Below the pieces are notes generated by a model. It was not told where the DNA came from. It ran no database searches and saw only the letters and a program-made list of their open reading frames with translations. Source: Anaeromassilibacillus sp. An250 (lineage in GTDB: Bacteria; Bacillota; Clostridia; Oscillospirales; Acutalibacteraceae). Taken from it: a stretch of DNA of 64,000 nt. Shown one piece after another: positions 1 to 64,000 of this stretch. Numbering within the stretch: position 1 is the first letter of the stretch; every line of letters begins with the position of its first letter. The position numbers were made by a program, and so were the translations under genes. Location: positions 62,001 through 126,000 of the forward strand of contig NZ_NFJK01000007.1 in the NCBI RefSeq assembly GCF_002159845.1, given 5' to 3'.

Positions 1-1
1 G

Positions 2-2332
2 GAGCATCGGGACATCCCCTACTTTATGGATAAGCCCCAGGCGGTGGATGCGGAGCCCCTGATGCGGTTGGTGCTTTCTGCATTTCAGGTGGTGCGCTCC
101 GGGTTTGCCTCTGGCGATGTGTTTGCCTACTTGAAGACGGGTTTGGCCGGCTTTTCCACGGAACAGATTTCCGCGTTGGAAAATTATACCTACTTATGGA
201 ATCTGTCCGGCCGGAAGTGGAAAGAAGCATGGGCGGACCATCCACGTGGATTTGTGGAGGAATGGACGGAGCGGGACCGCGAGCAGCTGGAAGCGCTGAA
301 TGAGAGCCGCAGTGCGGTGGTAGAGCCTTTATCCCGGTTTGCCCAGCGGGTGGCGGAGGCCGACGGCGAAGAGATGGCGTTGGCGGTGTACCGCCTGTTG
401 GAGGACGTCCAGGCGGCGGAACATCTAAAAGAATTGGCGGCACGGCTGGCGGCGGACGGAAGGCCGGAGCTGGCGGAACGGCAGCTGCGCCTGTGGGATG
501 TGCTGATGGCGATCCTCGACCAGAGCGCCCTGGTGCTCAAGGGATGCCGTCTGCGCCACACGCGGTATGCAGAGCTCCTGCGTCTGGTGATCTTGGCGAA
601 CGACATTGCCAGCATTCCGGAGGGCCTGGACGAAGTGACCGTCGGCGCTGCGGACCGTATCCGCGCGGAGGAACCGAAGGTGGTCTTCCTGCTTGGGGCG
701 GCGCAGGGCGATTTCCCGCTCTCTCCGAGCTCCCATTGTGTGTTCAGCGATGGGGAACGCCGGGAGTTGATCGCGCTCGGCCTGCCGCTGAACGATACGC
801 TGGAGGGCGTTGCCGTGCAGGAACGCTTCCTTGCCTATGCGGCAATGAGCGCCGCTTCGGAGCGATTGTACATCAGCTTTGCCGCGGCCGGTCCGGAGGG
901 CGAGCCAAAGCGCGCCTCTGCGATTGTCACGGAGACACTGTCCATTTTGCAGGGAGTGCCTGTTTATACCCCGTACAGCCTGCCACAGACCTGGACGGCA
1001 AACGCCGCGCAGCCCGCCTTTGCGCTGGCCGCACAGCAATGGCAGCGGAATACGCCGCTTTCCGCAACGATGAAGCAGCTCTTTGCGGAGCGGCCCGGCT
1101 ATGCGGCGCGCACCGCTGCGGTGGACCGAGCGGCTCGGAAAGGTGCTGCCGGTTTCCAGGACGAGGAGAAAGCGCGGAAGCTCTTTGGCGCAAATATGCA
1201 TGTATCCGCAACGCAAATTGAGACATTTTACCTCTGCCGGTTTCAATACTTTTGCCGTTATGGGCTGCGCGCCAAGGAGCGCCGCACCGCGGAGATGGAT
1301 GCATTGGAATACGGGAGCCTGATGCACTACCTTTTGGAGCACATCTTCCGCGAGACGGGCGCGCAGGAATTGCACGCCATGGGCCAACAGGATCTCAAAG
1401 CGGAGATCGACCGCCTGTTGGAGCAATATATGGAGACGCATCTCGGCGGATCGCGCAATAAGTCGCCGCGTTTTGCGTATCTGTTTGCACGGCTGTCCGA
1501 GTCCGCGCTGGTGATCATTGCGCACATAGCGGAGGAACTCTGCCAGAGCGAATTTGCGCCCGTGGACTTCGAACTGCCCGTCGGCGAGGACGGGGTGCCC
1601 GCTCTGTCGATCCCTCTGCCGGACGGCGGGCGGGTGTCCATCGACGGGAAGGTGGACCGCGTGGACCTGCTCCAACGGGACGGGGTCCAGTATTTGCGCG
1701 TGGTGGATTACAAGACCGGCAAGAAGGAATTCAAGCTGTCGGATGTGATCTATGGCGTCAACATGCAAATGCTCATCTATTTGGCGACCTTGAGCGAAAA
1801 CGCGGAAGCGCGCTATGGCGGCAATCTGGCGCCGGCGGGGATTCTTTATGTGCCCGCCTCGAGGCCCAATCTCTCCGTGGCGCGCGGCACGTCCAAGGAA
1901 AAGGTGCGGCAGGAAGAAACCAAAAAACTGCGCATGAACGGCCTATTGATCGACGACCCAGACATTCTCCACGCGATGGAACCCGACGGCGCGGGGACAT
2001 ACATCCCGGTGACCATCAAAAACGGCGCTCCCGCCCGGCGCGACAGCGTGGTGTCGCCGGGGGAGATGGACGCCATCTTGCGCCGGGTGAAGGATTTGGC
2101 CGCATCCATGGCAGAAGAGCTGCACCGGGGCCGCGTGGCGGCGGTCCCGCTCAAGGGCGATACGGACGCCTGCCAGTGGTGCCCGTATTTTGCGGTCTGC
2201 GGCAGGGAACAGGAGGACGCCGCGCGGCAGATGGGCAAATGGGACCGCAACGCGGCCCTAGCGGAATTGACAAGGAAGGGGGAGCATACAGATGGGACGG
2301 AATTGGACGCCAGGCCAACGGGACGCGATTGA
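2..2332 (+). CDS. addB: ATP-dependent helicase/deoxyribonuclease subunit B, 5' end cut by window edge
   Basis: AddB is the partner of AddA in the Firmicutes double-strand-break repair helicase-nuclease that replaces RecBCD. The reading frame is open to the left edge, so only about the last 776 residues are present; Bacillus AddB is about 1,160. Visible are the AddB-type EHRDIPYFMDKP segment at the edge, a cysteine in ETFYLCRFQYFC, a RecB-family nuclease core (VDRVDLL, then VVDYKTGKKEF) and a C-terminal CQWCPYFAVC cluster. Together these cysteines match the family's Fe-S cluster around the nuclease. Its last 41 bases overlap addA, so the two are translationally coupled. The assignment is firm; the start codon lies outside the window. 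Confidence 0.95.
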   Translation, partial: EHRDIPYFMDKPQAVDAEPLMRLVLSAFQVVRSGFASGDVFAYLKTGLAGFSTEQISALENYTYLWNLSGRKWKEAWADHPRGFVEEWTERDREQLEALNESRSAVVEPLSRFAQRVAEADGEEMALAVYRLLEDVQAAEHLKELAARLAADGRPELAERQLRLWDVLMAILDQSALVLKGCRLRHTRYAELLRLVILANDIASIPEGLDEVTVGAADRIRAEEPKVVFLLGAAQGDFPLSPSSHCVFSDGERRELIALGLPLNDTLEGVAVQERFLAYAAMSAASERLYISFAAAGPEGEPKRASAIVTETLSILQGVPVYTPYSLPQTWTANAAQPAFALAAQQWQRNTPLSATMKQLFAERPGYAARTAAVDRAARKGAAGFQDEEKARKLFGANMHVSATQIETFYLCRFQYFCRYGLRAKERRTAEMDALEYGSLMHYLLEHIFRETGAQELHAMGQQDLKAEIDRLLEQYMETHLGGSRNKSPRFAYLFARLSESALVIIAHIAEELCQSEFAPVDFELPVGEDGVPALSIPLPDGGRVSIDGKVDRVDLLQRDGVQYLRVVDYKTGKKEFKLSDVIYGVNMQMLIYLATLSENAEARYGGNLAPAGILYVPASRPNLSVARGTSKEKVRQEETKKLRMNGLLIDDPDILHAMEPDGAGTYIPVTIKNGAPARRDSVVSPGEMDAILRRVKDLAASMAEELHRGRVAAVPLKGDTDACQWCPYFAVCGREQEDAARQMGKWDRNAALAELTRKGEHTDGTELDARPTGRD

Positions 2333-5300
2333 AGCGCGCGGAGGGACGCTGCTGGTTTCCGCCGCTGCCGGTTCGGGCAAGACGGCGGTCCTGGTGCAGC
2401 GCGTGATCGAGCGATTGACCGACGAGCGCCATCCGACGGATGCGGACCGCCTTTTGGTGGTCACGTTTACGAAGGCCGCGGCTGCGGAAATGCGGGACCG
2501 GATCGCCGCCCAGATCGCCCTGCTGTTGGAAGAAGACCCGTATAACGTGCGTTTGCAGCGTCAGCAGATCCTGTTGGCGCGGGCACAGATCAGCACCATC
2601 CACAGCTTTTGCAGCGAACTGGTGCGGGAGAATTTTTATAAGCTCGGCGTGTCGCCGGATTTTCGCATCTTGGACGACGCGGAAATGACGCTGCTTCGCA
2701 ACGATGCGATGGCGCAGGTGCTGGATGAATATTACGCTCTTTCAGACCCGTCGTTTTTGGAGCTGGTGGACGCCTTTTCCGCTGGGCGCGACGATGCGCG
2801 GATTGTCTCAACAGTGGAGACCCTCTATGAATTTGTGCGTTCCCACCCGTTCCCGGAGCGGTGGCTGCGCGAAAAGGCCGCCCTCTATCGGGAGGAGATT
2901 CCCGCATCCCAGACCATCTGGGGGGAGACGGCGCTCCGCTATGCGGCGGACGCGGTGGCGTACGCTATCGCCCTGACACAGAACGCACTGTCCCTGATGC
3001 GGCAGGATGAGGCGATCGAAAAGGCCTATCACGATGCGTATGCGTCGGACTTGGCCGGTTTGCTGGACTTGCAGGCGCGCATCGCACAAAAGGATTGGAA
3101 TGGGCTTGCCTTTGCGTGCGGGGATTTTACCTATGAGAAGCTGAAGCCCCTGCGCGGCTATGGGGACGACCCTTTGAAAAATAAGCTGACGGCCTCCCGC
3201 AAAGAGGTCAAGGCCACGGTGGAAAAGTTGGCCGGCCTGTTTCAGGAGAGCGAGCTGGAATGTGCGGCGGACATTGCGCGCCTGGCCCCGCTGGTGGCCA
3301 AGCTCTTCGAGGTGACGGTCCGCTTTGGCGAGACGCTCGACCGCTTGAAGCAGGAACGCCGCGCCGCCGATTTTGGCGATTTGGAGCACTGGGCGCTGAA
3401 GCTTCTTGTCCGCGACACGCCGGAGGGGGCTGTCCGCACCCCGGAGGCGGAGGAGCTGGCCGCGCGGTTTGATGAGATCATGGTGGACGAGTACCAGGAC
3501 ACCAACGAGGCGCAGGACATGATTTTCCGCGCGGTGTCGCGGGAGGAATCGAACCTGTTTTTTGTGGGGGATGTCAAGCAGAGCATCTACAGCTTCCGGC
3601 AGGCCATGCCGCAGATTTTCCTGCGCCGCCGCGCGGCCTATCCGCCCTACGACCGCACGCGGGATGTGTACCCGGCCAGCATTGCGCTGGACCGGAACTT
3701 CCGGAGCCGCGCAGGGGTCACCGGGGCGGTCAACTTTGTCTTTCGCCAGTTGATGAGCGTCCAGACGGGCGACCTCGATTACGGGGAGGGGGAGGAGCTG
3801 ATTCCGGGCGCGTCCTATCCCCCCAGCGCGGAGCCCGACACCCAGCTCGACATCATCGACCTCTCCAAAGGGGACGAGGAAGAGATGGTCCGCGTCGAGA
3901 GCCGCCACATCGCGGAGCGCATCCACCGCATGATGGCGGAGGGCCTGCTGGTCACGGAGGATGGGGTGCAGCGCCCCGCCGGTTACCACGACTTCTGCAT
4001 TTTGCTGCGCAGTGCAAACCGGTACGCAAAGGAGTATGCCAAGGAGCTGCAGCGCCTTGGCGTTCCCGCATGGGCGGATACGGGCGGGGGCTTTTTTGCC
4101 GCGCCGGAGGTGGCTGTGGCGGTGTCGTTGCTGCGGGTGATCGACAACCCGATGCAGGACATCCCGCTGTTGTCCGTATTGATGAGCCCCATCTATGGGT
4201 TTACCCCGGACGATCTGGCGGACATCCGCATCCGGGAGCGCAAAGAGCCGCTCTACATCGCCCTGGTGCGGGCGGCGCAGGAGGGCGATGGGCGGGCAAC
4301 GCAGGTTTTGCGGGACATCGAGGAGTACCGTGCTCTGGCCGCAACCCTTCCCTCGGACCGGCTGATCAATCTGGTATACGAAAAAAGCGGGTATCCGGAT
4401 CTGGTGCAGGCGATGGAAAACGGCGAACTCCGGCTGGCAAATTTGCGCCTGCTGTTGGAGTATGCCAAGAAATACGAGGGTTCCGGCTTCAACGGGCTGT
4501 CCGGCTTTGTGCGGATGTTGGATCGCTTGGAACAGCAGGATGCCGACCTCGCCTCAGCCTCCACAGTGGGCGGGGCCGAAGTGGTGCAGATTATGAGCAT
4601 CCATCGCAGCAAGGGGCTGGAATTCCCGGTCTGTATCCTGGCGGGCTGCTCCCGGCGGTTTAACAAGGAGCGCGGGGACGTTCTGCTGCATCCGGAACTG
4701 GGATTCGGCGTGAAACTGCGCGACCCGGAGACCGGCGCGCGGGTGACAACCTTGCCCAGGGAGGCCGCCGCATTGGAGATCGACCGCGGGGAGATGAGCG
4801 AGGAATTGCGCGTCCTGTATGTGGCGATGACGCGCGCAAAAGAAAAGCTGCTGCTTGTGACCACGGTGAAAGATGCGGAGAAGACGCTGGGAAAGCTGGC
4901 CTCCCGTCTGACCGAAGAGCCGCGCCTACAGCCCTATGTGGTGCGGAGCGCTTCCTGTATCTCCGACTGGCTGCTCCTGTGTGCGATGCGCCATCCGGAT
5001 GGAGGAACGCTGCGCGAGATGGCGGCGGCGCTGCCGGGCGTCACCGTTTCCTGCGATACCCCCTGGGCGATTCGGATCGTTTCTCCCCCCGCCGCGGAAG
5101 AGCAGGGGCAGCCAGAAGCGGAGGCCCCGGCAATGCCCGACCAGGCGCTGCTAAGTCAATTGAGAAGCGAACTGGATTTTGTATATCCCTACGCCGGTTT
5201 GCGCGGCGTGCCGACCAAGGTGGCGGCCAGCGATCTGGCGGCGGAACCGTTTTCTTTCCAGTATGCCGCCACAGCGCGCCCCGCTTTTTTGAGCAAGCAG

Positions 5301-5825
5301 GGGTTGACTCCTGCAGAGCGCGGCACAGCGCTGCACCAGTACATGCAGTTCTGCGACTATGAGACGGCGCGCACGCAGCCAGAGCGCGAGTGTGAGCGCT
5401 TGGTGAAGCAGGGGTTCCTTTCCCGCGAGGAGGGCGACGCGGTGGAGATGAACCGGGTGCAGGCGTTTTTTGCCTCACCCCTGGCGCAAAGGATCCTGCA
5501 TGCGAAGCAAGTCCTCCGCGAGTACCGCTTTACCGTGGAGATTCCCTCCGGAGAAGTGCAGCCCGGCCTGCCGGAAACGCTCGCAGGGGAGCCGGTGGTG
5601 ATGCAGGGCGCGGTGGACTGTGCATTTGAGGAGGACGGTAGCCTGGTTATCGTGGATTTTAAAACCGACCACACTAAGGACGAAGCCGCCCTGTGGGAGC
5701 GCTACCGGGCACAGTTGGCCCTTTACCGCCGGGCGCTCGCGGTCTGCACCGGCCTGCCGGTCAAGGAATGCCTGCTGTACTCGTTTTATCTGAACCGCGA
5801 AATCCGTGGGGAAGGGATGGGTTGA
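2292..5825 (+). CDS. addA: ATP-dependent helicase/nuclease subunit A
   Basis: UvrD-like helicase plus nuclease subunit of AddAB, which resects DNA ends before RecA loading. The 1,177-residue length is normal for the family. Helicase motifs appear in order: Walker A AAAGSGKTAVL near residue 20, Walker B DEYQDTNEAQD, RNFRSR, IHRSKGLEFPVC and VAMTRAKEKL. A C-terminal RecB-type nuclease carries GAVDCAF and VIVDFKTDH. The ATG lies inside the end of addB and follows a purine-rich AAGGAAGGGGGA ribosome site, so it is expressed from the addB transcript. No terminator is obvious after it; the next promoter begins about 30 bases downstream. Confidence 0.96.
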   Translation: MGRNWTPGQRDAIEARGGTLLVSAAAGSGKTAVLVQRVIERLTDERHPTDADRLLVVTFTKAAAAEMRDRIAAQIALLLEEDPYNVRLQRQQILLARAQISTIHSFCSELVRENFYKLGVSPDFRILDDAEMTLLRNDAMAQVLDEYYALSDPSFLELVDAFSAGRDDARIVSTVETLYEFVRSHPFPERWLREKAALYREEIPASQTIWGETALRYAADAVAYAIALTQNALSLMRQDEAIEKAYHDAYASDLAGLLDLQARIAQKDWNGLAFACGDFTYEKLKPLRGYGDDPLKNKLTASRKEVKATVEKLAGLFQESELECAADIARLAPLVAKLFEVTVRFGETLDRLKQERRAADFGDLEHWALKLLVRDTPEGAVRTPEAEELAARFDEIMVDEYQDTNEAQDMIFRAVSREESNLFFVGDVKQSIYSFRQAMPQIFLRRRAAYPPYDRTRDVYPASIALDRNFRSRAGVTGAVNFVFRQLMSVQTGDLDYGEGEELIPGASYPPSAEPDTQLDIIDLSKGDEEEMVRVESRHIAERIHRMMAEGLLVTEDGVQRPAGYHDFCILLRSANRYAKEYAKELQRLGVPAWADTGGGFFAAPEVAVAVSLLRVIDNPMQDIPLLSVLMSPIYGFTPDDLADIRIRERKEPLYIALVRAAQEGDGRATQVLRDIEEYRALAATLPSDRLINLVYEKSGYPDLVQAMENGELRLANLRLLLEYAKKYEGSGFNGLSGFVRMLDRLEQQDADLASASTVGGAEVVQIMSIHRSKGLEFPVCILAGCSRRFNKERGDVLLHPELGFGVKLRDPETGARVTTLPREAAALEIDRGEMSEELRVLYVAMTRAKEKLLLVTTVKDAEKTLGKLASRLTEEPRLQPYVVRSASCISDWLLLCAMRHPDGGTLREMAAALPGVTVSCDTPWAIRIVSPPAAEEQGQPEAEAPAMPDQALLSQLRSELDFVYPYAGLRGVPTKVAASDLAAEPFSFQYAATARPAFLSKQGLTPAERGTALHQYMQFCDYETARTQPERECERLVKQGFLSREEGDAVEMNRVQAFFASPLAQRILHAKQVLREYRFTVEIPSGEVQPGLPETLAGEPVVMQGAVDCAFEEDGSLVIVDFKTDHTKDEAALWERYRAQLALYRRALAVCTGLPVKECLLYSFYLNREIRGEGMG

Positions 5826-5853
5826 TGTGCGTCCATCTTTTGAAAAATTGTCC

Positions 5854-5882
5854 TTGACAAACGCTGGGCTAGATGGTAAAGT
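5854..5882 (+). promoter_or_regulatory. Sigma-A promoter of the infC-rpmI-rplT operon
   Basis: TTGACA (5854-5859), a 17-base spacer, then TAAAGT (5877-5882). It lies just past addA and ahead of the structured leader. It is the only good promoter match in this gap. Confidence 0.7.
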
Positions 5883-5889
5883 TAGTAGG

Positions 5890-6013
5890 TAAAACAAAGC
5901 GGGGCTTTGCCCACACCTGTGTGGTTCCGTCCGTCATGGGTCAATACGTACACAGAGCAATCTGTGAAATGAGGTATTGATGCGCGAGCGGAAGGATTCT
6001 GCCCGCGCTTTTT
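5890..6013 (+). promoter_or_regulatory. Structured 5' leader with attenuator ahead of infC (L20-leader-like)
   Basis: The transcribed leader contains several hairpins: CCACAC/GTGTGG near 5911-5924, a long-range helix TCAATAC (5941-5947) with GTATTGA (5974-5980) enclosing CACAGA-GCAA-TCTGTG (5951-5966), and a GC-rich stem at 5982-6008 followed by TTTTT. The last has the form of an intrinsic terminator just before the infC ribosome site. In Firmicutes this operon is autoregulated by ribosomal protein L20 through a leader that switches between terminator and antiterminator; the position and terminator fit that mechanism. I did not check it against the covariance model. Confidence 0.65.
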
Positions 6014-6052
6014 GTTGCATTCATAAATAACGTGATTTGGAGGTGCTTAACC

Positions 6053-6571
6053 ATTAGCAACAAGGAACTACAGATCAACGAAGAAATTCGTGACAGAGAA
6101 GTGCGTGTCATCGGTTCGGACGGCAACCAGCTTGGGATTATGCCCACCGCGAAGGCGTTGGAGATGGCGTTCGGACAAAATTTGGACCTTGTAAAAATTG
6201 CGCCGCAGGCGACGCCTCCGGTTTGCAAAATTATCGACTACGGAAAGTACCGTTTTGAACAGACGAAGCGCGAGAAGGAAGCAAGAAAGAACCAGCGTGT
6301 CGTCGAGATCAAGGAAATCCGCCTGTCCCTCAATATCGACACCCACGACTTTGAGACGAAGGTTGGCCATGCCACCCGATTCTTGAAGGAAGGCAATAAG
6401 GTCAAGGTTTCCATCCGCTTCCGCGGCCGTGAGATGGGGCATCCTGAGCAGGGCCACGAGATCATGCGGCGCTTTGCAGAGGCGCTCAGCGAGCTTGCCA
6501 ATGTGGAGAAACCGGCGAAGCTGGAAGGACGCAACATGCTGATGTTCCTTGCATCCAAACCCGCTAAATAA
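6053..6571 (+). CDS. infC: Translation initiation factor IF-3, with ATT start codon
   Basis: IF-3 binds the 30S subunit, keeps it apart from 50S and checks the initiator tRNA and start codon. The 172-residue product has the usual two-domain layout: [19 protein letters not shown] at the N-terminus and a C-terminal domain with [19 protein letters not shown]. The start is placed at ATT (6053-6055): it follows a perfect GGAGGT at 6039-6044 with an 8-base spacer, while the earlier GTG at 6032 would put that ribosome site inside the coding region. AUU starts are well known for infC and allow IF-3 to limit its own synthesis. It heads an operon with rpmI and rplT. Confidence 0.93.
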
Positions 6572-6594
6572 TCATTATTAAGGAGGAGCATATC

Positions 6595-6792
6595 ATGCCC
6601 AAGATTAAAACACACAGCGGCGCGAAAAAGCGCTTCAAGCTTTCTAAGAATGGAAAGGTCATCCGCGCCCACGCCAATAAATCCCATATCCTGAACAAGA
6701 AGACCACCAAGCGCAAGAGAGGCCTGCGTCAGACCACTGTGGCGGACAAGACGAATGTACGCCAGGTGAAGCGCCTGGTGCCTTATAAATAA
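6595..6792 (+). CDS. rpmI: 50S ribosomal protein bL35
   Basis: Small, very basic large-subunit protein of 65 residues, the normal length. The N-terminus [15 protein letters not shown] and the segment [17 protein letters not shown] are typical of bL35. AAGGAGGAGC precedes the ATG. It lies 23 bases after infC and is co-transcribed with rplT. Confidence 0.97.
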
Positions 6793-6848
6793 TCGAGGCA
6801 GCGTTTCGTTTCCGATCAAAACTATAACCATTACTGGAGGTATATAAA

Positions 6849-7202
6849 ATGGCACGTGTAAAAGGCGCGTTGATGACACGCAAGAGAAGAAAAAAGACTT
6901 TGAAGCTGGCGAAGGGCTATTTTGGTGCAAAGAGCAAGCACTTTAAGATGGCGAAACAGGCCGTCATGAAATCCGGCAACTATGCATACATCGGCCGCAA
7001 GCAGAGAAAGAGAGATTTCCGCCGCCTGTGGATCACCCGGATTTCCGCCGCCTGCCGCATGAACAACATCAGCTACTCGGTGTTCATGAACGGGCTGAAG
7101 AAGGCAAATATCGCGCTCAACCGCAAGATGCTCGCTGAGATCGCTGTGAGCGATGAGGCTGCATTCAAGGCGCTGGTTGAGAAGGCAAAAGCCGCAAGAT
7201 AA
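6849..7202 (+). CDS. rplT: 50S ribosomal protein bL20
   Basis: Basic 117-residue protein that binds 23S rRNA early in 50S assembly and, in Firmicutes, represses its own operon through the leader. It begins [16 protein letters not shown] and contains [12 protein letters not shown] and [14 protein letters not shown], all diagnostic. A CTGGAGG ribosome site lies 9-10 bases ahead. It ends the operon and is followed at once by a strong terminator hairpin. Confidence 0.97.
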
Positions 7203-7213
7203 AAAAGCTGGAA

Positions 7214-7248
7214 TTGCGCCCGGAAGAGATGCCGGGCGCAACTTTTCG
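7214..7248 (+). terminator. Intrinsic terminator after rplT
   Basis: A perfect 10-bp stem, TTGCGCCCGG (7214-7223) with CCGGGCGCAA (7232-7241), is followed by CTTTTCG. It closes the infC-rpmI-rplT unit. The run of T is short, so some read-through into the next gene is likely. Confidence 0.8.
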
Positions 7249-7260
7249 TTATGGGTGAAA

Positions 7261-8058
7261 ATGATGCCGGAAGTGATTACAAGCCGAAAAAATGAATGGG
7301 TGCGCCATGCCGCAAAGCTCGCCTCCTCCGCGGAATTCCGGCGGAGCGAGGGCCTTTTTATAATCGAGGGGGCCCGTTTGTGTGCGGACGCTGCGGACAG
7401 CGGCATCGCGGTCCGGACGCTGTTCTATACCGAACAGGCAGCGCAGCGGTATGCCTCGTATTTGGAGCGGGTGGTCCCCCGGGCCGCGCGTGCGTATCTG
7501 CTGGCGCCGCATGTGGCGGAATTGCTGGCGGAGACCAAGACGACGCAGGGGGTTTTCTGTATCTGTGAAAAGCGCCCTGGGACGGTGGGGCTGGAGGGGC
7601 TTTCGCCCCAAGGACACCTCTTGGCGGTCGAGAATTTGCAGGACCCCGGCAATTTGGGGGCGGTCCTGCGCACGGCGGAGGCATTGGGGCTTTCCGGCGT
7701 GCTGCTGGCGGGAAACTGCTGCGATGTGTATAGTCCGAAGGTGCTCCGCGCCAGTATGGGGGCAGTGTTCCGCCTTCCGTTCCGCTCGGTGGAGCGCCTG
7801 GCGGATGCGGCGCCAACGCTCCGGCAGATCGGTTTTGCGCTCTATGCCGCTGTGCCGGATCGGACGGCAAAGCGGGTTACGGAGCTCTCCTTTGAAAAGC
7901 CTTCCATCATTGCGGTGGGCAACGAAGGGAACGGGTTGGAAGCGGAGACAGTGGCCGCGTGCGGCCAAGCGGTGACGATCCCCATGCGGGGGCGCGCGGA
8001 GTCGCTCAATGCGGCGGCCTCCGCAGCCATTCTGATGTGGGAACTGATGCGGGATTGA
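7261..8058 (+). CDS. TrmH/SpoU-family RNA 2'-O-methyltransferase
   Basis: A SPOUT-fold enzyme that uses S-adenosylmethionine to methylate a ribose 2'-hydroxyl in rRNA or tRNA. The 265-residue protein has an N-terminal substrate-binding domain (ITSRKNEWVRHAAKL, EGLFIIEG) and the knotted domain with three motifs: NLQDPGNLGAVLRTAEALG, VLRASMGAVFRLPF and the C-terminal SLNAAASAAILMWEL. The start is one of two adjacent ATGs (7261, 7264) and neither has a strong ribosome site. It lies between the rplT terminator and dprA, a common arrangement in Clostridia. Substrate position cannot be told from sequence. Confidence 0.88.
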   Translation: MMPEVITSRKNEWVRHAAKLASSAEFRRSEGLFIIEGARLCADAADSGIAVRTLFYTEQAAQRYASYLERVVPRAARAYLLAPHVAELLAETKTTQGVFCICEKRPGTVGLEGLSPQGHLLAVENLQDPGNLGAVLRTAEALGLSGVLLAGNCCDVYSPKVLRASMGAVFRLPFRSVERLADAAPTLRQIGFALYAAVPDRTAKRVTELSFEKPSIIAVGNEGNGLEAETVAACGQAVTIPMRGRAESLNAAASAAILMWELMRD

Positions 8059-8073
8059 GAGGAGGAGAACAGG

Positions 8074-9237
8074 ATGGAGTTGGACCGGCGTGCCTATTGG
8101 ATCTGGCTGCAACATGCCCTGCAAGCGGGCAGCAGCAAGCCGCGCCACATCCTGGAATCCTTTGGCAGCATCGAGGATTTTTACCGTGCGGGCCCGCAGG
8201 AGTGGGGCCTGCTGGGGATTTTCACACAGCGCGAGCTTTCCGCAATGCGGGAATATCCCCTACAGGAGGCACAGGCCCAACTCGCCCATTGTGCGCAGAT
8301 GGGGCAGACGGTTCTCACGCCGGAGGACGGGGAATATCCCTTCCTTCTGCGGCAGATTCATAACCCTCCGGCTGTATTGTATATACAGGGAGAACTTCCG
8401 GATTTTGCGGAAGTCCCCGCCATCTCCATTGTGGGGACGCGGAAAGCGACGCTGGTGGGGAAGCGGGTTGCACACAGCTTGGGGTATGGGCTTGCCAAGG
8501 GCGGCGCCGTGGTCGTCAGCGGCGGTGCGCTGGGCATCGACACAGCTGCCCACAAGGGCGCGCTGCTTGCGGGAGGAAAGACGGTCTGCGTGCTCGGCTG
8601 CGGGATCGATTATCCGTATTTAGCCGCGAATACCTCTTTGCGGGAGGCGATTTCACATAGCGGCGCCCTGCTTTCGGAGTATCCGCCGGGGACACCGGCG
8701 CTTCGCAATCATTTCCCCATCCGCAACCGGCTGATTTCCGGACTGTCCGTCGGGACGGTGGTGGTGGAGGCTGCGGAAAAGAGCGGGTCTTTGCTCACCG
8801 CGAACAATGCGATCCATCAAAACCGCGACGTCTTTGCCGTGCCCGGCTTGGTCGGGAGCCGTATGTCCCAAGGTCCCAACAACCTTTTGCGCGAGGGAAT
8901 GAAGGCGGTCAGCTGTGCAAATGACATTTTGGAGGAATATCTTTTCCGCTTTCCAGGAAAAATCCACTTGGAGGAATCGGCGGAAAGTGTTATGCTGATA
9001 AAGGCCGCACCGCAGGAGCAGAAACCCACACCGGCCTGCCGAAAAGTGCCGGAGGGCCTTTCAGACGACGCCTCTGCGCTGTTCCAGGCGCTTTCCAGAG
9101 AGCCGCGTGCCTTGGCTGAGCTTTGCTCGGAGGCAGGGGTTCCGGCGGCACGCGCCCTTCCAGCGCTTACGGAACTGGAGCTGATGGGTTGCATCCAGGG
9201 GTATTCGGGGAGAAGATACGCCTTAAAACATTCTTAG
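8074..9237 (+). CDS. dprA: DNA processing protein DprA
   Basis: DprA (Smf) loads RecA onto single-stranded DNA taken up during transformation. The protein has 387 residues: an N-terminal SAM-like domain, a Rossmann-like core (SIVGTRKATLVGKRVA, SGGALGIDTAAHKGAL, GCGIDYPY, FPIRNRLISGLS) and a C-terminal winged-helix segment from about residue 320. AGGAGG lies upstream of the ATG and only 15 bases separate it from the methyltransferase. The dprA-topA-trmFO order is conserved in many Firmicutes. DprA alone does not show natural competence, since it is present in many non-competent species. Confidence 0.94.
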   Translation: MELDRRAYWIWLQHALQAGSSKPRHILESFGSIEDFYRAGPQEWGLLGIFTQRELSAMREYPLQEAQAQLAHCAQMGQTVLTPEDGEYPFLLRQIHNPPAVLYIQGELPDFAEVPAISIVGTRKATLVGKRVAHSLGYGLAKGGAVVVSGGALGIDTAAHKGALLAGGKTVCVLGCGIDYPYLAANTSLREAISHSGALLSEYPPGTPALRNHFPIRNRLISGLSVGTVVVEAAEKSGSLLTANNAIHQNRDVFAVPGLVGSRMSQGPNNLLREGMKAVSCANDILEEYLFRFPGKIHLEESAESVMLIKAAPQEQKPTPACRKVPEGLSDDASALFQALSREPRALAELCSEAGVPAARALPALTELELMGCIQGYSGRRYALKHS

Positions 9238-9381
9238 GCTTTATGAAAGCCCGTCCAAATGTCTTGTGGACAGGTTTTCACAAAGTCTAAAGGACTTTGC
9301 CATTTTTGGAGATCAACATTGATTTGTAAAACATAGATATATAGGAACGTTGTTGTGCGGGAAGATGGAGTTCCCGCAGCG

Positions 9382-9401
9382 GTACGGCGGCTGTGCCGTA
9401 C
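9382..9401 (+). promoter_or_regulatory. Hairpin in the dprA-topA gap, just before the topA ribosome site
   Basis: GTACGGC (9382-9388) and GCCGTAC (9395-9401) form a perfect 7-bp stem with a 6-base loop. It has no T run, so it is not a terminator. It sits a few bases before GAAAGAGGTGG, where it could affect topA translation or mRNA stability. No convincing promoter hexamers were found in the 188-base gap, although an AT-rich stretch near 9319-9345 could hold a weak one. Confidence 0.4.
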
Positions 9402-9425
9402 GAGATGAAAGAGGTGGATAGATAG

Positions 9426-11531
9426 ATGTCGAAATTGGTAATTGTGGAGTCGCCCGCAAAGGCGAAGACCATTAAGAAATATTTGGGCCCTGGATACGAT
9501 GTGATTGCCTCGATGGGGCATGTGCGCGATTTGCCGGAAAACCGGTTGAGCGTGGATATCAAGAAGGATTTTAAACCGAAGTACGAGATCATCAAAGGCA
9601 AAGAAAAATTGGTGGAGGAACTGAAGGAAAAGGCAGAAAAGAGCGATTATGTATTCCTGGCAACGGACCCGGACCGCGAAGGGGAGGCCATCTCTTGGCA
9701 TTTGGCCTATTTGCTGGACCTCAATACGGAGGACGACAACCGGGTGACGTTCAATGAGATTACAAAAACCGGCGTGACAAACGGGATGGAGCATCCCCGC
9801 AGCATCGATATGGATTTGGTCAATGCGCAGCAGGCGCGGCGGATTCTCGACCGGCTGGTGGGCTATAAGCTCAGTCCGTTCCTGTCCCAGAAGATCCGCC
9901 GTGGGCTTTCGGGCGGCCGCGTGCAGTCCGTGGCGGTCCGCCTGGTGGTGGACCGTGAGGAAGAGATCCGCAAGTTTGTCCCAAAAGAATATTGGACGAT
10001 CGATGCGAAGATGATCCCCAAGGGGTCCCGCAAAGCGTTCCCCGCAACATTCTATGGCGACGAGAATGGGAAAATCGAGATTGAGAACAAGGAACAGGCG
10101 GATCAAATCCTTGCGGAACTGGAGGGCGCCGAATATAAGATCTCGAAGCTCAAAAAGGGCACGCGCCGCAAATCCCCTGCGCCGCCGTTTATCACCTCCA
10201 CCCTGCAGCAGGAGGCCTCGCGCCGCCTGGGGTTCCAGGCGCGCCGGACGATGAAGGCTGCGCAGGAGCTGTACGAGGGCGTTGAAATCGAGGGGATGGG
10301 CGCGGTCGGTCTCATTACTTACATGAGAACGGACTCCTTGCGCCTGTCGGAGGATGCGCTCAAAGACGCCGCCGACTACATTTTGGAGCGCTGGGGGAAG
10401 AAGTATTTGCCGGATACCCCCCGCCACTTTAAGACAAAGAAAAACGCCCAGGACGGGCACGAGGCCATCCGGCCGACGATGCCCAGCCTTTCGCCCGATC
10501 AGGTGAAAGACAGCCTGAGTTCGGACCAATATAAACTCTATAAGCTGATCTGGGAGCGTTTCATCGCCTGCCAGATGGCAAACTGCCTCCAGAGCACGAC
10601 GCAGGCGGAGATTTCGGCCAAGAATTATATCTTCAAGGCGTCCGGCTATACTGTCACCTTCGACGGATTTACCGTGCTTTACGAAGAGAAGAAGGACGAA
10701 GACTCCGAGAGCGGCGGGGCGCTGCCGCCCCTCGAGAAGGATATGCCGCTGCGCTGCAAGGAGATCGCAGGCAACCAGCATTTCACGCAGCCGCCCGCCC
10801 GCTATACGGAGGCGTCGCTCATCAAGGCGTTGGAGGAAAACGGCATCGGCCGTCCGTCCACCTATGCCACCACGATTTCAACCATCACGGGGCGCGAATA
10901 TGTGGTCCGCGATGGCAAGGCGCTCAAGCCGACCGAGCTGGGGGAAGTGATCACCAAGCTGATGAAAGAGCGGTTCCCGAAGATCGTCAATGTCAAATTC
11001 ACCGCACAGGTGGAAGAGGAGCTGGACGAGGTACAGAGCGGGAAGGTCGATTGGGTGGAGACGCTGCACGACTTCTATGGCGATTTCGAGAAGACTTTGA
11101 AAAAGGCCAAGGAGGAGATGCAGGGGGTCAAGATCCAACTGAAAGAGGATGAGACCGACATCATCTGCGAAAAGTGCGGCCGCAAGATGGTCGTCAAAAT
11201 GGGCCGCTACGGGAAATTCATTGCCTGCCCCGGATACCCGGAGTGCAAGAATGTGAAAAAGCTGGTGCAGGAGACCGGGGCGGAGTGCCCCAAATGCGGC
11301 GGCAAGGTGATTGTGAAGAAGTCCAAGAAGGGGCGCATCTTCTATGGATGCGCGGAATATCCCAACTGCGACTTCATCTCCTGGGATGAGCCCAGCATGG
11401 AGAAATGCCCGCGCTGCGGGAAGACCCTCTTAAAGAAGAAGGGGAAACATCCCAAGTACTATTGCGTTACGCCGGACTGCGGTTATGAGCGCGTGGAAAA
11501 CCCGGATGAGGAAAATAAAGACGAAGTATAA
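9426..11531 (+). CDS. topA: DNA topoisomerase I
   Basis: Type IA topoisomerase that removes negative supercoils by cutting one strand and passing the other. The 701-residue enzyme has an N-terminal Toprim domain (KLVIVESPAKAKTIKKYLG, DPDREGEAISWHL), the core with the active-site tyrosine in GLITYMRTDSLR (around residue 300), and three C-terminal four-cysteine zinc ribbons starting near residue 580 (CEKCGRKM, CPKCGGKV, CPRCGKTL). The length and three ribbons match Firmicutes TopA. An AGAGGTGG ribosome site precedes the ATG; trmFO follows after 12 bases. Confidence 0.97.
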   Translation: MSKLVIVESPAKAKTIKKYLGPGYDVIASMGHVRDLPENRLSVDIKKDFKPKYEIIKGKEKLVEELKEKAEKSDYVFLATDPDREGEAISWHLAYLLDLNTEDDNRVTFNEITKTGVTNGMEHPRSIDMDLVNAQQARRILDRLVGYKLSPFLSQKIRRGLSGGRVQSVAVRLVVDREEEIRKFVPKEYWTIDAKMIPKGSRKAFPATFYGDENGKIEIENKEQADQILAELEGAEYKISKLKKGTRRKSPAPPFITSTLQQEASRRLGFQARRTMKAAQELYEGVEIEGMGAVGLITYMRTDSLRLSEDALKDAADYILERWGKKYLPDTPRHFKTKKNAQDGHEAIRPTMPSLSPDQVKDSLSSDQYKLYKLIWERFIACQMANCLQSTTQAEISAKNYIFKASGYTVTFDGFTVLYEEKKDEDSESGGALPPLEKDMPLRCKEIAGNQHFTQPPARYTEASLIKALEENGIGRPSTYATTISTITGREYVVRDGKALKPTELGEVITKLMKERFPKIVNVKFTAQVEEELDEVQSGKVDWVETLHDFYGDFEKTLKKAKEEMQGVKIQLKEDETDIICEKCGRKMVVKMGRYGKFIACPGYPECKNVKKLVQETGAECPKCGGKVIVKKSKKGRIFYGCAEYPNCDFISWDEPSMEKCPRCGKTLLKKKGKHPKYYCVTPDCGYERVENPDEENKDEV

Positions 11532-11543
11532 AAGGAGACGCCG

Positions 11544-12851
11544 ATGAAGATACGAGTGATCGGGGCTGGATTGGCCGGCTGTGAAGCGGCATGGCAGATT
11601 GCACAGGCCGGTGTGCAGGTGGAGCTCTGGGAGATGAAACCGCAGAAGTATTCCCCCGCGCACCACAGCCCAGACTTTGCAGAGCTGATTTGTTCCAACT
11701 CCCTCAAGGCGGCGCGTGTGGACAGCGCGGCCGGCCTGCTCAAAGAGGAAATGCGGCGGCTCGGTTCCCTGCTGATGCAATGTGCGGATCAATGCCGTGT
11801 CCCCGCGGGCGGGGCGCTCGCCGTTGACCGGCACGCCTTTTCCGCGGCGGTGACCAAGGCGATTCGGGAGCATCCGCAGATCGAAGTGCACAGCGGGGAG
11901 ATTACGGAAATCCCTACGGACGGCGTCAACGTAATCGCCACCGGCCCGCTGACCTCCGACGCACTGGCGGAGAAGATCGCCGCCCTTTGCGGCGGGAGTT
12001 TGAGCTTCTTCGATGCAGCTGCCCCGATCGTCACCGCGGAGGGCCTCGGCCGGGACCGCATTTTTGCCGCGTCCCGCTATGGAAAGGGAGAGGACGACGC
12101 GTACTTAAATTGCCCGATGAACAAAGAGGAGTACGAGCGGTTCTATGAGGCGCTAATCCACGCCGAGCGCGCGCCGGTCCACGACTTTGATGTGGCGGAC
12201 CCGAAGGTCTACGAGGGCTGTATGCCCATAGAGGTGATGGCGCAGCGCGGACCGGATACCATCCGCTTTGGCCCGCTTAAGCCGGTCGGCCTGCGCGACC
12301 CGGCGACCGGGCACCGGCCCTGGGCGGTCGTGCAGCTCCGGCGCGAAGACCGGGAGGGGACGCTCTACAATCTCGTCGGGTTCCAGACGAACCTCAAATT
12401 CGGCGAGCAGAAGCGCGTCTTTGGCCTGATCCCGGGCTTGGAGCAGGCGGATTTTGTGCGCTATGGAGTGATGCACCGCAACACTTTTTTGAATTCGCCA
12501 AAGGTGCTGAACAGCGATTTCAGCTTGCGCGCGCGTCCGGATTTGTTTTTTGCGGGCCAGATCACGGGCGTGGAGGGCTATATGGAGTCCGCCGCGAGTG
12601 GAATCCTGGCGGGGAAGAACGCCCTTCGCAGGTTGCAGGGAAAGGAGACCCTTACGCTGCCGCCAGAGACGATGATTGGCGCGCTGAGCCGCTATGTACA
12701 AAACGGCGGCGAGGGCGATTTCCAGCCCATGGGCGCAAACTTTGGCGTTATGCCGCCCGTGGTTCCGCATATCCGGGACAAGCGTTCCCGCTATGCGGCC
12801 TTTTCCGAACGCTCTTTACAAACGTTAGACGAGTTTCTTAAAAATACATAG
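11544..12851 (+). CDS. trmFO: Methylenetetrahydrofolate-tRNA-(uracil-5-)-methyltransferase
   Basis: Folate- and FAD-dependent enzyme that makes the conserved m5U54 in the tRNA T-loop; found mainly in Gram-positives in place of TrmA. 435 residues, as expected. The N-terminal FAD-binding motif is VIGAGLAGCEAAWQIA. The family signature YSPAHHSPDFAELICSNSLK carries a conserved cysteine, and a second one lies in YEGCMPIEVMA. GQITGVEGYMESAASG closes the flavin site. AAAGGAGA precedes the ATG and it follows topA closely, so both are probably on one transcript. Confidence 0.96.
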   Translation: MKIRVIGAGLAGCEAAWQIAQAGVQVELWEMKPQKYSPAHHSPDFAELICSNSLKAARVDSAAGLLKEEMRRLGSLLMQCADQCRVPAGGALAVDRHAFSAAVTKAIREHPQIEVHSGEITEIPTDGVNVIATGPLTSDALAEKIAALCGGSLSFFDAAAPIVTAEGLGRDRIFAASRYGKGEDDAYLNCPMNKEEYERFYEALIHAERAPVHDFDVADPKVYEGCMPIEVMAQRGPDTIRFGPLKPVGLRDPATGHRPWAVVQLRREDREGTLYNLVGFQTNLKFGEQKRVFGLIPGLEQADFVRYGVMHRNTFLNSPKVLNSDFSLRARPDLFFAGQITGVEGYMESAASGILAGKNALRRLQGKETLTLPPETMIGALSRYVQNGGEGDFQPMGANFGVMPPVVPHIRDKRSRYAAFSERSLQTLDEFLKNT

Positions 12852-12898
12852 AAGATCAGAAATCCAAAGTAGCCGCACTGCGGCGGGGAGGTATCGCG

Positions 12899-13921
12899 AT
12901 GAAAATTATTGTGGACGCTTTTGGCGGGGACAATGCACCCCTGGAAATTTTGAAAGGATGTGCCGAGGCGGTAAAGGAGCTGGACATCGACATCCTGCTG
13001 ACCGGCAGCGAGGCGGAGATCCGGCGTGTGGCAAAGGAGAATGACATCTCCCTGGATCGCATGGAGATTGCGGACACACCGGATGTCCTCACGATGGAGG
13101 ATCATGCGGGGGCTGTTTTGAAGGAGAAGTCCAACAGCTCCATGGCCCTGGGCCTGAAGTTGCTTGCAGAGGGCAAGGGCGACGGCTTCCTCTCCGGCGG
13201 CAATTCCGGCGCACTGGTGGTCGGTACAACGATGATCGTCAAGCGCATCAAAAACATCAAGCGCGTGGCGTTTGCCCCGATTCTACCGAAGAAAAAGGGC
13301 TTTTTTATGCTCATTGACAGCGGTGCAAACGTCGACTGTAAGCCCGAAATGCTGCGCCAGTTCGGTGTGATGGGGTCGATCTATATGGAAAAGGTGATGA
13401 ATGTTTCCAGGCCGCGCGTGGGATTGGCCAATATCGGCACGGAAGAGCACAAGGGCGGCGAGCTGCAGCAAGAAGCCTATGTTTTGTTAAAAGAATCGGG
13501 GCTACATTTTGTCGGAAATGTAGAGGCGCGGGAGATCCCCGAAGATGCGGCCGATGTGGTCGTGGCAGATGGCTTTACCGGTAACATGCTGCTCAAGATG
13601 TATGAAGGCGTGTCGATCGCCATGATGCAGATGTTTAAAGAGGTTTTCTTTAAAAATTGGAAGAACAAGCTGGCAGCGTCCATGCTTTTGAAAGATATCA
13701 AGGAGCTCAAGAAGACGATGGACTACAACGAATACGGCGGGGCGCCGATCATGGGCGCGGCAAAGCCGGTGTTCAAGACCCACGGAAGTGCGAAGGCGAA
13801 AACGGTAAAAAATGCACTCCGCTTGACCAAGTCCTATATCGCCGGAAATGTTGTGGATGAAATCGCCGCTGCTGTGGCAGTCTATAAGGAGAGCCAGGCA
13901 AAGGAGAAGCAGGCGGATTAA
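12899..13921 (+). CDS. plsX: Phosphate acyltransferase PlsX
   Basis: PlsX converts acyl-ACP plus phosphate to acyl-phosphate, the donor for PlsY in membrane phospholipid synthesis; it is a peripheral membrane enzyme. 340 residues, normal length. It starts MKIIVDAFGGDNAPLEILKG and has SGGNSGALVVGTTMIVKRI and VVADGFTGNMLLKMYEG, all typical. A GGGAGG ribosome site is present. Unlike Bacillus, no fabD, fabG or acpP lies between plsX and rnc; the stop codon abuts the rnc region. Confidence 0.95.
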   Translation: MKIIVDAFGGDNAPLEILKGCAEAVKELDIDILLTGSEAEIRRVAKENDISLDRMEIADTPDVLTMEDHAGAVLKEKSNSSMALGLKLLAEGKGDGFLSGGNSGALVVGTTMIVKRIKNIKRVAFAPILPKKKGFFMLIDSGANVDCKPEMLRQFGVMGSIYMEKVMNVSRPRVGLANIGTEEHKGGELQQEAYVLLKESGLHFVGNVEAREIPEDAADVVVADGFTGNMLLKMYEGVSIAMMQMFKEVFFKNWKNKLAASMLLKDIKELKKTMDYNEYGGAPIMGAAKPVFKTHGSAKAKTVKNALRLTKSYIAGNVVDEIAAAVAVYKESQAKEKQAD

Positions 13922-13938
13922 TGGCAGGAGGCCGAAAA

Positions 13939-14619
13939 ATGGACTATCGAGAATTTGAAGAAAAGCTAGGGCACCGTTTTCACAACAAAAAATACCTCAT
14001 CACCGCATTGACCCATTCCTCCTATGCAAACGAAGCAAAGGGCAAGGAAGAGAGCAACGAGCGCCTGGAGTTTTTGGGCGATTCGGTGCTCGGGTTTGTG
14101 GTTGCGGATTATCTGTTTAAAAATTACACGCAATTTCCCGAGGGGGATCTCACCAAAAACCGCGCTGCCCTGGTGTGCGAAAAGGCATGCTGCGGCTTTG
14201 CGAAGCAGATCGACCTGGGGAATTATCTGCGGTTGAGCCACGGCGAGCAGAATTCCGGCGGGCGCACCCGCTCGTCCATTTTGGCGGATGCGTTTGAGGC
14301 GGTGATCGCCGCCATTTACCTGGACGCCGGTATGGAGGAAGCGCGCAAGTTTATCCTTCGCTTTGTCCTGCCCATGCTGAAGGCACACAAGCCAAAGGCG
14401 TTTAAGGACTACAAGACCGCCCTGCAGGAGATCATCCAGCAAAACCCGGAGGAGCATTTGGAGTATGTGCTTACGGGCGAGAGTGGGCCGGACCACGATA
14501 AACATTTTACCGTGGAGGTCCACCTCAACAGCAATGTGATCGGCAAGGGGGGCGGCCGCAGCAAGAAGGAAGCGGAGCAGCAGGCGGCGCGCGAGGCGTT
14601 GGAGCTGATGGGCTATTGA
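13939..14619 (+). CDS. rnc: Ribonuclease III
   Basis: Double-strand-specific endonuclease that processes rRNA precursors and some mRNAs. The 226-residue enzyme has the catalytic signature SNERLEFLGDSVLGFVVADY, the second acidic site DAFEAVIAAIYLDAG, and a C-terminal dsRNA-binding domain from about residue 155 ending KKEAEQQAAREALELM. The ATG at 13939 is chosen because AGGAGG lies 8 bases ahead; the in-frame ATG at 13921 overlaps the plsX stop and has no good site. The 3' end overlaps the TTG start of the next gene. Confidence 0.95.
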   Translation: MDYREFEEKLGHRFHNKKYLITALTHSSYANEAKGKEESNERLEFLGDSVLGFVVADYLFKNYTQFPEGDLTKNRAALVCEKACCGFAKQIDLGNYLRLSHGEQNSGGRTRSSILADAFEAVIAAIYLDAGMEEARKFILRFVLPMLKAHKPKAFKDYKTALQEIIQQNPEEHLEYVLTGESGPDHDKHFTVEVHLNSNVIGKGGGRSKKEAEQQAAREALELMGY

Positions 14620-15641
14620 GACACGCCAATGTTGCCCTGTTTGTGCCCCACAACGGCTGCCCGCACCAATGCAGCTTTTGCAACCAGAGAAGCATCACCG
14701 GGCAGCAGACCCAGCCGGCGCCGGACGATGTGCGTGCAGCGGCCCTTACAGCTATGCAGAGTATCCCCTGTGCAGGACAGGCGGAGATCGCCTTCTTTGG
14801 CGGGAGCTTTACGGCGATTGAGCGTGGCTATATGGTTTCCCTTTTGGATGCGGCGGCGCCGTTTGTCCAAGAAGGCCGCTTTTCCGGGATTCGGATTTCT
14901 ACCCGGCCCGATGCGGTCGGTGACGACGTCCTTGCACTGCTCAAGAAATACGGCGTGACTTCGATCGAGCTGGGGGCGCAGAGCATGGAGGACCGCGTCC
15001 TCGCCATGAACGGGCGGGGGCATACGGCGGCACAGGTGGAGGATGCGGCTAGGCGCATCCGTGCACAGGGCTTTTCCCTGGGCTTGCAGATGATGACCGG
15101 TCTTTACGGCGACACGCCCGCAGGCGCGGAATATACCGCGCGCAGGCTTGCGGCCTTAGAGCCCGATACGGTGCGCATCTATCCAACCATCGTGATGCGC
15201 GGCACCGAACTGGAGGAAAAATATCGCTCGGGTGTCTATCGCCCGATGGCCTTGGAGGACGCCGTGGAGCTTTGCTCCCGCTTGTTGGCGTTTTTTGAGA
15301 ACCGCGGCATCCGCGTGATCCGTTTGGGGCTGCACAGCACGCCGGAGTTGGAGCGCGGCCGTGTAGCAGGGCCCTGGCACCCGGCGTTTCGGGAACTCTG
15401 CGAGAGTAAGCGGATGTTCCTCCGTTTGATGGAAATATTGGAAGGCAATCAAGTTTCAAAAGGAACGATTGAAATCAAAGTAAATCCCAAAATACAATCA
15501 AAAATGGTTGGGCAAAAGCGGGCGAATCTTGATCGCCTGCGGGAGAGAGGGTATTCGGCCCGCGTGACGGCGAACGCGACGCTGCCGGAGCATACAGTTA
15601 CCATTGCCGCTTTGGAGAAGGATGTGACAGCTTGCTTTTAA
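14616..15641 (+). CDS. Elp3-like radical SAM protein
   Basis: A radical S-adenosylmethionine protein of 341 residues that resembles the radical SAM half of Elp3 and the YhcC family. The cluster motif CPHQCSFCNQ (C-x3-C-x2-C) is near residue 17, followed by FFGGSFTAIE and ELGAQSMEDRVLAMNGRGHT. There is no acetyltransferase domain, so calling it a histone acetyltransferase would be wrong. The start is TTG, overlapping the rnc stop (TTGA); the end overlaps smc by 10 bases. The rnc-radical SAM-smc order is common in Clostridia. Substrate unknown; tRNA wobble modification is possible. Confidence 0.83.
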   Translation: MRHANVALFVPHNGCPHQCSFCNQRSITGQQTQPAPDDVRAAALTAMQSIPCAGQAEIAFFGGSFTAIERGYMVSLLDAAAPFVQEGRFSGIRISTRPDAVGDDVLALLKKYGVTSIELGAQSMEDRVLAMNGRGHTAAQVEDAARRIRAQGFSLGLQMMTGLYGDTPAGAEYTARRLAALEPDTVRIYPTIVMRGTELEEKYRSGVYRPMALEDAVELCSRLLAFFENRGIRVIRLGLHSTPELERGRVAGPWHPAFRELCESKRMFLRLMEILEGNQVSKGTIEIKVNPKIQSKMVGQKRANLDRLRERGYSARVTANATLPEHTVTIAALEKDVTACF

Positions 15642-18600
15642 AATCGTTGGAAATACAGGGGTTTAAAACGTTCCCGGATAAGACGACCCTCAAATTTGAC
15701 CGCGGGATTACAGCCGTGGTGGGGCCGAACGGAAGCGGCAAGAGCAATATCAGCGACGCGGTGCGTTGGGTGCTGGGGGAGCAGTCTACCCGGACGCTGC
15801 GCTGCACCCGCATGGAGGATGTCATCTTCAACGGCACGCCGGCCCGCAAGCCCCAGGGATATGCAGAGGTCACCCTCACCATCGACAATTCCGACCGGCG
15901 GCTGGATTTTGACGGCGATACGGTGGCGATCACGCGCCGGTATTACCGTTCCGGAGACAGCGAATACCTCATCAACAAAGTGGCGGTCCGCCTGCGGGAC
16001 ATCAACGAGCTGTTCATGGATACCGGCCTGGGCCGCGACGGATATTCGATCATCGGGCAGGGCAAGATCGACAGCATTGTCGGAGCGCGCAGCGAGGACC
16101 GGCGGGAGATCTTTGAGGAAGCGGCGGGGATTTCCCGCTTCCGCTACCGGAAAGAGGAGTCCGAGCGCCGCCTAAGCCAGGCGGAGGAGAATCTGCTGCG
16201 CCTGCGGGACATCCTTTCCGAACTGGAAGACCGCGTCGGCCCCCTGAAGGAACAGGCGGAGAAGGCGCAGCAATATTTGGAGTTTGCCTCCGAAAAGCGC
16301 ACCTTGGAAATCGGCCTGTGGCTGAACACCCTCGAGCGCTCCGGCCATGTCCTGCGGGAGCACGATGATCGCATCGTCATAGCAAAGAACCACTACGACG
16401 AGTTGGAAGAGCAGCTGGCGGCGATTGAACAGCAGATTGAGGACAATTTTGCGCAGGCGAACGCATGCACGGCAAAGGTGGACGAGGCGCGCCAGGAAGC
16501 AGCCCGCATGGAGGAAGCTGCTGTGGCCAAAGATGGCGAAGGGTCCGTCCTTGCGAACGACATCCTACATAATCGGGAGAACATCGCCCGCATTGAGCGG
16601 GAAATCGAGCAGTCCAACCAATCCGGAAAGGATATGGACGAAGAAATCGCGCAGAAGAAGGCGGAAATCGAGGAAAAAGCGGCGTTTATTGCGGAGAAGG
16701 AAGCGGAAAGCGCCGCGTGCACCAAGCGCCTGGAGGAACTGCGCCAGGGCATGGGGGAGACGGCGGCGCAAATCGACCGTTATTCCCGCCAGATTGACGA
16801 ATTGTCTACGGAATCCACCCAGGAAAAGCTGGCCTCCATGACCGCCGCATCGACCATCTCGGAAATCCAACTGCGGATGCAGACAGTGGAACAGACGTTG
16901 GCGGAAAAGCGGGAGCGCGCAGAAACGTTAAAACAGAGCGATGCGGACTTTGCCAAGATGCTGGCCGATACGGAAAGCCGCATCCAGGCGCTTTCCAACA
17001 CGGTCAAAGGATATGAGATGCGGCTGAATTCCCGCCGCCAGCGCGCGGAAGCCGCCAAGAAGCAGAGTGAAAAACTGCATCTGGACGCCAACGAATGCGC
17101 CCGCCGCGCCCGCCTGTTGGAGGATCTGGAGCGCAATCTGGAGGGCTTTTCCCAAAGCGTCAAGCTGGTGATGAAAGAGGCCAAGCACGGCACCCTTCCG
17201 GGAATCCATGGACCGGTTTCCCGCCTGATCAAGGTCCCGCGCGAATACGCGGTCGCGATCGAGACGGCCTTGGGCCCGGCCATGCAAAATATCGTGGTCG
17301 GCAGCGAGCAGGATGCAAAGCGCGCCATTGGCTTTTTGAAGCAGCGCGACGGCGGCCGGGCGACGTTCCTGCCGCTGTCGAATATCCGGGGGAATGTGTT
17401 GAACGAGCCGGGATTGGAGGAATGCCCGGGCGTGGTCGGCATCGCCGGGAAGCTCTGCACCTGTGACGAGCAGTACAACGGGATCCTGCATTCCCTTTTG
17501 GGGCGCATCGTTGTGGCGGAGGATCTGGACGCCGCGACAGCGGTCGCCCGGCGGTACCGCTACCGGTTCCGCATCGTCACCTTGGACGGCCAGGTGGTCA
17601 ATGCGGGCGGTTCGTTGACGGGCGGTTCCCTGGCGCGCAATTCCGGGTTGCTGAGTCGCGCTTCGGAGATCGAGCGCATCAGGGCGCAGGCGGATCAGCT
17701 CCGCGAACAGGCGGAACAGGCGGCCGCAGCCCTGCGCGCTGCCAACGAAGAGGCCAGTGCAGCGGAGGCCGCTCTAACCGGTGCGAAGGGCGAATTGGCG
17801 ACGGCGCAGGAGGAACGCATCCGGATCGAAGCGGAGCACAACCGCGCCAAAGCGGACCGGCAGACCATCGCGGCGGACATCGCCGCCTTGGAACAGGAGA
17901 GCGCCGTTGCAGCCGGGCGTCTGGAAGAACAGCGCGCCATCCAGAAGCAGGCCGAGCAGAAGCTGGGGGAGGCAACGCTTCAGATTTCCGTTTTGCAGGG
18001 AAAGATGAACGAGATCCGTTCCGGCCGCAGCGAACAGAATCAGCTCTCGGACACGCTGTCCAATCAATTGCAGGAGCTGCGCATCGAGAGTCTCTCCGCG
18101 CAGAAGGATATCGAATCTTTGCGGGCAACAATTGCGGACATCGAGCGCCGGAAAGAGGACCGCGCCGGGCATGTTGCAGGGCTGCGCCAGGAGATGGAGC
18201 GCGTACAGGATTCCATCGTGTCGTTGCAAACGCGCATCGAAGAACTCAAGAAAGAGGCGGCGTCCCTGCGGGAACAGGCCAAGGCGTCCACCGCGCGGAT
18301 CGAGGAGCTCAATGCCCAGCGGATGGCCTTTGAAAAGAAGTCCGCGGAATTGCGGGCCAAGGAGCGGGAGCAATCCAGTGCGCGGGAAAATGTGGGCCAT
18401 GAGCTGGCGCGCCTGGAAGAGCGCAAAGCCAGCCTGCAAAAGGAATACGATGAAATTATCAGCCGCTTGTGGGAAGAATACGAACTGACCCGGCGCGAGG
18501 CCGAGGAGGTCGCCGCCCCCATCGAGGACGTGGGGCAGTCCCAGAAGCGCTTAAACGAACTAAAGGGCAAGATCAAGGCGTTGGGAACGGTCAATGTGGC

Positions 18601-19210
18601 GGCCGTAGAGGAATACAAAGAGGTCAGCGAGCGGTATGCATTTATGAACGCACAGGTGGCCGATGTTGAGCAGAGCCGCGACGAGCTGAAGCGCTTGATC
18701 GGCGACCTCACCCGCCAGATGCGCGAGCTCTTTATTGAGCGTTTTAAGCAGATCAATACGAATTTCTTGCAGACCTTTCAGGAACTGTTTGGGGGTGGGA
18801 CGGCAAACCTCTCCCTGACCGACCCGGAGGATATTCTCCATTCGGGCATCGAGATTTCGGTCCAGCCGCCGGGCAAGATCGTCACCCATTTGGAATTGCT
18901 TTCCGGTGGCGAAAAGGCATTGGTGGCCATTGCGCTGTATTTTGCCATTATGAAGGTCAGCCCGCCGCCGTTCTGCATGTTGGACGAGATCGAGGCCGCC
19001 CTGGACGACGTCAACGTCGACCGCTTTGCGGCATATCTGCGGCGCATGACCAGCAACACACAATTTATTGTCATCACCCACCGCCGCGGCAGCATGGAAG
19101 AGGCGGACGTCTTGTATGGCGTCACCATGCAGGATGAAGGTGTTTCCAAGCTTTTGGAGCTGCGGGCAAGTGAAATCGAACAAAAACTGGGGATGGATGC
19201 CGCAAAATAG
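15632..19210 (+). CDS. smc: Chromosome segregation protein SMC
   Basis: Structural-maintenance-of-chromosomes ATPase which, with ScpA and ScpB, compacts and separates newly copied DNA. 1,192 residues in the classic layout: N-terminal Walker A GPNGSGKSN (31-39), a long coiled coil, a hinge at roughly 510-650 (GIHGPVSRLIKVP, GGSLTGGS), a returning coiled coil, and the C-terminal head with LLSGGEKALVAIAL and MLDEIEAALDDVNVDRF. The start is a TTG inside the end of the radical SAM gene with no better alternative, so translation probably depends on coupling. ftsY follows after 46 bases. Confidence 0.97.
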   Translation: MLLKSLEIQGFKTFPDKTTLKFDRGITAVVGPNGSGKSNISDAVRWVLGEQSTRTLRCTRMEDVIFNGTPARKPQGYAEVTLTIDNSDRRLDFDGDTVAITRRYYRSGDSEYLINKVAVRLRDINELFMDTGLGRDGYSIIGQGKIDSIVGARSEDRREIFEEAAGISRFRYRKEESERRLSQAEENLLRLRDILSELEDRVGPLKEQAEKAQQYLEFASEKRTLEIGLWLNTLERSGHVLREHDDRIVIAKNHYDELEEQLAAIEQQIEDNFAQANACTAKVDEARQEAARMEEAAVAKDGEGSVLANDILHNRENIARIEREIEQSNQSGKDMDEEIAQKKAEIEEKAAFIAEKEAESAACTKRLEELRQGMGETAAQIDRYSRQIDELSTESTQEKLASMTAASTISEIQLRMQTVEQTLAEKRERAETLKQSDADFAKMLADTESRIQALSNTVKGYEMRLNSRRQRAEAAKKQSEKLHLDANECARRARLLEDLERNLEGFSQSVKLVMKEAKHGTLPGIHGPVSRLIKVPREYAVAIETALGPAMQNIVVGSEQDAKRAIGFLKQRDGGRATFLPLSNIRGNVLNEPGLEECPGVVGIAGKLCTCDEQYNGILHSLLGRIVVAEDLDAATAVARRYRYRFRIVTLDGQVVNAGGSLTGGSLARNSGLLSRASEIERIRAQADQLREQAEQAAAALRAANEEASAAEAALTGAKGELATAQEERIRIEAEHNRAKADRQTIAADIAALEQESAVAAGRLEEQRAIQKQAEQKLGEATLQISVLQGKMNEIRSGRSEQNQLSDTLSNQLQELRIESLSAQKDIESLRATIADIERRKEDRAGHVAGLRQEMERVQDSIVSLQTRIEELKKEAASLREQAKASTARIEELNAQRMAFEKKSAELRAKEREQSSARENVGHELARLEERKASLQKEYDEIISRLWEEYELTRREAEEVAAPIEDVGQSQKRLNELKGKIKALGTVNVAAVEEYKEVSERYAFMNAQVADVEQSRDELKRLIGDLTRQMRELFIERFKQINTNFLQTFQELFGGGTANLSLTDPEDILHSGIEISVQPPGKIVTHLELLSGGEKALVAIALYFAIMKVSPPPFCMLDEIEAALDDVNVDRFAAYLRRMTSNTQFIVITHRRGSMEEADVLYGVTMQDEGVSKLLELRASEIEQKLGMDAAK

Positions 19211-19256
19211 GCGGCTTCGATCTTCGGAATATTTCAAATAGGCAGGTGTTAACCAC

Positions 19257-20165
19257 ATGGGTTTGTTTTCGAAAATTAAAGAAGGATTGAAAAAGACCAG
19301 GGAGAGCTTCAGCGCTTCACTGGACAATATGCTCGGTTCCTATACGGAAATCGATGAATCCCTCTTTGAGCAGTTGGAAGAGCTGCTCGTCATGGCGGAT
19401 ACGGGCGTCCCGACCGCCGAGCGCATTTGCGAAGAGGTGAAAAAGCGCGTAAAGGCACAGCGGGTTACCGACCCGACCCAGATCTTTGAGATGCTGCGGG
19501 AGACGGTGGCGGAGATGATCGCCGGCGATGAGGAGCTGCATGTCCGCACAAAGCCCTCGATCATCCTGGTGATCGGCGTGAACGGCGTGGGAAAGACCAC
19601 CACCATTGGAAAGATCGCTTCCCGCCTGCGTCAGGAGAAAAAGAAAGTCCTGCTGGCAGCGGCGGATACCTTCCGTGCAGCGGCGATTGAGCAGTTGGAG
19701 GTCTGGGCGGAACGCAGCGGCAGCGAGATCGTGAAACATCCCGAGGGCTCCGACCCCGCCTCCGTTGTATACGATGCGATTGCGGCAGCCAAGTCGCGCG
19801 GCACCGATGTGGTGATCTGCGATACGGCGGGACGCCTTCACAATAAGAAAAACCTGATGGATGAGTTGGCGAAAATCAACCGTATCATCGACCGCGAACT
19901 GCCCGACGCGGACAAGGAAGTCCTGCTGGTGCTGGACGCCACAACCGGGCAGAACGCCGTCAACCAGGCGCGCGAGTTCCAGAACGTTGCAAACCTGACC
20001 GGCATCGTGCTCACAAAGCTGGACGGCACAGCGCGCGGCGGCGTCGTTTTGGCAATCCGCGAAGAATTGAAACTGCCGGTGAAGTTCATCGGCGTGGGCG
20101 AGCAGGTGGACGATTTGCAGCCCTTTGATGCGAAGGCGTTTTCGGAGGCGCTGTTTACACGATAA
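19257..20165 (+). CDS. ftsY: Signal recognition particle receptor FtsY
   Basis: GTPase that docks SRP-ribosome complexes at the membrane. The 302-residue form has a short N-terminus without the acidic A-domain of E. coli, as in other Gram-positives. G-domain motifs: GVNGVGKTTTIGKIAS, AADTFRAAAIEQLEVW, DTAGRLHNKKNLMDEL and TKLDGTARGG. The smc-ftsY order is conserved in Firmicutes. The ATG has a GCAGGTG site upstream. rdgB begins 11 bases after the stop. Confidence 0.96.
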   Translation: MGLFSKIKEGLKKTRESFSASLDNMLGSYTEIDESLFEQLEELLVMADTGVPTAERICEEVKKRVKAQRVTDPTQIFEMLRETVAEMIAGDEELHVRTKPSIILVIGVNGVGKTTTIGKIASRLRQEKKKVLLAAADTFRAAAIEQLEVWAERSGSEIVKHPEGSDPASVVYDAIAAAKSRGTDVVICDTAGRLHNKKNLMDELAKINRIIDRELPDADKEVLLVLDATTGQNAVNQAREFQNVANLTGIVLTKLDGTARGGVVLAIREELKLPVKFIGVGEQVDDLQPFDAKAFSEALFTR

Positions 20166-20176
20166 GGAGGACGCTT

Positions 20177-20755
20177 GTGAAATATGTGATGGCAACGCAC
20201 AACCCCAACAAACTGTTGGAATTGCAGCGCATTTTGGAGCCGCTGCACATAGAAGTGACAACGGCGGATCTACAGGAAGTCGAGGAGACCGGGACGACCT
20301 TTGCGGAAAATGCCTATCTCAAGGCCAAGGCCGCCTGCGAGCAGACTGGCCTGCCGGCTGTGGCGGACGATTCCGGCTTGGTGGTGGACGCCCTGAACGG
20401 GGCCCCCGGCGTCTACTCTGCGCGCTATGCAGGGCCGGACGCCACAGATGCGCAGCGGATGGACAAACTGCTGCACGAGCTGGACGGCGTCCCGGCAGAA
20501 CAGCGCACCGCGCGGTTTGTCAGCGCCATCTGTGTGGTTTACCCCGATGGGGAGCGCATGGATGTGGAGGGGGTCTGTGAAGGGAGCGTGGCGTTTGCGC
20601 CGCGCGGCCATGATGGATTCGGATATGACCCGATCTTTTTGGTGGGCGAAAAAACATATGCGGAGCTGACCCCGGCGGAAAAGGATGCGGTCAGCCACCG
20701 CGGAAAGGCGCTGCGGGAACTCGCGGCCCGCTTGGAGGAACGGCATGGGAACTGA
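20177..20755 (+). CDS. rdgB: XTP/dITP diphosphatase (RdgB/HAM1 family)
   Basis: Hydrolyses deaminated purine nucleoside triphosphates (XTP, dITP, ITP) to monophosphates so that they are not built into DNA or RNA. 192 residues with ATHNPNKLLELQRIL at the N-terminus, TTFAENAYLKA, ADDSGLVVDALNGAPGVYSA and GHDGFGYDPIF, all family hallmarks. The start is GTG behind AAGGAGG. Its last 11 bases overlap the following acetyltransferase gene, so the pair is coupled. Confidence 0.95.
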   Translation: MKYVMATHNPNKLLELQRILEPLHIEVTTADLQEVEETGTTFAENAYLKAKAACEQTGLPAVADDSGLVVDALNGAPGVYSARYAGPDATDAQRMDKLLHELDGVPAEQRTARFVSAICVVYPDGERMDVEGVCEGSVAFAPRGHDGFGYDPIFLVGEKTYAELTPAEKDAVSHRGKALRELAARLEERHGN

Positions 20756-21299
20756 GGTGCAGATCCGTGAAGCGACCCACGGGGATTTGGATCGGGTTGT
20801 GGAATTGTACGACGCGATCTGCGACTATTTGGACGCAACGTTCAACTATCCCGGCTGGACGCGCGGGGAATATCCTGCGCGTTGGACGGCAGAGCAAGCG
20901 TTGGCCAACGGGGAGCTCTATGTCTGTGCCGATGGAGAAGCGTTGCTCGGGACATGCATCCTCAACGGGGTACAGCCGGAGGGTTACCGGGACATTCCCT
21001 GGCAAGAGGGGATTTCCCCGGCGGAGGTTTTGGTGGTGCACACGCTTGCCGTGCATCCTGACCACCTGCGGGAGGGCGTTTCCGGGCATCTGCTGCGGTT
21101 CGCCGAACAATACGCCCAAGGGCATGGAAAGCGCAGCATCCGCTTGGACGTCTATGAACGGAATGTCCCCGGCGTACGCCTCTATGAACGGCATGGCTAC
21201 CATGTTGCGGGAAAAACCGATCTGCATTTGGGCGACAATGGCCCACAAATTTCCCGTTGTTACGAAAAGATCATCGATAAAGGAGAAAGACTATGCTGA
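20745..21299 (+). CDS. GNAT-family N-acetyltransferase
   Basis: Predicted acetyl-CoA-dependent acetyltransferase of 184 residues. The acetyl-CoA site region reads VVHTLAVHPDHLREGVSGHLL, followed by RLDVYERNVPGVRLYERHGY, the usual GNAT motif A and C-terminal strand. The ATG at 20745 lies inside the end of rdgB, preceded by GGAGG; the frame stays open further upstream, but that would mean a long overlap and has no ribosome site. Substrate unknown. It overlaps yhbY by 7 bases. Confidence 0.85.
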   Translation: MGTEVQIREATHGDLDRVVELYDAICDYLDATFNYPGWTRGEYPARWTAEQALANGELYVCADGEALLGTCILNGVQPEGYRDIPWQEGISPAEVLVVHTLAVHPDHLREGVSGHLLRFAEQYAQGHGKRSIRLDVYERNVPGVRLYERHGYHVAGKTDLHLGDNGPQISRCYEKIIDKGERLC

Positions 21300-21598
21300 C
21301 CAGTAAACAACGCGCATATCTGCGCTCGCTTGCCGTGGATTTGGATACGATCGTCATGGTGGGGAAATCCGGCATGAGCCCGGAGCTGACCAAACAGGCG
21401 GACGACGCGCTGACGGCGCGGGAGCTCATCAAGGGGAAGGTCTTGGAAACCGCGCCGCTTTCTTCTCGTGAGGCGGCGGAACAGATTGCGGCAGACGTAC
21501 AGGCCGATGTGGTGCAGGTGATCGGCTCCAAATTCGTTTTGTACCGTAAAAATGAAAAGGAACCGAAAATCACTCTTCCCAAACCGGCAAAAAAGTAA
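21293..21598 (+). CDS. yhbY: YhbY/CRM-domain ribosome assembly RNA-binding protein
   Basis: A single CRM domain of 101 residues. It begins LTSKQRAYLRSLAVDLD and contains VGKSGMSPELTKQADDAL, the GxxG-type RNA-binding loop, and ELIKGKVLE. YhbY/YqeI proteins associate with pre-50S particles. The AAAGGAGA ribosome site sits inside the preceding acetyltransferase gene. The yhbY-nadD-yqeK-rsfS order is the standard Firmicutes cluster. Confidence 0.93.
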   Translation: MLTSKQRAYLRSLAVDLDTIVMVGKSGMSPELTKQADDALTARELIKGKVLETAPLSSREAAEQIAADVQADVVQVIGSKFVLYRKNEKEPKITLPKPAKK

Positions 21599-21622
21599 TA
21601 AAATAGTGAGGAATAGAGCAGC

Positions 21623-22219
21623 ATGAACCGGATTGCGATCTTTGGCGGCACGTTTAATCCTATCCACAATGGCCATCTGCACATTGCACAGCAGTTTCAA
21701 AAACAGCTGTGTGCGCAGCGCGTGCTGTTTATTCCCACGTTTGTGCCCCCGCATAAGCGGGCCCCGGACTTGGCGCCCGCGGAAGACCGGCTGGAAATGT
21801 GCCGTCTGGCGTGTGAAGGAACCCCATTTGAGGTGAGCGATCTGGAGATCCGCAGGGGCGGCCCGAGCTACACGGCGGAGACGCTCCTGGCTTTAAAGCG
21901 CGAATACCCGGACGCGGAGCTCTGCTTTCTCACCGGGGAGGACATGTTTCTGACGCTGGAAACCTGGTACAAGCCGGATGTAATCTATTCGTTGGCAACC
22001 ATCTGTGCGGCGCCGCGCAGCACGGACGGGTTGGAGAAGCTTCGCGCATATGCGGAGAAACTTGCGCGGCATGGAGCGAAGGTCATTTTGCAAAACATCG
22101 ACTATTTGCCGGTTTCCTCCACCATGGTGCGCGAGGCGGTGCGCCAGAACCGGGCGATTGATGCGCTGGTGCCTGCAGAGGTGGCGCGTTATATCAGGGA
22201 AAACGGCCTGTACCATTGA
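21623..22219 (+). CDS. nadD: Nicotinate-nucleotide adenylyltransferase
   Basis: Transfers AMP from ATP to nicotinate mononucleotide, the second-last step of NAD synthesis. 198 residues. The nucleotidyltransferase motif FGGTFNPIHNGHLHIAQ (GxFxPxHxGH) is at the N-terminus, with the C-terminal ISSTxxR-type motif seen as VSSTMVREAV. It belongs to the yhbY-nadD-yqeK-rsfS cluster. The ribosome site (TGAGGAA) is modest. Confidence 0.95.
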   Translation: MNRIAIFGGTFNPIHNGHLHIAQQFQKQLCAQRVLFIPTFVPPHKRAPDLAPAEDRLEMCRLACEGTPFEVSDLEIRRGGPSYTAETLLALKREYPDAELCFLTGEDMFLTLETWYKPDVIYSLATICAAPRSTDGLEKLRAYAEKLARHGAKVILQNIDYLPVSSTMVREAVRQNRAIDALVPAEVARYIRENGLYH

Positions 22220-22246
22220 AACTGAATCAAAGAAGGAAGCGGTAAA

Positions 22247-22819
22247 ATGAGCCATAAGGATTATAAAGCGGTCATCAAACCGTTTTTGAGCGAGAAGCGT
22301 TACCGTCATTCTCTGGCTGTGGCGGAGGAAGCCGTGCATCTGGCCAAAAAATATGGGGCGGATGAGGAGAAAGCCTACACAGCGGGAATCCTGCACGACA
22401 TCATGAAGGATATGCCGCCGGAGGAACAGCTGAAGCGGATGACGCGGTACGACATCGTGCTCACAGAGGTGGAGCGCAGCGGCCAAAAGCTGTGGCATGC
22501 GATGCTGGGGGCCGCCTATGTGGAACAGGAACTGCACATCGAGGACCAGGACATTTTAAACGCCATCCGCTACCACACGACCGGACGCGCCCACATGACG
22601 CTTCTGGAGAAGGTACTGTTTGTGGCTGATTTTACCTCTTCCGACCGGGACTATCCCGGCGTGGAGGAGATTCGCAAGGCTGCTCGGAAGAGCCTTTTGG
22701 CGGCCATGCTTTCCGGCATGACCTACACCATCCAGGACCTGGCTGAGCGCCGCTTAGCGATTCATCCGGATACCATCGCCGCATATAACGAAGCGGTGTT
22801 GGAGGACCGGGCCATTTAA
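22247..22819 (+). CDS. yqeK: HD-domain Ap4A hydrolase YqeK
   Basis: Symmetrical bis(5'-nucleosyl)-tetraphosphatase of the HD superfamily, which degrades Ap4A to ADP in Gram-positives. 190 residues. Metal-binding residues are seen in RYRHSLAVAEEAVHLAKKYG, AGILHDIMKDMP (the HD pair) and AIRYHTTGRAHMT. A GAAGGAAG site precedes the ATG. Its place between nadD and rsfS is conserved and supports the call. Confidence 0.92.
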   Translation: MSHKDYKAVIKPFLSEKRYRHSLAVAEEAVHLAKKYGADEEKAYTAGILHDIMKDMPPEEQLKRMTRYDIVLTEVERSGQKLWHAMLGAAYVEQELHIEDQDILNAIRYHTTGRAHMTLLEKVLFVADFTSSDRDYPGVEEIRKAARKSLLAAMLSGMTYTIQDLAERRLAIHPDTIAAYNEAVLEDRAI

Positions 22820-22843
22820 TTTCCAAACAAAGGGGAGAAGACA

Positions 22844-23212
22844 ATGACATCATTGGAACTGGCCAAGGAAGCCGTTCAGATACTGGATAAGAAAAAAGGA
22901 ATGGATCTCAAGCTCATCGGAATCCGCGATATTTCCGTGCTGGCGGACTATTTTGTCATTGCCACCGGTACAAGCAGTACGCACGTCAAGGCGCTGGCGG
23001 ATGAAGTGGAATTCCAGCTCAAAGAGCGGCATTCGATTGCAACGGAGCACACCGAGGGTTACCGTTCCAATTCCTGGATTCTGTTGGACTACGGCAATGT
23101 GATTGTACATGTCTTTACGGAGGAATCCCGCGCATTCTACGATTTGGACCGCCTGTGGCAGGACGGCGAAACCGTGGACATCACAGAAATCCTGAAGGCA
23201 AACGAAGAATAA
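22844..23212 (+). CDS. rsfS: Ribosomal silencing factor RsfS
   Basis: Binds ribosomal protein uL14 on the 50S subunit and blocks joining with 30S when nutrients run low. 122 residues with MDLKLIGIRDISVLADYFVI, GTSSTHVKALADEVE and a C-terminal VIVHVFTEESRAFYDLDRLW, typical of the family. GGGGAGAAG lies upstream. It is the last gene of the nadD cluster and abuts leuS. Confidence 0.95.
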   Translation: MTSLELAKEAVQILDKKKGMDLKLIGIRDISVLADYFVIATGTSSTHVKALADEVEFQLKERHSIATEHTEGYRSNSWILLDYGNVIVHVFTEESRAFYDLDRLWQDGETVDITEILKANEE

Positions 23213-23233
23213 TTTTTGGGAGCGAAACAGATC

Positions 23234-25648
23234 ATGAACAAATATGACCATAAGCCAATTGAAAAGAAGTGGCAGGATAAGTGGGAAGAAGCGGGTGTTT
23301 TTCACGCCTCCAACACGGACATGCACAAGCCGAAGTATTATGCGCTGGTCGAATTCCCGTATCCGTCCGGCCAGGGGCTCCACGTGGGGCATCCCCGTTC
23401 CTATACGGCGCTGGACATCGTGGCGCGGAAACGCCGCTTGCAGGGCTATAATGTCCTGTATCCGATCGGCTGGGACGCGTTTGGCCTGCCGACCGAAAAC
23501 TATGCTATCAAGAACCATGTACACCCGGCCATCGTAACGGAGAAGAACATCGCGCGCTTTAAGCAACAGCTCCAGTCGCTGGGTATTTCGTTTGACTGGT
23601 CCCGCGAGATCAATACGACGGACCCGGACTATTACAAATGGACGCAGTGGATTTTCCTTCAGCTCTTTAAACACGGGCTGGCTTATAAAAAGGAGATGTC
23701 CGTCAACTGGTGCACCTCCTGTAAATGCGTGCTTGCCAACGAAGAGGTCGTGGAGGGCGTCTGCGAACGCTGCGGCAGCGAAGTGGTGCACAAGGTCAAG
23801 TCCCAGTGGATGCTGAAGATCACCGAATACGCCCAGCGCCTGATCGACGATCTGGAGCTGGTGGATTACCCGGAGCGCGTCAAGGCGCAGCAGCGCAATT
23901 GGATCGGCCGCTCTACGGGCGCGGAGGTGGATTTCTCCACCACAACGGGGGACAAGCTCACCATCTATACCACCCGCCCGGACACGCTCTATGGCGCAAC
24001 GTATATGGTCATTTCTCCGGAGCACCCGATGATTGAGAAGTGGGCGGACCGGATTCAGAATATGGATGAGGTGCGCGCCTACCAGGCAGAGGCGGCGAAG
24101 AAGTCCGACTTTGAGCGCACCGAGGTTGCCAAAGAGAAGACCGGCGTCCGTTTGGACGGCGTTATGGCGATCAACCCGGTCAACGAAAAGGAGATCCCGA
24201 TCTTTATCTCCGACTATGTGCTCGTTTCCTATGGCACGGGCGCGATCATGGCTGTGCCGGGACACGATACCCGCGACTGGGATTTTGCCAAAAAATTTGG
24301 CCTGCCGATCATCGAGGTGGTCAAGGGCGGCGACGTGGAAAAGGAAGCCTTCACGGACTGCGCCACCGGCATCATGGTTAATTCCGGTATCCTGGACGGC
24401 CTGACCGTCGAAGAGGCCAAGAAAAAGATCATTGCATTTTTGGAGGAAAAGGGCATTGGCCATGCAAAGGTCAACTTCAAGCTGCGCGACTGGGTCTTCT
24501 CCCGCCAGCGCTATTGGGGCGAGCCCATCCCGATTGTATATTGTGAGAAGTGCGGCTATGTGCCGCTGCCGGAGAGCGAGCTCCCGCTGCGCCTGCCGGA
24601 TGTAAAATCCTATGAGCCGACGGACAACGGCGAATCCCCGCTGGCCCATATGACGGACTGGGTGAACACAACCTGTCCGCATTGCGGCGGTCCAGCCAAG
24701 CGCGAGACGGACACCATGCCGCAGTGGGCGGGTTCTTCCTGGTACTTCCTGCGCTATATGGACCCGCATAACGACCAGGCGCTGGCCAGCCCGGAGGCGC
24801 TGAAGTATTGGTCGCCGGTGGATTGGTACAACGGCGGCATGGAACATACGACGCTGCACCTGCTGTACAGCCGGTTCTGGCATAAATTCCTCTATGACAT
24901 CCATGTGGTCCCGACGCCGGAGCCATATGCAAAGCGCACCAGCCACGGCATGATCCTCGGCGAAAACGGCGAGAAGATGAGCAAGAGCCGCGGCAACGTG
25001 GTCAACCCGGACGACATTGTCAACGAGTACGGCGCGGACACCATGCGCCTGTATGAGATGTTCATCGGCGACTTTGAGAAGGCAGCGCCGTGGAGCACCT
25101 CCAGCATCAAGGGATGCCGCCGGTTTGTCGAGCGCTATTGGAATTTGCAGGGGATCATCTGTGAGGATGAGGGCATCCGCGCAAAGCTGGAGACGCCCTT
25201 CCACAAGACCATCAAGAAGGTTACCGAGGACATCGAAAACCTGAAATTCAACACGGCGATTGCGGCGTTGATGACCTTACTCAATGACATTACTGCGGAA
25301 GGGTCCATCACTCGCGAGGAGCTGCGCATCTTTACGCTGTTGTTGAACCCGTTCGCACCGCATGTGACGGAAGAGGTCTGGAACGTGATGAACTTCGGCG
25401 GCATGGTTTGCGAGCAGGAATGGCCGTCCTACGACGAAGCAAAATGCACGGAAGACACGGTGGAAATTGCCGTACAGATCAACGGCAAGGTGCGTGCGCG
25501 CCTGCGCATTGCGGCGGACCTGGCAAAGGACGACGTGTTTGCAGCGGTCAAGGCGGACGAGAAGGTCGCGGCGGAGATTGCCGGAAAGAACATCGTCAAG
25601 GAAATCTATGTGCCGGGCAAGTTGGTCAACATTGTGGCAAAGGGTTAA
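23234..25648 (+). CDS. leuS: Leucyl-tRNA synthetase
   Basis: Class I synthetase that charges tRNA-Leu and edits mischarged tRNA. The 804-residue length matches Bacillus LeuS. The HIGH motif appears as GLHVGH and the KMSKS loop as [15 protein letters not shown]; zinc-type cysteines ([18 protein letters not shown]) and the CP1 editing domain lie between them. The ATG at 23234 is preferred to an in-frame TTG at 23216 because the ATG begins the usual [14 protein letters not shown] and GGGAG lies ahead. The gap after rsfS is about 20 bases, so no T-box leader exists here. Confidence 0.96.
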
Positions 25649-25680
25649 GACTTCATATTTTATAAGGAATAAAGGACTAT

Positions 25681-25730
25681 AAAAGGGGTTGTTCTATGTA
25701 CAACATGGAATAACCCCTTATTATTTTATT
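25681..25730 (+). terminator. Terminator after leuS
   Basis: AAGGGGTT (25683-25690) pairs with AACCCCTT (25712-25719), followed by ATTATTTTATT. It closes the long plus-strand housekeeping block and marks the left border of an AT-rich stretch. Confidence 0.75.
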
Positions 25731-25778
25731 GTAGATAGATGTGATATAAACAAAATAATTTAAATATACAATTATGTA

Positions 25779-25808
25779 TTGACATATGGCGATGTTTTAA
25801 TGTAAAAT
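25779..25808 (+). promoter_or_regulatory. Promoter of the micro-ORF island
   Basis: TTGACA (25779-25784), an 18-base spacer and TAAAAT (25803-25808), with TG directly before the -10. The predicted start is near 25815, about 30 bases ahead of the 48-residue ORF. A promoter this close to consensus suggests the island is transcribed. Confidence 0.65.
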
Positions 25809-25843
25809 TTGAATAAACGTTACTATAAATATGGGAGCTAATG

Positions 25844-25990
25844 ATGAAATACAAAAAAATTTTGCTATTTATAGGCGCTATTTTGATGGCGGTTCTTTTA
25901 ATCATTTTAGCATCTCTTTTTGTTGGCAATCATGGCGATGATAGCAATTTTCCGGGATCGTCTTCAGTTCCGACGGTAATAGATAACTAA
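25844..25990 (+). CDS. Small single-pass membrane peptide, 48 residues, unrecognised
   Basis: The ORF reads MKYKKILLFIGAIL at the start and then a hydrophobic stretch (LMAVLLIILASLFVG), giving a basic N-terminus, one membrane segment (about residues 6-28) and a short polar, Ser/Pro-rich tail outside. GGGAG lies 6 bases before the ATG; another ATG at 25841 is in frame. It has a near-consensus promoter 35 bases upstream. Base composition is clearly AT-richer than the neighbours. I do not recognise a family. It could be a real micro-protein or, less likely, chance. Confidence 0.55.
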   Translation: MKYKKILLFIGAILMAVLLIILASLFVGNHGDDSNFPGSSSVPTVIDN

Positions 25991-26060
25991 TAAAATTGCA
26001 TTTCTATTGGACAATGCTTTGTAGGAATTGCTGTTGCTCAAATAACGGGAGGACTTTTTT

Positions 26061-26162
26061 ATGTTACAGAATATATTAAATTTGGTGATCTCGGTAGAAG
26101 CAATTGTTTTATTGGGCGCCGCGATTGTGCTTTTAATCAAGCTCATTGATAAGGTAAAATAG
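26061..26162 (+). CDS. Very small hydrophobic peptide, 33 residues, holin-like-toxin-like
   Basis: The ORF begins MLQNILNLVISVEAIVLL and ends LLIKLIDKVK, so it is nearly all one membrane helix with a lysine-rich end. A strong GGGAGG ribosome site lies 7-8 bases before the ATG, which random ORFs seldom have. The stop codon touches the left arm of an 18-bp-stem terminator. Size and pattern recall type I toxin peptides (Hol_Tox/TxpA/BsrG class), but that is resemblance only; no antisense RNA was identified. It probably shares the upstream promoter with the 48-residue ORF. Confidence 0.55.
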   Translation: MLQNILNLVISVEAIVLLGAAIVLLIKLIDKVK

Positions 26163-26205
26163 ATAAATTGGGCGTCGGGTATTTCCCCGACGCCCAATTT
26201 ATCTA
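26162..26205. terminator. 18-bp perfect inverted repeat, probable bidirectional terminator
   Basis: Bases 26162-26179 are exactly complementary to 26186-26203, with a 6-base loop. A-rich sequence on the left (AAGGTAAAATA) and T-containing sequence on the right suit termination in both directions, between the plus-strand micro-ORFs and the minus-strand DUF1294 gene. Confidence 0.75.
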
Positions 26206-26238
26206 TACGGATGATTGAAATGCTATAGGATTGCTTTT

Positions 26239-26535
26239 TCAAAAATGAAAAATTTTATCCCAAGAAAAAGGGACATATTGTAAGATTAAGATCCATAACG
26301 CCACCTGCGCTGCAAAGATTGCCGGGATGCCCCACATAAATTTCCGATGCTGGGTTTTGTGATGGATCAACCGCATGGCTGCATACATGCCCACAGAACC
26401 GCCCAGGGCGGAAACCCAAAGGAGCGTGGCCTCCGGCACGCGCCAGCGATGCCGCTGCGCCGCACGTTTGTCGTGGATGGTGAGTGCAATGCCGATCAAA
26501 TTGATGGCGAGCAGATAGATCAAAAGGATTTTCAT
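26239..26535 (-). CDS. DUF1294 membrane protein
   Basis: A 98-residue membrane protein with about four hydrophobic segments. KILLIYLLAINLIGIALTIHDKRAA and the RWRVPEATLLWVSALGGSVG / HHKTQHRKFMWGIPAI segments match the DUF1294 (PF06961) pattern. The ATG overlaps the stop of the zinc-ribbon gene before it (ATGA) and has TAGGAGG upstream, so the two form an operon. Function unknown. Confidence 0.85.
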   Translation of the reverse strand: MKILLIYLLAINLIGIALTIHDKRAAQRHRWRVPEATLLWVSALGGSVGMYAAMRLIHHKTQHRKFMWGIPAIFAAQVALWILILQYVPFSWDKIFHF

Positions 26536-26900
26536 GGATTTCCTCCTAAAAAAGCGCCGCACTGGGGGCAGTACCGGCTGTTTGCTTCCACATTGCAGCC
26601 GCAGTGCGGACAGCAGCGCCGGCCGCTTTGCCGCAGGAAGGATAACGCGGTTGGGTCCGCCTGTGCGTGGGGATCGCGCTCCAGACGGCGGCCTTCCTCC
26701 TTTGAGAGTGCATAGATCGAACCACAGCGCGGACATGTGAGAAAATATCGTTTTTGGAAGCGGAACAGCGGGACAAAAAAGAGCGTGAACTGGTGAAAGC
26801 TACAGGTGAGGACCGCTCGTACCATGCCGCAACAGGGCAGCATGCAGCTCCGTTCGCCAAGGTCGCGCATACCACTGACAACGCCAAATAGAAAAAACAT
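26532..26900 (-). CDS. Zinc-ribbon protein of unknown function
   Basis: 122 residues. An N-terminal hydrophobic portion (MFFLFGVVSG, TLFFVPLFRFQKRYF) is followed by CPRCGSIYALSKEEGRRLE and then by a second pair of CxxC knuckles (CCPHCGCN, YCPQCGAFL). The ATG at 26900 follows AAAGAGGTG. It is coupled to the DUF1294 gene. I can describe the zinc-binding pattern but not a function. Confidence 0.75.
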   Translation of the reverse strand: MFFLFGVVSGMRDLGERSCMLPCCGMVRAVLTCSFHQFTLFFVPLFRFQKRYFLTCPRCGSIYALSKEEGRRLERDPHAQADPTALSFLRQSGRRCCPHCGCNVEANSRYCPQCGAFLGGNP

Positions 26901-26941
26901 CTGCTGCACCTCTTTCCAACCAAGCAAAATGCTATAGCTGT

Positions 26942-26970
26942 ATCCTACATGATTTGCGCCTTTCTGTCAA
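26942..26970 (-). promoter_or_regulatory. Promoter for the zinc-ribbon/DUF1294 pair
   Basis: Read on the minus strand: TTGACA (26965-26970), a 17-base spacer and TAGGAT (26942-26947), about 40 bases ahead of the ATG at 26900. Confidence 0.6.
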
Positions 26971-27108
26971 ACGCTTTGCAGTACAATGGAAGGCAGAAAC
27001 GATTGCGCTTAGATGCGCTGTGCCGGCTTCTCCTTCCATCGTTCTATGCTCACATCTTCCTGTTGCCGTTCACAGTTCCGAACCTTTAAGAGAAAGGATG
27101 AACAACTT

Positions 27109-28401
27109 ATGGTAATCAAGCTTTTCCACCGCCACAGCCTGCTGGTCTGCATTGGCCTTCTGGCAGGGGTTGTGGCGCTCTGTATGGCGGTTAACTTCTT
27201 TGGAAATCAGGAGGATGTTCCAGCACAGGCGCCCCTATTGCCGTCAAGCAGCTTTTCGGACGGGCAGGCGGATTCCTCTGTGCCGGAGATTCCCGTAGAA
27301 CCCGCCTCAGAGGACGAGATGCGCGCGGTATGGGTGCCCTATATGAGCCTCAATATGAGCCAGGAGAGCGACCGGAGCGAAGCGGCCTTTCAACAGAAAT
27401 TTGACACCATTGTGGAAGAAGCAAAGCAGTGCGGGATGAACGCATTGGTGGTACATGTGCGCCCGTTTGGGGATGCGCTCTATCCATCCAACTATTTCCC
27501 ATGGTCGCACATCGTAGGGGGGACGCAGGGGACGGACCCCGGCTATGACCCGTTGGAATATATGGTGGATGCTACGCACAAGGCCGGGATGGAGTTCCAT
27601 GCATGGATTAACCCCCTGCGCATCCAGTCCGGCGGCGATACCCCTTCGGCTTTGGCGGCAGACAACAACTATACCGTCTGGCATCAGGACGCCAGCAGGG
27701 ATGGCTGGACCGTCCAGACCGCGACCGGCAAGTATTATAACCCTGCCTACAGCGGCGTCCGGAAACTCATCGCGGATGGCGTGAAGGAAATAGTGGAAAA
27801 CTATGCGGTGGACGGCATCCAGTTTGACGATTACTTTTATCCCTCCGAGGATCCCGCGTTTGACGAGGGCGCGTATAATGCCTATGTGGAGTCCGTTTCA
27901 CGGAGTGGGAAACCGCTGGAATTGCTGGAATGGCGGCAAGCCAACATCAATGCGATGGTGTCGCTCACCTATAGCGAGATCAAAAGCGTGAATCCCGACG
28001 TCCAGTTTGGCATTTCTCCACAGGTCAATGTCTCCAACGATCTGAAAATGGGTGCGGATGTCGAATCTTGGTGCTCGGTGCGCGGCTACGTGGACTATAT
28101 CTGTCCCCAGTTGTATGTCAATTTTGAAAACCCAGTGCTCCCTTATGACGTTGCCGCAGAGCAATGGCGTGAGATGACCACCGACCCCAATGTCAAGTTG
28201 TACTTTGGATTGGCCGTCTATAAGGCCGGTTCAGATGCCGACGGCGGCACGTGGAAAAAAGCGGACAATATCCTGGCGCAGCAGGTTGCCCTTGGGCGCC
28301 AGGTCAAATGCGACGGGTTTATGTTTTACAGCTGCGAATACTTGGATCACGACCAGACAAGGAAGGAAATGGAAAACGTAATGAAGCAATTCGCCGGTTA
28401 A
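27109..28401 (+). CDS. Secreted or anchored glycoside hydrolase-like protein (GHL10/DUF187)
   Basis: 430 residues. A basic N-terminus and hydrophobic helix (LLVCIGLLAGVVALCMAVNFF) act as a signal or anchor, followed by a low-complexity Ser/Pro linker and a TIM-barrel domain. The GHL10 (PF02638) pattern is clear: MRAVWVPYMSL, GMNALVVHVRPFGDALYPS, VDGIQFDDYFYP, FGISPQVNVSND and DYICPQLYVNF. Members are thought to act on cell-wall or other polysaccharides; the substrate is not known. The start at 27109 follows GAGAAAGGA. The 3' end overlaps the convergent mtaB gene by 4 bases. Confidence 0.83.
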   Translation: MVIKLFHRHSLLVCIGLLAGVVALCMAVNFFGNQEDVPAQAPLLPSSSFSDGQADSSVPEIPVEPASEDEMRAVWVPYMSLNMSQESDRSEAAFQQKFDTIVEEAKQCGMNALVVHVRPFGDALYPSNYFPWSHIVGGTQGTDPGYDPLEYMVDATHKAGMEFHAWINPLRIQSGGDTPSALAADNNYTVWHQDASRDGWTVQTATGKYYNPAYSGVRKLIADGVKEIVENYAVDGIQFDDYFYPSEDPAFDEGAYNAYVESVSRSGKPLELLEWRQANINAMVSLTYSEIKSVNPDVQFGISPQVNVSNDLKMGADVESWCSVRGYVDYICPQLYVNFENPVLPYDVAAEQWREMTTDPNVKLYFGLAVYKAGSDADGGTWKKADNILAQQVALGRQVKCDGFMFYSCEYLDHDQTRKEMENVMKQFAG

Positions 28402-29696
28402 ATATTTTCCTGAACCGTACCATAGCAGTTGTTGCCATCCGTTTCACGCAGCAGAACGGGGAGGATTTTCCCGCGCAGGTCCTTAGCGCTGGAGACTTTG
28501 ACCGGCGTATAATTGGCCGTATAGCCGTCATAGACATGGGGAGCCACTTCCTGTTCAAAGAGAACCGTCTCTACACGCCCCAATTGTGCCTGGAAAAAGG
28601 CAGCTTTGGTCTGCTGGGTGGCGGCGATCATCCGGCGGCTGCGTTCCTCTTTGACCCGCTGTGTGATCTGATCGGGCGCGTCATTTGCCTTGGTCCCCGG
28701 GCGGCGTGAATAGGCAAATACATGCGCCTTTGCAAACCCGATTTCCTTGGCGAACGCGAGGGATTCTGCAAACTCTTCCTCGGTTTCCCCGGGAAAACCA
28801 ACCATAATATCCGTGGTGATGGCGCAGTTTGCAAAAGAGGCACGCAGATTTTGAACAATGGTGCGGTATTCGTCGGCGGTATAGTGCCGGTTCATCCGCC
28901 GCAGGGTGGCGTTGCAGCCGCTTTGGAGGGACAGATGGAACTGCGGGCAGAGCTTATCCTGCTTTGCAAGGCGCGCGATCACATCCGCGCTGAGCTGCTC
29001 CGGCTCCAGGGAGCCGAGGCGCACGCGGGCGATCCCCTCCGGCATACAGGCGGCTTCCACGGCATCGCAGAGGTGCAGGCCAAGCTCCTGCCCATAGGCG
29101 GAGAGATTGATGCCGGTCAGCACGATTTCGCGGTAGCCGTTGGCAGCGAGGTGGGCGACCTCTTCCCGCAGCTCTTCCAAGGGCTTGGAGCGCACGCGGC
29201 CGCGTGCATAAGGGATGATGCAATACGAACAGAAACGGTTGCATCCGTCTTCGATTTTGATAAATGCGCGGGTGCGCTCAAAAAAGCGCTCGACCTGCAT
29301 CGATTCGAACTCCGCCGCCTTTTCGTGCGGGACGATGTCCACGATACGCTGGCGGGAGGAGAGGTATTGCAGAATATCCGGGACAAGGGAGTGGCGGTTG
29401 GAGTTGCCCAGCACGATGTCGGCGTCGGTCAATTGCTCCGCCAGTTCCGGGAAGGCCTGCGGCATGCAACCGGTCAGCACAATGACAGCGCTGGGATTTC
29501 CGCGCCGTGCACGATGCAGGGTCTGGCGGACCTTGTGATCGCTGGTGGAGGTGACCGTACAGGAATTGATCAGCACAATGTCGCTTTCCGCCGCGCTTTC
29601 ACATGCTGAAAAGCCCGCGCGGACGAGCTGATCGAGCATGGCCTGCGATTCGTATTGGTTGACTTTACAGCCCAGAGTGATGACGCTTACTTTCAT
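28398..29696 (-). CDS. mtaB: tRNA t6A37 methylthiotransferase MtaB
   Basis: Radical SAM enzyme that converts t6A to ms2t6A at position 37 of ANN-decoding tRNAs. 432 residues in the order UPF0004 domain (MKVSVITLGCKVNQYESQAM with the first cluster cysteines), radical SAM core with DGCNRFCSYCIIPYARG, and a C-terminal TRAM-like segment. The GCKVNQYES variant separates MtaB from MiaB and RimO. AGGAGC precedes the ATG. It is convergent with the GHL10 gene and divergent from the HPr-like gene. Confidence 0.94.
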   Translation of the reverse strand: MKVSVITLGCKVNQYESQAMLDQLVRAGFSACESAAESDIVLINSCTVTSTSDHKVRQTLHRARRGNPSAVIVLTGCMPQAFPELAEQLTDADIVLGNSNRHSLVPDILQYLSSRQRIVDIVPHEKAAEFESMQVERFFERTRAFIKIEDGCNRFCSYCIIPYARGRVRSKPLEELREEVAHLAANGYREIVLTGINLSAYGQELGLHLCDAVEAACMPEGIARVRLGSLEPEQLSADVIARLAKQDKLCPQFHLSLQSGCNATLRRMNRHYTADEYRTIVQNLRASFANCAITTDIMVGFPGETEEEFAESLAFAKEIGFAKAHVFAYSRRPGTKANDAPDQITQRVKEERSRRMIAATQQTKAAFFQAQLGRVETVLFEQEVAPHVYDGYTANYTPVKVSSAKDLRGKILPVLLRETDGNNCYGTVQENI

Positions 29697-29728
29697 TTTA
29701 TCGCTCCTAATAATTTACAAATTTTGTA

Positions 29729-29757
29729 TTGACCGATTACAGCAGGTGCGTTATTAT
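29729..29757 (+). promoter_or_regulatory. Promoter of the HPr-like gene
   Basis: TTGACC (29729-29734), a 17-base spacer and TATTAT (29752-29757). It gives a leader of about 35 bases ending in GTGGAGG. The hairpin after the gene makes this a one-gene unit. Confidence 0.75.
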
Positions 29758-29796
29758 GAGAAAACAAAGAATGACATCAAAGTGGAGGTTTTTAAA

Positions 29797-30033
29797 ATGA
29801 GTCAGATACAAGTGATGCTTACCAGCATCGAGGAGGTCAAGAACTTCGTTTCGCTTACGAACAAATATGCATTCCCGATCCAGATGACAACGGAGAAATA
29901 TAAGATCGATGCGAAGTCCATCATGGGAGTATTCAGCCTGGATCTGTCGAAGCCGATCAACGTCGTAGTCGAAAGCGACGCGCCGGAGGTACAGGATTTT
30001 CTTGCACAAGTAGCGCAGTTTCAAGTGCATTGA
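29797..30033 (+). CDS. HPr-family protein lacking the catalytic histidine (Crh-like)
   Basis: 78 residues. The second half, KSIMGVFSLDLSKPINVVVE, matches the HPr segment around regulatory Ser46 (Ser41 here), including the SIMGV core. Aligned back from there, the position of catalytic His15 is Ser10 and that of Arg17 is Glu12; the only histidine is the last residue. It therefore cannot pass phosphate from enzyme I, but could be phosphorylated by HPr kinase, as with Bacillus Crh. The ATG follows GTGGAGG. It has its own promoter and terminator. A regulatory role is inference. Confidence 0.8.
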   Translation: MSQIQVMLTSIEEVKNFVSLTNKYAFPIQMTTEKYKIDAKSIMGVFSLDLSKPINVVVESDAPEVQDFLAQVAQFQVH

Positions 30034-30045
30034 TAAATAGGTTGA

Positions 30046-30077
30046 AAAGCTCAGCCATCCGGCTGAGCTTTTTCTTT
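30046..30077 (+). terminator. Terminator after the HPr-like gene
   Basis: AAAGCTCAGCC (30046-30056) pairs with GGCTGAGCTTT (30061-30071) around a 4-base loop, followed by TTCTTTT. The A/T ends also suit the minus-strand ABC-F gene arriving from the right. Confidence 0.9.
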
Positions 30078-30102
30078 TGATGTTTGATAAGAAAGGACGG
30101 CC

Positions 30103-31995
30103 CTATTCGCCCAATTTTTCACTCAAAGTACTCCACTCGAGAAACAATTCCTCGTTTTTCGCTTTCAATTCCTCCAATTTCTTGGAAAGCTCCAGCATGG
30201 CCTGGTAGTCGCTTACAATCTCCGGGTTTTCCAGCTCTGCCTCCGCCTCCGCAATGGCCTGCTCGGTCTCTTCGATCTGCGCTTCCAAGCGGCGGACAGC
30301 GGCGCGGTCCTTGCGGATGGCGGCCTCGCGCTCCTTGCGGAGCTTGTATTCGTTGACCTTCGGAGCGGCCTTCTGCGTCTCCTGGACGGCGACCGCTTTG
30401 GCCTTTTCCAAATAGCTGTCGTAATTGCCAATGTATTCCTTCACGCCGGTTTCGTCCAGATAGTAGACGCGGTCGGCGATTTTATTGATTAAATAACGGT
30501 CGTGCGAGACGATCAGCAACGTCCCCTCATAGCTCTGTAAGGCCGTCTCTAACGCCTCACAGGAGCCGATGTCCAGGTGGTTGGTGGGCTCGTCCAACAG
30601 GAGGAAATTGTCGCGGGAGAGCATCAGGCGCAATAGCAGAACGCGCGCCCGCTCTCCACCGGAGAGGGCGGAAACGCTCTTGAACACGTCCTCCCCCTTG
30701 AACAGGAATACCGCCAGTGCGTTGCGGATTTCCGTCTGCGTCATCTGGGGATAGCTGTCCCAAATCTCGTCCAATACCGTTTTTTCCGGATGCAATCCCT
30801 CCTGGATCTGGTCGTAATAACCCGTTTCGATCCCCGCGCCAAAGCGGACCTCGCCCTTTGTAGGGGAATGGATGCCCAGGAGCGTCTTGAGAAGCGACGT
30901 CTTCCCGCAGCCGTTGGGACCGATCAAAAAGACGCGCTCCCCACGGCGGATGTGCATATTCACATGTTGGAACAGCTGTTTGTTGTCAAAGGAGAGAGCT
31001 AGATCGTCCACCATCAGCACGTCGTTGCCGCCGCGCTGCCGGATTCCAAAATCAAAGTGGATGGATTCAACCTCTTCGTCCGGCCGTTCCAGCGTGCTCT
31101 CCAGGCGTTCAATCATCTTCAGCTTGCTTTCCGCGGTCTTGATGTTCTTTTCGCGGTTCCATTGCCGTTGTTGGGCGACAACGCCCTCCAACCGGTGGAT
31201 TTCCTTGGTAGTGTTTTCGTACTTGCGCTGAACGGCCAGGTTGTCCTCTTCCTTTTGCCGGAGATAATTGGTATAGTTTCCCTTATAAAGCGTGAGTTTG
31301 TGATTTTCCATCTCAAAGGTGCGGTTGGTGATGCGGTCGAGGAAGTAACGGTCATGGGAAATCACGATGAACGCGCCGGAATAGGCCCGCAGGAAATCCT
31401 CCAACCATTCCACGGACGTGATGTCCAGATGGTTTGTCGGTTCGTCCAGGAGCAAAAGATTGGCGCCACAGAGCAGCATTTTGGCGAGCTGAAGCTTCGC
31501 CTTCTGGCCGCCGCTCAACACGCCGATCGGCATTCCCATCTGCGCGTCGTCAAACCCCAGCCCCAGAAGGGTGGAACGCGCCCGCGCCCGGCAGGTGAGC
31601 CCGCCCAACCGGACGAACTGGTCGTTGAGGAGCGCTTGGCGCTCGATCAGCGCGTCGGTGGGATGCGCCTGCAATGCCAGGTTGATTTCCTCCAATTCCT
31701 TCTCCATTGCGAGCAGGTCGGAAAAGACGGTGAGCACCTCGCTGTAGGCGCTGCGTTCCAAATCGCGGCAGACGTGCTGTTCCATATATCCCAGCACAGT
31801 GGCATTGGCCTTATAGATATTGCCGCTGTCGGCGTCGAGTTCCCCGGTTAAAATCTTAAAGAGGGTGGTTTTCCCGGAGCCATTGACCCCAACCAAGCCA
31901 ACGCGATCGTTTTCCTGAATCTCAAAGGACGCATTGCGGAACACAAGGTCGGTGCCAAAGGATTTATTCAAATTGCTTGCACTCAGCAAAGCCAT
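30103..31995 (-). CDS. ABC-F family ATP-binding protein
   Basis: 630 residues with two ABC ATPase domains and no membrane segments. First domain: GVNGSGKTTLFK, LSGGQKAKLQLA, LLLDEPTNHLD. Second: GPNGCGKTSLLK, LSGGERARVLLL, LLLDEPTNHLD. Between them is the charged P-site tRNA-interaction linker (about residues 240-315), and after them a C-terminal coiled coil (about 545-630). ABC-F proteins act on the ribosome E site as translation factors or antibiotic-protection proteins. The Uup/YdiF-like domain order with a C-terminal coiled coil suggests a housekeeping member, but sequence alone cannot exclude resistance. AAGGAGA precedes the ATG. Confidence 0.9.
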   Translation of the reverse strand: MALLSASNLNKSFGTDLVFRNASFEIQENDRVGLVGVNGSGKTTLFKILTGELDADSGNIYKANATVLGYMEQHVCRDLERSAYSEVLTVFSDLLAMEKELEEINLALQAHPTDALIERQALLNDQFVRLGGLTCRARARSTLLGLGFDDAQMGMPIGVLSGGQKAKLQLAKMLLCGANLLLLDEPTNHLDITSVEWLEDFLRAYSGAFIVISHDRYFLDRITNRTFEMENHKLTLYKGNYTNYLRQKEEDNLAVQRKYENTTKEIHRLEGVVAQQRQWNREKNIKTAESKLKMIERLESTLERPDEEVESIHFDFGIRQRGGNDVLMVDDLALSFDNKQLFQHVNMHIRRGERVFLIGPNGCGKTSLLKTLLGIHSPTKGEVRFGAGIETGYYDQIQEGLHPEKTVLDEIWDSYPQMTQTEIRNALAVFLFKGEDVFKSVSALSGGERARVLLLRLMLSRDNFLLLDEPTNHLDIGSCEALETALQSYEGTLLIVSHDRYLINKIADRVYYLDETGVKEYIGNYDSYLEKAKAVAVQETQKAAPKVNEYKLRKEREAAIRKDRAAVRRLEAQIEETEQAIAEAEAELENPEIVSDYQAMLELSKKLEELKAKNEELFLEWSTLSEKLGE

Positions 31996-32029
31996 GGAAA
32001 TTCTCCTTTTGTGGGCAAAGATGCCCGGT

Positions 32030-32061
32030 CATAAAAATAGGGAACGCCCAAAGACGTTCCC
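32030..32061 (-). terminator. Terminator after the helical-protein gene
   Basis: GGGAACG (32040-32046) and CGTTCCC (32055-32061) form a stem that, on the minus strand, is followed by TATTTTTATG. It separates the gene at 32091-32528 from the ABC-F gene. Confidence 0.7.
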
Positions 32062-32090
32062 TTCCATTATAAAGAATTCCCAGCATGAAA

Positions 32091-32528
32091 TCAAGATAGA
32101 TGCTGCTTTAATATCTCGATGGATTTTTGCTGCCCCCGGATGAATTCCTCTGCGAGCTTTTTGGCCCCGGCATCAGCTTCATCCAGCTGGTTCAGCTTTT
32201 TGGTCATATCCACGATGCCCATGGTGGTGCCGTTGATCATCATCTCCGCGATATGCGTGGGGGAGGAATCCATCAGCGTGTTCATTTGTACTGAGCCCCA
32301 CAGCATGGCTTTCTTCATGGCGGATTCTGCATCCGGGGTTTCGCCGGCCTCTGCAAGCATACGCTCGGTTTTGACAGCAAGCCCTTTGTAGGTTTGGCGC
32401 TGGCGTTCGATTTCCTCGCGCAGGCTTTCGTCTTTGACTTTTGGGGTGACCAGGTTGGTCGCTTCAATCCCCATATGGGAGGCCTCATAGAGTTCCTTTA
32501 ACAGCTGGACATTTTGATTTTGGACCAT
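32091..32528 (-). CDS. Helical, possibly ferritin-like protein of unknown function
   Basis: 145 residues, all predicted helix, with no signal peptide or membrane segment. It contains YEASHMGIEATNLVTPKVKD, EEIERQRQTYKGLAVKTERM and MMINGTTMGIVDMTKKLNQLDE, a spacing that recalls four-helix ferritin-like domains (DUF2383-type). The usual Glu/His metal ligands are not plainly conserved, so metal binding is uncertain. The start at 32528 follows AAAGGCGG; a longer frame upstream lacks a ribosome site. Monocistronic, with its own terminator. Confidence 0.6.
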   Translation of the reverse strand: MVQNQNVQLLKELYEASHMGIEATNLVTPKVKDESLREEIERQRQTYKGLAVKTERMLAEAGETPDAESAMKKAMLWGSVQMNTLMDSSPTHIAEMMINGTTMGIVDMTKKLNQLDEADAGAKKLAEEFIRGQQKSIEILKQHLS

Positions 32529-32831
32529 ACTTTTTGCCGCCTTTCTGTTTTTGGTTAGTATGTGCGCCGGCATGCCCGTTTAATCTGGCTTTTTTTCGGG
32601 GAGGATGGTATAATACAGTTCAGTGTAAGCGGCAGCGAACTTCAAATGATTTTTCCCAAGAGGTTTTGATGCAGCAATCAGCTGCAAATTCCCGGCTGCG
32701 ATCGAAACACATGGGACAGACCGCCTGATGCAATGGCCTTATCCCTTCAAACGACGGGATTCAAACGTCAAAAGATGTGAAACGTGTTATAATAAAAAGA
32801 ACGGTATCTAGCAAGAAAATGAGGTGTATGA
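32529..32831 (+). other. Intergenic stretch with two extended -10 promoter-like sites
   Basis: This 303-base gap holds no convincing gene. On the plus strand there are TGG-TATAAT (32606-32614) and TGT-TATAAT (32785-32793), both extended -10 elements without good -35 boxes. Between them, a 19-codon ORF (32670-32729) has AAGAGG ahead of its ATG; it may be a leader peptide or chance. The downstream site is the likely start for the isomerase gene. Confidence 0.4.
32785..32793 (+). promoter_or_regulatory. Extended -10 promoter of the isomerase gene
   Basis: TGT followed by TATAAT (32788-32793), 39 bases ahead of the ATG. No good -35 hexamer is seen, which is acceptable for an extended -10 element. 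Confidence 0.5.
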
Positions 32832-33617
32832 ATGATGCGAACAGGTATTTCCACAGCCTGTCTTTATCCTTTGGAGTTGGAGCGCTCCTTTCAAACGCTT
32901 CTCTCCCTGGATTTTCGTTTGTTTGAGGTGTTCTTAAATACTTTTTCAGAGTTTACGCCGGATTATCTGCGGCAACTGCGCAATGTGGCGGATGCATACG
33001 GTGCGGAGATTAAATCGGTACATCCGTTTACCTCCGGCTATGAAGGGTTCCTATTGTTTTCTGAATACGAACGCCGGTTTGAGGATAGTTTGGAGTTTTA
33101 TAAACAGTATTTTGATGCGGCAAACTGTCTGGGTGCTTCGATTGTGGTGCTGCACGGGCAAAGGGACTATGCCAATGCTGGCATTTCCGAAGAGACCTAT
33201 TTTGAACGGTATGCGACGCTCTATGCGTTGGGGCAGTGCTACGGCGTAACCGTTGCGCAGGAAAATGTCAATAAGTTTCGCAGTGAGTCCCCTGGGTTTC
33301 TCCGGCGGATGCGCGCGTATCTGGGGGATACGTGCGCATTTGTGATCGACTTGAAGCAGGCAGTCCGCGCAGGGCAGGACCCTTTTGCGGTCTGTGAAGC
33401 CATGGGGGAGCGGATTGTCCATGTGCATATCAACGACAACGCCCCCGGCTACGATTGCCTGCTGCCTGGCCGCGGGACCGTGGATTTTCAGCGGTTCCGG
33501 GAGATGCTGCTCGGTTTTCATTACCAAGGAGATTTGATGATTGAGGTTTATCGCAAGAACTTTTCGGCCCTTTCGGAATTGCAGGAGGCAAGGGACGTTG
33601 TACAACAGCTCGTATAA
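32832..33617 (+). CDS. Sugar phosphate isomerase/epimerase-like TIM-barrel protein
   Basis: 261 residues of the xylose-isomerase-like/AP-endonuclease-2 superfamily (PF01261). Barrel-strand motifs are visible: SVVLHG-type IVVLHGQRDYAN, VTVAQENVNKF, CAFVIDLKQAVRAGQDP, RIVHVHINDNAPGYDCLLPGRG and LMIEVYRKNF; these contain the usual metal ligands (E, D, H, E). The substrate cannot be named. The ATG follows GAGGTG; a second ATG is adjacent. nrdR comes next with its own promoter. Confidence 0.8.
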   Translation: MMRTGISTACLYPLELERSFQTLLSLDFRLFEVFLNTFSEFTPDYLRQLRNVADAYGAEIKSVHPFTSGYEGFLLFSEYERRFEDSLEFYKQYFDAANCLGASIVVLHGQRDYANAGISEETYFERYATLYALGQCYGVTVAQENVNKFRSESPGFLRRMRAYLGDTCAFVIDLKQAVRAGQDPFAVCEAMGERIVHVHINDNAPGYDCLLPGRGTVDFQRFREMLLGFHYQGDLMIEVYRKNFSALSELQEARDVVQQLV

Positions 33618-33649
33618 AGGAAAAAGCGACCCTTTTCGGACAAAACATC

Positions 33650-33679
33650 TTGCATTTTTTCTCATAAATATGTTACAAT
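33650..33679 (+). promoter_or_regulatory. Promoter of nrdR
   Basis: TTGCAT (33650-33655), an 18-base spacer and TACAAT (33674-33679), with TG one base before the -10 (TGT-TACAAT, an extended -10). Confidence 0.65.
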
Positions 33680-33719
33680 TTGATAAAATCATACAATTTC
33701 TTGTGGAGGGGTAATAGCT

Positions 33720-34181
33720 GTGAAATGTCCGTATTGTGGTTATGATGAAAGTAAAGTGATCGATTCGCGCCCAACGGACGAAGGGGAACGTATTCGGCGG
33801 CGTAGGGAATGCTTAAAATGTGGGAAACGTTTCACAACTTATGAGGTCATCGAGACAGTTCCGATCATTGTCATTAAAAAGGATAAATCCCGCGAGAGCT
33901 TCGACCGCAATAAGTTGTTGAATGGCCTTTTGCGCGCCTGTGAGAAACGCCCGGTTTCCATTGATACCTTAGAGCGTGTTGTGGATGAAATCGAGGGAAG
34001 CTTGCAGAATTCCTTGGATCGCGAGGTCCCATCAAGCCTGATTGGAAAGTACGCGATGGAGAAATTGAAAACCATCGATGAGGTTGCATATGTGCGCTTT
34101 GCCTCCGTCTATCGTGAATTCAAGGATATTGCAACCTTTAAAGAAGAATTGGACCGGATGATGAAAGCCCGCAGGGATTGA
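33720..34181 (+). CDS. nrdR: Transcriptional repressor NrdR
   Basis: Represses ribonucleotide reductase genes in response to ATP/dATP. The 153-residue protein has an N-terminal zinc ribbon ([26 protein letters not shown]) and an ATP-cone domain from about residue 48 ([24 protein letters not shown]). The start is GTG, with GGAGGGG ahead. No reductase gene and no obvious NrdR-box pair lies near, so its targets are elsewhere in the genome. Followed by a terminator. Confidence 0.95.
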
Positions 34182-34194
34182 TTGTATACGAGAG

Positions 34195-34224
34195 AAGATG
34201 GCGCAGTTTTGTGCCATCTTTTTT
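34195..34224 (+). terminator. Terminator after nrdR
   Basis: AAGATGGCGCA (34195-34205) pairs with TGTGCCATCTT (34210-34220), with one G-U pair, followed by TTTT. The ribosome site of the next gene lies directly after. Confidence 0.85.
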
Positions 34225-34238
34225 ATGGAGGGATTGCC

Positions 34239-35033
34239 ATGGCGGTTGTAAATCCAAAGGTGGACGGTGGGAAGCCGTTTGATTGGGGAAAGGCATCCGC
34301 AGATTATGCAAAATATCGGGACATCTATCCCGAAATGTTTTACCGGCAGATTTTAGACGCCGGCCTATGTGTACAGGGGCAAACCGTTTTGGACTTGGGG
34401 ACGGGGACGGGAGTTTTGCCGCGCAACCTGTACCGCTATGGCGCGCAGTTTGTAGGGATCGATCTTTCGCCGGAACAGATTGAACAGGCCCGGCGGCTCG
34501 CAAAACAGGCGGGTATGCAGATCGATTTCTTTGCTTGCCCGGCGGAATCCGTGGATTTTCCGGATCATACTTTTGATGTGGTCACAGCGTGCCAGTGCTT
34601 TTTCTATTTTGATGCAAAGAAGCTTTTGCCAAACTTGCGACGGATGCTCCGGCCCGGGGGACGGCTTGCGATCCTCTATATGGCATGGCTGCCGGGGGAG
34701 GACCCCATTGCACGTGCAAGCGAGCAATTGGTACTCCGCTATAATCCGTCCTGGAGCGGCGGGGGAGAGACCAGGCATCCCATCGAACTGCCTCCTGAAA
34801 CCGAGATGTATTTTACGGTCGAACAGGAATACCTGTTCGATTTAAAGATTCCGTTTACCCGGGAAAGCTGGAACGGCAGAATGAAGGCATGCAGAGGGAT
34901 CGGGGCGTCCCTCTCTGAAAAGGAAGTAGCGGCGTTTGAAGAAGCACATATGCAGCTTTTGCAGCAAATTGCGCCGGAACATTTTTTCATTGAACACTAT
35001 GCGGCGATGACCGTTTTGCGCGTTAAAAAATAG
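34239..35033 (+). CDS. Class I SAM-dependent methyltransferase
   Basis: 264 residues with the Rossmann-fold methyltransferase motifs: motif I VLDLGTGTGVLPRNL, FVGIDLSPEQIEQARRLA, and post-I/II FPDHTFDVVTACQCFFYFD followed by LRRMLRPGGRLAILYM. The layout matches small-molecule methyltransferases of the Methyltransf_11/25 type; the substrate is unknown. The start at 34239 follows GGAGGGA and lies past the nrdR terminator, so expression would depend on read-through or an unseen promoter. Confidence 0.85.
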   Translation: MAVVNPKVDGGKPFDWGKASADYAKYRDIYPEMFYRQILDAGLCVQGQTVLDLGTGTGVLPRNLYRYGAQFVGIDLSPEQIEQARRLAKQAGMQIDFFACPAESVDFPDHTFDVVTACQCFFYFDAKKLLPNLRRMLRPGGRLAILYMAWLPGEDPIARASEQLVLRYNPSWSGGGETRHPIELPPETEMYFTVEQEYLFDLKIPFTRESWNGRMKACRGIGASLSEKEVAAFEEAHMQLLQQIAPEHFFIEHYAAMTVLRVKK

Positions 35034-35160
35034 GCCGGCCAGTGAAGCATTTTGGCCGTTTGCGAGGTTTATATATCGGAAGCCATGGTGCGCCTGTTCA
35101 GACAGAAGTGTGTTAGATGTTGTGCTGGATCGCCCACAATGGTTACAAAGGGATATAAAC

Positions 35161-35211
35161 ATATAAAAAAGACAAGCTGGGAAATCTTTTCCCAGCTTGT
35201 CTTTTTTATAT
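35161..35211. terminator. Long bidirectional terminator between convergent genes
   Basis: Bases 35161-35183 are perfectly complementary to 35189-35211, with A-rich and T-rich ends on each side (AAAAAAGACAAGC / GCTTGTCTTTTTT). It serves the plus-strand methyltransferase and the minus-strand pseudokinase gene. Confidence 0.95.
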
Positions 35212-35224
35212 AACCCATTGCCAA

Positions 35225-36964
35225 TTATTCCACCAAGGGAATAGACGATTGCTCTTCTGTAGACGGTTCCGCAGGTTCGGAAAGCAACGCATCCGGATTT
35301 TCCGGACCCTTGCTGATGACGATGACCACCTGAGACCCATAGGGAAGTTCGCTCCCTTCCTCCAAGCCTTGGTAGCCGATCGCATAACCGGATGGAATCG
35401 TATCGCTGAATGCTTCGGCCTTTGTAGGGACAAAGCCTGCCGCGGTAACCGTTGTGGAAGCATCCGCGAGTGTTTTCCCAGCGATGGGCGGCAAGGTGCG
35501 GATCTCCGGACCCTTGCTTACCACCACAACGATGGAGCCGCCGCGTTCCATTTCTTCCCCAGGGGCAGGCGATTGCGAGATGACTTCGCCCTCCGGAACC
35601 GCATCGTTGAATTCTTCGGAGGAGCGGAGCACTTGATAGTCTGCCCCGGAGGAAGTGACCTCAATTAAAGAATCGTAGTTCTGCCCGATTAGGTTCGGAG
35701 CTTCGATCTTATCGTTTGGAATGGCCGACTCGCCAGGGGTTAACTGTAGCATAGCCGCTTCTTCGCCGCCGGATGCGTCGGAAGAGGATAAACTGGTTTC
35801 GGCTCCAGACTCCAGCCCTTCAGAGGTCTGTGTTTGGATAAAAGGCCCTCCATAAGAAAGCCAAATAACGCCGACGGCTGTAAACAAGACCAGCGCCACC
35901 AAGCAAGGAATTAACATCCAGGCCGCCGTGTGTTCTTTCTTTTGGGGAGGTTCCCGATTTTCAAGCCCTTCCGAAAGTTCCGGCCCCTCGATTGTAGCTG
36001 TAATCGTTGGTGCAGCGGAAAGCTCGGCACGCAACCGCTCAAATGTAGTTGTGCGTTTGTCCGGCATAACCTGCAGTGCATTCGCCAATGCTGTCACCAC
36101 ATGGGGCGGAATGGTGCGCAAAATATTGGTCGGAATCAAAAGCCGCGGGTCTTCCCGCCGCTTGAGGGCGTCCTGTGGCAATTCCCCGGTCAATGCAAAA
36201 AACAGGGAAGCTGCAAACCCATATACGTCCGTTGATTCATCGGGCACATACCCCATCACATACTGCTCAATGGCGGCACACCCCGGCGTCAGATCGGCCG
36301 GAAGATCGGCATCCGCACGGCGGACCGGCGCAATGCAAAAGCTTCCCAGGACCATCCTTCCATCCTTCATGATGCGCAGCGTATCGGGGGAAATCCCCAA
36401 ATGGCTGATTTTTGCCGTATGCATGGTGCTCAGAGCGGAAAGGACCGGCATAAAAAGCTGCCGGGCGGCGTTCCAGTTGAGGTTGCCGCCGCTGCGTTCG
36501 ACATAATAGCGCAGCGGAATGCTGTCGTGCCATTCGGATACGGTGTAAGCAGTGTGATTCTCCTCGAAGATATCGTAAATCTGGACAATTGTGGAGAGTT
36601 CCCGCAAATGGGCAATATCACGTGCATAGCTGAGAAAATCCGCAAGGTATTCGTTGAATGCCACTTCGTTGCCCGGCAGAATACGAATATCGGCCTCGCC
36701 GTCCGTACGTTCGCATAGGCTCTGCGGGAAGAATTCCCGCACCTCTACAGGCAGGCGGAGCACCGTATCGTATCCAATATAGGTCATGCCTTCGCCGTTG
36801 TTGGATTTCATACGTCCAACAATGTACCGGTTCTGTAACATAACCCGCAGAGGCAAGGCATGCGGCGCCTGTGGCTCGCCGGACTGGCAGCCGCAATTGG
36901 GACATTCACTTTTTCCGGCTGTATCCGACATACAGTTCATGCACAGGTTTTCATAACCAGCCAT
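35225..36964 (-). CDS. Membrane pseudokinase with zinc finger and two PASTA domains
   Basis: 579 residues: an N-terminal zinc-knuckle segment (CMNC, CPNCGC; residues 8-26), a Ser/Thr-kinase-like fold (about 46-315), one membrane helix (about 348-370), a low-complexity linker and two extracellular PASTA repeats (about 418-486 and 487-555). The kinase fold aligns with clostridial kinases that read VAIKEFFP and HRDISPDN, but here these are VEVREFFP, SHLGISPDT and, at the DFG site, GSF (207-209). The beta-3 lysine, the catalytic aspartate and the metal-binding aspartate are all lost, so activity is very unlikely. PASTA domains bind muropeptides in related kinases; a sensing or scaffold role is inference. 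Ribosome site GGAGG. Confidence 0.85.
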   Translation of the reverse strand: MAGYENLCMNCMSDTAGKSECPNCGCQSGEPQAPHALPLRVMLQNRYIVGRMKSNNGEGMTYIGYDTVLRLPVEVREFFPQSLCERTDGEADIRILPGNEVAFNEYLADFLSYARDIAHLRELSTIVQIYDIFEENHTAYTVSEWHDSIPLRYYVERSGGNLNWNAARQLFMPVLSALSTMHTAKISHLGISPDTLRIMKDGRMVLGSFCIAPVRRADADLPADLTPGCAAIEQYVMGYVPDESTDVYGFAASLFFALTGELPQDALKRREDPRLLIPTNILRTIPPHVVTALANALQVMPDKRTTTFERLRAELSAAPTITATIEGPELSEGLENREPPQKKEHTAAWMLIPCLVALVLFTAVGVIWLSYGGPFIQTQTSEGLESGAETSLSSSDASGGEEAAMLQLTPGESAIPNDKIEAPNLIGQNYDSLIEVTSSGADYQVLRSSEEFNDAVPEGEVISQSPAPGEEMERGGSIVVVVSKGPEIRTLPPIAGKTLADASTTVTAAGFVPTKAEAFSDTIPSGYAIGYQGLEEGSELPYGSQVVIVISKGPENPDALLSEPAEPSTEEQSSIPLVE

Positions 36965-37049
36965 GTCGTTTCCTCCACTTCTGTGGAACCGCATGGTGGG
37001 GCGGCTGCTCTTTGCCGCCCGGTCCTTCATCCCCTTTGGTTGTTTGATG

Positions 37050-37138
37050 GGAAAGACCTTTCCAGGAAGCGCCCGCTTCCCGGTTCCTTCGACGGTTCCT
37101 AAACTTTATACATTACTATTGTTGCAGAAAGGAACCGT
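37050..37138 (-). promoter_or_regulatory. Structured leader upstream of the pseudokinase gene
   Basis: In the 176-base gap after yebC the minus-strand RNA can form ACGGTTCCT/AGGAACCGT (arms at 37130-37138 and 37092-37100) and then GC-rich hairpins at 37065-37080 and 37050-37063. GGTTCC occurs at 37082 and 37094, giving an alternative partner for the first arm. No run of U follows, so it is not a plain terminator; function unknown. Confidence 0.35.
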
Positions 37139-37140
37139 TT

Positions 37141-37887
37141 TTATTCCTCGTCGTCTTCGTCTGCGTTCTCCCAGTTGTGCCATACGTTCTGCACGTCGTC
37201 GTTGTCTTCCAAAGCGTCCAACAGGCGGCGCATCTTAGTGATGGCGTCCTCATCGGTCAGGGTGGTGTAGGTACTCGGCACCATTTCCACTTCCGCAGAG
37301 ACGAATTCGTATCCCTTTTGCGTCAGGTCGTCCAGCACGCCGCTGAAATCATCCGGCTCTGTATAGATCTCGAAGACATCCTCGTCCGCCTGGAAATCGG
37401 AAGCGCCCGCTTCGAGGCAGTCCTCCATGACCTTGTCCTCTTCCAATCCCTCGCGCTCGATGACGAGTACACCCTTCTGCGAGAACATGAAGGAAACGCA
37501 TCCGGAGGTGCCGAGGTTTCCGCCGAATTTATCAAAGTAGTGGCGCACATCGCCGGCCGTGCGGTTGCGGTTGTCCGTCAAGGTCTCGACAATTACCGCG
37601 ATGCCGCTAGGACCATACCCCTCGTATGTAATGTTTTCATACTTGGCGTCGTCCCCTTCGCCCGCTGCCTTTTTAATGATGCGTTCAATATTTTCATTCG
37701 GCACATTAGCCGCCTTTGCTTTGGCAATACAATCCTTCAATTTGGAGTTGGAAGCCGGGTCCGGGCCGCCGCCCTCTTTTACCGCCACCGCCAATTCGCG
37801 TCCGATCTTTGTAAAGATCTTGGCTTTTGCGCCGTCTGTTTTTTCCTTCTTCCGCTTAATATTATTCCACTTCGAATGGCCTGACAT
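37141..37887 (-). CDS. yebC: YebC/PmpR-family protein
   Basis: 248 residues. It begins MSGHSKWNNIKRKKEKTDGA and carries KIFTKIGRELAVAVKEGGGPDP and YEGYGPSGIAVIVETLTDNRNRTA, the family hallmarks, with an acidic C-terminus. YebC proteins are annotated as DNA-binding regulators; some members (YebC2) relieve ribosome stalling at proline tracts, so a translation role is possible. AGGAGG precedes the ATG. It has its own promoter. Confidence 0.94.
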   Translation of the reverse strand: MSGHSKWNNIKRKKEKTDGAKAKIFTKIGRELAVAVKEGGGPDPASNSKLKDCIAKAKAANVPNENIERIIKKAAGEGDDAKYENITYEGYGPSGIAVIVETLTDNRNRTAGDVRHYFDKFGGNLGTSGCVSFMFSQKGVLVIEREGLEEDKVMEDCLEAGASDFQADEDVFEIYTEPDDFSGVLDDLTQKGYEFVSAEVEMVPSTYTTLTDEDAITKMRRLLDALEDNDDVQNVWHNWENADEDDEE

Positions 37888-37984
37888 AGAAAAATCCTCC
37901 TGCCTGTTCCAGATGGCTGGCGATCAAACCGTCTTCCAAGGAACCCCCAGCCTACTGTGTTTTTATACGTTTACAATACGTTTT

Positions 37985-38013
37985 ATCATATCACAATTTT
38001 TTGTACCTGACAA
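37985..38013 (-). promoter_or_regulatory. Promoter of yebC
   Basis: On the minus strand: TTGTCA (38008-38013), a 17-base spacer and TATGAT (37985-37990), about 100 bases before the yebC ATG. Confidence 0.65.
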
Positions 38014-38077
38014 GATAATAACAACCCATCGGGAGACATTCCTCTTAGAAAATCCTCTCGAAAGGGAAGAGACACCC

Positions 38078-39214
38078 TCAAATCAGTGTCCGGCCGTCGC
38101 AGTATTTGCATTCGAGCATATCGCCTGTTTCGAAATAAAGCCGCGGCAGATAGGGCTCCGTCTTGGTAATGCACTTGGGGTTGGAGCATTCCACCGGGTG
38201 GGAAGACTGCGTCGGCGGCTTTTTGCGCTTGTACTGGGGATTCATCAGCATGCTGAAGATCAACGCCATGCGCGCATACATCCCATAGACCGTCTGTTTA
38301 AAATAAGCGGCGCGCGGGTCCTCATCCACGTCCGGCGTAATTTCGTCTACGCGCGGCAGAGGATGCAGCACCTTCAAGTCCCGTTTGCCCATGTTCAATT
38401 TTTCCCGGTCGAGTACGTAGACGCCCTTTTGCGCTTCGTATTGTTCGCGGGTCGCGAAACGTTCCTGTTGGATGCGCGTCATATAGAGCACGTCCAGCAT
38501 GGGCATTGCTTCACTCAGGCTGGAAACTTCCACATATTTGCACCCGGCGGCGTTCATGATGTCCTTGACATAATTGGGCAGGGCCAATTCCGGCGTGGAA
38601 ATCAAAACAAAGGAGTTGTTGTGGTACCGTGTCATGGTCTTAATCAGCGAATGCACGGTGCGCCCGTACTTGAGGTCGCCGCATAGGCCGATGCACAGGT
38701 TGTCCAAACGTCCCTTTTCATTATATAAGGTAACGAGATCCGTCAATGTCTGCGTCGGATGCAGGTGCCCGCCGTCGCCCGCGTTGATGACCGGGACACG
38801 CGAGTACATCGCTGCGGCTTCCGCCGCGCCTTCCAGCGGATGGCGGACCACCAAAATGTCCGCGTAGCCGCTTACAACCGTCACCGTATCCTTCAAGCTC
38901 TCGCCCTTGCTGACCGAGGAGCTCTGCGGATTGTCAAAACCGATGATCTCGCCTCCCAAACGGAGCATTGCCGTTTGGAACGACATCTTTGTGCGGGTTG
39001 ACGGTTCATAAAACAAGGTTGCCATGATCTTGCCGCGGCAGGACTCGCAGTATTCCTTTGGATAATTCCGAATCTGATTGGCCAGCGCGATCATCTCACC
39101 GATCTCTGCCAAGCTGGATTGATCCAAATCGATCATGTTGCTGATCTGCACAATGCCTCCCAGCTTGCTGAGCTTTACCTCGCCGCGCAATTTGCTGATA
39201 TCCAAGCATACCAC
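38078..39214 (-). CDS. pyrB: Aspartate carbamoyltransferase with C-terminal PyrI-like zinc module
   Basis: Condenses carbamoyl phosphate with aspartate in the first committed step of pyrimidine synthesis. 378 residues, longer than the usual 300-310. Catalytic motifs: FYEPSTRTKMSFQTAM, SSSVSKGESLKDT, NAGDGGHLHPTQTLTD, GDLKYGRTVHSL and LHPLPRVDEI. The extra C-terminus holds C-x4-C-x20-C-x2-C (CSNPKC ... CKYC), like the zinc domain of regulatory PyrI but without its nucleotide-binding domain. The start is unclear: GTG at 39214 has no ribosome site, TTG at 39205 follows GGGGTGG, and ATG at 39136 is also in frame. No other pyr gene is adjacent. Confidence 0.9.
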   Translation of the reverse strand: MVCLDISKLRGEVKLSKLGGIVQISNMIDLDQSSLAEIGEMIALANQIRNYPKEYCESCRGKIMATLFYEPSTRTKMSFQTAMLRLGGEIIGFDNPQSSSVSKGESLKDTVTVVSGYADILVVRHPLEGAAEAAAMYSRVPVINAGDGGHLHPTQTLTDLVTLYNEKGRLDNLCIGLCGDLKYGRTVHSLIKTMTRYHNNSFVLISTPELALPNYVKDIMNAAGCKYVEVSSLSEAMPMLDVLYMTRIQQERFATREQYEAQKGVYVLDREKLNMGKRDLKVLHPLPRVDEITPDVDEDPRAAYFKQTVYGMYARMALIFSMLMNPQYKRKKPPTQSSHPVECSNPKCITKTEPYLPRLYFETGDMLECKYCDGRTLI

Positions 39215-39232
39215 CCCATTCTTATTTTTTCC

Positions 39233-39261
39233 ATTCTATCACCCTTTCCTGCATTTTACAA
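39233..39261 (-). promoter_or_regulatory. Promoter of pyrB
   Basis: On the minus strand: TTGTAA (39256-39261), a 17-base spacer and TAGAAT (39233-39238). The predicted start is only about 12 bases before the GTG, so there is no room for a PyrR attenuator. Confidence 0.5.
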
Positions 39262-39326
39262 GCGCATTCCCGTCAAAGCGCACAGTACGGCCAGATATTG
39301 ACAGGCTGAAATTAACAGAACGACTC

Positions 39327-39355
39327 TTGACAATTCTCCGGCTTTTTCGTAAAAT
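39327..39355 (+). promoter_or_regulatory. Promoter of the activase operon
   Basis: TTGACA (39327-39332), a 17-base spacer and TAAAAT (39350-39355). The leader is about 90 bases long and contains a perfect 9-bp hairpin, ATGGCCGCA (39398-39406) with TGCGGCCAT (39414-39422), that is not followed by T residues. Confidence 0.75.
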
Positions 39356-39454
39356 GTGTTATCAGATATTTAATGTAGTTAACTTTTTTAAATTGGGATG
39401 GCCGCATCGTATGTGCGGCCATATAGCGGCTAAAAGGCCAGAAGAGGGTGTCAT

Positions 39455-42349
39455 ATGAAAGTCGGTTTAGACGTCGGCTCCACGACCATCAAATGCGTGG
39501 TTCTCGACGACCAGAACAACATTGTTTATAAGTCCTATGAACGCCATCTTTCACAGATTACGGAGAAGATGAGCGAGTTGCTCACCAAAGTGCGCGATGA
39601 GGTCATCCACGGCACGGACGCACAGATTACGGTTTCCGGTTCCGCTGGGATGGGCGTGGCGGAAACCTGTAACCTGCCCTTTATGCAGGAAGTCTACGCG
39701 ACGCGCATCGCCATCGGCAAATTGATCCCGGATGCGGACGTTATTATTGAGCTGGGCGGCGAGGACGCCAAGATCCTGTTTTTGTCCGGCGGCATGGAAG
39801 TCCGCATGAACGGCACATGCGCCGGTGGAACGGGGGCGTTCATCGATCAGATGGCGACCCTGCTGAACGTATCGCTCGATGAGATGAACGAGCTGGCGGC
39901 GGAGTATGAAAAAATTTATACCATCGCATCCCGGTGCGGCGTTTTCGCCAAATCGGACATCCAGCCGCTTTTGAACCAGGGCGCGCGGAAGAGCGATATA
40001 TCCGCCAGCATCTTTGCCGCTGTTGCCAACCAGACCATCGCCGGGCTTGCACAGGGACGGCAGATCAAGGGAAACGTGGTTTACCTTGGCGGACCGCTTA
40101 CGTTTCTTTCGGGGTTGCGCGATGCGTTTGACACGGCGTTAAAGGTGAAGGGGCTTTGCCCGGAGAATTCCCTTTATTATGTGGCGCTCGGCGCTGCATT
40201 CAGCAGTGCGACTTCCATTGACCTAGAAACAGCTTTAAAGAATATTGCTAATTACGGAACAAAAGCGGCGTTCCTCTCCATTGAGCCGCTGTTCAACAAC
40301 GAAGAGGAATATGAGGCTTTCCGTAAGCGTCACGAGGCGTGCAAAGCGCCGCGGGGCGATATCGCCTCCTATCAGGGGGAGGCCTATCTGGGCGTCGATG
40401 CGGGTTCCACCACCGTCAAAACCGTGTTGCTCGGCAAGGACGGGGAGATCCTCGATTCGATGTATCAGAGCAACTCCGGCAACCCGGTCCCGATCATCCG
40501 GGAATATTTGTTGGGGCTGTATCACGATCATCCCAATATTCAGATCCGCTCCTCCGCCGTCACCGGATACGGGGAAGAGCTCTTGAAAAACGCATTTGGA
40601 ATTGACTGGGGCATTGTGGAAACCGTCGCGCATTTTACGGCGGCCAAGCATTTCCTGCCGGATGTGGATTTTGTCATCGATATCGGCGGCCAGGATATGA
40701 AATGCTTCAAGATCCGCAAGGGCGCCATCGATAATATCTTTTTGAACGAGGCTTGTTCTTCTGGATGCGGGTCCTTTTTACAGACCTTTGCTAACACATT
40801 GGGATATAGCATCCAGGACTTTGCAAAGCTTGGGTTGTTTGCCAAGCATCCAGTCGATTTGGGTTCCCGCTGCACCGTATTTATGAACTCTTCGGTCAAA
40901 CAGGCGCAGAAGGACGGCGCGACAACCGAGGATATTTCCGCCGGCCTGTCGGTCAGCGTTGTAAAAAATGCCATTTATAAGGTCATCCGTGCTTCTTCCG
41001 CGGAGGAACTGGGGAAAAATATTGTTGTCCAGGGTGGCACGTTCCTGAACGACGCGGTCCTGCGCGTCTTTGAAAAGGAACTCGGCGTAAACGTCGTGCG
41101 CCCGGATATCTCCGGGCTGATGGGCGCCTATGGTGCGGCGCTCTATGCGATGAATAAGGCTGGCAAGGCCAGCACGTTGTTGTCTTTGGAAGAGCTGGAG
41201 AACTTTACGCACGAAGTCCGCGTGACCTCCTGCGGCTTGTGCAACAACCATTGCCGCCTGACCATCAACGTCTTTGGCGGAAACCGCCGGTTCATCGGCG
41301 GAAACCGCTGTGAAAAACCCGTAACAAAGCGTTCCAATCAGAGCGAACAGAACATGTATGCCTTTAAACTTGAAACGCTCCGTTCATATCTTCCGGTGGA
41401 GGGGCCGCGCGGCAAGCTGGGCTTTCCCATGGGATTGAATATGTACGAACTGCTGCCGTTCTGGTATACGTTCTTTACCAAGCTTGGGTTTGAGGTGGTT
41501 ACGTCCCCGCTCTCCTCGCGTGAATTGTATATCAAGGGACAGAGCACCATTCCAAGCGACACGGTCTGCTTCCCTGCAAAGCTCATGCATGGGCATGTGG
41601 ATGCGCTGATTGAGCAAGGCATCCAGAATATCTTCTATCCGTGTATGTCCTATAACTTTGACGAGAAGTTGGGGGACAATCACTACAACTGCCCGGTGGT
41701 GGCCTATTACCCGGAGGTCATTTCTGCGAATATGGCCAACCTCAGAGGATTGACGTTTATCCACGATTATGTCGGCATTCACCGCAAGCGCGACTTTCCC
41801 AAGAAAATGCACGCCATTTTAGCGCAGTATTTTGACGGCATTTCCCTGCCGGAGGTGAAGCAGGCCGCGAAAGACGCTTACGCCGAATACGACGCCTATA
41901 TGCAGAAGATCCGCGAGAAGGGCGACGAGATGATCGCGCAGGCCCGTGCGGAGGGGAAGCCGATTATCATTTTGAGTGGCCGCCCGTACCACCTCGATCC
42001 GGAAATCAACCACGGAATCGACAAGCTGATTACCAGCTTGGGCGCGGCTGTTATTTCGGAGGATGTCATCAGCGCCAAAGAAACGAAATTTTCAGTCGGC
42101 GTCTTGAACCAGTGGACGTATCATGCGCGCCTGTATGCAGCCGCTGAATATGTGGGCAGCCAGAAGGATATGAATCTGGTGCAGCTCGTCTCCTTTGGCT
42201 GCGGTGTGGACGCCATTACGACGGACGAGGTGCGCAGCATTTTGGAATCCCATAACAAAATCTATACACAGATCAAAATAGACGAAATTACGAACCTTGG
42301 CGCAGTCAAGATCCGCCTGCGCAGCCTGTTCGCCGCTCTGGAGGGCTGA
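39455..42349 (+). CDS. 2-hydroxyacyl-CoA dehydratase activase-like protein, two ASKHA domains plus DUF2229
   Basis: 964 residues. Two BadF/HgdC-type ASKHA ATPase domains in tandem: GLDVGSTTIK (4-13) with GGEDAKILF and CAGGTGAFIDQMA, and LGVDAGSTTVKTVLLG (about 310) with DIGGQDMKCFKIRKG and CSSGCGSFLQTFA; the cysteines are those that bind the [4Fe-4S] cluster of activases. Then comes a DUF2229-type region (SCGLCNNHCRLTIN, GFPMGLNMYELLPFW). In many Clostridia this is one protein of about 1,400 residues with a further C-terminal dehydratase-like part; here that part is the next gene. The substrate is not known, and the classical HgdAB partners are not in the window. Confidence 0.85.
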   Translation: MKVGLDVGSTTIKCVVLDDQNNIVYKSYERHLSQITEKMSELLTKVRDEVIHGTDAQITVSGSAGMGVAETCNLPFMQEVYATRIAIGKLIPDADVIIELGGEDAKILFLSGGMEVRMNGTCAGGTGAFIDQMATLLNVSLDEMNELAAEYEKIYTIASRCGVFAKSDIQPLLNQGARKSDISASIFAAVANQTIAGLAQGRQIKGNVVYLGGPLTFLSGLRDAFDTALKVKGLCPENSLYYVALGAAFSSATSIDLETALKNIANYGTKAAFLSIEPLFNNEEEYEAFRKRHEACKAPRGDIASYQGEAYLGVDAGSTTVKTVLLGKDGEILDSMYQSNSGNPVPIIREYLLGLYHDHPNIQIRSSAVTGYGEELLKNAFGIDWGIVETVAHFTAAKHFLPDVDFVIDIGGQDMKCFKIRKGAIDNIFLNEACSSGCGSFLQTFANTLGYSIQDFAKLGLFAKHPVDLGSRCTVFMNSSVKQAQKDGATTEDISAGLSVSVVKNAIYKVIRASSAEELGKNIVVQGGTFLNDAVLRVFEKELGVNVVRPDISGLMGAYGAALYAMNKAGKASTLLSLEELENFTHEVRVTSCGLCNNHCRLTINVFGGNRRFIGGNRCEKPVTKRSNQSEQNMYAFKLETLRSYLPVEGPRGKLGFPMGLNMYELLPFWYTFFTKLGFEVVTSPLSSRELYIKGQSTIPSDTVCFPAKLMHGHVDALIEQGIQNIFYPCMSYNFDEKLGDNHYNCPVVAYYPEVISANMANLRGLTFIHDYVGIHRKRDFPKKMHAILAQYFDGISLPEVKQAAKDAYAEYDAYMQKIREKGDEMIAQARAEGKPIIILSGRPYHLDPEINHGIDKLITSLGAAVISEDVISAKETKFSVGVLNQWTYHARLYAAAEYVGSQKDMNLVQLVSFGCGVDAITTDEVRSILESHNKIYTQIKIDEITNLGAVKIRLRSLFAALEG

Positions 42350-42372
42350 GCCCCATCCGAAAGGAGAATACT

Positions 42373-43662
42373 ATGGCAGAATTGAAATTCGATAAAACGG
42401 GCCGTCTCCTGTTTACCAAGGAGATGAAAAAGGAATACACCATCTTATGCCCGATGATGTTGCCCATCCATTTTGAGCTGTTTGTGGACGTGTTCCGCAG
42501 CTATGGCTATAAAGCGGAGCTGTTGACTACAAGCGGGCCAAACATCGTGCAGGAAGGGCTCAAATATGTGCACAACGATACGTGCTATCCCGCCCTGCTG
42601 GTGATCGGCCAGTTCATTGATGCCCTCAAAAGCGGCAAATATGACCTGGACCGCACAGCGTTGATTATCACACAGACGGGCGGCGGTTGCCGTGCGAGCA
42701 ATTATATCCACTTGTTGCGCAAGGCACTGCATAAGGCGGGATTCGACCAGATTCCCGTCATCTCGCTGAATCTTTCCGGCCTGGAGCACAACCCCGGTTT
42801 TTCGATCACCTTACCGATGATCCGCAAGATGGTAGCGGCTGTCATCTACGGCGACGCACTGATGCTGCTGAATAACCAAGTAAAGCCCTATGAGGTTGAA
42901 CCCGGCGCCAGCAAGCGCATGGTCCAGAAGTGGACGGCCGAACTGTGCAAGCAGTTCCGTCACAGCGAGGGCATGGGCCTGAAAAAAGAAGAGGCGAACC
43001 TCCAACGCATCGTGAAGGATTTTGCCTCGATCCCGATCAAGAAGACGCCAAAGATCAAAGTGGGCATTGTGGGCGAAATTTATGTCAAATACGCGGCGTT
43101 CGCTAACAACCATTTGGAGGATTTCCTGGCGGAGCAGGGCTGCGAGGTCAACGTGCCTGGTTTGATGTCGTTTGTTCAGTTTAAAATTGACAATCGCCTT
43201 GAGGACATCAAGCTCTATGGGGGCAGCAAAGCGAAGTATGCGGTGGTGAATGTCCTGATGGAATATGCTACCAAAATGCAGGATGCTTTAATCCGGGCGG
43301 TTAAAACAGAGCCGAAGTTCTATGCGCCGGCATCTTATGAGCATATTAAGAGCCTTGTCAAAGGCGTCATTGGATATGGCGACAAGATGGGGGAGGGCTG
43401 GCTTCTCACGGCCGAGATGCTGGAGCTCACCGAAGCGGGATATGAAAACATTGTCTGCGCGCAGCCGTTTGGCTGCCTGCCGAATCATATCTGCGGCAAA
43501 GGGATGATCCATCGCCTCCGCGAAGTTGCCCCGAATTCGAATATTGTCCCGATCGACTACGACCCGAGCGCTACCCGCGTCAACCAAGAAAACCGCATTA
43601 AGTTGATGCTGGCGGTTGCCCGGGAAAAAATGGCCGCTGCCGGGGAAGGAAAATCCGAGTGA
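42373..43662 (+). CDS. 2-hydroxyacyl-CoA dehydratase D-component-like protein
   Basis: 429 residues that match the C-terminal part of the large fused activase-related proteins: YTILCPMMLPIHFELFVDVF, VHNDTCYPALLVIGQFIDAL, TQTGGGCRASNYIHLLRKAL, VGIVGEIYVKYAAFANNHLE and QPFGCLPNHICGKGM. Conserved cysteines (DTCYPA, GGCRAS, GCLPNHICG) may hold an Fe-S cluster. It begins 23 bases after the activase with AAAGGAGA ahead, so it is a genuine separate gene and not a frameshift product. 964 + 429 is close to the size of the fused form. Confidence 0.83.
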   Translation: MAELKFDKTGRLLFTKEMKKEYTILCPMMLPIHFELFVDVFRSYGYKAELLTTSGPNIVQEGLKYVHNDTCYPALLVIGQFIDALKSGKYDLDRTALIITQTGGGCRASNYIHLLRKALHKAGFDQIPVISLNLSGLEHNPGFSITLPMIRKMVAAVIYGDALMLLNNQVKPYEVEPGASKRMVQKWTAELCKQFRHSEGMGLKKEEANLQRIVKDFASIPIKKTPKIKVGIVGEIYVKYAAFANNHLEDFLAEQGCEVNVPGLMSFVQFKIDNRLEDIKLYGGSKAKYAVVNVLMEYATKMQDALIRAVKTEPKFYAPASYEHIKSLVKGVIGYGDKMGEGWLLTAEMLELTEAGYENIVCAQPFGCLPNHICGKGMIHRLREVAPNSNIVPIDYDPSATRVNQENRIKLMLAVAREKMAAAGEGKSE

Positions 43663-43705
43663 CGGTTAGGCATATAGATCGTCCATCGTATCATAAAAAT
43701 AGCAG

Positions 43706-43742
43706 AAGGCACCAAACGAAAGACCGTTTGGTGCCTTTTTAA
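43706..43742 (+). terminator. Terminator after the activase operon
   Basis: AAGGCACCAAACG (43706-43718) pairs perfectly with CGTTTGGTGCCTT (43725-43737), followed by TTT. Confidence 0.92.
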
Positions 43743-43808
43743 CGTAGAATCGTTTTTCTATTTATTTGCTTGCCCCATAGGAAACAGGGATTCCAAGAGA
43801 GTGGCTTG

Positions 43809-44945
43809 TCATGCATTGACGTCGCTTTGCAGGCCCGTGATTTCCTGTCCTCCACGCCGAAGCTGTACTTCTACTTGTACGTCGTATTCCGCTTGGTCCA
43901 TCTCTTCCCTCCAGTTTGCCTCATGCTGTTTCCAGTACGCCGGCTGGGATTGATAGAGCCGGCGGCCAAAATTGAAAATGTCGCTGTGGTTGTCTTCGAT
44001 GCATATGGAGATGGCTTCCATGCAATTCTGCGTTAGCTGTTCCTCTAACAGTTCGCCGATTTTCTCATACATCTTGCTGTCCAGGGATTTTCCGCTTGGC
44101 ATATCCGCCGCGCCAATGGTAGCGCCGCATTCGACCTCAATGGAAAAGCGTGGTTTTTCCCCAATAATTTGCGGGGAAATCTTTGTAGAGGCTTCCTCTA
44201 ATTCCAATGTCACTTTTCCGATTTCCGGAGATTGGACGACTGCCGTCCCATTGTGGAGCTTTCCAGTGATCAACAAAAGCCCTCTTGTCTCCTGTGCGTC
44301 GAGGTCAGCCACCAGCTGATCGCCGGAAAAGACCGCCGTGCCACTGGATACGATCGATTCTCCATCCTGCATCACAATGGGAAGATAGGGGGAAGACCCT
44401 TCTCCGCGCAGCTGGTTGATCACATCCAACATCTCTGTCTGGACAGTCTCCCCATTATACTTTCCACCCTTGGCCAGCTCTTCGATATCGCGCGCCTGGA
44501 TATATTTTCCGTCCTCCTGCTCCGTGCTGAGGATGTCTTCGGCGGAGGAATCGGCCATGAGGACGTTCACAGTGGGATGGGATTCCGGATAGCGGATAAA
44601 AAAATCCATTACATTGCTAAGCCCCTTTTCGGCACAGCCGCGTCCCAGAACCAAAACCAGGCTATGGCTATAAAGCGGTTTCTTCCCGTTGGCGAGCGTG
44701 ATGGCATTCAGGGCGTCCATGGCGGAATCCCCTTCGCCGTTCATGAGGGACACGGTATTTTCCTCCTGATCGCTCACCTTTGTGACCTGCACGGTTGCCC
44801 GGTAGACGCCATCCTCGTAGTCTATGCCAATCCCCTGAATCAATAGCCGTTGGCTCAACTGCACCTGATAGCTGCATCCTTGCAGGGAAAGGCAGGAAAT
44901 GAGTGCAAATGCCACGGCAAGGCCTTGAATCACAACCTTTTTCAC
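43809..44945 (-). CDS. gerC: Spore germination lipoprotein GerC (Ger(x)C family)
   Basis: Lipoprotein subunit of a nutrient germinant receptor in the spore inner membrane. 378 residues. The signal peptide ends in a lipobox (SLQGCSYQ, Cys about 24). The family pattern follows: LIQGIGIDYEDGVYRATVQV, LYSHSLVLVLGRGCAEKG and a C-terminal domain with AISICIEDNHSDIFNFGRRLYQ. The start is GTG and overlaps the gerB stop (GTGA). Third gene of gerA-gerB-gerC. Expression in the forespore is expected but no clear sigma-G site was found. Confidence 0.93.
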   Translation of the reverse strand: MKKVVIQGLAVAFALISCLSLQGCSYQVQLSQRLLIQGIGIDYEDGVYRATVQVTKVSDQEENTVSLMNGEGDSAMDALNAITLANGKKPLYSHSLVLVLGRGCAEKGLSNVMDFFIRYPESHPTVNVLMADSSAEDILSTEQEDGKYIQARDIEELAKGGKYNGETVQTEMLDVINQLRGEGSSPYLPIVMQDGESIVSSGTAVFSGDQLVADLDAQETRGLLLITGKLHNGTAVVQSPEIGKVTLELEEASTKISPQIIGEKPRFSIEVECGATIGAADMPSGKSLDSKMYEKIGELLEEQLTQNCMEAISICIEDNHSDIFNFGRRLYQSQPAYWKQHEANWREEMDQAEYDVQVEVQLRRGGQEITGLQSDVNA

Positions 44946-46060
44946 GCTGGTCCCTCCCCTTTTTGCGTTTTCTCAGGGACGCGCTTTTTCTTGCGAATCA
45001 GATCTACAATCAGCAGGACGAGCGGAATCCCCACAGCCGCCGTGATGGTGATTGTAAACAGGAGAGGAACGCCATAGAAGACCTTTTGCAGGGGCAAGGA
45101 ATACGTCACCGCTACGGCTAGGGCCGCCACCAACAAGGAGGCCACGGGCAAAGCAATACGGCTTGTCTTTTTGTTGGCGACTTTGCGCAGGCAGGTCATA
45201 AATAGATAGGCGTCGGTGGACATTTGGATAAAGAGCCCGGCGACCCAGATCGTAATAAAGACCACGTCGAGGCGTTCCAAAACGCCCGCATCCGCTAGCG
45301 AAGCAGCCGTATAGACAGGAAACAGTTGATTTTTCAGATAACTGCCGCCCACACCCACCATACCTAACAATAGGAAGATCATCAGGCAGTAAATGCCGGT
45401 ATTCCAGATGCAAAATTTGAGCTTCTTTTTTCCGCTGACCCGGGGGAGAAGCAGCGCCATAGTGGAAAATCCAGTGCTTCGTGCCAAGAAAAGGGCCGTG
45501 CCGGTGAAAAGCTGTTTGGGGCCATTGTAAAGAAATGGATCATAGTTGATCCACTGGATTTTTGGCAGAAGCGCCACGCCAATCCATACCATGCCGATGA
45601 GAATGATCGCCAGGGCAAATCCAGCGGTGCGGGCAATGGCCTCGATCCCCAGATAGGCGGCATAACAGACCACGGCGACAAAAGCCAATGCGACCAACCA
45701 GACGGGCATCAGTGGCTCCATGATGTTATTGAGGAAAATTTGGAAAAAGGAGAGGTAGTAGCTGTCAATCGCCATAAAATACAGTCCATAAAATACGGCG
45801 AGCAGGATGGCGCCGGGCTTTCCGACAAGACGCTCCCCGGTCTCTAGCACGTTTTCCTGTGGATTGCGGCGATGCAAAAAATAGAGCGGCAGAATTAAGA
45901 CAAAATTTAAGACCAATGCCAACAGTGCAGAGAGAATATTGTCCACCATATTTTCCCCGCCGCCCAACAGGGTGTTATGCGTGAGCATAATCACGCTTCG
46001 ATTGACAAATAGAATGGAAAAGAGCTGCCCTGCGCTGATACGATATTGCTTTTGCATCAT
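44942..46060 (-). CDS. gerB: Spore germination permease GerB (GerAB family)
   Basis: Membrane subunit of the germinant receptor, related to amino-acid transporters. 372 residues with about ten membrane helices, starting KQYRISAGQLFSILFVNRSVIM and including LLGGGENMVDNILSALLALVLNF, as in the spore-germination permease family. It overlaps gerA (ATGA) and gerC (GTGA) by 4 bases each, so all three are translationally coupled. Ligand specificity cannot be read from sequence. Confidence 0.92.
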   Translation of the reverse strand: MMQKQYRISAGQLFSILFVNRSVIMLTHNTLLGGGENMVDNILSALLALVLNFVLILPLYFLHRRNPQENVLETGERLVGKPGAILLAVFYGLYFMAIDSYYLSFFQIFLNNIMEPLMPVWLVALAFVAVVCYAAYLGIEAIARTAGFALAIILIGMVWIGVALLPKIQWINYDPFLYNGPKQLFTGTALFLARSTGFSTMALLLPRVSGKKKLKFCIWNTGIYCLMIFLLLGMVGVGGSYLKNQLFPVYTAASLADAGVLERLDVVFITIWVAGLFIQMSTDAYLFMTCLRKVANKKTSRIALPVASLLVAALAVAVTYSLPLQKVFYGVPLLFTITITAAVGIPLVLLIVDLIRKKKRVPEKTQKGEGPA

Positions 46061-47634
46061 ACTTGCTTCCCTTTTTGATCTGGATTTTTGATTTCGGAGC
46101 CGGGCATATTTTGCACCATTTCAATATTCTTGGAGAGGATCTTCCAGCTTGCGCGCACGAGAACGTCGCGCATACTGTGAAGCTTAAACGGAGAGAGGGG
46201 AGCGCTGAAGGGGATCTGATAGACCATCTCGGCGCAGATATTGACCAGCATCACCATTAGACAGAGCGCCAGACCCCAGAATCCCAGTGTGCCGCCAACC
46301 ACAATAAAGATAAAGCGCATGATGGTGACTGGACCATATAGGGTGGGCGTTACATAGGAGGCGGTTGCGGTTAAGGCAATCACCATAAGCGTAGGCGCGC
46401 CGACTAACCCCGAGGATACGGCTGTTTCGCCGATTACCAGAGCGCCCACAATGCTGACAGCATTGCTCAGAGGCTGCGGGACGCGGAGTCCCGCCTCACG
46501 CATGATCTCATAGAGAAAATGGATCACAATGGCCTCCAGCATAACGGGAAACGGCGTTGTTGCCTCCGCTTGCGCAATTTTGAGCATCAGTTCCTCCGGG
46601 AGCAATTCCGGGTGGAAGGTCGTTGCGGAGACATAGAAGCCCGGCAGGAATACCGCTAGGAAGAAAGCGAAGAATTTGAGCCAGCGGGTAAAGGTGGCAT
46701 AAAATGGCCGGAATGCATAATCGTCAAAACTCTGAAAATTCTCGATAAAAAGGTGAGGAACAATCAAAACATTCGGAGTGCCGTCGATGATGATCGCAAC
46801 ACGGCCTTCGTTGATTTTTCCACACACAGTGTCCGGGCGTTCCGAGAGGCCGACCCCGCTAAATATGAAATGGCTATGTTTCCGGACAATCTGCGGGGAG
46901 ACATAACCAGCGGCCAAAACGGTGTTGAGCTGTAGATCCTTAATCCTCTTTTTTACCCGTGAAAGGACTTCTGGGGAAACGGTATCCCGCAGATAGCAGA
47001 CGCAAATATTTGTTTTGCTCTCCTTTCCCACAGTAAAGATTTCAAATTTTAGTTTTGGGGTGTGCATCCTTCTGCGGATCATGGACATGTTGATCAAAAA
47101 GGGTTCGACAAAGCCTTCCCGGGACCCACGCTGTGTCATCTCATTTTGGGGCTCGGAAATGCCGCGGAACGAGAACCCCTGCACGCTGAAGGCCATCATG
47201 CGGATGCAGCCGTCGATGGCGATGAGAGCAAACCCATTCATCAATTTTTGTATCGCCGCGTCGTATGTGTCCACTTCTGCCTGATCGACTGTGGCCAGTG
47301 TATTGTCTCGAATGTATTCAAATTTTTTGACAGGGTCCTGTTCCAGAATGGTCGCATGTAGGATGGGGTTCATGATGCCTTGTACAATCACCTGTTTATT
47401 GACCAAGCCCTCCAAGGTCAGCAAGGCGGCGTCCGTCCCTGTAATCTGAAATTTACGCACGATAAAGTCAGCGCTTCCATCAAACTGCTGATTGAAATAC
47501 GCCAGATTTTCTTTTAAAGATGCCGTCATCATCGCAATCACCTCATCGAGGTTAACTTTGCCAAATTCCGTTGGTTTTATGCATATCCCGTCCATTGTAA
47601 AACGTTTCGCATAATTCTGACGGCTTGGGTTCAT
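46057..47634 (-). CDS. gerA: Spore germination protein GerA
   Basis: Largest germinant-receptor subunit, with a soluble N-terminal domain and a C-terminal membrane domain. About 525 residues. Typical segments: SADFIVRKFQITGTDAALLTLEGLVNK near the start, EGRVAIIIDGTPNVLIVPHLF in the middle, then helices with LPEELMLKIAQAEATTPFPVMLEA and GALVIGETAVSSGLVGAPTL. The ATG at 47634 is a choice: TTG 47652 and ATG 47595 are also in frame and none has a clear ribosome site. It heads the ger operon and is divergent from yetF with only 36 bases between starts. Confidence 0.9.
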   Translation of the reverse strand: MNPSRQNYAKRFTMDGICIKPTEFGKVNLDEVIAMMTASLKENLAYFNQQFDGSADFIVRKFQITGTDAALLTLEGLVNKQVIVQGIMNPILHATILEQDPVKKFEYIRDNTLATVDQAEVDTYDAAIQKLMNGFALIAIDGCIRMMAFSVQGFSFRGISEPQNEMTQRGSREGFVEPFLINMSMIRRRMHTPKLKFEIFTVGKESKTNICVCYLRDTVSPEVLSRVKKRIKDLQLNTVLAAGYVSPQIVRKHSHFIFSGVGLSERPDTVCGKINEGRVAIIIDGTPNVLIVPHLFIENFQSFDDYAFRPFYATFTRWLKFFAFFLAVFLPGFYVSATTFHPELLPEELMLKIAQAEATTPFPVMLEAIVIHFLYEIMREAGLRVPQPLSNAVSIVGALVIGETAVSSGLVGAPTLMVIALTATASYVTPTLYGPVTIMRFIFIVVGGTLGFWGLALCLMVMLVNICAEMVYQIPFSAPLSPFKLHSMRDVLVRASWKILSKNIEMVQNMPGSEIKNPDQKGKQV

Positions 47635-47670
47635 ACTGAAATAGGAAAACAAAACGATTTGGATGGTGAC

Positions 47671-48360
47671 ATGGCAATGACGATTTCTCTTATCCGTACC
47701 CTGCTGCTATACATAGTGATTATTGTAGCAGTCAGGCTCATGGGCAAGCGCCAGATCAGCGAATTACAGACCAGCGAGCTGGTGGTCACGCTCCTAATCT
47801 CTGACATTGCGGCGATCCCCATGCAGGATACGGGACAGCCGTTGGTGAGTGGGTTTATCCCGATCGCAGTCCTGGTGATGTGCGAGATTGTTGTCTCGGT
47901 TTTAATGCTCAAGATCCCGAAATTCCGCCGCGTGGTGTGCGGCCGCCCAATTGTTGTCATCAGCGATGGGAAGCTGATTCAATCTGAGATGAAGCGCCTG
48001 CGCATGTCTACGGAGGACTTGGGGGAACAATTGCGGCAACGGAATGTCTTCAGCCTGGATGACGTCGCTTATGCGATTATCGAGACGAACGGCAAGTTAA
48101 GCGTCATCAAAAAGCCGGATAAGGAAACCCCGACGGCCGGGATGATGGGGGTCGCTTTGCCGAATACGGGCATTGAAACGGTGGTCATCAGCGACGGTAT
48201 CCTTTCCGAATTTGCCATGAAGCTATGCAATAAAAGCCCGGAATGGATTCGTGGGATTTTGCATGCCAAAAATATCCGCCAGGAAGATGTGTTTATTATG
48301 ACCGCGAACACAAAGGGCGATTACAATATCATTCCAAAGGAAAGGGGGACGTCGTTGTGA
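47671..48360 (+). CDS. YetF-family membrane protein (DUF421)
   Basis: 229 residues. Three N-terminal membrane helices (ISLIRTLLLYIVIIVAVRLMGKRQ, then LVVTLLISDIAAIPMQDTG and IPIAVLVMCEIVVSVLML) are followed by a cytosolic DUF421 domain (GRPIVVISDGKLIQSEMKRLRMSTEDL, NVFSLDDVAYAIIETNGKLSVIKK). YetF-like proteins are common in sporeformers, and related germination-linked homologues are known; function is otherwise unclear. The start is ATG 47671 (or ATG 47677). It overlaps the next gene by 4 bases. Confidence 0.85.
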   Translation: MAMTISLIRTLLLYIVIIVAVRLMGKRQISELQTSELVVTLLISDIAAIPMQDTGQPLVSGFIPIAVLVMCEIVVSVLMLKIPKFRRVVCGRPIVVISDGKLIQSEMKRLRMSTEDLGEQLRQRNVFSLDDVAYAIIETNGKLSVIKKPDKETPTAGMMGVALPNTGIETVVISDGILSEFAMKLCNKSPEWIRGILHAKNIRQEDVFIMTANTKGDYNIIPKERGTSL

Positions 48361-48737
48361 AGCGGCTTTGGGCGGCAATGGCAATTCTGGTTGTAGTGAC
48401 TGGGTTGTGTTGGTGGGGTGTACACACCACCATCGAACTTTCCAATGAACTGAGCAGCACGCTGCAAGAAGCACGCAATGCTGCAGAGCAAGGAGATTTT
48501 GAGCGTGCTGCCGATTTAAGCAACCAAGCGGAGGAAAATTGGCGGAAATTCCATAAGACGCTGTCCACGTTTATTCAGCACACACGCTTGGAGGCGATTG
48601 ACCTCTCTCTTGCATCTCTCTCCCCGTTGATTGAACATGGGGCAGTTGATGAATTCAGCTCGGAATGTGCGCGCGCAGCCGCACAAATTGCCAGCTTGCA
48701 GGAGGCGGAGCTGCCCATCTTGGAGAATATCCTTTAG
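48357..48737 (+). CDS. DUF4363 family protein
   Basis: 126 residues with one N-terminal membrane helix (LWAAMAILVVVTGLCWWGVH) and an all-helical exported domain (ELSSTLQEARNAAEQGDFERA, HTRLEAIDLSLASLSPLIEHG). The GTG start overlaps the yetF stop (GTGA) and follows AAAGGAAAGGGGG. DUF4363 paired with DUF421 is a recurrent arrangement in spore-forming Clostridia. Function unknown; a sporulation role is inference from context. Confidence 0.8.
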   Translation: MKRLWAAMAILVVVTGLCWWGVHTTIELSNELSSTLQEARNAAEQGDFERAADLSNQAEENWRKFHKTLSTFIQHTRLEAIDLSLASLSPLIEHGAVDEFSSECARAAAQIASLQEAELPILENIL

Positions 48738-48760
48738 CCGCATGGATTTATTGCAACAGA

Positions 48761-48807
48761 AAAGGAGCTGTCTGGCTGTAAAAACGCAGCCGGATAGCTC
48801 CTTTTTA
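48761..48807 (+). terminator. Terminator after the yetF-DUF4363 operon
   Basis: An 18-bp stem starting AAAGGAGCT and closing AGCTCCTTT, with two wobble pairs, followed by a T run. Confidence 0.9.
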
Positions 48808-48870
48808 TGTTCCGCTTTATATTAAAAAATGAAAGAACGTGCGGGTACAACCAAAGGCCCAAATAGCCAT

Positions 48871-49665
48871 TCATTGGGACAACCCTAATACCCGCTGGGC
48901 ATTCTTATAATAAATATTTTCTTTTTCGCGATCGGTCAAATGGGTGCGCTCGATGAATGCAAATTCGTCGCAAGAACGGCTCCACGGGCAATCGCTGGCG
49001 AACAGGACGCGCTCAGACCCATGCTTGGAGACCAGGCGCTCAAACTGCTCCGGGGAGCACAGGCGGGCGGACATCGCGGTGTCGATGTAAAGCGGTAAGC
49101 CGGCGACATACTCTTCCGCCTCCTGATAGCGTGCCATCCCGCCCATATGCGCGGCAATCACTGTCATATGCGGGAAGAGCTTGACCACTTTGGCCACTGC
49201 CTGCGGCGTGGCGTGAATCAAATCAGGGGAGAGGGGGTCCCAGCCCGTGTGGAACGTTACAGGCAATCCCAGGGAGGAGATGGCATCATAGATCGGGAAC
49301 ATTTTGGGATCGTCAATGAGAAAGCCCTGGTAATCCGGATGTAGCTTTACCCCATATAGGCCGAGGTCCTTAATCCGTTGCAGCTCGTCGAGTGCGTCCG
49401 GCGCGTCGGGATGGACGGAACCGAAGCCATAGATGGTAGGATCATCGATCGAAGCGGCCCAATTGTTGACTACGGTCTGTTGGGTCGGCTTGGTGGCGAT
49501 GTTCATCGCCATGGCCGCATCGACGCCCCAGCTCTTCAGTTTTTCCTTTGTATCGGATAGGGTGCCGTTTGTAAAATAGGGGCTTTTGCAGATGTTGGCG
49601 AGATTGGTCAACGCTTTTTGGGCGATTTTTTCGGAAAACATGTGAACATGTGCATCAATCAGCAT
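48871..49665 (-). CDS. Amidohydrolase family protein (PF04909 type)
   Basis: 264-residue metal-dependent hydrolase. MLIDAHVHMFSEK gives the first metal-binding HxH; GVKLHPDYQGF, PVTFHTGWDPLSPD, MTVIAAHMGGMARYQ and VLFASDCPWS supply the other barrel ligands (H, H, D). The family includes decarboxylases and lactonases such as ACMSD-like enzymes; the substrate is unknown. The start at 49665 follows CAGGAGT. It is preceded by the rpsR terminator, so it probably has its own promoter, which I could not place. Confidence 0.82.
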   Translation of the reverse strand: MLIDAHVHMFSEKIAQKALTNLANICKSPYFTNGTLSDTKEKLKSWGVDAAMAMNIATKPTQQTVVNNWAASIDDPTIYGFGSVHPDAPDALDELQRIKDLGLYGVKLHPDYQGFLIDDPKMFPIYDAISSLGLPVTFHTGWDPLSPDLIHATPQAVAKVVKLFPHMTVIAAHMGGMARYQEAEEYVAGLPLYIDTAMSARLCSPEQFERLVSKHGSERVLFASDCPWSRSCDEFAFIERTHLTDREKENIYYKNAQRVLGLSQ

Positions 49666-49751
49666 GACAAAACTCCTGTTCTGAAAGGACAGCGGCCTGT
49701 ATTCCAAAAGGTTTTCAGAGGGAAGAAGGAAACAGACCTGTCCGGGATTAC

Positions 49752-49784
49752 AAAAAAGATGCGGGCGCAGCGCACCCGCATCTT
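49752..49784 (-). terminator. Terminator of the rpsF-ssb-rpsR operon
   Basis: AAGATGCGGG (49756-49765) pairs with CCCGCATCTT (49775-49784). Read on the minus strand it is followed by TTTTG. Confidence 0.9.
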
Positions 49785-49824
49785 CCATATGCAAAGCTAA
49801 TATAGCTTGCCATATTTTGTTTTA

Positions 49825-50085
49825 TCAGTCGCTGCTGAACGGGAGCAACGCAAGATGACGGGCGCGCTTAATCGCTACCGTCAGCTGACGCTGATGGCGC
49901 GCGCAAGTGCCGGTTACTCTGCGGGGCAGAATCTTTGCTCTCTCAGAGATAAAACGGCGCAGTTTTGCGACATCCTTGTAATCGATGGTTTCAATTTTGT
50001 CTACGCAGAAGCTGCAAACCTTTTTGCGGCCTTTGCGTCCACCCGGACGGCGGTTATCGCGCTCGGGTCTATCACCGTATGCCAT
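49825..50085 (-). CDS. rpsR: 30S ribosomal protein bS18
   Basis: 86-residue basic protein that pairs with bS6 on the 30S platform. The core is [34 protein letters not shown], typical of bS18. The N-terminus keeps zinc-type cysteines (KVCSFC, plus GTCARH), the C+ form of the protein. AAGGAGG lies upstream. Last gene of rpsF-ssb-rpsR. Confidence 0.97.
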
Positions 50086-50126
50086 AACGGAAACCTCCTT
50101 TTTTCAGTCTTTTCAGTCAAATGGAA

Positions 50127-50618
50127 TTAGAACGGCAGATCATCGTCGGAGGGGATCTCCTCAAAATCACCCGTATTGCCGCTTGTGTAAGCGGGAGCGG
50201 GCTGTTCTGGGATCGGCTCCATTCTGGAGTGATAATTGTTCTCGTAGTTGCCACCGCCATAATTTCCTGCCGCGTAACCGCCTCCAGCGGAGGAATCACG
50301 CTTTGGCTCGGCAAAATGGACGTTGTCCGCAACGATTTCGAAGGCTTTGCGCTTATTGCCCTGGCTATCCGTGTAGGTGCGGGTCTGAATCGAACCCTGT
50401 ACAGCCACCAGCTGCCCCTTGCGGAAGTATTTGCATACAAAATCCGCGGTGCTCCGCCAAGCGACAATATCGATGAAATCGGTCTGCCGGTCGGAACCGG
50501 CCTTTACATACGAACGGTCCACAGCGAGTGTAAAACTCGTCACAGAAATATCGTTGGCCGTATGGCGCAACTCTGGGTCAGCCACAAGGCGGCCCATCAA
50601 AACAGCAACATTGAGCAT
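50127..50618 (-). CDS. ssb: Single-stranded DNA-binding protein
   Basis: Coats single-stranded DNA during replication and repair. The 163-residue protein has an N-terminal OB fold (MLNVAVLMGRLVADPELRHT, FIDIVAWRSTADFVCKYFRKG), a Gly/Asn/Tyr-rich linker and the acidic tip DDDLPF that recruits partner proteins. It sits 5 bases after rpsF, the conserved rpsF-ssb-rpsR arrangement. Confidence 0.97.
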   Translation of the reverse strand: MLNVAVLMGRLVADPELRHTANDISVTSFTLAVDRSYVKAGSDRQTDFIDIVAWRSTADFVCKYFRKGQLVAVQGSIQTRTYTDSQGNKRKAFEIVADNVHFAEPKRDSSAGGGYAAGNYGGGNYENNYHSRMEPIPEQPAPAYTSGNTGDFEEIPSDDDLPF

Positions 50619-50623
50619 TCAGA

Positions 50624-50938
50624 TCACTCTTTCTTTGCCTTTTCCGGCTCTTTCTTGATGATCAAGGAACGAAGAACACCGTCGGTGATCTTGTAGATAC
50701 GGTCCAGTTCTGCGGTGAAGGCAGGCACGCTCGTGAAATCGATCAGAACATAATAGCCCTCCGCCTCTTTGTTGATGAGGTATGCAAGTCTGCGCTTGCC
50801 CCACTCATCCACGCCGTCGACCGTACCGTTTGCAGCGATCAGATCCTTGAACTTCTGGACCAAGGATGCGATGCCGTCCTCTCCCAACTTGGTGGAAAGA
50901 ATGAAAACGGTCTCATAGGAATTTGTTACTTCTGGCAT
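50624..50938 (-). CDS. rpsF: 30S ribosomal protein bS6
   Basis: 104 residues. NSYETVFILSTKLGEDGIASLVQKF, VDEWGKRRLAYLINKEAEGYYVL and the C-terminal RIYKITDGVLRSLI are typical of bS6. The start at 50938 follows AAAGGAGGTG; the frame runs 22 codons further upstream, but that stretch overlaps the leader structure. First gene of the operon. Confidence 0.96.
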   Translation of the reverse strand: MPEVTNSYETVFILSTKLGEDGIASLVQKFKDLIAANGTVDGVDEWGKRRLAYLINKEAEGYYVLIDFTSVPAFTAELDRIYKITDGVLRSLIIKKEPEKAKKE

Positions 50939-50944
50939 TGTATT

Positions 50945-51018
50945 GCACCTCCTTTTGGACGTTAGGCCCCGGATAGAACTTCCGGAGCAAGGATAGAAAG
51001 CCAAGAATATGGCTAACA
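50945..51018 (-). promoter_or_regulatory. Structured rpsF leader, candidate S6:S18-binding RNA
   Basis: The minus-strand transcript can pair GTTAG (51013-51017) with CTAAC (50961-50965). This encloses a small hairpin GCCA/TGGC near 51002-51014 and a CCGGA/TCCGG hairpin at 50969-50985, just before the rpsF ribosome site. Bacterial rpsF leaders often carry a motif bound by the S6:S18 complex for autoregulation; placement and CCG content fit. Not tested against the covariance model. Confidence 0.5.
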
Positions 51019-51024
51019 GACATA

Positions 51025-51053
51025 ATTATAACAGCGATAAACCGATGCGTCAA
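51025..51053 (-). promoter_or_regulatory. Promoter of rpsF-ssb-rpsR
   Basis: On the minus strand: TTGACG (51048-51053), a 17-base spacer and a perfect TATAAT (51025-51030). The leader is about 80 bases. Confidence 0.85.
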
Positions 51054-51061
51054 CTAAAATT

Positions 51062-51937
51062 TTACAGGGTTTTGCTGATTTCCTTTAGATATGCCCGGAA
51101 AGCGCTTCCAATCTCTGGGTGCTGAAGCGCAACCTCGACCGAAGCCTGCATGATGCCGAGCTTATTGCCCATGTCGTAGCGTGTGCCGGTGAAATCCACC
51201 GCAACCATCCCTTTGTTGCGTGCCATGGTCCCCATCGCGTCGGTCAGCTGAATCTCCCCGCCGGCGCCGGGATTTGTGTTGTCCAAAATGTCGAAGATGT
51301 CCGGAGTCAGGACGCAGCGGCCCAGGATGGAAAACAGAGAAAGGATCTTATCCGGCGTGGGCTTTTCCACCATATCCGTACACTTATAGTAATTGTCGTG
51401 AATCGGCTCGACTTTCAGGGAGCTGTATTTTGTAATCGCTTCCGGCGTCACTTCCTTCACGCCCAACACACCGAGGCCGAACTCCTCGTAGGCGCGGATG
51501 AGCTGGCCGCAGGCCGGGTCCTCCCCGATGATGACGTCGTCGCCGTATAGGACGGCGAAGGGCTCGTTACCGACAAAGGAACGCGCGCAGTTGACGGCAT
51601 GTCCCAAGCCGCGCGTCTCCTTTTGGCGGACAAAATAGATATTGGCCATATGGGAGATGTCCACGATCTCTTTGAGAATCTTTTCCTTTTCCGGGCCTCC
51701 GCTGGTCAAACGCGCCTCCAATTCCGGGACGCGGTCGAAGTGGTCTTCAATTAGGCCCTTCCCGCGGTTGGTGATGATGAGGATGTCTGTGATGCCGGAG
51801 TGGACCGCCTCCTCAACGATGTATTGAATGGCAGGTTTGTCCACGATCGGGAGCATTTCCTTCGGCATGGATTTGGTGGCCGGAAGCACACGTGTGCCCA
51901 AGCCGGCAGCGGGGATAACGGCTTTTGTTACCTTCAC
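51062..51937 (-). CDS. galU: UTP-glucose-1-phosphate uridylyltransferase
   Basis: Makes UDP-glucose for cell-envelope and exopolysaccharide synthesis. 291 residues. The nucleotide-binding N-terminus AVIPAAGLGTRVLPATKSMPKEMLPIVDKP is diagnostic, with GLGHAVNCARSFVG and VLYGDDVI. The start is GTG, with AAGGAGG ahead. It lies between the zinc-finger membrane protein and rpsF; no other envelope genes are adjacent. Confidence 0.95.
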   Translation of the reverse strand: MKVTKAVIPAAGLGTRVLPATKSMPKEMLPIVDKPAIQYIVEEAVHSGITDILIITNRGKGLIEDHFDRVPELEARLTSGGPEKEKILKEIVDISHMANIYFVRQKETRGLGHAVNCARSFVGNEPFAVLYGDDVIIGEDPACGQLIRAYEEFGLGVLGVKEVTPEAITKYSSLKVEPIHDNYYKCTDMVEKPTPDKILSLFSILGRCVLTPDIFDILDNTNPGAGGEIQLTDAMGTMARNKGMVAVDFTGTRYDMGNKLGIMQASVEVALQHPEIGSAFRAYLKEISKTL

Positions 51938-52054
51938 TGGGATTCCTCCTTAAAGTCATGATGGAACGTGCGTAGCGCCTGTGTTTTTCTGTCCTTAGCC
52001 TATGTGTAAAGAATCGCAGTATACTTTCCTGTGCGATGGGATTCTACTTTTCAT

Positions 52055-53137
52055 TTAATAGAGAAAGAGCTGAGGGAGATAAACCACAATCATATAACAA
52101 ATCAACAGACAGATGGCCAGGGAGGTGTTCACACCGCCGTGCAGCTGCAAACGGACGGCATAATCCGACGGGTCGGGGTTTTCCTCCCGGAGCGTGCGGA
52201 TTTTGCGGATACAGTGGTTCATATACATGCGGTTTCCATTGAATCCGACAAACAGCATGAGGGCAAACCGGAGCAGAGAGAGCAGGCTGGGGGCCCATAC
52301 CAAGAAAATCTGCCAGGGAGCCTGCTGCATCAGCAGCGCCATGAACTGGACCGACTGTTCCATGGTCGGGTAGGCGGCGTTGATATCCACGCCGACCTGC
52401 TGCATCAGATCCATAATGATAGGCGTGGCAAAGCGATAGGAGATAAAGGTGGAAAGCACATAGATCAGCAACATAATCCCCGTGAAAATGGCGCCCCATT
52501 TATATTGTTTGCGGTAAAGCATCCAACCGCCAGAGCAGAGAAACGCGGAAAAATTGAACCGGTTCCGATGGTAGCGCTTCCGGTTGACAAAGGCCGGAAT
52601 ATAATATTGGGGATTGGTTTGTACAAATTTCGCTGCATCGCCCGCCGTGACGCCGTCTCCGAGGGGTTCCTCCGGTCTAACGCCGCCCATAGGGTCGAAG
52701 GCGAACGGGTAAGGGCCGCTGTACGGGGCGTTTGGTGCGCCAGGGTTTTGATAGGGCGGGGAATTCGGCACGCCAGGATTCTGATAGGGAGAAGCATTGG
52801 GGTTCGGTGTCCCGTATGGGGAATACCCTCCATTTGGTGAGGCACCTTTGCTTGCTCCACCGCTTAACAGCTGACCACATTGGTCGCAAAACAGCGACTC
52901 ACGGGCGTTTTTCTTGCCGCAGCGTGGACAGATCTTCCCTTCGGCGCCCGTTTCCGTTTGCTTTTCCGGGGGCTTCCATGCATCCGGTGTTCCGTGCTTT
53001 TCTTGAAAAATACAATGTCCAGCTTGCTGATAGCAGGCACGATGATAAGGCGCGCCGCATTCCGGACAGACGACAATGTCGTCGTCAGAGGTAAACGGTT
53101 TGCCGCACACAGGGCATTTCAAACCGGTATAATCCAT
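52055..53137 (-). CDS. Zinc-finger membrane protein with Pro/Asn-rich repeat linker (DUF2628-like)
   Basis: 360 residues. The N-terminal RING-like zinc segment is CPVCGKPF / VCPECGAPYHRACYQQAGHC, followed by a zinc ribbon (ICPRCGKK, FCDQCGQLL). Then a low-complexity linker holds near-repeats of SPYQNPGVPN. The C-terminal half has RNRFNFSAFLCSGGWMLYRKQYKWG, a DUF2628-like motif, and about four membrane helices. The layout suggests a cytosolic zinc module tethered to the membrane. Start 53137 with AAGGAGG. Function unknown. Confidence 0.75.
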   Translation of the reverse strand: MDYTGLKCPVCGKPFTSDDDIVVCPECGAPYHRACYQQAGHCIFQEKHGTPDAWKPPEKQTETGAEGKICPRCGKKNARESLFCDQCGQLLSGGASKGASPNGGYSPYGTPNPNASPYQNPGVPNSPPYQNPGAPNAPYSGPYPFAFDPMGGVRPEEPLGDGVTAGDAAKFVQTNPQYYIPAFVNRKRYHRNRFNFSAFLCSGGWMLYRKQYKWGAIFTGIMLLIYVLSTFISYRFATPIIMDLMQQVGVDINAAYPTMEQSVQFMALLMQQAPWQIFLVWAPSLLSLLRFALMLFVGFNGNRMYMNHCIRKIRTLREENPDPSDYAVRLQLHGGVNTSLAICLLICYMIVVYLPQLFLY

Positions 53138-53189
53138 TCTGTGTCCTCCTTGTCGGGGCCCTTTTTGACCCACAGTCCATTAATATAGT

Positions 53190-53218
53190 ATTCTATCGTT
53201 TTTTAGGAGAAACTGCAA
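53190..53218 (-). promoter_or_regulatory. Probable promoter of the zinc-finger membrane protein
   Basis: On the minus strand: TTGCAG (53213-53218), a 17-base spacer and TAGAAT (53190-53195), about 50 bases ahead of the ATG. Confidence 0.5.
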
Positions 53219-53324
53219 GGTTTCCAAGGATAAGTTTTCAGCCTATTCACAGTTTTTCAAAAATACGGAAATCAAACGCATGGTTGGCTGGATGCCATCG
53301 CATTCAAGCGGAGAAAGGACCATA

Positions 53325-53365
53325 CAAAAAACAGCCCTTGGGAAATTCCCAAGAGCTGCTTATTT
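53325..53365. terminator. Terminator after ptsH
   Basis: CAGCCCTTGGGAA and TTCCCAAGAGCTG (53332-53358) form a stem with one mismatch. On the minus strand TTTTTT follows; on the plus strand TTATTTTT follows. Confidence 0.8.
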
Positions 53366-53377
53366 TTCTATAAAAGA

Positions 53378-53635
53378 TTACAGGTTTTCCTTAAAAAATG
53401 CCTCCAGTGCAGGGGCAGCCGTATCCTCGTCTGCACCTTCCACACATACGGTGACAGTCTCGCCCTTCTTAGCCGCTAAGCCCATGACAGAGAAGATCTT
53501 TTTGGCGTCTCCACTTTTGTCGTCCTTCTTGATGGTGATCGTGCTGGCAAATTCCTTTGCCTTTTTGACAAGCAAACCTGCCGGTCTTGCATGGATGCCT
53601 TCCGCGTCGGTAATCACATACTGAAATTCCTTCAT
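53378..53635 (-). CDS. ptsH: Phosphocarrier protein HPr, with Lys at position 46
   Basis: Carries phosphate from enzyme I to the sugar-specific EII proteins. 85 residues. The active site GIHARPAG places His at exactly residue 15 and Arg at 17. At the regulatory position the sequence reads AKKIFSVMGL where HPr usually has KSIMGVMSL: residue 46 is Lys, not Ser, and Ser falls at 49. Phosphorylation by HPr kinase at Ser46 is therefore not possible in the usual way. AAGGAGA precedes the ATG. It follows fruA with its own promoter. Confidence 0.93.
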   Translation of the reverse strand: MKEFQYVITDAEGIHARPAGLLVKKAKEFASTITIKKDDKSGDAKKIFSVMGLAAKKGETVTVCVEGADEDTAAPALEAFFKENL

Positions 53636-53661
53636 CTTAAATATCTCCTTGTCTATCAATT

Positions 53662-53695
53662 GGTCCCAATGGCTCACAAGATGCCCAGAGGGACC
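53662..53695 (-). promoter_or_regulatory. Hairpin in the ptsH 5' leader
   Basis: GGTCCC (53662-53667) and GGGACC (53690-53695) with inner GGC/GCC pairing. It lies between the ptsH promoter and ribosome site and has no T run on the minus strand, so it is not a terminator. Confidence 0.35.
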
Positions 53696-53708
53696 TGTTA
53701 TTATTCTT

Positions 53709-53737
53709 ATTATAGAAGGAAAATTGGGCCGGGTCAA
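53709..53737 (-). promoter_or_regulatory. Promoter of ptsH
   Basis: On the minus strand: TTGACC (53732-53737), a 17-base spacer and a perfect TATAAT (53709-53714). ptsH can thus be expressed apart from the fructose operon. Confidence 0.8.
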
Positions 53738-53843
53738 GGGATTCTAGCCGGGATTTTGCAGGGGATTGAAAAAAGTGCAGCAAGGCTGAAAACGGCCCAA
53801 TTTTGCTATTTGCTCTTCTTTTTGGAAAGCGAATCGTTGGAAA

Positions 53844-55766
53844 TTAGCGCCCTTCCTTGATCGGCTTTTTCAGCAGGGCCAAGAGGAGCATGGCGACGAC
53901 GGAGCCGATTAAGAGGGATACCAGGTACATGGGCCAATTTTGGACCACAGCGAACACGAAGATTCCACCATGCGGCGCCGGAAGCGTGCAGCCGAACAGC
54001 ATGGAGAGCGCACCGGCCACAGCGGAACCGACCACGCAGGACGGGATGACGCGCAGCGGATCGGAAGCGGCAAAGGGGATAACGCCTTCTGTGATGAACG
54101 AGAAGCCCATAATATAGTTGGTAACGGTTGTCTGGCGCTCTTTTTCGGTAAAGCGGTTTTTAAAGAACGTAGTGCACAGGGCAACGGCAAGCGGCGGAAC
54201 CATACCGCCGATCATCACGGCAGCCATAACGCCGGAGGAGACCGGGTCGCCGGCGGCGTTGATGAGGGAGGCTGTGCCAAATACATAAGCCGCTTTGTTG
54301 AACGGCCCGCCCATGTCGATGCTCATCATGCCGCCGACAATCGCGCCGAGGATGACGCCGCTGGTTGCGTTCAAGCTGGCCAGGGCATTGCTGATCCACA
54401 GATTCAGCGCTGACACAGGGGGATTGATGATAAACTGGATGATGACGCCAATCGCCAGGATGCCCACCACGGGATAGATCAGGACTGGTTTGGTCCCTTC
54501 CAGGGATTTCGGCAGCTTGGCGCAGAGCTTCTCCAGGCCGAGCATCAGATACCCGGCTATAAAGCCGGCGATCAATGCGCCGAGGAAACCGGAGCCGCCG
54601 GCGTTGGCCAATGCGCCGCCCACAAATCCTACCGCCAGTCCGGGGCGGTCCGCGATGCTCATGGAGATGAAGCCCGCGAGGATGGGCAGCATAAAGCCAA
54701 ACGCCGCGTTGCCGATGGTCTTAAAGAGCGCCGCCGCCGGGGAATTCATGCCGAAGTTGGCCGGGTCGCCGCCCGGGGCTAGGATGGTGTCGAGAAGGAA
54801 GGCGATTGCAATTAAGATGCCGCCGCCGATGACAAAGGGAAGCATGTTGGAGACGCCGTTCATCAGATGCTTGTAGATCTGGTGGCCGAGTCCCTCCTTC
54901 GCAGTGCTGGTTTCCGCCTGGGCATGGCCGCCCTGTGCGTGGAAAACCGGCGCTTTACCGTCGAGGATGATTTGGATCAATTCCTGCGGGCGGGAAATAC
55001 CATCAGACACCTGGGTTTGAACGACCGGCTTGCCGTCAAAACGGGGCATATCCACTTTTGTATCCGCAGCGACAATGATTCCGTCCGCAGCCGCGATTTC
55101 TGCCTGCGTCAAGACGTTTTTCTTGCCGCCGGAACCGTTGGTTTCCACCTTGATGGTCACGCCCATCTGCTTGGCCTTTTCCTCCAGGCTTTCCGCCGCC
55201 ATGTAGGTATGGGCAATTCCGGTCGGACAGGCCGTTACAGCGAGGATGCGGTAAGTACCCGGTGCGGCTTTTTTCGCCTCTTCCTCTTTTTTCTCCGTTT
55301 CCGCTACCTTCTTGTTTTCGGCTTCGTCCACCAAACGGAAAAATTCTTCTTTGTCCTTTGCGTCGATCAGGCCCTGGCGGAAATCGTCGTCCATCAGCAG
55401 GACGCTCAGACGCCCCAGAACGTCCAGATGGATATTGTCCTCCGTGTCCGGCGCGGCGATCAGGAAGAACAATTTGGCCGGTTCGCCGTCCAGGGAGTCA
55501 AAGTCCACGCCGTCGCGGACGACGATCACGGCAAGGCCCGCGCTTTTGACCGCTTTGGTTTTCGCGTGGGGAATGGCGACCCCCTCGCCAATTCCTGTGG
55601 AACCGATGGTTTCACGCTTTAAAACGCATTTTTTGTACTCTTCCTTGTCGAGTATATTTCCAGACCGCACCATCAGGTCCACCAGGAGGTCGATTGCCTC
55701 CGCTTTGCTTTTGGGGGTGGCATTCAGATCCATTGCGTCTTTGTTCAGAAGTTCCGTAATACGCAT
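53844..55766 (-). CDS. fruA: Fructose-specific PTS transporter, IIABC
   Basis: Imports fructose and phosphorylates it to fructose 1-phosphate. 640 residues in the order IIA-IIB-IIC: the IIA phospho-histidine lies in EGVAIPHAKT (His67), the IIB phospho-cysteine in VTACPTGIAHTYMAAE (Cys180), and the IIC membrane domain starts near residue 300 after a Gln/Ala linker. The start at 55766 follows TAGGAGG. It comes 31 bases after fruK in fruR-fruK-fruA. The operon is probably controlled by FruR at the repeats upstream of fruR. Confidence 0.95.
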   Translation of the reverse strand: MRITELLNKDAMDLNATPKSKAEAIDLLVDLMVRSGNILDKEEYKKCVLKRETIGSTGIGEGVAIPHAKTKAVKSAGLAVIVVRDGVDFDSLDGEPAKLFFLIAAPDTEDNIHLDVLGRLSVLLMDDDFRQGLIDAKDKEEFFRLVDEAENKKVAETEKKEEEAKKAAPGTYRILAVTACPTGIAHTYMAAESLEEKAKQMGVTIKVETNGSGGKKNVLTQAEIAAADGIIVAADTKVDMPRFDGKPVVQTQVSDGISRPQELIQIILDGKAPVFHAQGGHAQAETSTAKEGLGHQIYKHLMNGVSNMLPFVIGGGILIAIAFLLDTILAPGGDPANFGMNSPAAALFKTIGNAAFGFMLPILAGFISMSIADRPGLAVGFVGGALANAGGSGFLGALIAGFIAGYLMLGLEKLCAKLPKSLEGTKPVLIYPVVGILAIGVIIQFIINPPVSALNLWISNALASLNATSGVILGAIVGGMMSIDMGGPFNKAAYVFGTASLINAAGDPVSSGVMAAVMIGGMVPPLAVALCTTFFKNRFTEKERQTTVTNYIMGFSFITEGVIPFAASDPLRVIPSCVVGSAVAGALSMLFGCTLPAPHGGIFVFAVVQNWPMYLVSLLIGSVVAMLLLALLKKPIKEGR

Positions 55767-55797
55767 AACAAGTCCTCCTATTAAAAATCTCAAGCTA

Positions 55798-56700
55798 TTA
55801 CATGGTTTTTAAAAGCGCCCGGATGTCATCGCCGCTGGCCAGCCATTCCTGGAAGGCCGAGGCACTGCCGGCGGCCAGGCCGGTCTGAAACGCGGTTTCG
55901 TAGTTTTGCGAAGAGAGATAACCGGCAAGGAATCCGGCGACCATCGAGTCCCCCGCGCCAACCGAGTTGACCACATGGCCCTGCGGGGGCAAACGCTTGT
56001 GGATGCCGCCGCCTTCATCCACCAGGATGGCTCCGTCGCCCGCCATGGAAACCAGGACGTTGCGCGCACCCATCTGCTGAAGCTTTTGCGCGTGGGAGAT
56101 AATGGCCTCGTCCGTCGTAAGGTGCTGCCCAAAGAGTTCACCCAATTCGTGGTTGTTGGGCTTAATCAGGAAGGGCTGGTATTTTAAGACATTCCGAAGC
56201 AATTCCCCGGTGGCGTCCACCACGGCATGGATGTTCCGGCCCTGTAGATGCTCCAAAATTTTTTCGTAGATGTCGGCAGGCAGGGTGTTGGGGATGCTTC
56301 CGGCCAGGACCAAGCCGTCGCCATCGGAGAGGTTCTCCAGTTTTGAGAACAGGTCCTGTAAATTCTGCGGGCTGAGATGCGGGCCCTGTCCGTTGATTTC
56401 GCTCTCTTGTTCGGCTTTGATTTTGACATTGATCCGCGAAAACCCTTCCTGGACCTGGATGAAATCGTTGCGGCAGCCGCAGGCGTCAAGCAATCTCTGG
56501 ATTTCCGTTCCGGTAAAACCGGCGATAAACCCGAGTGCTGTGCTCTCAACCCCCAAGTTGCGCAGGACGATCGAGACATTGATCCCCTTACCGCCGGGAT
56601 AGAGCTCCTCTTTTGCTGTGCGGTTGACGCTGCCAAGTTCCAGGGTGGGGAGTTTTACAATGTAGTCGAGAGAGGGGTTGAATGTTACGGTATAGATCAT
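55798..56700 (-). CDS. fruK: 1-phosphofructokinase
   Basis: Phosphorylates fructose 1-phosphate from FruA to fructose 1,6-bisphosphate. 300 residues, PfkB/ribokinase fold. VTFNPSLDYIV at the start, YPGGKGINVSIVLRNLGV in the middle and the catalytic SVGAGDSMVAGFLAGYL near the C-terminus. The ATG overlaps the fruR stop by 4 bases, giving translational coupling. Confidence 0.95.
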   Translation of the reverse strand: MIYTVTFNPSLDYIVKLPTLELGSVNRTAKEELYPGGKGINVSIVLRNLGVESTALGFIAGFTGTEIQRLLDACGCRNDFIQVQEGFSRINVKIKAEQESEINGQGPHLSPQNLQDLFSKLENLSDGDGLVLAGSIPNTLPADIYEKILEHLQGRNIHAVVDATGELLRNVLKYQPFLIKPNNHELGELFGQHLTTDEAIISHAQKLQQMGARNVLVSMAGDGAILVDEGGGIHKRLPPQGHVVNSVGAGDSMVAGFLAGYLSSQNYETAFQTGLAAGSASAFQEWLASGDDIRALLKTM

Positions 56701-57467
56701 GAGGACGTTTGCTCCTTTCCAAGGTCTGTTTCAATCACGGTCGTGTGGGAGCGGAGTTGTTTATCCGGTAAAGCAGTTGTGATAACAGCGGCTTGGGATA
56801 GATCCGCGAAGATGACCGAATACAATTGATTGTATTTGGAGGGGTCCGCCAGCACATAGCGCTTGTTGCAGCGCTGGATGGCTTCGGTTTTCACGCGGGC
56901 CTCTTCGATGTCCGGGGTGCTGAATCCATCGCCGGCGCGCATGCCGTTTGTCCCGAAAAAGCCGATGGAAAAATGATACCGCTGAAGGCTGTGCACGGCT
57001 TCCGTCCCGACAATCGCCTCCGTGACCGCCTTGATCTTTCCCGATAGGATGTAAGCTTCCAGCCCTTTTTCCGCAAGCTTCCGCGCGTGGACAATTCCGT
57101 TCGTCACATAGACGGCGTCCTGTTCATGGAGGTAGTCGATCATCCGCTCGGTGGTAGTGCCTGCATCTAGGAACACAAAATCATTCTTATGTACCAGGGA
57201 GGCGGCACATTGCGCGATGCGGTTCTTTTCCTCCACATGGAGGTTGTGGCGGACAGAGGTTTTGTCCTCTGTCATCTGGTAGACGCCGTTGATGGAGGTA
57301 GCCCCGCCGTGGACCTTGGTCAGTTTTCCCATCCGGTGAAGCGCCGTCAGATCGCGCCGGATGGTGGATTCCGAGCTATTCAAGAGTTCCGTCAATTCCA
57401 AAACCGATACGGCCTTTTTTTCCTCCAGAAGTTTGAGAATGGCGGCATACCGTTCTTCTGTCAACAT
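56697..57467 (-). CDS. fruR: DeoR-family transcriptional regulator of the fructose operon
   Basis: 256 residues. An N-terminal winged helix-turn-helix (EERYAAILKLLEEKKAVSV, SSESTIRRDLTALHRMGKL, KVHGGA) is followed by a DeoR-type sugar-phosphate sensor domain (FLDAGTTTERMIDYL, YVTNGIVHARKLAEKG, FFGTNGMRAGDGFSTPDI). The probable effector is fructose 1-phosphate or a related sugar phosphate, by family. The ATG at 57467 is chosen because AAAGGA lies 9 bases ahead; an ATG at 57476 abuts that site. First gene of the operon and probably autoregulated. Confidence 0.92.
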   Translation of the reverse strand: MLTEERYAAILKLLEEKKAVSVLELTELLNSSESTIRRDLTALHRMGKLTKVHGGATSINGVYQMTEDKTSVRHNLHVEEKNRIAQCAASLVHKNDFVFLDAGTTTERMIDYLHEQDAVYVTNGIVHARKLAEKGLEAYILSGKIKAVTEAIVGTEAVHSLQRYHFSIGFFGTNGMRAGDGFSTPDIEEARVKTEAIQRCNKRYVLADPSKYNQLYSVIFADLSQAAVITTALPDKQLRSHTTVIETDLGKEQTSS

Positions 57468-57489
57468 TTCGATCATTTCCTTTGTTCAT

Positions 57490-57518
57490 ATAATACAGTC
57501 AATATCAATCAAAGTCAA
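57490..57518 (-). promoter_or_regulatory. Promoter of fruR-fruK-fruA
   Basis: On the minus strand: TTGACT (57513-57518), a 17-base spacer and TATTAT (57490-57495). The leader is short, about 16 bases to the ATG at 57467. The -35 box lies inside one of the operator repeats. Confidence 0.8.
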
Positions 57519-57534
57519 TCGAAATCGATCAAAA
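57499..57534 (-). promoter_or_regulatory. FruR operator: phased 10-bp direct repeats
   Basis: On the plus strand the units TCAATCAAAG (57505), TCAATCGAAA (57515) and TCGATCAAAA (57525) follow each other at an exact 10-base period, with a partial TCAATA at 57499. On the coding strand the consensus is TTTnGATTGA. The array spans the -35 box and spacer of the fru promoter, as expected for a DeoR-family repressor site. Confidence 0.7.
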
Positions 57535-57692
57535 ATATGACGAAAAACGAACGGATGAGTTATGCAAAACAAACAATCTACAAAGATAACGCGGTGTATT
57601 CTGTGAAAACTAACGGGTGACTTGAACAGATTTGGTTGAAATTGACCGAATGGGTTTGGGGGAGGTGCGCCAAAATCCAAGTACGTGCCTAG

Positions 57693-57721
57693 TTGTATTT
57701 TGCCTGCGAATCGGATATGAT
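57693..57721 (+). promoter_or_regulatory. Promoter of the aminopeptidase gene
   Basis: TTGTAT (57693-57698), a 17-base spacer and TATGAT (57716-57721). Confidence 0.6.
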
Positions 57722-57835
57722 AGGTTCATACAGAGGTCGCTGTCTACAGAAGTTTGTGCGAAAAGAGAGCGATTATGAGCGAACGAAAGCGGTTTTCCAA
57801 AACCGGCTTTGGATATAAGGAAAAGAGGATGCAGA

Positions 57836-59077
57836 ATGGTTACGCAGGATACATTGCGGAAATATGCGGAGTTGGCCGTGCGGGTCGGGGTAAACGTGCA
57901 GCCGGGACAATTGATGGTTTTGGCGTCCCCTGTGGACTGCGCGTTCTTTGCCCGCCTTTGCGTGGAAGAGGCTTACCGGGCCGGAGCGGGGGAAGTCCGC
58001 GTCAATTGGACGGATGAATACACGGACAAGCTGCGCTATGAATACGAAGAACAATCGTCGATGGCTTCTATAGCCCCTTGGCGGATCCAGCAGAAGCAGG
58101 ATGACATTGACCGCCGCTGCTGTTTTTTGCACATAAAGTCCAGCACACCGGGGCTGCTGGCGGAGATTCCCGGAGAAAAGCTTCAGGCGGTGCGCGTTGC
58201 AGAGGAGCTTGCCTTTGAGAAATTTGAATATTACACCATGGCAAACCATGGGCAATGGAGCATTGTGGCTGTGCCGTCCATTGCATGGGCCAAAAAAGTG
58301 TTCCCGGAATTGGAGGAACAGGCGGCATTGGACGCGCTTTGGGCCGCAGTCCTCGCTGGGGTGCGGATTGGCGGAAACCGCGACGCTGTCGCGGAATGGC
58401 AGGCGCACATTACCCGTTTAGCGGAAAACAGCCGCAAATTAAATACCTATCATTTCCAGGCGCTGCACTTCCGGAACGGTATCGGCACCGACCTCACGGT
58501 CGGTCTGGCCAAGGGGCATATCTGGGAGGGAGGAAGCTCCCGTGCAGACAACGGCGCGGTATTCGTTCCGAACATGCCGACCGAGGAGGTGTTCACCGCC
58601 CCGGATAAATGCCATGTAAACGGGCGCGTCTACGCAACAAAACCGCTCAATTACCAGGGAAAGATGATCCGCGACTTCTGGTTCGATTTTCGCGATGGAA
58701 AGGTCTGCGCATACGGCGCCAGCGAGGGCGAAGATGTGCTAAAGAATCTCGTGGAATTTGATGAGGGCAGCGCTTACCTCGGCGAAGTGGCGCTGGTGCC
58801 GGACGATTCGCCCATTTCACGTTCCGGATTATTATTCCTGACAACCCTGTTCGATGAAAACGCCTCCTGCCATCTTGCGTTGGGCGCATCGTACCCGGAA
58901 AATATCGAGGGTGGGGCGGCGATGGACCGCAAACAATTGGAGGCCGCCGGCGCCAATCAATCCAAGGAGCATTGCGACTTTATGTTCGGCAGTCCGGACA
59001 TGCAAATCGACGGCATCCTTTCCGATGGAAGGGAGATCCCCGTATTTCGCAACGGTGTTTTTGCTTTCCCAGAATGA
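57836..59077 (+). CDS. M29-family aminopeptidase
   Basis: Metal-dependent aminopeptidase related to AmpS/aminopeptidase T. 413 residues. Family segments: LRKYAELAVRVGVNVQPGQLMVL, VRVNWTDEYTDKLRYEY, GTDLTVGLAKGHIWEGG, NMPTEEVFTAPDKCHVNGRVY, and the C-terminal DENASCHLALGASYPEN with HCDFMFGSPDMQIDG; the E, H and D ligands of the two-metal site lie in the last three. It probably trims peptides in the cytosol. The start at 57836 follows AGAGGA; an upstream in-frame ATG lacks a site. LDH follows after 44 bases. Confidence 0.93.
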   Translation: MVTQDTLRKYAELAVRVGVNVQPGQLMVLASPVDCAFFARLCVEEAYRAGAGEVRVNWTDEYTDKLRYEYEEQSSMASIAPWRIQQKQDDIDRRCCFLHIKSSTPGLLAEIPGEKLQAVRVAEELAFEKFEYYTMANHGQWSIVAVPSIAWAKKVFPELEEQAALDALWAAVLAGVRIGGNRDAVAEWQAHITRLAENSRKLNTYHFQALHFRNGIGTDLTVGLAKGHIWEGGSSRADNGAVFVPNMPTEEVFTAPDKCHVNGRVYATKPLNYQGKMIRDFWFDFRDGKVCAYGASEGEDVLKNLVEFDEGSAYLGEVALVPDDSPISRSGLLFLTTLFDENASCHLALGASYPENIEGGAAMDRKQLEAAGANQSKEHCDFMFGSPDMQIDGILSDGREIPVFRNGVFAFPE

Positions 59078-59121
59078 GGAATGATCCATAGAAAAATGAC
59101 GATGTAAAGGAGTGAGCTTTA

Positions 59122-60066
59122 ATGGTAAACATTCAAAAAGCAGCGATGATCGGTTGTGGTGCGGTGGGCGCGACCTCCGCGTTCAGCCTGATGCAGAGCG
59201 GACTATTTTCGGAACTGGTGTTGATCGACGCCAACCAGCAAAAGGCGGAGGGGGAAGCGACCGACCTCAGCCATGGCCTTCCCTTTGGCCGTCCCATGAA
59301 AATCTATGCCGGTACCTATGACGACCTGGCCGATTGCTATTTGATTATCATCACGGCGGGCGCGGCGCAAAAGCCGGACGAGACCCGTATCGACCTGGTC
59401 AATAAAAATGTGAAGATTTTTAAGAGCATTATCCCGGAGATCGTAAAGCGCAACACGGAGGGGATTCTGCTGGTGGTTTCCAATCCGGTGGACATCCTGA
59501 CGTATGTGACGTTGAAGCTCTCCGGGTTCCCGACAAACCGGGTCATTGGCTCCGGAACCGTGCTGGACACAGCGCGGTTGAAATACCTGTTGGGCGAGCA
59601 TTTGCAGGTCGATAGCCGCAGCATCCATGCGTTTATCATCGGCGAGCACGGCGACAGCGAGCTGGCGGTTTGGAGCAGTGCGAACGTCTCGGGCGTGGAT
59701 TTAAACCATTTCTGCGAATTGCGCGGCCACTACAACCATATGGAGGCCATGGAGCGCATCTACACCGATGTGCGCGACAGCGCCTATGAGATCATTGAGA
59801 AGAAGGGCGCCACCTATTATGGCATCGCCATGGCGGTGCGCAGAATCTGCGAGAGCATCATCCGGAATGAGCACTCCATTTTGCCGATCTCCAGCCTGAT
59901 CTGCGGCCATTATGGGCTGGAAGATGTGTGCATGGGCGTGCCTACCGTGGTAGGGCGCAACGGTGCAGAGACCGTTTTGGATATTCCGCTCAACGGCTTG
60001 GAGCAGCGCAAACTGATGGCTTCTGCCGACGCGCTTCGCAAGGTTCTGGATGGAATTGAGTTGTAA
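59122..60066 (+). CDS. ldh: L-lactate dehydrogenase
   Basis: Reduces pyruvate to L-lactate with NADH to regenerate NAD+ in fermentation. 314 residues. The nucleotide-binding motif is MIGCGAVGATSAFSLM. The substrate-specificity loop reads AGAAQKPDETRIDLV with Gln at the position where malate dehydrogenases have Arg, which supports lactate. The catalytic pair lies in GSGTVLDTARLK and IGEHGDSE (His). AAAGGAG precedes the ATG. It is probably co-transcribed with the aminopeptidase and is closed by a terminator. Confidence 0.95.
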   Translation: MVNIQKAAMIGCGAVGATSAFSLMQSGLFSELVLIDANQQKAEGEATDLSHGLPFGRPMKIYAGTYDDLADCYLIIITAGAAQKPDETRIDLVNKNVKIFKSIIPEIVKRNTEGILLVVSNPVDILTYVTLKLSGFPTNRVIGSGTVLDTARLKYLLGEHLQVDSRSIHAFIIGEHGDSELAVWSSANVSGVDLNHFCELRGHYNHMEAMERIYTDVRDSAYEIIEKKGATYYGIAMAVRRICESIIRNEHSILPISSLICGHYGLEDVCMGVPTVVGRNGAETVLDIPLNGLEQRKLMASADALRKVLDGIEL

Positions 60067-60095
60067 CGGTTCCGGCCAATAGAAAAAAGCAACGG

Positions 60096-60133
60096 TGCCC
60101 CTGGGCTGTTTTCCGACAGCACAGGGGCATTTT
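60096..60133 (+). terminator. Terminator after ldh
   Basis: TGCCCCTG (60096-60103) pairs with CAGGGGCA (60122-60129), with an inner GCTGT/ACAGC stem, followed by TTTT. Confidence 0.88.
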
Positions 60134-60180
60134 GCATAAGAATTTGTATAGAGCATTGTGGAATCTCGATGACGTGTGTC

Positions 60181-60210
60181 TTGACAAATTTTTTAGGAAG
60201 GGATTATAAT
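60181..60210 (+). promoter_or_regulatory. Promoter of the feo operon
   Basis: Perfect TTGACA (60181-60186) and TATAAT (60205-60210) with an 18-base spacer. The expected start is near 60217. Confidence 0.88.
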
Positions 60211-60218
60211 AAAAAAGA

Positions 60219-60235
60219 TAGCATAGGCTAACTTT
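60219..60235 (+). promoter_or_regulatory. DtxR/IdeR-like iron box at the feo start site
   Basis: The site reads TAGCATAGGCTAACTTT. Against the 19-base IdeR/DtxR consensus TTAGGTTAGGCTAACCTAA it matches 13 positions, including the TAGGCTAAC core. It begins 8 bases after the -10 box, where a bound repressor would block initiation. No Fur-like GATAATGATAATC repeat is seen. Confidence 0.5.
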
Positions 60236-60276
60236 TGCCGATGGTATACGATTCAGGAGAGAGGGATTGTGGGAAT

Positions 60277-60501
60277 ATGACGTTGGATGAATTGAAAATT
60301 GGTCAAAAATCCCGAATTCTTGCGGTAAATGGGCAGGGGGCTTTGCGCCGCCGTTTGCTGGACATGGGATTGACGCCGCATACGGAAGTCATGGTGCGCA
60401 AGGTAGCGCCCATGGGGGACCCGATTGAATTGCATTTGCGCGGTTATGAGTTGACGCTCCGCATCGAAGATGCGAAGAACATCGAAGTGGAGGAGGTATA
60501 A
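60277..60501 (+). CDS. feoA: Ferrous iron transport protein FeoA
   Basis: Small cytosolic SH3-like protein that assists FeoB. 74 residues: MTLDELKIGQKSRILAVNGQGALRRRLLDMGLTPHTEV is the typical FeoA pattern, ending in a beta-strand region with YELTLRIEDAKNIEV. The ATG at 60277 lies after AGGAGAGAGGGA; a frame extension to 60235 includes that site and would overlap the operator. It is 2 bases from feoB. Confidence 0.93.
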   Translation: MTLDELKIGQKSRILAVNGQGALRRRLLDMGLTPHTEVMVRKVAPMGDPIELHLRGYELTLRIEDAKNIEVEEV

Positions 60502-60503
60502 CC

Positions 60504-62507
60504 GTGATTTTTGCATTGGCTGGAAACCAAAACTGCGGAAAAACGACCCTGTTTAACCAGTTGACCGGCTCAAACCAACACGTCGGAAATTTTCCCGGCG
60601 TCACAGTGGAGAGCAAAGAGGGCGTGATCCGTGGCTATAAGGACGCTACGGTGGTAGACCTTCCAGGAATCTATTCCCTGTCGCCCTATACCGACGAAGA
60701 GATCGTCACACGCGACTTCCTTTTAAAAAATAAACCGGACGGGATTATCAACATCGTGGATGCAACCAATATCGAGCGCAACCTTTATTTGAGTATGCAG
60801 CTTATCGAGCTGCATATCCCGATGGTGATCGCCCTCAATATGATGGACGAAGTCCGGGCGAACGGCGGGACGATCAAGATCGATAAATTGCAGGAAGAGC
60901 TGGGCGTGCCGGTGGTCCCGATCTCGGCCAGCAAAAACGAGGGCATTGACGAATTGATCGAGACCGCTGTGCGGACCGCGCAAAACCGCCAATATCCACG
61001 GCGCCAAGATTTTTGTTCCGGCGCGGTACATAGGGCGATCCACTCCATTGCGCACCTTGTGGAGGACCACGCGGAACGCATCCAGACGCCGTCTCGGTTT
61101 GCTGCCACCAAACTGGTGGAGGGCGACGAGCCCATGTTGAACGCCTTGAACCTCTCGGACAACGAGAAGGACATGGTGGAGCACGCCGTCACGGAAATGG
61201 AACGCGAGCTCGATACCGACCGTGAAGCGGCCCTGGCCGATATGCGTTATACGTTTATCGACCGCCTTTGCGCCGACAGTGTGGTAAAATGCGGGGAAAG
61301 CAAAGAACATGCGCGCAGCGTAAAAATGGATAACCTTCTGACCAACAAATACTTGGCCATTCCGATTTTCCTTTTGATTATGCTGCTGATCTTCTGGCTG
61401 ACCTTTGGGGTTATCGGCAGCTTCTTGAGCGACCTGCTTTCCCAGGGCATTGATTTTGTCACAAATGTGGTCAGCGATGCGCTCACCGCTTATGGGATTA
61501 ATCCCGTGGTGCATTCCCTGGTGATCGACGGCGTTTTTGCGGGTGTGGGAAGCGTGCTCTCCTTTATTCCCACGATTGTGGTGCTGTTTTTCTTCCTTTC
61601 TATCTTGGAGGACAGCGGTTATATGGCGCGTGTAGCGTTTGTCATGGATAAACTCCTGCGCAAGATCGGCCTTTCCGGAAGAAGCTTTGTTCCGATGTTG
61701 ATTGGATTCGGCTGCTCGGTTCCTGCGATTATGGCGACGCGGACCCTGTCCAGCGAGCGGGACCGGAAGATGACGATTCTGCTCACCCCATTTATGAGCT
61801 GTTCGGCCAAGCTTCCCATTTATGGGATGATTACGATGGCGTTTTTCCCAAAGTATCGCGCACTGGTGATGATCGGGCTTTATGTGTTGGGAATGGTCGT
61901 CGGTGTTTTGATGGGGTTACTTCTGAAAAGGACGTTGTTCCACGGCAAGCCCGTGCCGTTTGTTATGGAACTTCCGAACTACCGGCTGCCCAGCCCCAAG
62001 AGTGTCGGCATGCTGCTGTGGGATAAGGCGAAGGACTTCTTGACCCGCGCCTTCACGGTGATCTTTGTTGCGACCATCATCATCTGGTTCTTGCAGAGCT
62101 TTGACGTCCGTTTAAATCCCGTTTCTGCAGGGGATGACAGCATGTTGGCGGGGATCGGCCGTTGGATTGCTCCCATTTTTGCGCCGCTTGGCTTTGGCGA
62201 TTGGCGCGCCTCCACCGCATTGCTCACGGGATTCAGCGCAAAGGAGGCGGTGGTCAGCACCTTTGCCGTCCTGACCGGCTCGAATACGGCAAATATGTCG
62301 GCCGCCCTCTCGTCCATCTTTACGCCGCTGACTGCGATTTCCTTTTTGGTATTTACCCTGCTTTATACCCCGTGCGTCGCGGCGATCAGCGCGGTCCGGC
62401 GTGAAATGAACAGTGGCAAAGCGGCGGTCGGCGTGGTGTTTTTGCAGACCGGCGTCGCGTGGGTGGTGGCCTTTATCGTCTATCATATCGGGCTGCTGTT
62501 TGTGTGA
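60504..62507 (+). CDS. feoB: Ferrous iron transporter FeoB
   Basis: Imports Fe2+ across the membrane. 667 residues: an N-terminal G domain (GNQNCGKTTLFNQLTG with the P-loop, VVDLPGIYSLSPYTDEE, ALNMMDE), a helical spacer, and a C-terminal membrane domain with two Gate repeats (LEDSGYMARVAFVMDKLLR, GFGCSVPAIMATRTL and later GFSAKEAVVSTFAVL). The start is GTG behind GGAGGAGGT, inside the end of feoA. It is followed by the small FeoB-associated peptide. Confidence 0.96.
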   Translation: MIFALAGNQNCGKTTLFNQLTGSNQHVGNFPGVTVESKEGVIRGYKDATVVDLPGIYSLSPYTDEEIVTRDFLLKNKPDGIINIVDATNIERNLYLSMQLIELHIPMVIALNMMDEVRANGGTIKIDKLQEELGVPVVPISASKNEGIDELIETAVRTAQNRQYPRRQDFCSGAVHRAIHSIAHLVEDHAERIQTPSRFAATKLVEGDEPMLNALNLSDNEKDMVEHAVTEMERELDTDREAALADMRYTFIDRLCADSVVKCGESKEHARSVKMDNLLTNKYLAIPIFLLIMLLIFWLTFGVIGSFLSDLLSQGIDFVTNVVSDALTAYGINPVVHSLVIDGVFAGVGSVLSFIPTIVVLFFFLSILEDSGYMARVAFVMDKLLRKIGLSGRSFVPMLIGFGCSVPAIMATRTLSSERDRKMTILLTPFMSCSAKLPIYGMITMAFFPKYRALVMIGLYVLGMVVGVLMGLLLKRTLFHGKPVPFVMELPNYRLPSPKSVGMLLWDKAKDFLTRAFTVIFVATIIIWFLQSFDVRLNPVSAGDDSMLAGIGRWIAPIFAPLGFGDWRASTALLTGFSAKEAVVSTFAVLTGSNTANMSAALSSIFTPLTAISFLVFTLLYTPCVAAISAVRREMNSGKAAVGVVFLQTGVAWVVAFIVYHIGLLFV

Positions 62508-62525
62508 CATCGAAAGGACGATTGT

Positions 62526-62684
62526 ATGCATGCGATTGATTTTGTCATTCTTGCGGTGATTTTTGTGTTGGTGGTTTTCGCAGCGCGTTACGCTTGGAAG
62601 CATCGGAACACCTGCTGTGGCAACTGTTCCGGCTGCTCGCACTACAACGCCTGTGAGAACGCTCACAAACCAGAAAAAGAATAG
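62526..62684 (+). CDS. FeoB-associated Cys-rich membrane protein
   Basis: 52 residues. One membrane helix (IDFVILAVIFVLVVFAARYAW) is followed by a cysteine-rich tail, CCGNCSGCSHYNAC, with five cysteines in a short span. This matches the FeoB-associated Cys-rich peptide (FeoB_associated, FeoB small partner) found after feoB in many Firmicutes. GAAAGGA lies upstream and the gap after feoB is 18 bases. The cysteines may hold iron or sense redox state; this is not shown by the sequence. Confidence 0.88.
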   Translation: MHAIDFVILAVIFVLVVFAARYAWKHRNTCCGNCSGCSHYNACENAHKPEKE

Positions 62685-62690
62685 CGCATA

Positions 62691-62730
62691 AAAACGGAGG
62701 GCCGCCCATGCATTGGACGGCCCTCCGCAG
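62691..62730. terminator. Bidirectional terminator between feo and udg
   Basis: CGGAGGGCCG (62695-62704) pairs perfectly with CGGCCCTCCG (62718-62727). On the minus strand TTTT follows; it lies between convergent genes. Confidence 0.8.
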
Positions 62731-62735
62731 CGTTG

Positions 62736-63308
62736 TTATTCCAGCGGGATACCGAGTTCGTCGATCTTCTCGCGCAATTTTAAAAAGTCTTCAAATGCGC
62801 CGGGCTTGCTGCTGGGGTTGCGCAGGAGCGCGGCCGGGTGCAGTGTCGCCATCATCCAGACGCCATTTTTTTCGGTAAACACGCCGTGTTCCCGCGTGAT
62901 TTTGAAGTCGGGCCGGATGAGCTTCATGGCGGCGATCCGGCCGAGGCAGACGATGATCTTCGGGCGGATGAGGTAGACCTGGTTGCGCAACCAGCCGATG
63001 CAGGTTTCCTGCTCTTCCGGGAGGGGATCGCGGTTTTGCGGGGGACGGCATTTCACGATGTTCGCAATATAGATGTTCTTTTGGCGGTTCAAGTCCACGG
63101 CGTCAAGCATCTTGTCCAGAAGCTGTCCACTGCGTCCGACGAACGGTTCCCCCTTTAGGTCCTCCTGTTCGCCCGGCCCTTCACCGATGAACAGGATTTT
63201 TGCTTTTTTGTTTCCAACGCCAAACACCAGGTTGGTCCGCCCGGAACACAAACCGCATTTTTGGCATCCCATGCAGGCGGCCTCCAACTCATCCCACGTC
63301 TGGTACAT
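62736..63308 (-). CDS. Type-4 uracil-DNA glycosylase (UDGa family)
   Basis: Removes uracil from DNA made by cytosine deamination. 190 residues. Iron-sulfur cysteines: CMGCQKC near residue 14, then KCRPPQ and ETCIGWL separated by 16 residues, the family-4 pattern. Catalytic motifs: GEGPGEQEDLKGEPFVGRSG and the C-terminal ATLHPAALLRNP. The start at 63308 follows GGGAGG. Divergent from pduL. Confidence 0.93.
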   Translation of the reverse strand: MYQTWDELEAACMGCQKCGLCSGRTNLVFGVGNKKAKILFIGEGPGEQEDLKGEPFVGRSGQLLDKMLDAVDLNRQKNIYIANIVKCRPPQNRDPLPEEQETCIGWLRNQVYLIRPKIIVCLGRIAAMKLIRPDFKITREHGVFTEKNGVWMMATLHPAALLRNPSSKPGAFEDFLKLREKIDELGIPLE

Positions 63309-63360
63309 GCTTTTCCTCCCTCTGTGATGGATTTCCACTCCATTTCGTATGTTTCAAATT

Positions 63361-63369
63361 ATTATAGCA
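63361..63369 (-). promoter_or_regulatory. Extended -10 promoter of the uracil-DNA glycosylase gene
   Basis: On the minus strand TGC followed by TATAAT (63361-63366 is the -10). The -35 match is poor, as often with extended -10 sites. Confidence 0.5.
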
Positions 63370-63402
63370 CGAAATATTCCCCAGGAAAAGAAGGGAATTC
63401 CG

Positions 63403-63431
63403 TTGAATTTTCTTGCGTCCTGCGGTACAAT
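63403..63431 (+). promoter_or_regulatory. Promoter of pduL
   Basis: TTGAAT (63403-63408), a 17-base spacer and TACAAT (63426-63431), about 60 bases before the ATG. Confidence 0.65.
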
Positions 63432-63496
63432 AAAGCCATAACCCATTGCTTTAAAAGGCAAGCTGCTTATTTAATAAGATTTAGGAGATGGATGCT

Positions 63497-64000
63497 ATGA
63501 AAATTATGGTAGAAACTTCCGCGCGTCATGTGCATTTGACGCAGGAGCATTTGGATATTCTGTTTGGAAAAGGTTATGCGCTCACGCCGAAGAAGGATCT
63601 GTCCCAGCCGGGCCAGTTTGCCTGCGTAGAGAAAGTGGAAGTGGTTGGCCCCAAGGGTTCGCTGAAGATGTCCATCCTCGGACCGGTCCGTCCGGAGACG
63701 CAGATCGAGATCTCCAAGACGGAGACCCGTACTCTGGGCATCGATGCGCCGCTGCGCATGTCCGCCGATCTGGAGGGCACGCCGGGCTGCAAGATCATCG
63801 GGCCGAAGGGCGAAATCACCGTCGATAAGGGCGTCATCGTTGCAAAGCGCCATGCCCACTTTACGCCGGACGACGCAAAGGTCTTTGGGGTGACCGATGG
63901 CCAGGCGATCCAGATCAAGCTGGACTACAATGGCCGCTCGTTGATCTTCGGCGATGTGATTGCGCGCGTCAGCAAGACGGCTGGCTTGGCGGTGCATATT
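63497..64000 (+). CDS. pduL: Phosphate propanoyltransferase PduL, 3' end cut by window edge
   Basis: Exchanges acyl-CoA and acyl-phosphate; unrelated to Pta in fold but with the same chemistry. 168 codons are present and the frame stays open at the edge; the family is about 180-215 residues, so a short C-terminus is missing. Zinc-binding motifs are ETSARHVHLTQEHLD near the start and VAKRHAHFTPDDAK in the second half, plus MSILGPVRPETQIEIS. GGAGATGG precedes the ATG. No microcompartment shell gene is visible, so it may be a housekeeping phosphotransacetylase. Its right neighbour is outside the window. Confidence 0.92.
   Translation, partial: MKIMVETSARHVHLTQEHLDILFGKGYALTPKKDLSQPGQFACVEKVEVVGPKGSLKMSILGPVRPETQIEISKTETRTLGIDAPLRMSADLEGTPGCKIIGPKGEITVDKGVIVAKRHAHFTPDDAKVFGVTDGQAIQIKLDYNGRSLIFGDVIARVSKTAGLAVHI

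Follow-up and report, generated by a model that had tools for sequence, protein, structure and literature searches.

A conserved PASTA-domain receptor with a predicted kinase-dead domain is nearly universal in a family of Clostridia

The stretch of DNA analyzed here, referred to below as the window, comprises 64,000 nucleotides of the genome of Anaeromassilibacillus sp. An250 (contig NZ_NFJK01000007.1, positions 62,001 to 126,000). Its minus strand carries a gene whose product contains a zinc ribbon, a kinase-like domain, a disordered linker, a membrane helix and two PASTA repeats, in that order. The features of the locus are listed below; the replaced catalytic residues were assigned by alignment to intact relatives.

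37141..37887, minus strand: gene that we take to be yebC-like, upstream of the pseudokinase gene and on the same strand
36972-36976, minus strand: ribosome-binding site GGAGG, 7 nt upstream of the ATG
36962..36964, minus strand: start codon ATG, the Met being kept at the same position among relatives
35225..36964, minus strand: PASTA pseudokinase gene, 579 aa, stop codon within the coordinates
36890..36943, minus strand: zinc ribbon CxxC...CxxC, residues 8-25 (C8, C11, C21 and C24)
36020..36826, minus strand: pseudokinase domain, residues 47-315, pLDDT mostly >90
36737..36739, minus strand: Arg76 for the VAIK Lys
36626..36628, minus strand: Tyr113 for the C-helix Glu
36395..36403, minus strand: HLG (188-190) for HRD
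36335..36343, minus strand: SFC (208-210) for DFG
35855..35926, minus strand: membrane helix, residues 347-370, a helix in the AlphaFold2 model and hydrophobic by inspection
35513..35704, minus strand: PASTA repeat 1 (49.4 bits, above the Pfam cut-off)
35309..35497, minus strand: PASTA repeat 2 (41.2 bits, above the Pfam cut-off)
35163..35209, minus strand: terminator-like hairpin of 20 pairs, just downstream of the gene

The longest reading frame opens at an earlier ATG (37030), and the start at 36964 is supported by the GGAGG box and the conserved Met. A consensus scan found no promoter for the gene.

An earlier note on this DNA had read the protein as a PASTA-domain membrane protein with a degenerate kinase domain. 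AlphaFold2 modeled the domain alone as a kinase fold (pLDDT 92.5, pTM 0.90), in agreement with that reading. The best structural match of the model was PpkA (5hnv; Z 30.4, rmsd 3.1 over 273 residues, 24% identity), which was also the top sequence match among solved structures (E 3.5e-16), and the Mycobacterium tuberculosis kinases PknB (Z 27.5) and PknA (Z 26.6) both ranked below it. The Pfam Pkinase profile gave 31.0 bits on the protein, just below the cut-off of 31.7, and 32.8 bits, just above it, in the genome-wide search. The placement of two PASTA repeats after a membrane helix was borne out by the Pfam scores and the modeled helix, and the juxtamembrane linker was disordered in the AlphaFold2 model (residues 320-345, pLDDT <50). 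The zinc knuckle described ahead of the kinase domain is present as a cysteine motif, but its type is a CxxC...CxxC zinc ribbon; each of the four cysteines is found in 192 of 194 family sequences, with a gap in the other two, and all are invariant in A1.

Alignment to intact relatives placed Arg76 at the beta-3 Lys and H188-L189-G190 at HRD, as first described. The DFG motif is also lost, although the GSF named in the earlier note lies one residue early and the equivalent is S208-F209-C210. Thus R76, G190 and S208 replace the VAIK Lys, HRD Asp and DFG Asp, and there are losses beyond those first reported, namely Tyr113 at the C-helix Glu and the first two of the three glycine-loop glycines. 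Thr195 occupies the position of the catalytic-loop Asn. From its sequence the protein is a pseudokinase, and it is predicted to be kinase-dead; ATP binding is unlikely and ATP hydrolysis is probably not needed.

The same positions were compared in 223 distinct pseudokinase domains, 194 from the GTDB family of this organism and 29 from a second group that includes L198 of a third family (f23). These residue counts leave out L216, L149 and the PrkC rows, and the groups of the three-group residue listing were assigned by locus number. All four catalytic residues (Lys, C-helix Glu, HRD Asp and DFG Asp) are missing in 172 of the 223. The C-helix Glu is absent from every one (Asp in 3), compared with Glu in 56 and Asp in 1 of 57 intact relatives, all 57 of which have the VAIK Lys, HRD Asp and DFG Asp. 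Residual catalytic residues among the pseudokinases are the Lys in 24 and the DFG Asp in 33, with 6 of these having both. The Lys survives in 15 of 29 second-group sequences versus 9 of 194 family sequences, and because it is more often retained in the second group, it looks as if the HRD Asp and C-helix Glu were lost first and the other residues later. Position 76 of the 194 family sequences is R in 156, H in 25, K in 9, C in 2 and Q in 1, and position 208 is G, D, N, S or E across the pseudokinases. Structural residues have been kept: the APE-like Glu (Glu233) is present in 223 of 223 and Arg304 in 222, with one gap. The equivalents of these two residues pair in canonical kinases. Residues that are highly conserved in the family and rare in intact kinases include Trp164 (97%) and Arg215 (90%).

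The relatives that remain intact, found in this and other orders, are zinc-ribbon kinases of Clostridia with the motifs GGFGITY, VAIKEYxP, HRDISPDN, DFG and GYAPEEQY (or close variants). These "IKEYxP" kinases, several of which occur in tandem, share with the pseudokinase the zinc ribbon, the domain order and the YIGYD, E(F/Y)xP, ISPD and EQY motifs, and their nearest solved structure is likewise PpkA (5hnv/5x1r). They differ in their intact catalytic residues and in what follows the kinase domain. PASTA repeats occur in 9 of 58 of their C-terminal regions and are lacking in 49, in contrast to 112 of 114 for the pseudokinases, a set that includes L216 (outside the clade) and omits L259 (cut by a contig end). 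Several of the other C-terminal regions of intact relatives carry F5/8, Ig-like, LRR, List-Bact repeat or other domains.

Absence of the HRD Asp was the criterion used to sort pseudokinases from intact relatives, and the argument for a distinct clade is therefore carried by a masked tree, the C-helix Glu and the per-genome check. In the masked, unrooted tree, built on an alignment stripped of nine catalytic columns and without the L216, L149 and PrkC sequences, one branch divided 54 pseudokinases from 31 intact kinases (100/99); row L301 sits in the wrong subgroup, which leaves the split unaffected. A quick tree that contained the L216, L149 and PrkC rows gave the same split a support of 16, and gave 87 for the 114 pseudokinases without L216. 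Since a single branch separates the pseudokinases from their intact relatives, the most economical reading is one loss of catalysis, in an ancestor of the clade. The earlier note had set the protein beside the PASTA kinases PrkC and StkP, but the lineage of its kinase domain is that of the zinc-ribbon IKEYxP kinases and not that of PrkC. A decayed PrkC was ruled out, as the domain is nearest to the IKEYxP kinases in sequence and to PpkA in structure, and an intact PrkC is present in the genome.

Two further arrangements were seen among the zinc-ribbon kinases. L205, L207, L208, L209, L211 and L213 contain intact zinc-ribbon kinases (~1,100-1,500 aa), each of which bears between 4 and 8 PASTA repeats and adjoins a shorter kinase, the zinc ribbon being seen in five of the six. 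L216 (10281-12177) encodes a second, separate-looking pseudokinase on a long branch, with HGN for HRD, which ends a cluster of four intact zinc-ribbon kinases.

Orthologues are present in all four genomes of the genus, the other three at 68-84% identity. Within the GTDB family, the pseudokinase profile matched 142 of 150 near-complete genomes (E <= 1e-60). We read 141 of these 142 (all but G229), and every one carries a copy without the HRD Asp, as do all 180 family genomes read in any set. Among the eight family genomes without a profile match (G049, G053, G059, G089, G110, G183, G190 and G195), four are 1.0-1.1 Mb in size, and G053 matches in part. A second family of the same order, f26, had matches in 79 of 79 genomes (E <= 1e-40); the 14 of those 79 that were read gave the same result, and overall a copy without the HRD Asp was found in 28 of 28 f26 genomes. 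One genome of f23 has such a copy. Only G430 has one among 27 genomes read from other families, and it lies outside the pseudokinase clade. Other orders of the class were sampled in 16 stretches, and these contained intact kinases and no pseudokinase. Named relatives include Anaeromassilibacillus, Caproiciproducens and Caproicibacter.

The median dN/dS was 0.056 over the zinc ribbon and pseudokinase domain (34 of 38 close pairs computable; highest 0.122) versus 0.115 over the C-terminal part (32 of 38 computable), indicating that the dead domain is under tighter constraint than the part that follows it. Strong purifying selection acts on a gene that almost every genome of the family carries, and the comparison of orthologues that the earlier note had proposed finds the catalytic changes fixed across the whole clade. 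L095 and L318 encode a zinc ribbon, a pseudokinase domain and a hydrophobic helix-like stretch without PASTA repeats, so the protein's role does not in every case involve PASTA sensing. The genomes of these two loci are small (1.1 and 1.2 Mb).

The earlier note had also proposed searching the genome for an active PASTA kinase and its phosphatase, and both are encoded elsewhere in it. The Pfam Pkinase profile matched only the pseudokinase and PrkC, the latter having intact HRD and DFG motifs and three PASTA repeats, and a PP2C phosphatase gene lies directly upstream of prkC. Of the 150 family genomes, 148 have a PrkC match above the curated cut-off. Such near-universality, which extends to genomes without the pseudokinase, makes co-occurrence weak evidence for a partnership. 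Across 98 loci we found no gene neighborhood that links the pseudokinase to prkC and no conserved operon partner; the commonest neighbor was the yebC-like cluster (20 of 98 loci, 17 times directly upstream). These neighbor counts are lower bounds, as flanks were 3-4 kb and gene calling was crude.

A role specific to spore germination, raised in the earlier note, is not favored. The sporulation gene spoIVA is missing from 12 of 150 family genomes, and 10 of these 12 keep the pseudokinase (the exceptions being G059 and G183), compared with 132 of the 138 genomes in which spoIVA is present (Fisher p 0.13). Thus the pseudokinase is not specific to spore formers; some role in spores is possible.

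The genome has a single FHA match, in which the FHA domain is fused to an FtsW/RodA/SpoVE membrane protein (Pfam 187.5 bits).

G000:C3:109358-109549 (L322:217-1890, minus strand): FHA match of the FtsW/RodA/SpoVE fusion

This fusion is a possible direct phosphothreonine input to a wall synthase.

Several known systems resemble the pseudokinase in part. The PASTA kinases PrkC, StkP and PknB (NF033483) likewise have a kinase fold, one membrane helix and PASTA repeats outside. In contrast to them, the pseudokinase lacks catalytic residues, has an extra zinc ribbon and has a kinase domain nearer to PpkA; it scored 119.7 bits against NF033483, below the NCBIfam equivalog cut-off of 450. CD2148 of Clostridioides difficile is also a membrane-linked degenerate serine/threonine kinase that exists alongside PrkC. 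According to published work, CD2148 is phosphorylated in vitro only when PrkC is present and modulates PrkC-dependent phosphorylation of CwlA, and its authors could not entirely rule out a pseudokinase (PMC9674922, PMC8262956). Compared by description, it differs from the window protein in having no PASTA repeats and in having Ser for its catalytic D and N. In mycobacteria, PknB phosphorylates MviN, to which FhaA then binds (PMC12599244). MviN of M. tuberculosis (ActPs3) is thus a wall-control pseudokinase that acts downstream of a PASTA kinase, but its architecture is unlike that of the window protein and it has VALT, Lsidhpsr and Y-- for VAIK, HRDxxxxN and DFG (PMC12599244, Table 1).

The same review names seven bacterial families that are made of or rich in pseudokinases, and describes the pseudokinase domain of EssB/YukC as used structurally in type VII secretion (PMC12599244). 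Nearest among the seven are the DYD pseudokinases, described there as membrane-associated, partly from Firmicutes, with the VAIK Lys changed to Arg and the C-helix Glu lost. The window protein has both of these changes (R76 and Y113). The DYD proteins, however, keep HRD and/or DFG, a DYD motif and the catalytic-loop Asn (PMC12599244), whereas the window protein has HLG, SFC and Thr195. The word zinc does not occur in the excerpted text of PMC12599244, and PASTA occurs in a reference only; that portion of the review therefore describes no zinc-ribbon PASTA pseudokinase by those words. Among the matches listed in our literature search, covering titles and abstract starts and not the kinase atlas cited by the review, there was no paper on a PASTA pseudokinase family.

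The reading we prefer, with a probability of about 0.5, is that the protein serves the PASTA-kinase pathway as a constitutive partner without catalytic activity, either as a co-receptor that senses peptidoglycan or as an allosteric regulator of PrkC. CD2148 and MviN offer precedents for such a role (PMC9674922, PMC8262956, PMC12599244). Its PASTA repeats would bind peptidoglycan or muropeptides outside the cell. Inside, the pseudokinase domain would bind PrkC, the sole intact Hanks kinase found in the genome, or substrates that the two share, and as co-receptor and allosteric subunit it would tune the activation or substrate choice of PrkC. The zinc ribbon may be a further docking site. In general terms the protein probably regulates or scaffolds signaling rather than phosphorylating, and a partnership with PrkC, as the scaffold, decoy or allosteric partner of the earlier note, is plausible.

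Two alternatives, both improbable, survive about equally well. The first is a phospho-dock like MviN, in which PrkC would phosphorylate Thr or Ser residues of the linker (~319-345) and the pseudokinase would recruit an FHA protein or another wall-synthesis effector; the PASTA repeats and zinc ribbon would place the protein, and the kinase fold would be a mere scaffold. The disorder of the linker fits this idea, as do the MviN precedent (PMC12599244), the fusion of the one FHA match to an FtsW/RodA/SpoVE protein and a PTxTA motif in the linker (PTITA in the window protein, PTVTA or PTITA in near relatives). However, a P[T/S]x[T/S] motif after the domain was present in 59 of 193 family sequences and in none of the 29 from the second group. 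A fixed juxtamembrane phosphosite is therefore not general, and a conserved one was rejected, the motif being confined to part of the clade. More speculative still is a joint scheme in which the PASTA pathway of at least two GTDB families of the order has two receptors, an active PrkC and a near-universal kinase-dead co-receptor whose kinase domain is of another kinase lineage. In the present organism, the circuit might run straight to a peptidoglycan synthase: PrkC would phosphorylate the pseudokinase linker, and this mark would be read by the FHA domain of the FtsW/RodA-type (SEDS) fusion.

The other alternative is a scaffold that is independent of PrkC and anchored to peptidoglycan, whose pseudokinase domain and zinc ribbon would assemble a division or wall complex, cf. 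EssB/YukC (PMC12599244). The absence of a genetic link to prkC in the neighborhoods is consistent with such a scaffold, and the PASTA-less forms retain the inner half and the membrane helix. On the other hand, no candidate complex emerged, the best neighbor cluster being present in 20 of 98 loci, and no secretion-system family was matched in Pfam or NCBIfam.

An enzyme with an altered reaction (e.g. AMPylation, as for SelO), or a slow kinase that handles its nucleotide in an unusual way, is highly unlikely. Arg76 could replace the Lys, and the gained Trp164 and Arg215 could mark a remade pocket, but loss of all four catalytic positions in most of the domains, together with two glycines of the glycine loop, argues against it, and there is no fixed set of replacements (R, H or K at position 76, and the five residues at position 208). 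Sequencing error or strain-specific decay, for which nothing was found, is refuted by the orthologues, the family-wide conservation and the dN/dS of 0.056.

In Gram-positive bacteria, PASTA kinases control how the wall grows, how cells divide and how they tolerate beta-lactams. That large groups of Clostridia have kept a second PASTA receptor, apparently without catalysis, with nearly the same fidelity as the kinase suggests that a component of the sensing apparatus has escaped notice. The pseudokinase receptor is near-universal and conserved, more than a local curiosity, and the case for it is stronger than the earlier note had stated. It also offers a clean natural example of one ancient catalytic loss followed by long conservation, with intact relatives available for comparison, and makes a non-catalytic mode of PASTA signaling directly testable.

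A role in defense was considered and rejected: 23 PADLOC families match the pseudokinase, mostly PD-T4-6 kinases, and we took these as generic kinase matches. Its other NCBIfam matches (MAD6, LanL and StpK7) were far below their cut-offs. Elsewhere in the genome, a third protein with two PASTA repeats was seen in a 754-residue open frame (G000:C9:54716-55072; L006, L007); such PASTA proteins are often penicillin-binding proteins. Within the window, the plus strand has two ORFs at positions 39455-43662 (964 and 429 aa), the first of which presumably resembles a CoA-dehydratase activase (BadF/HgdC-like).
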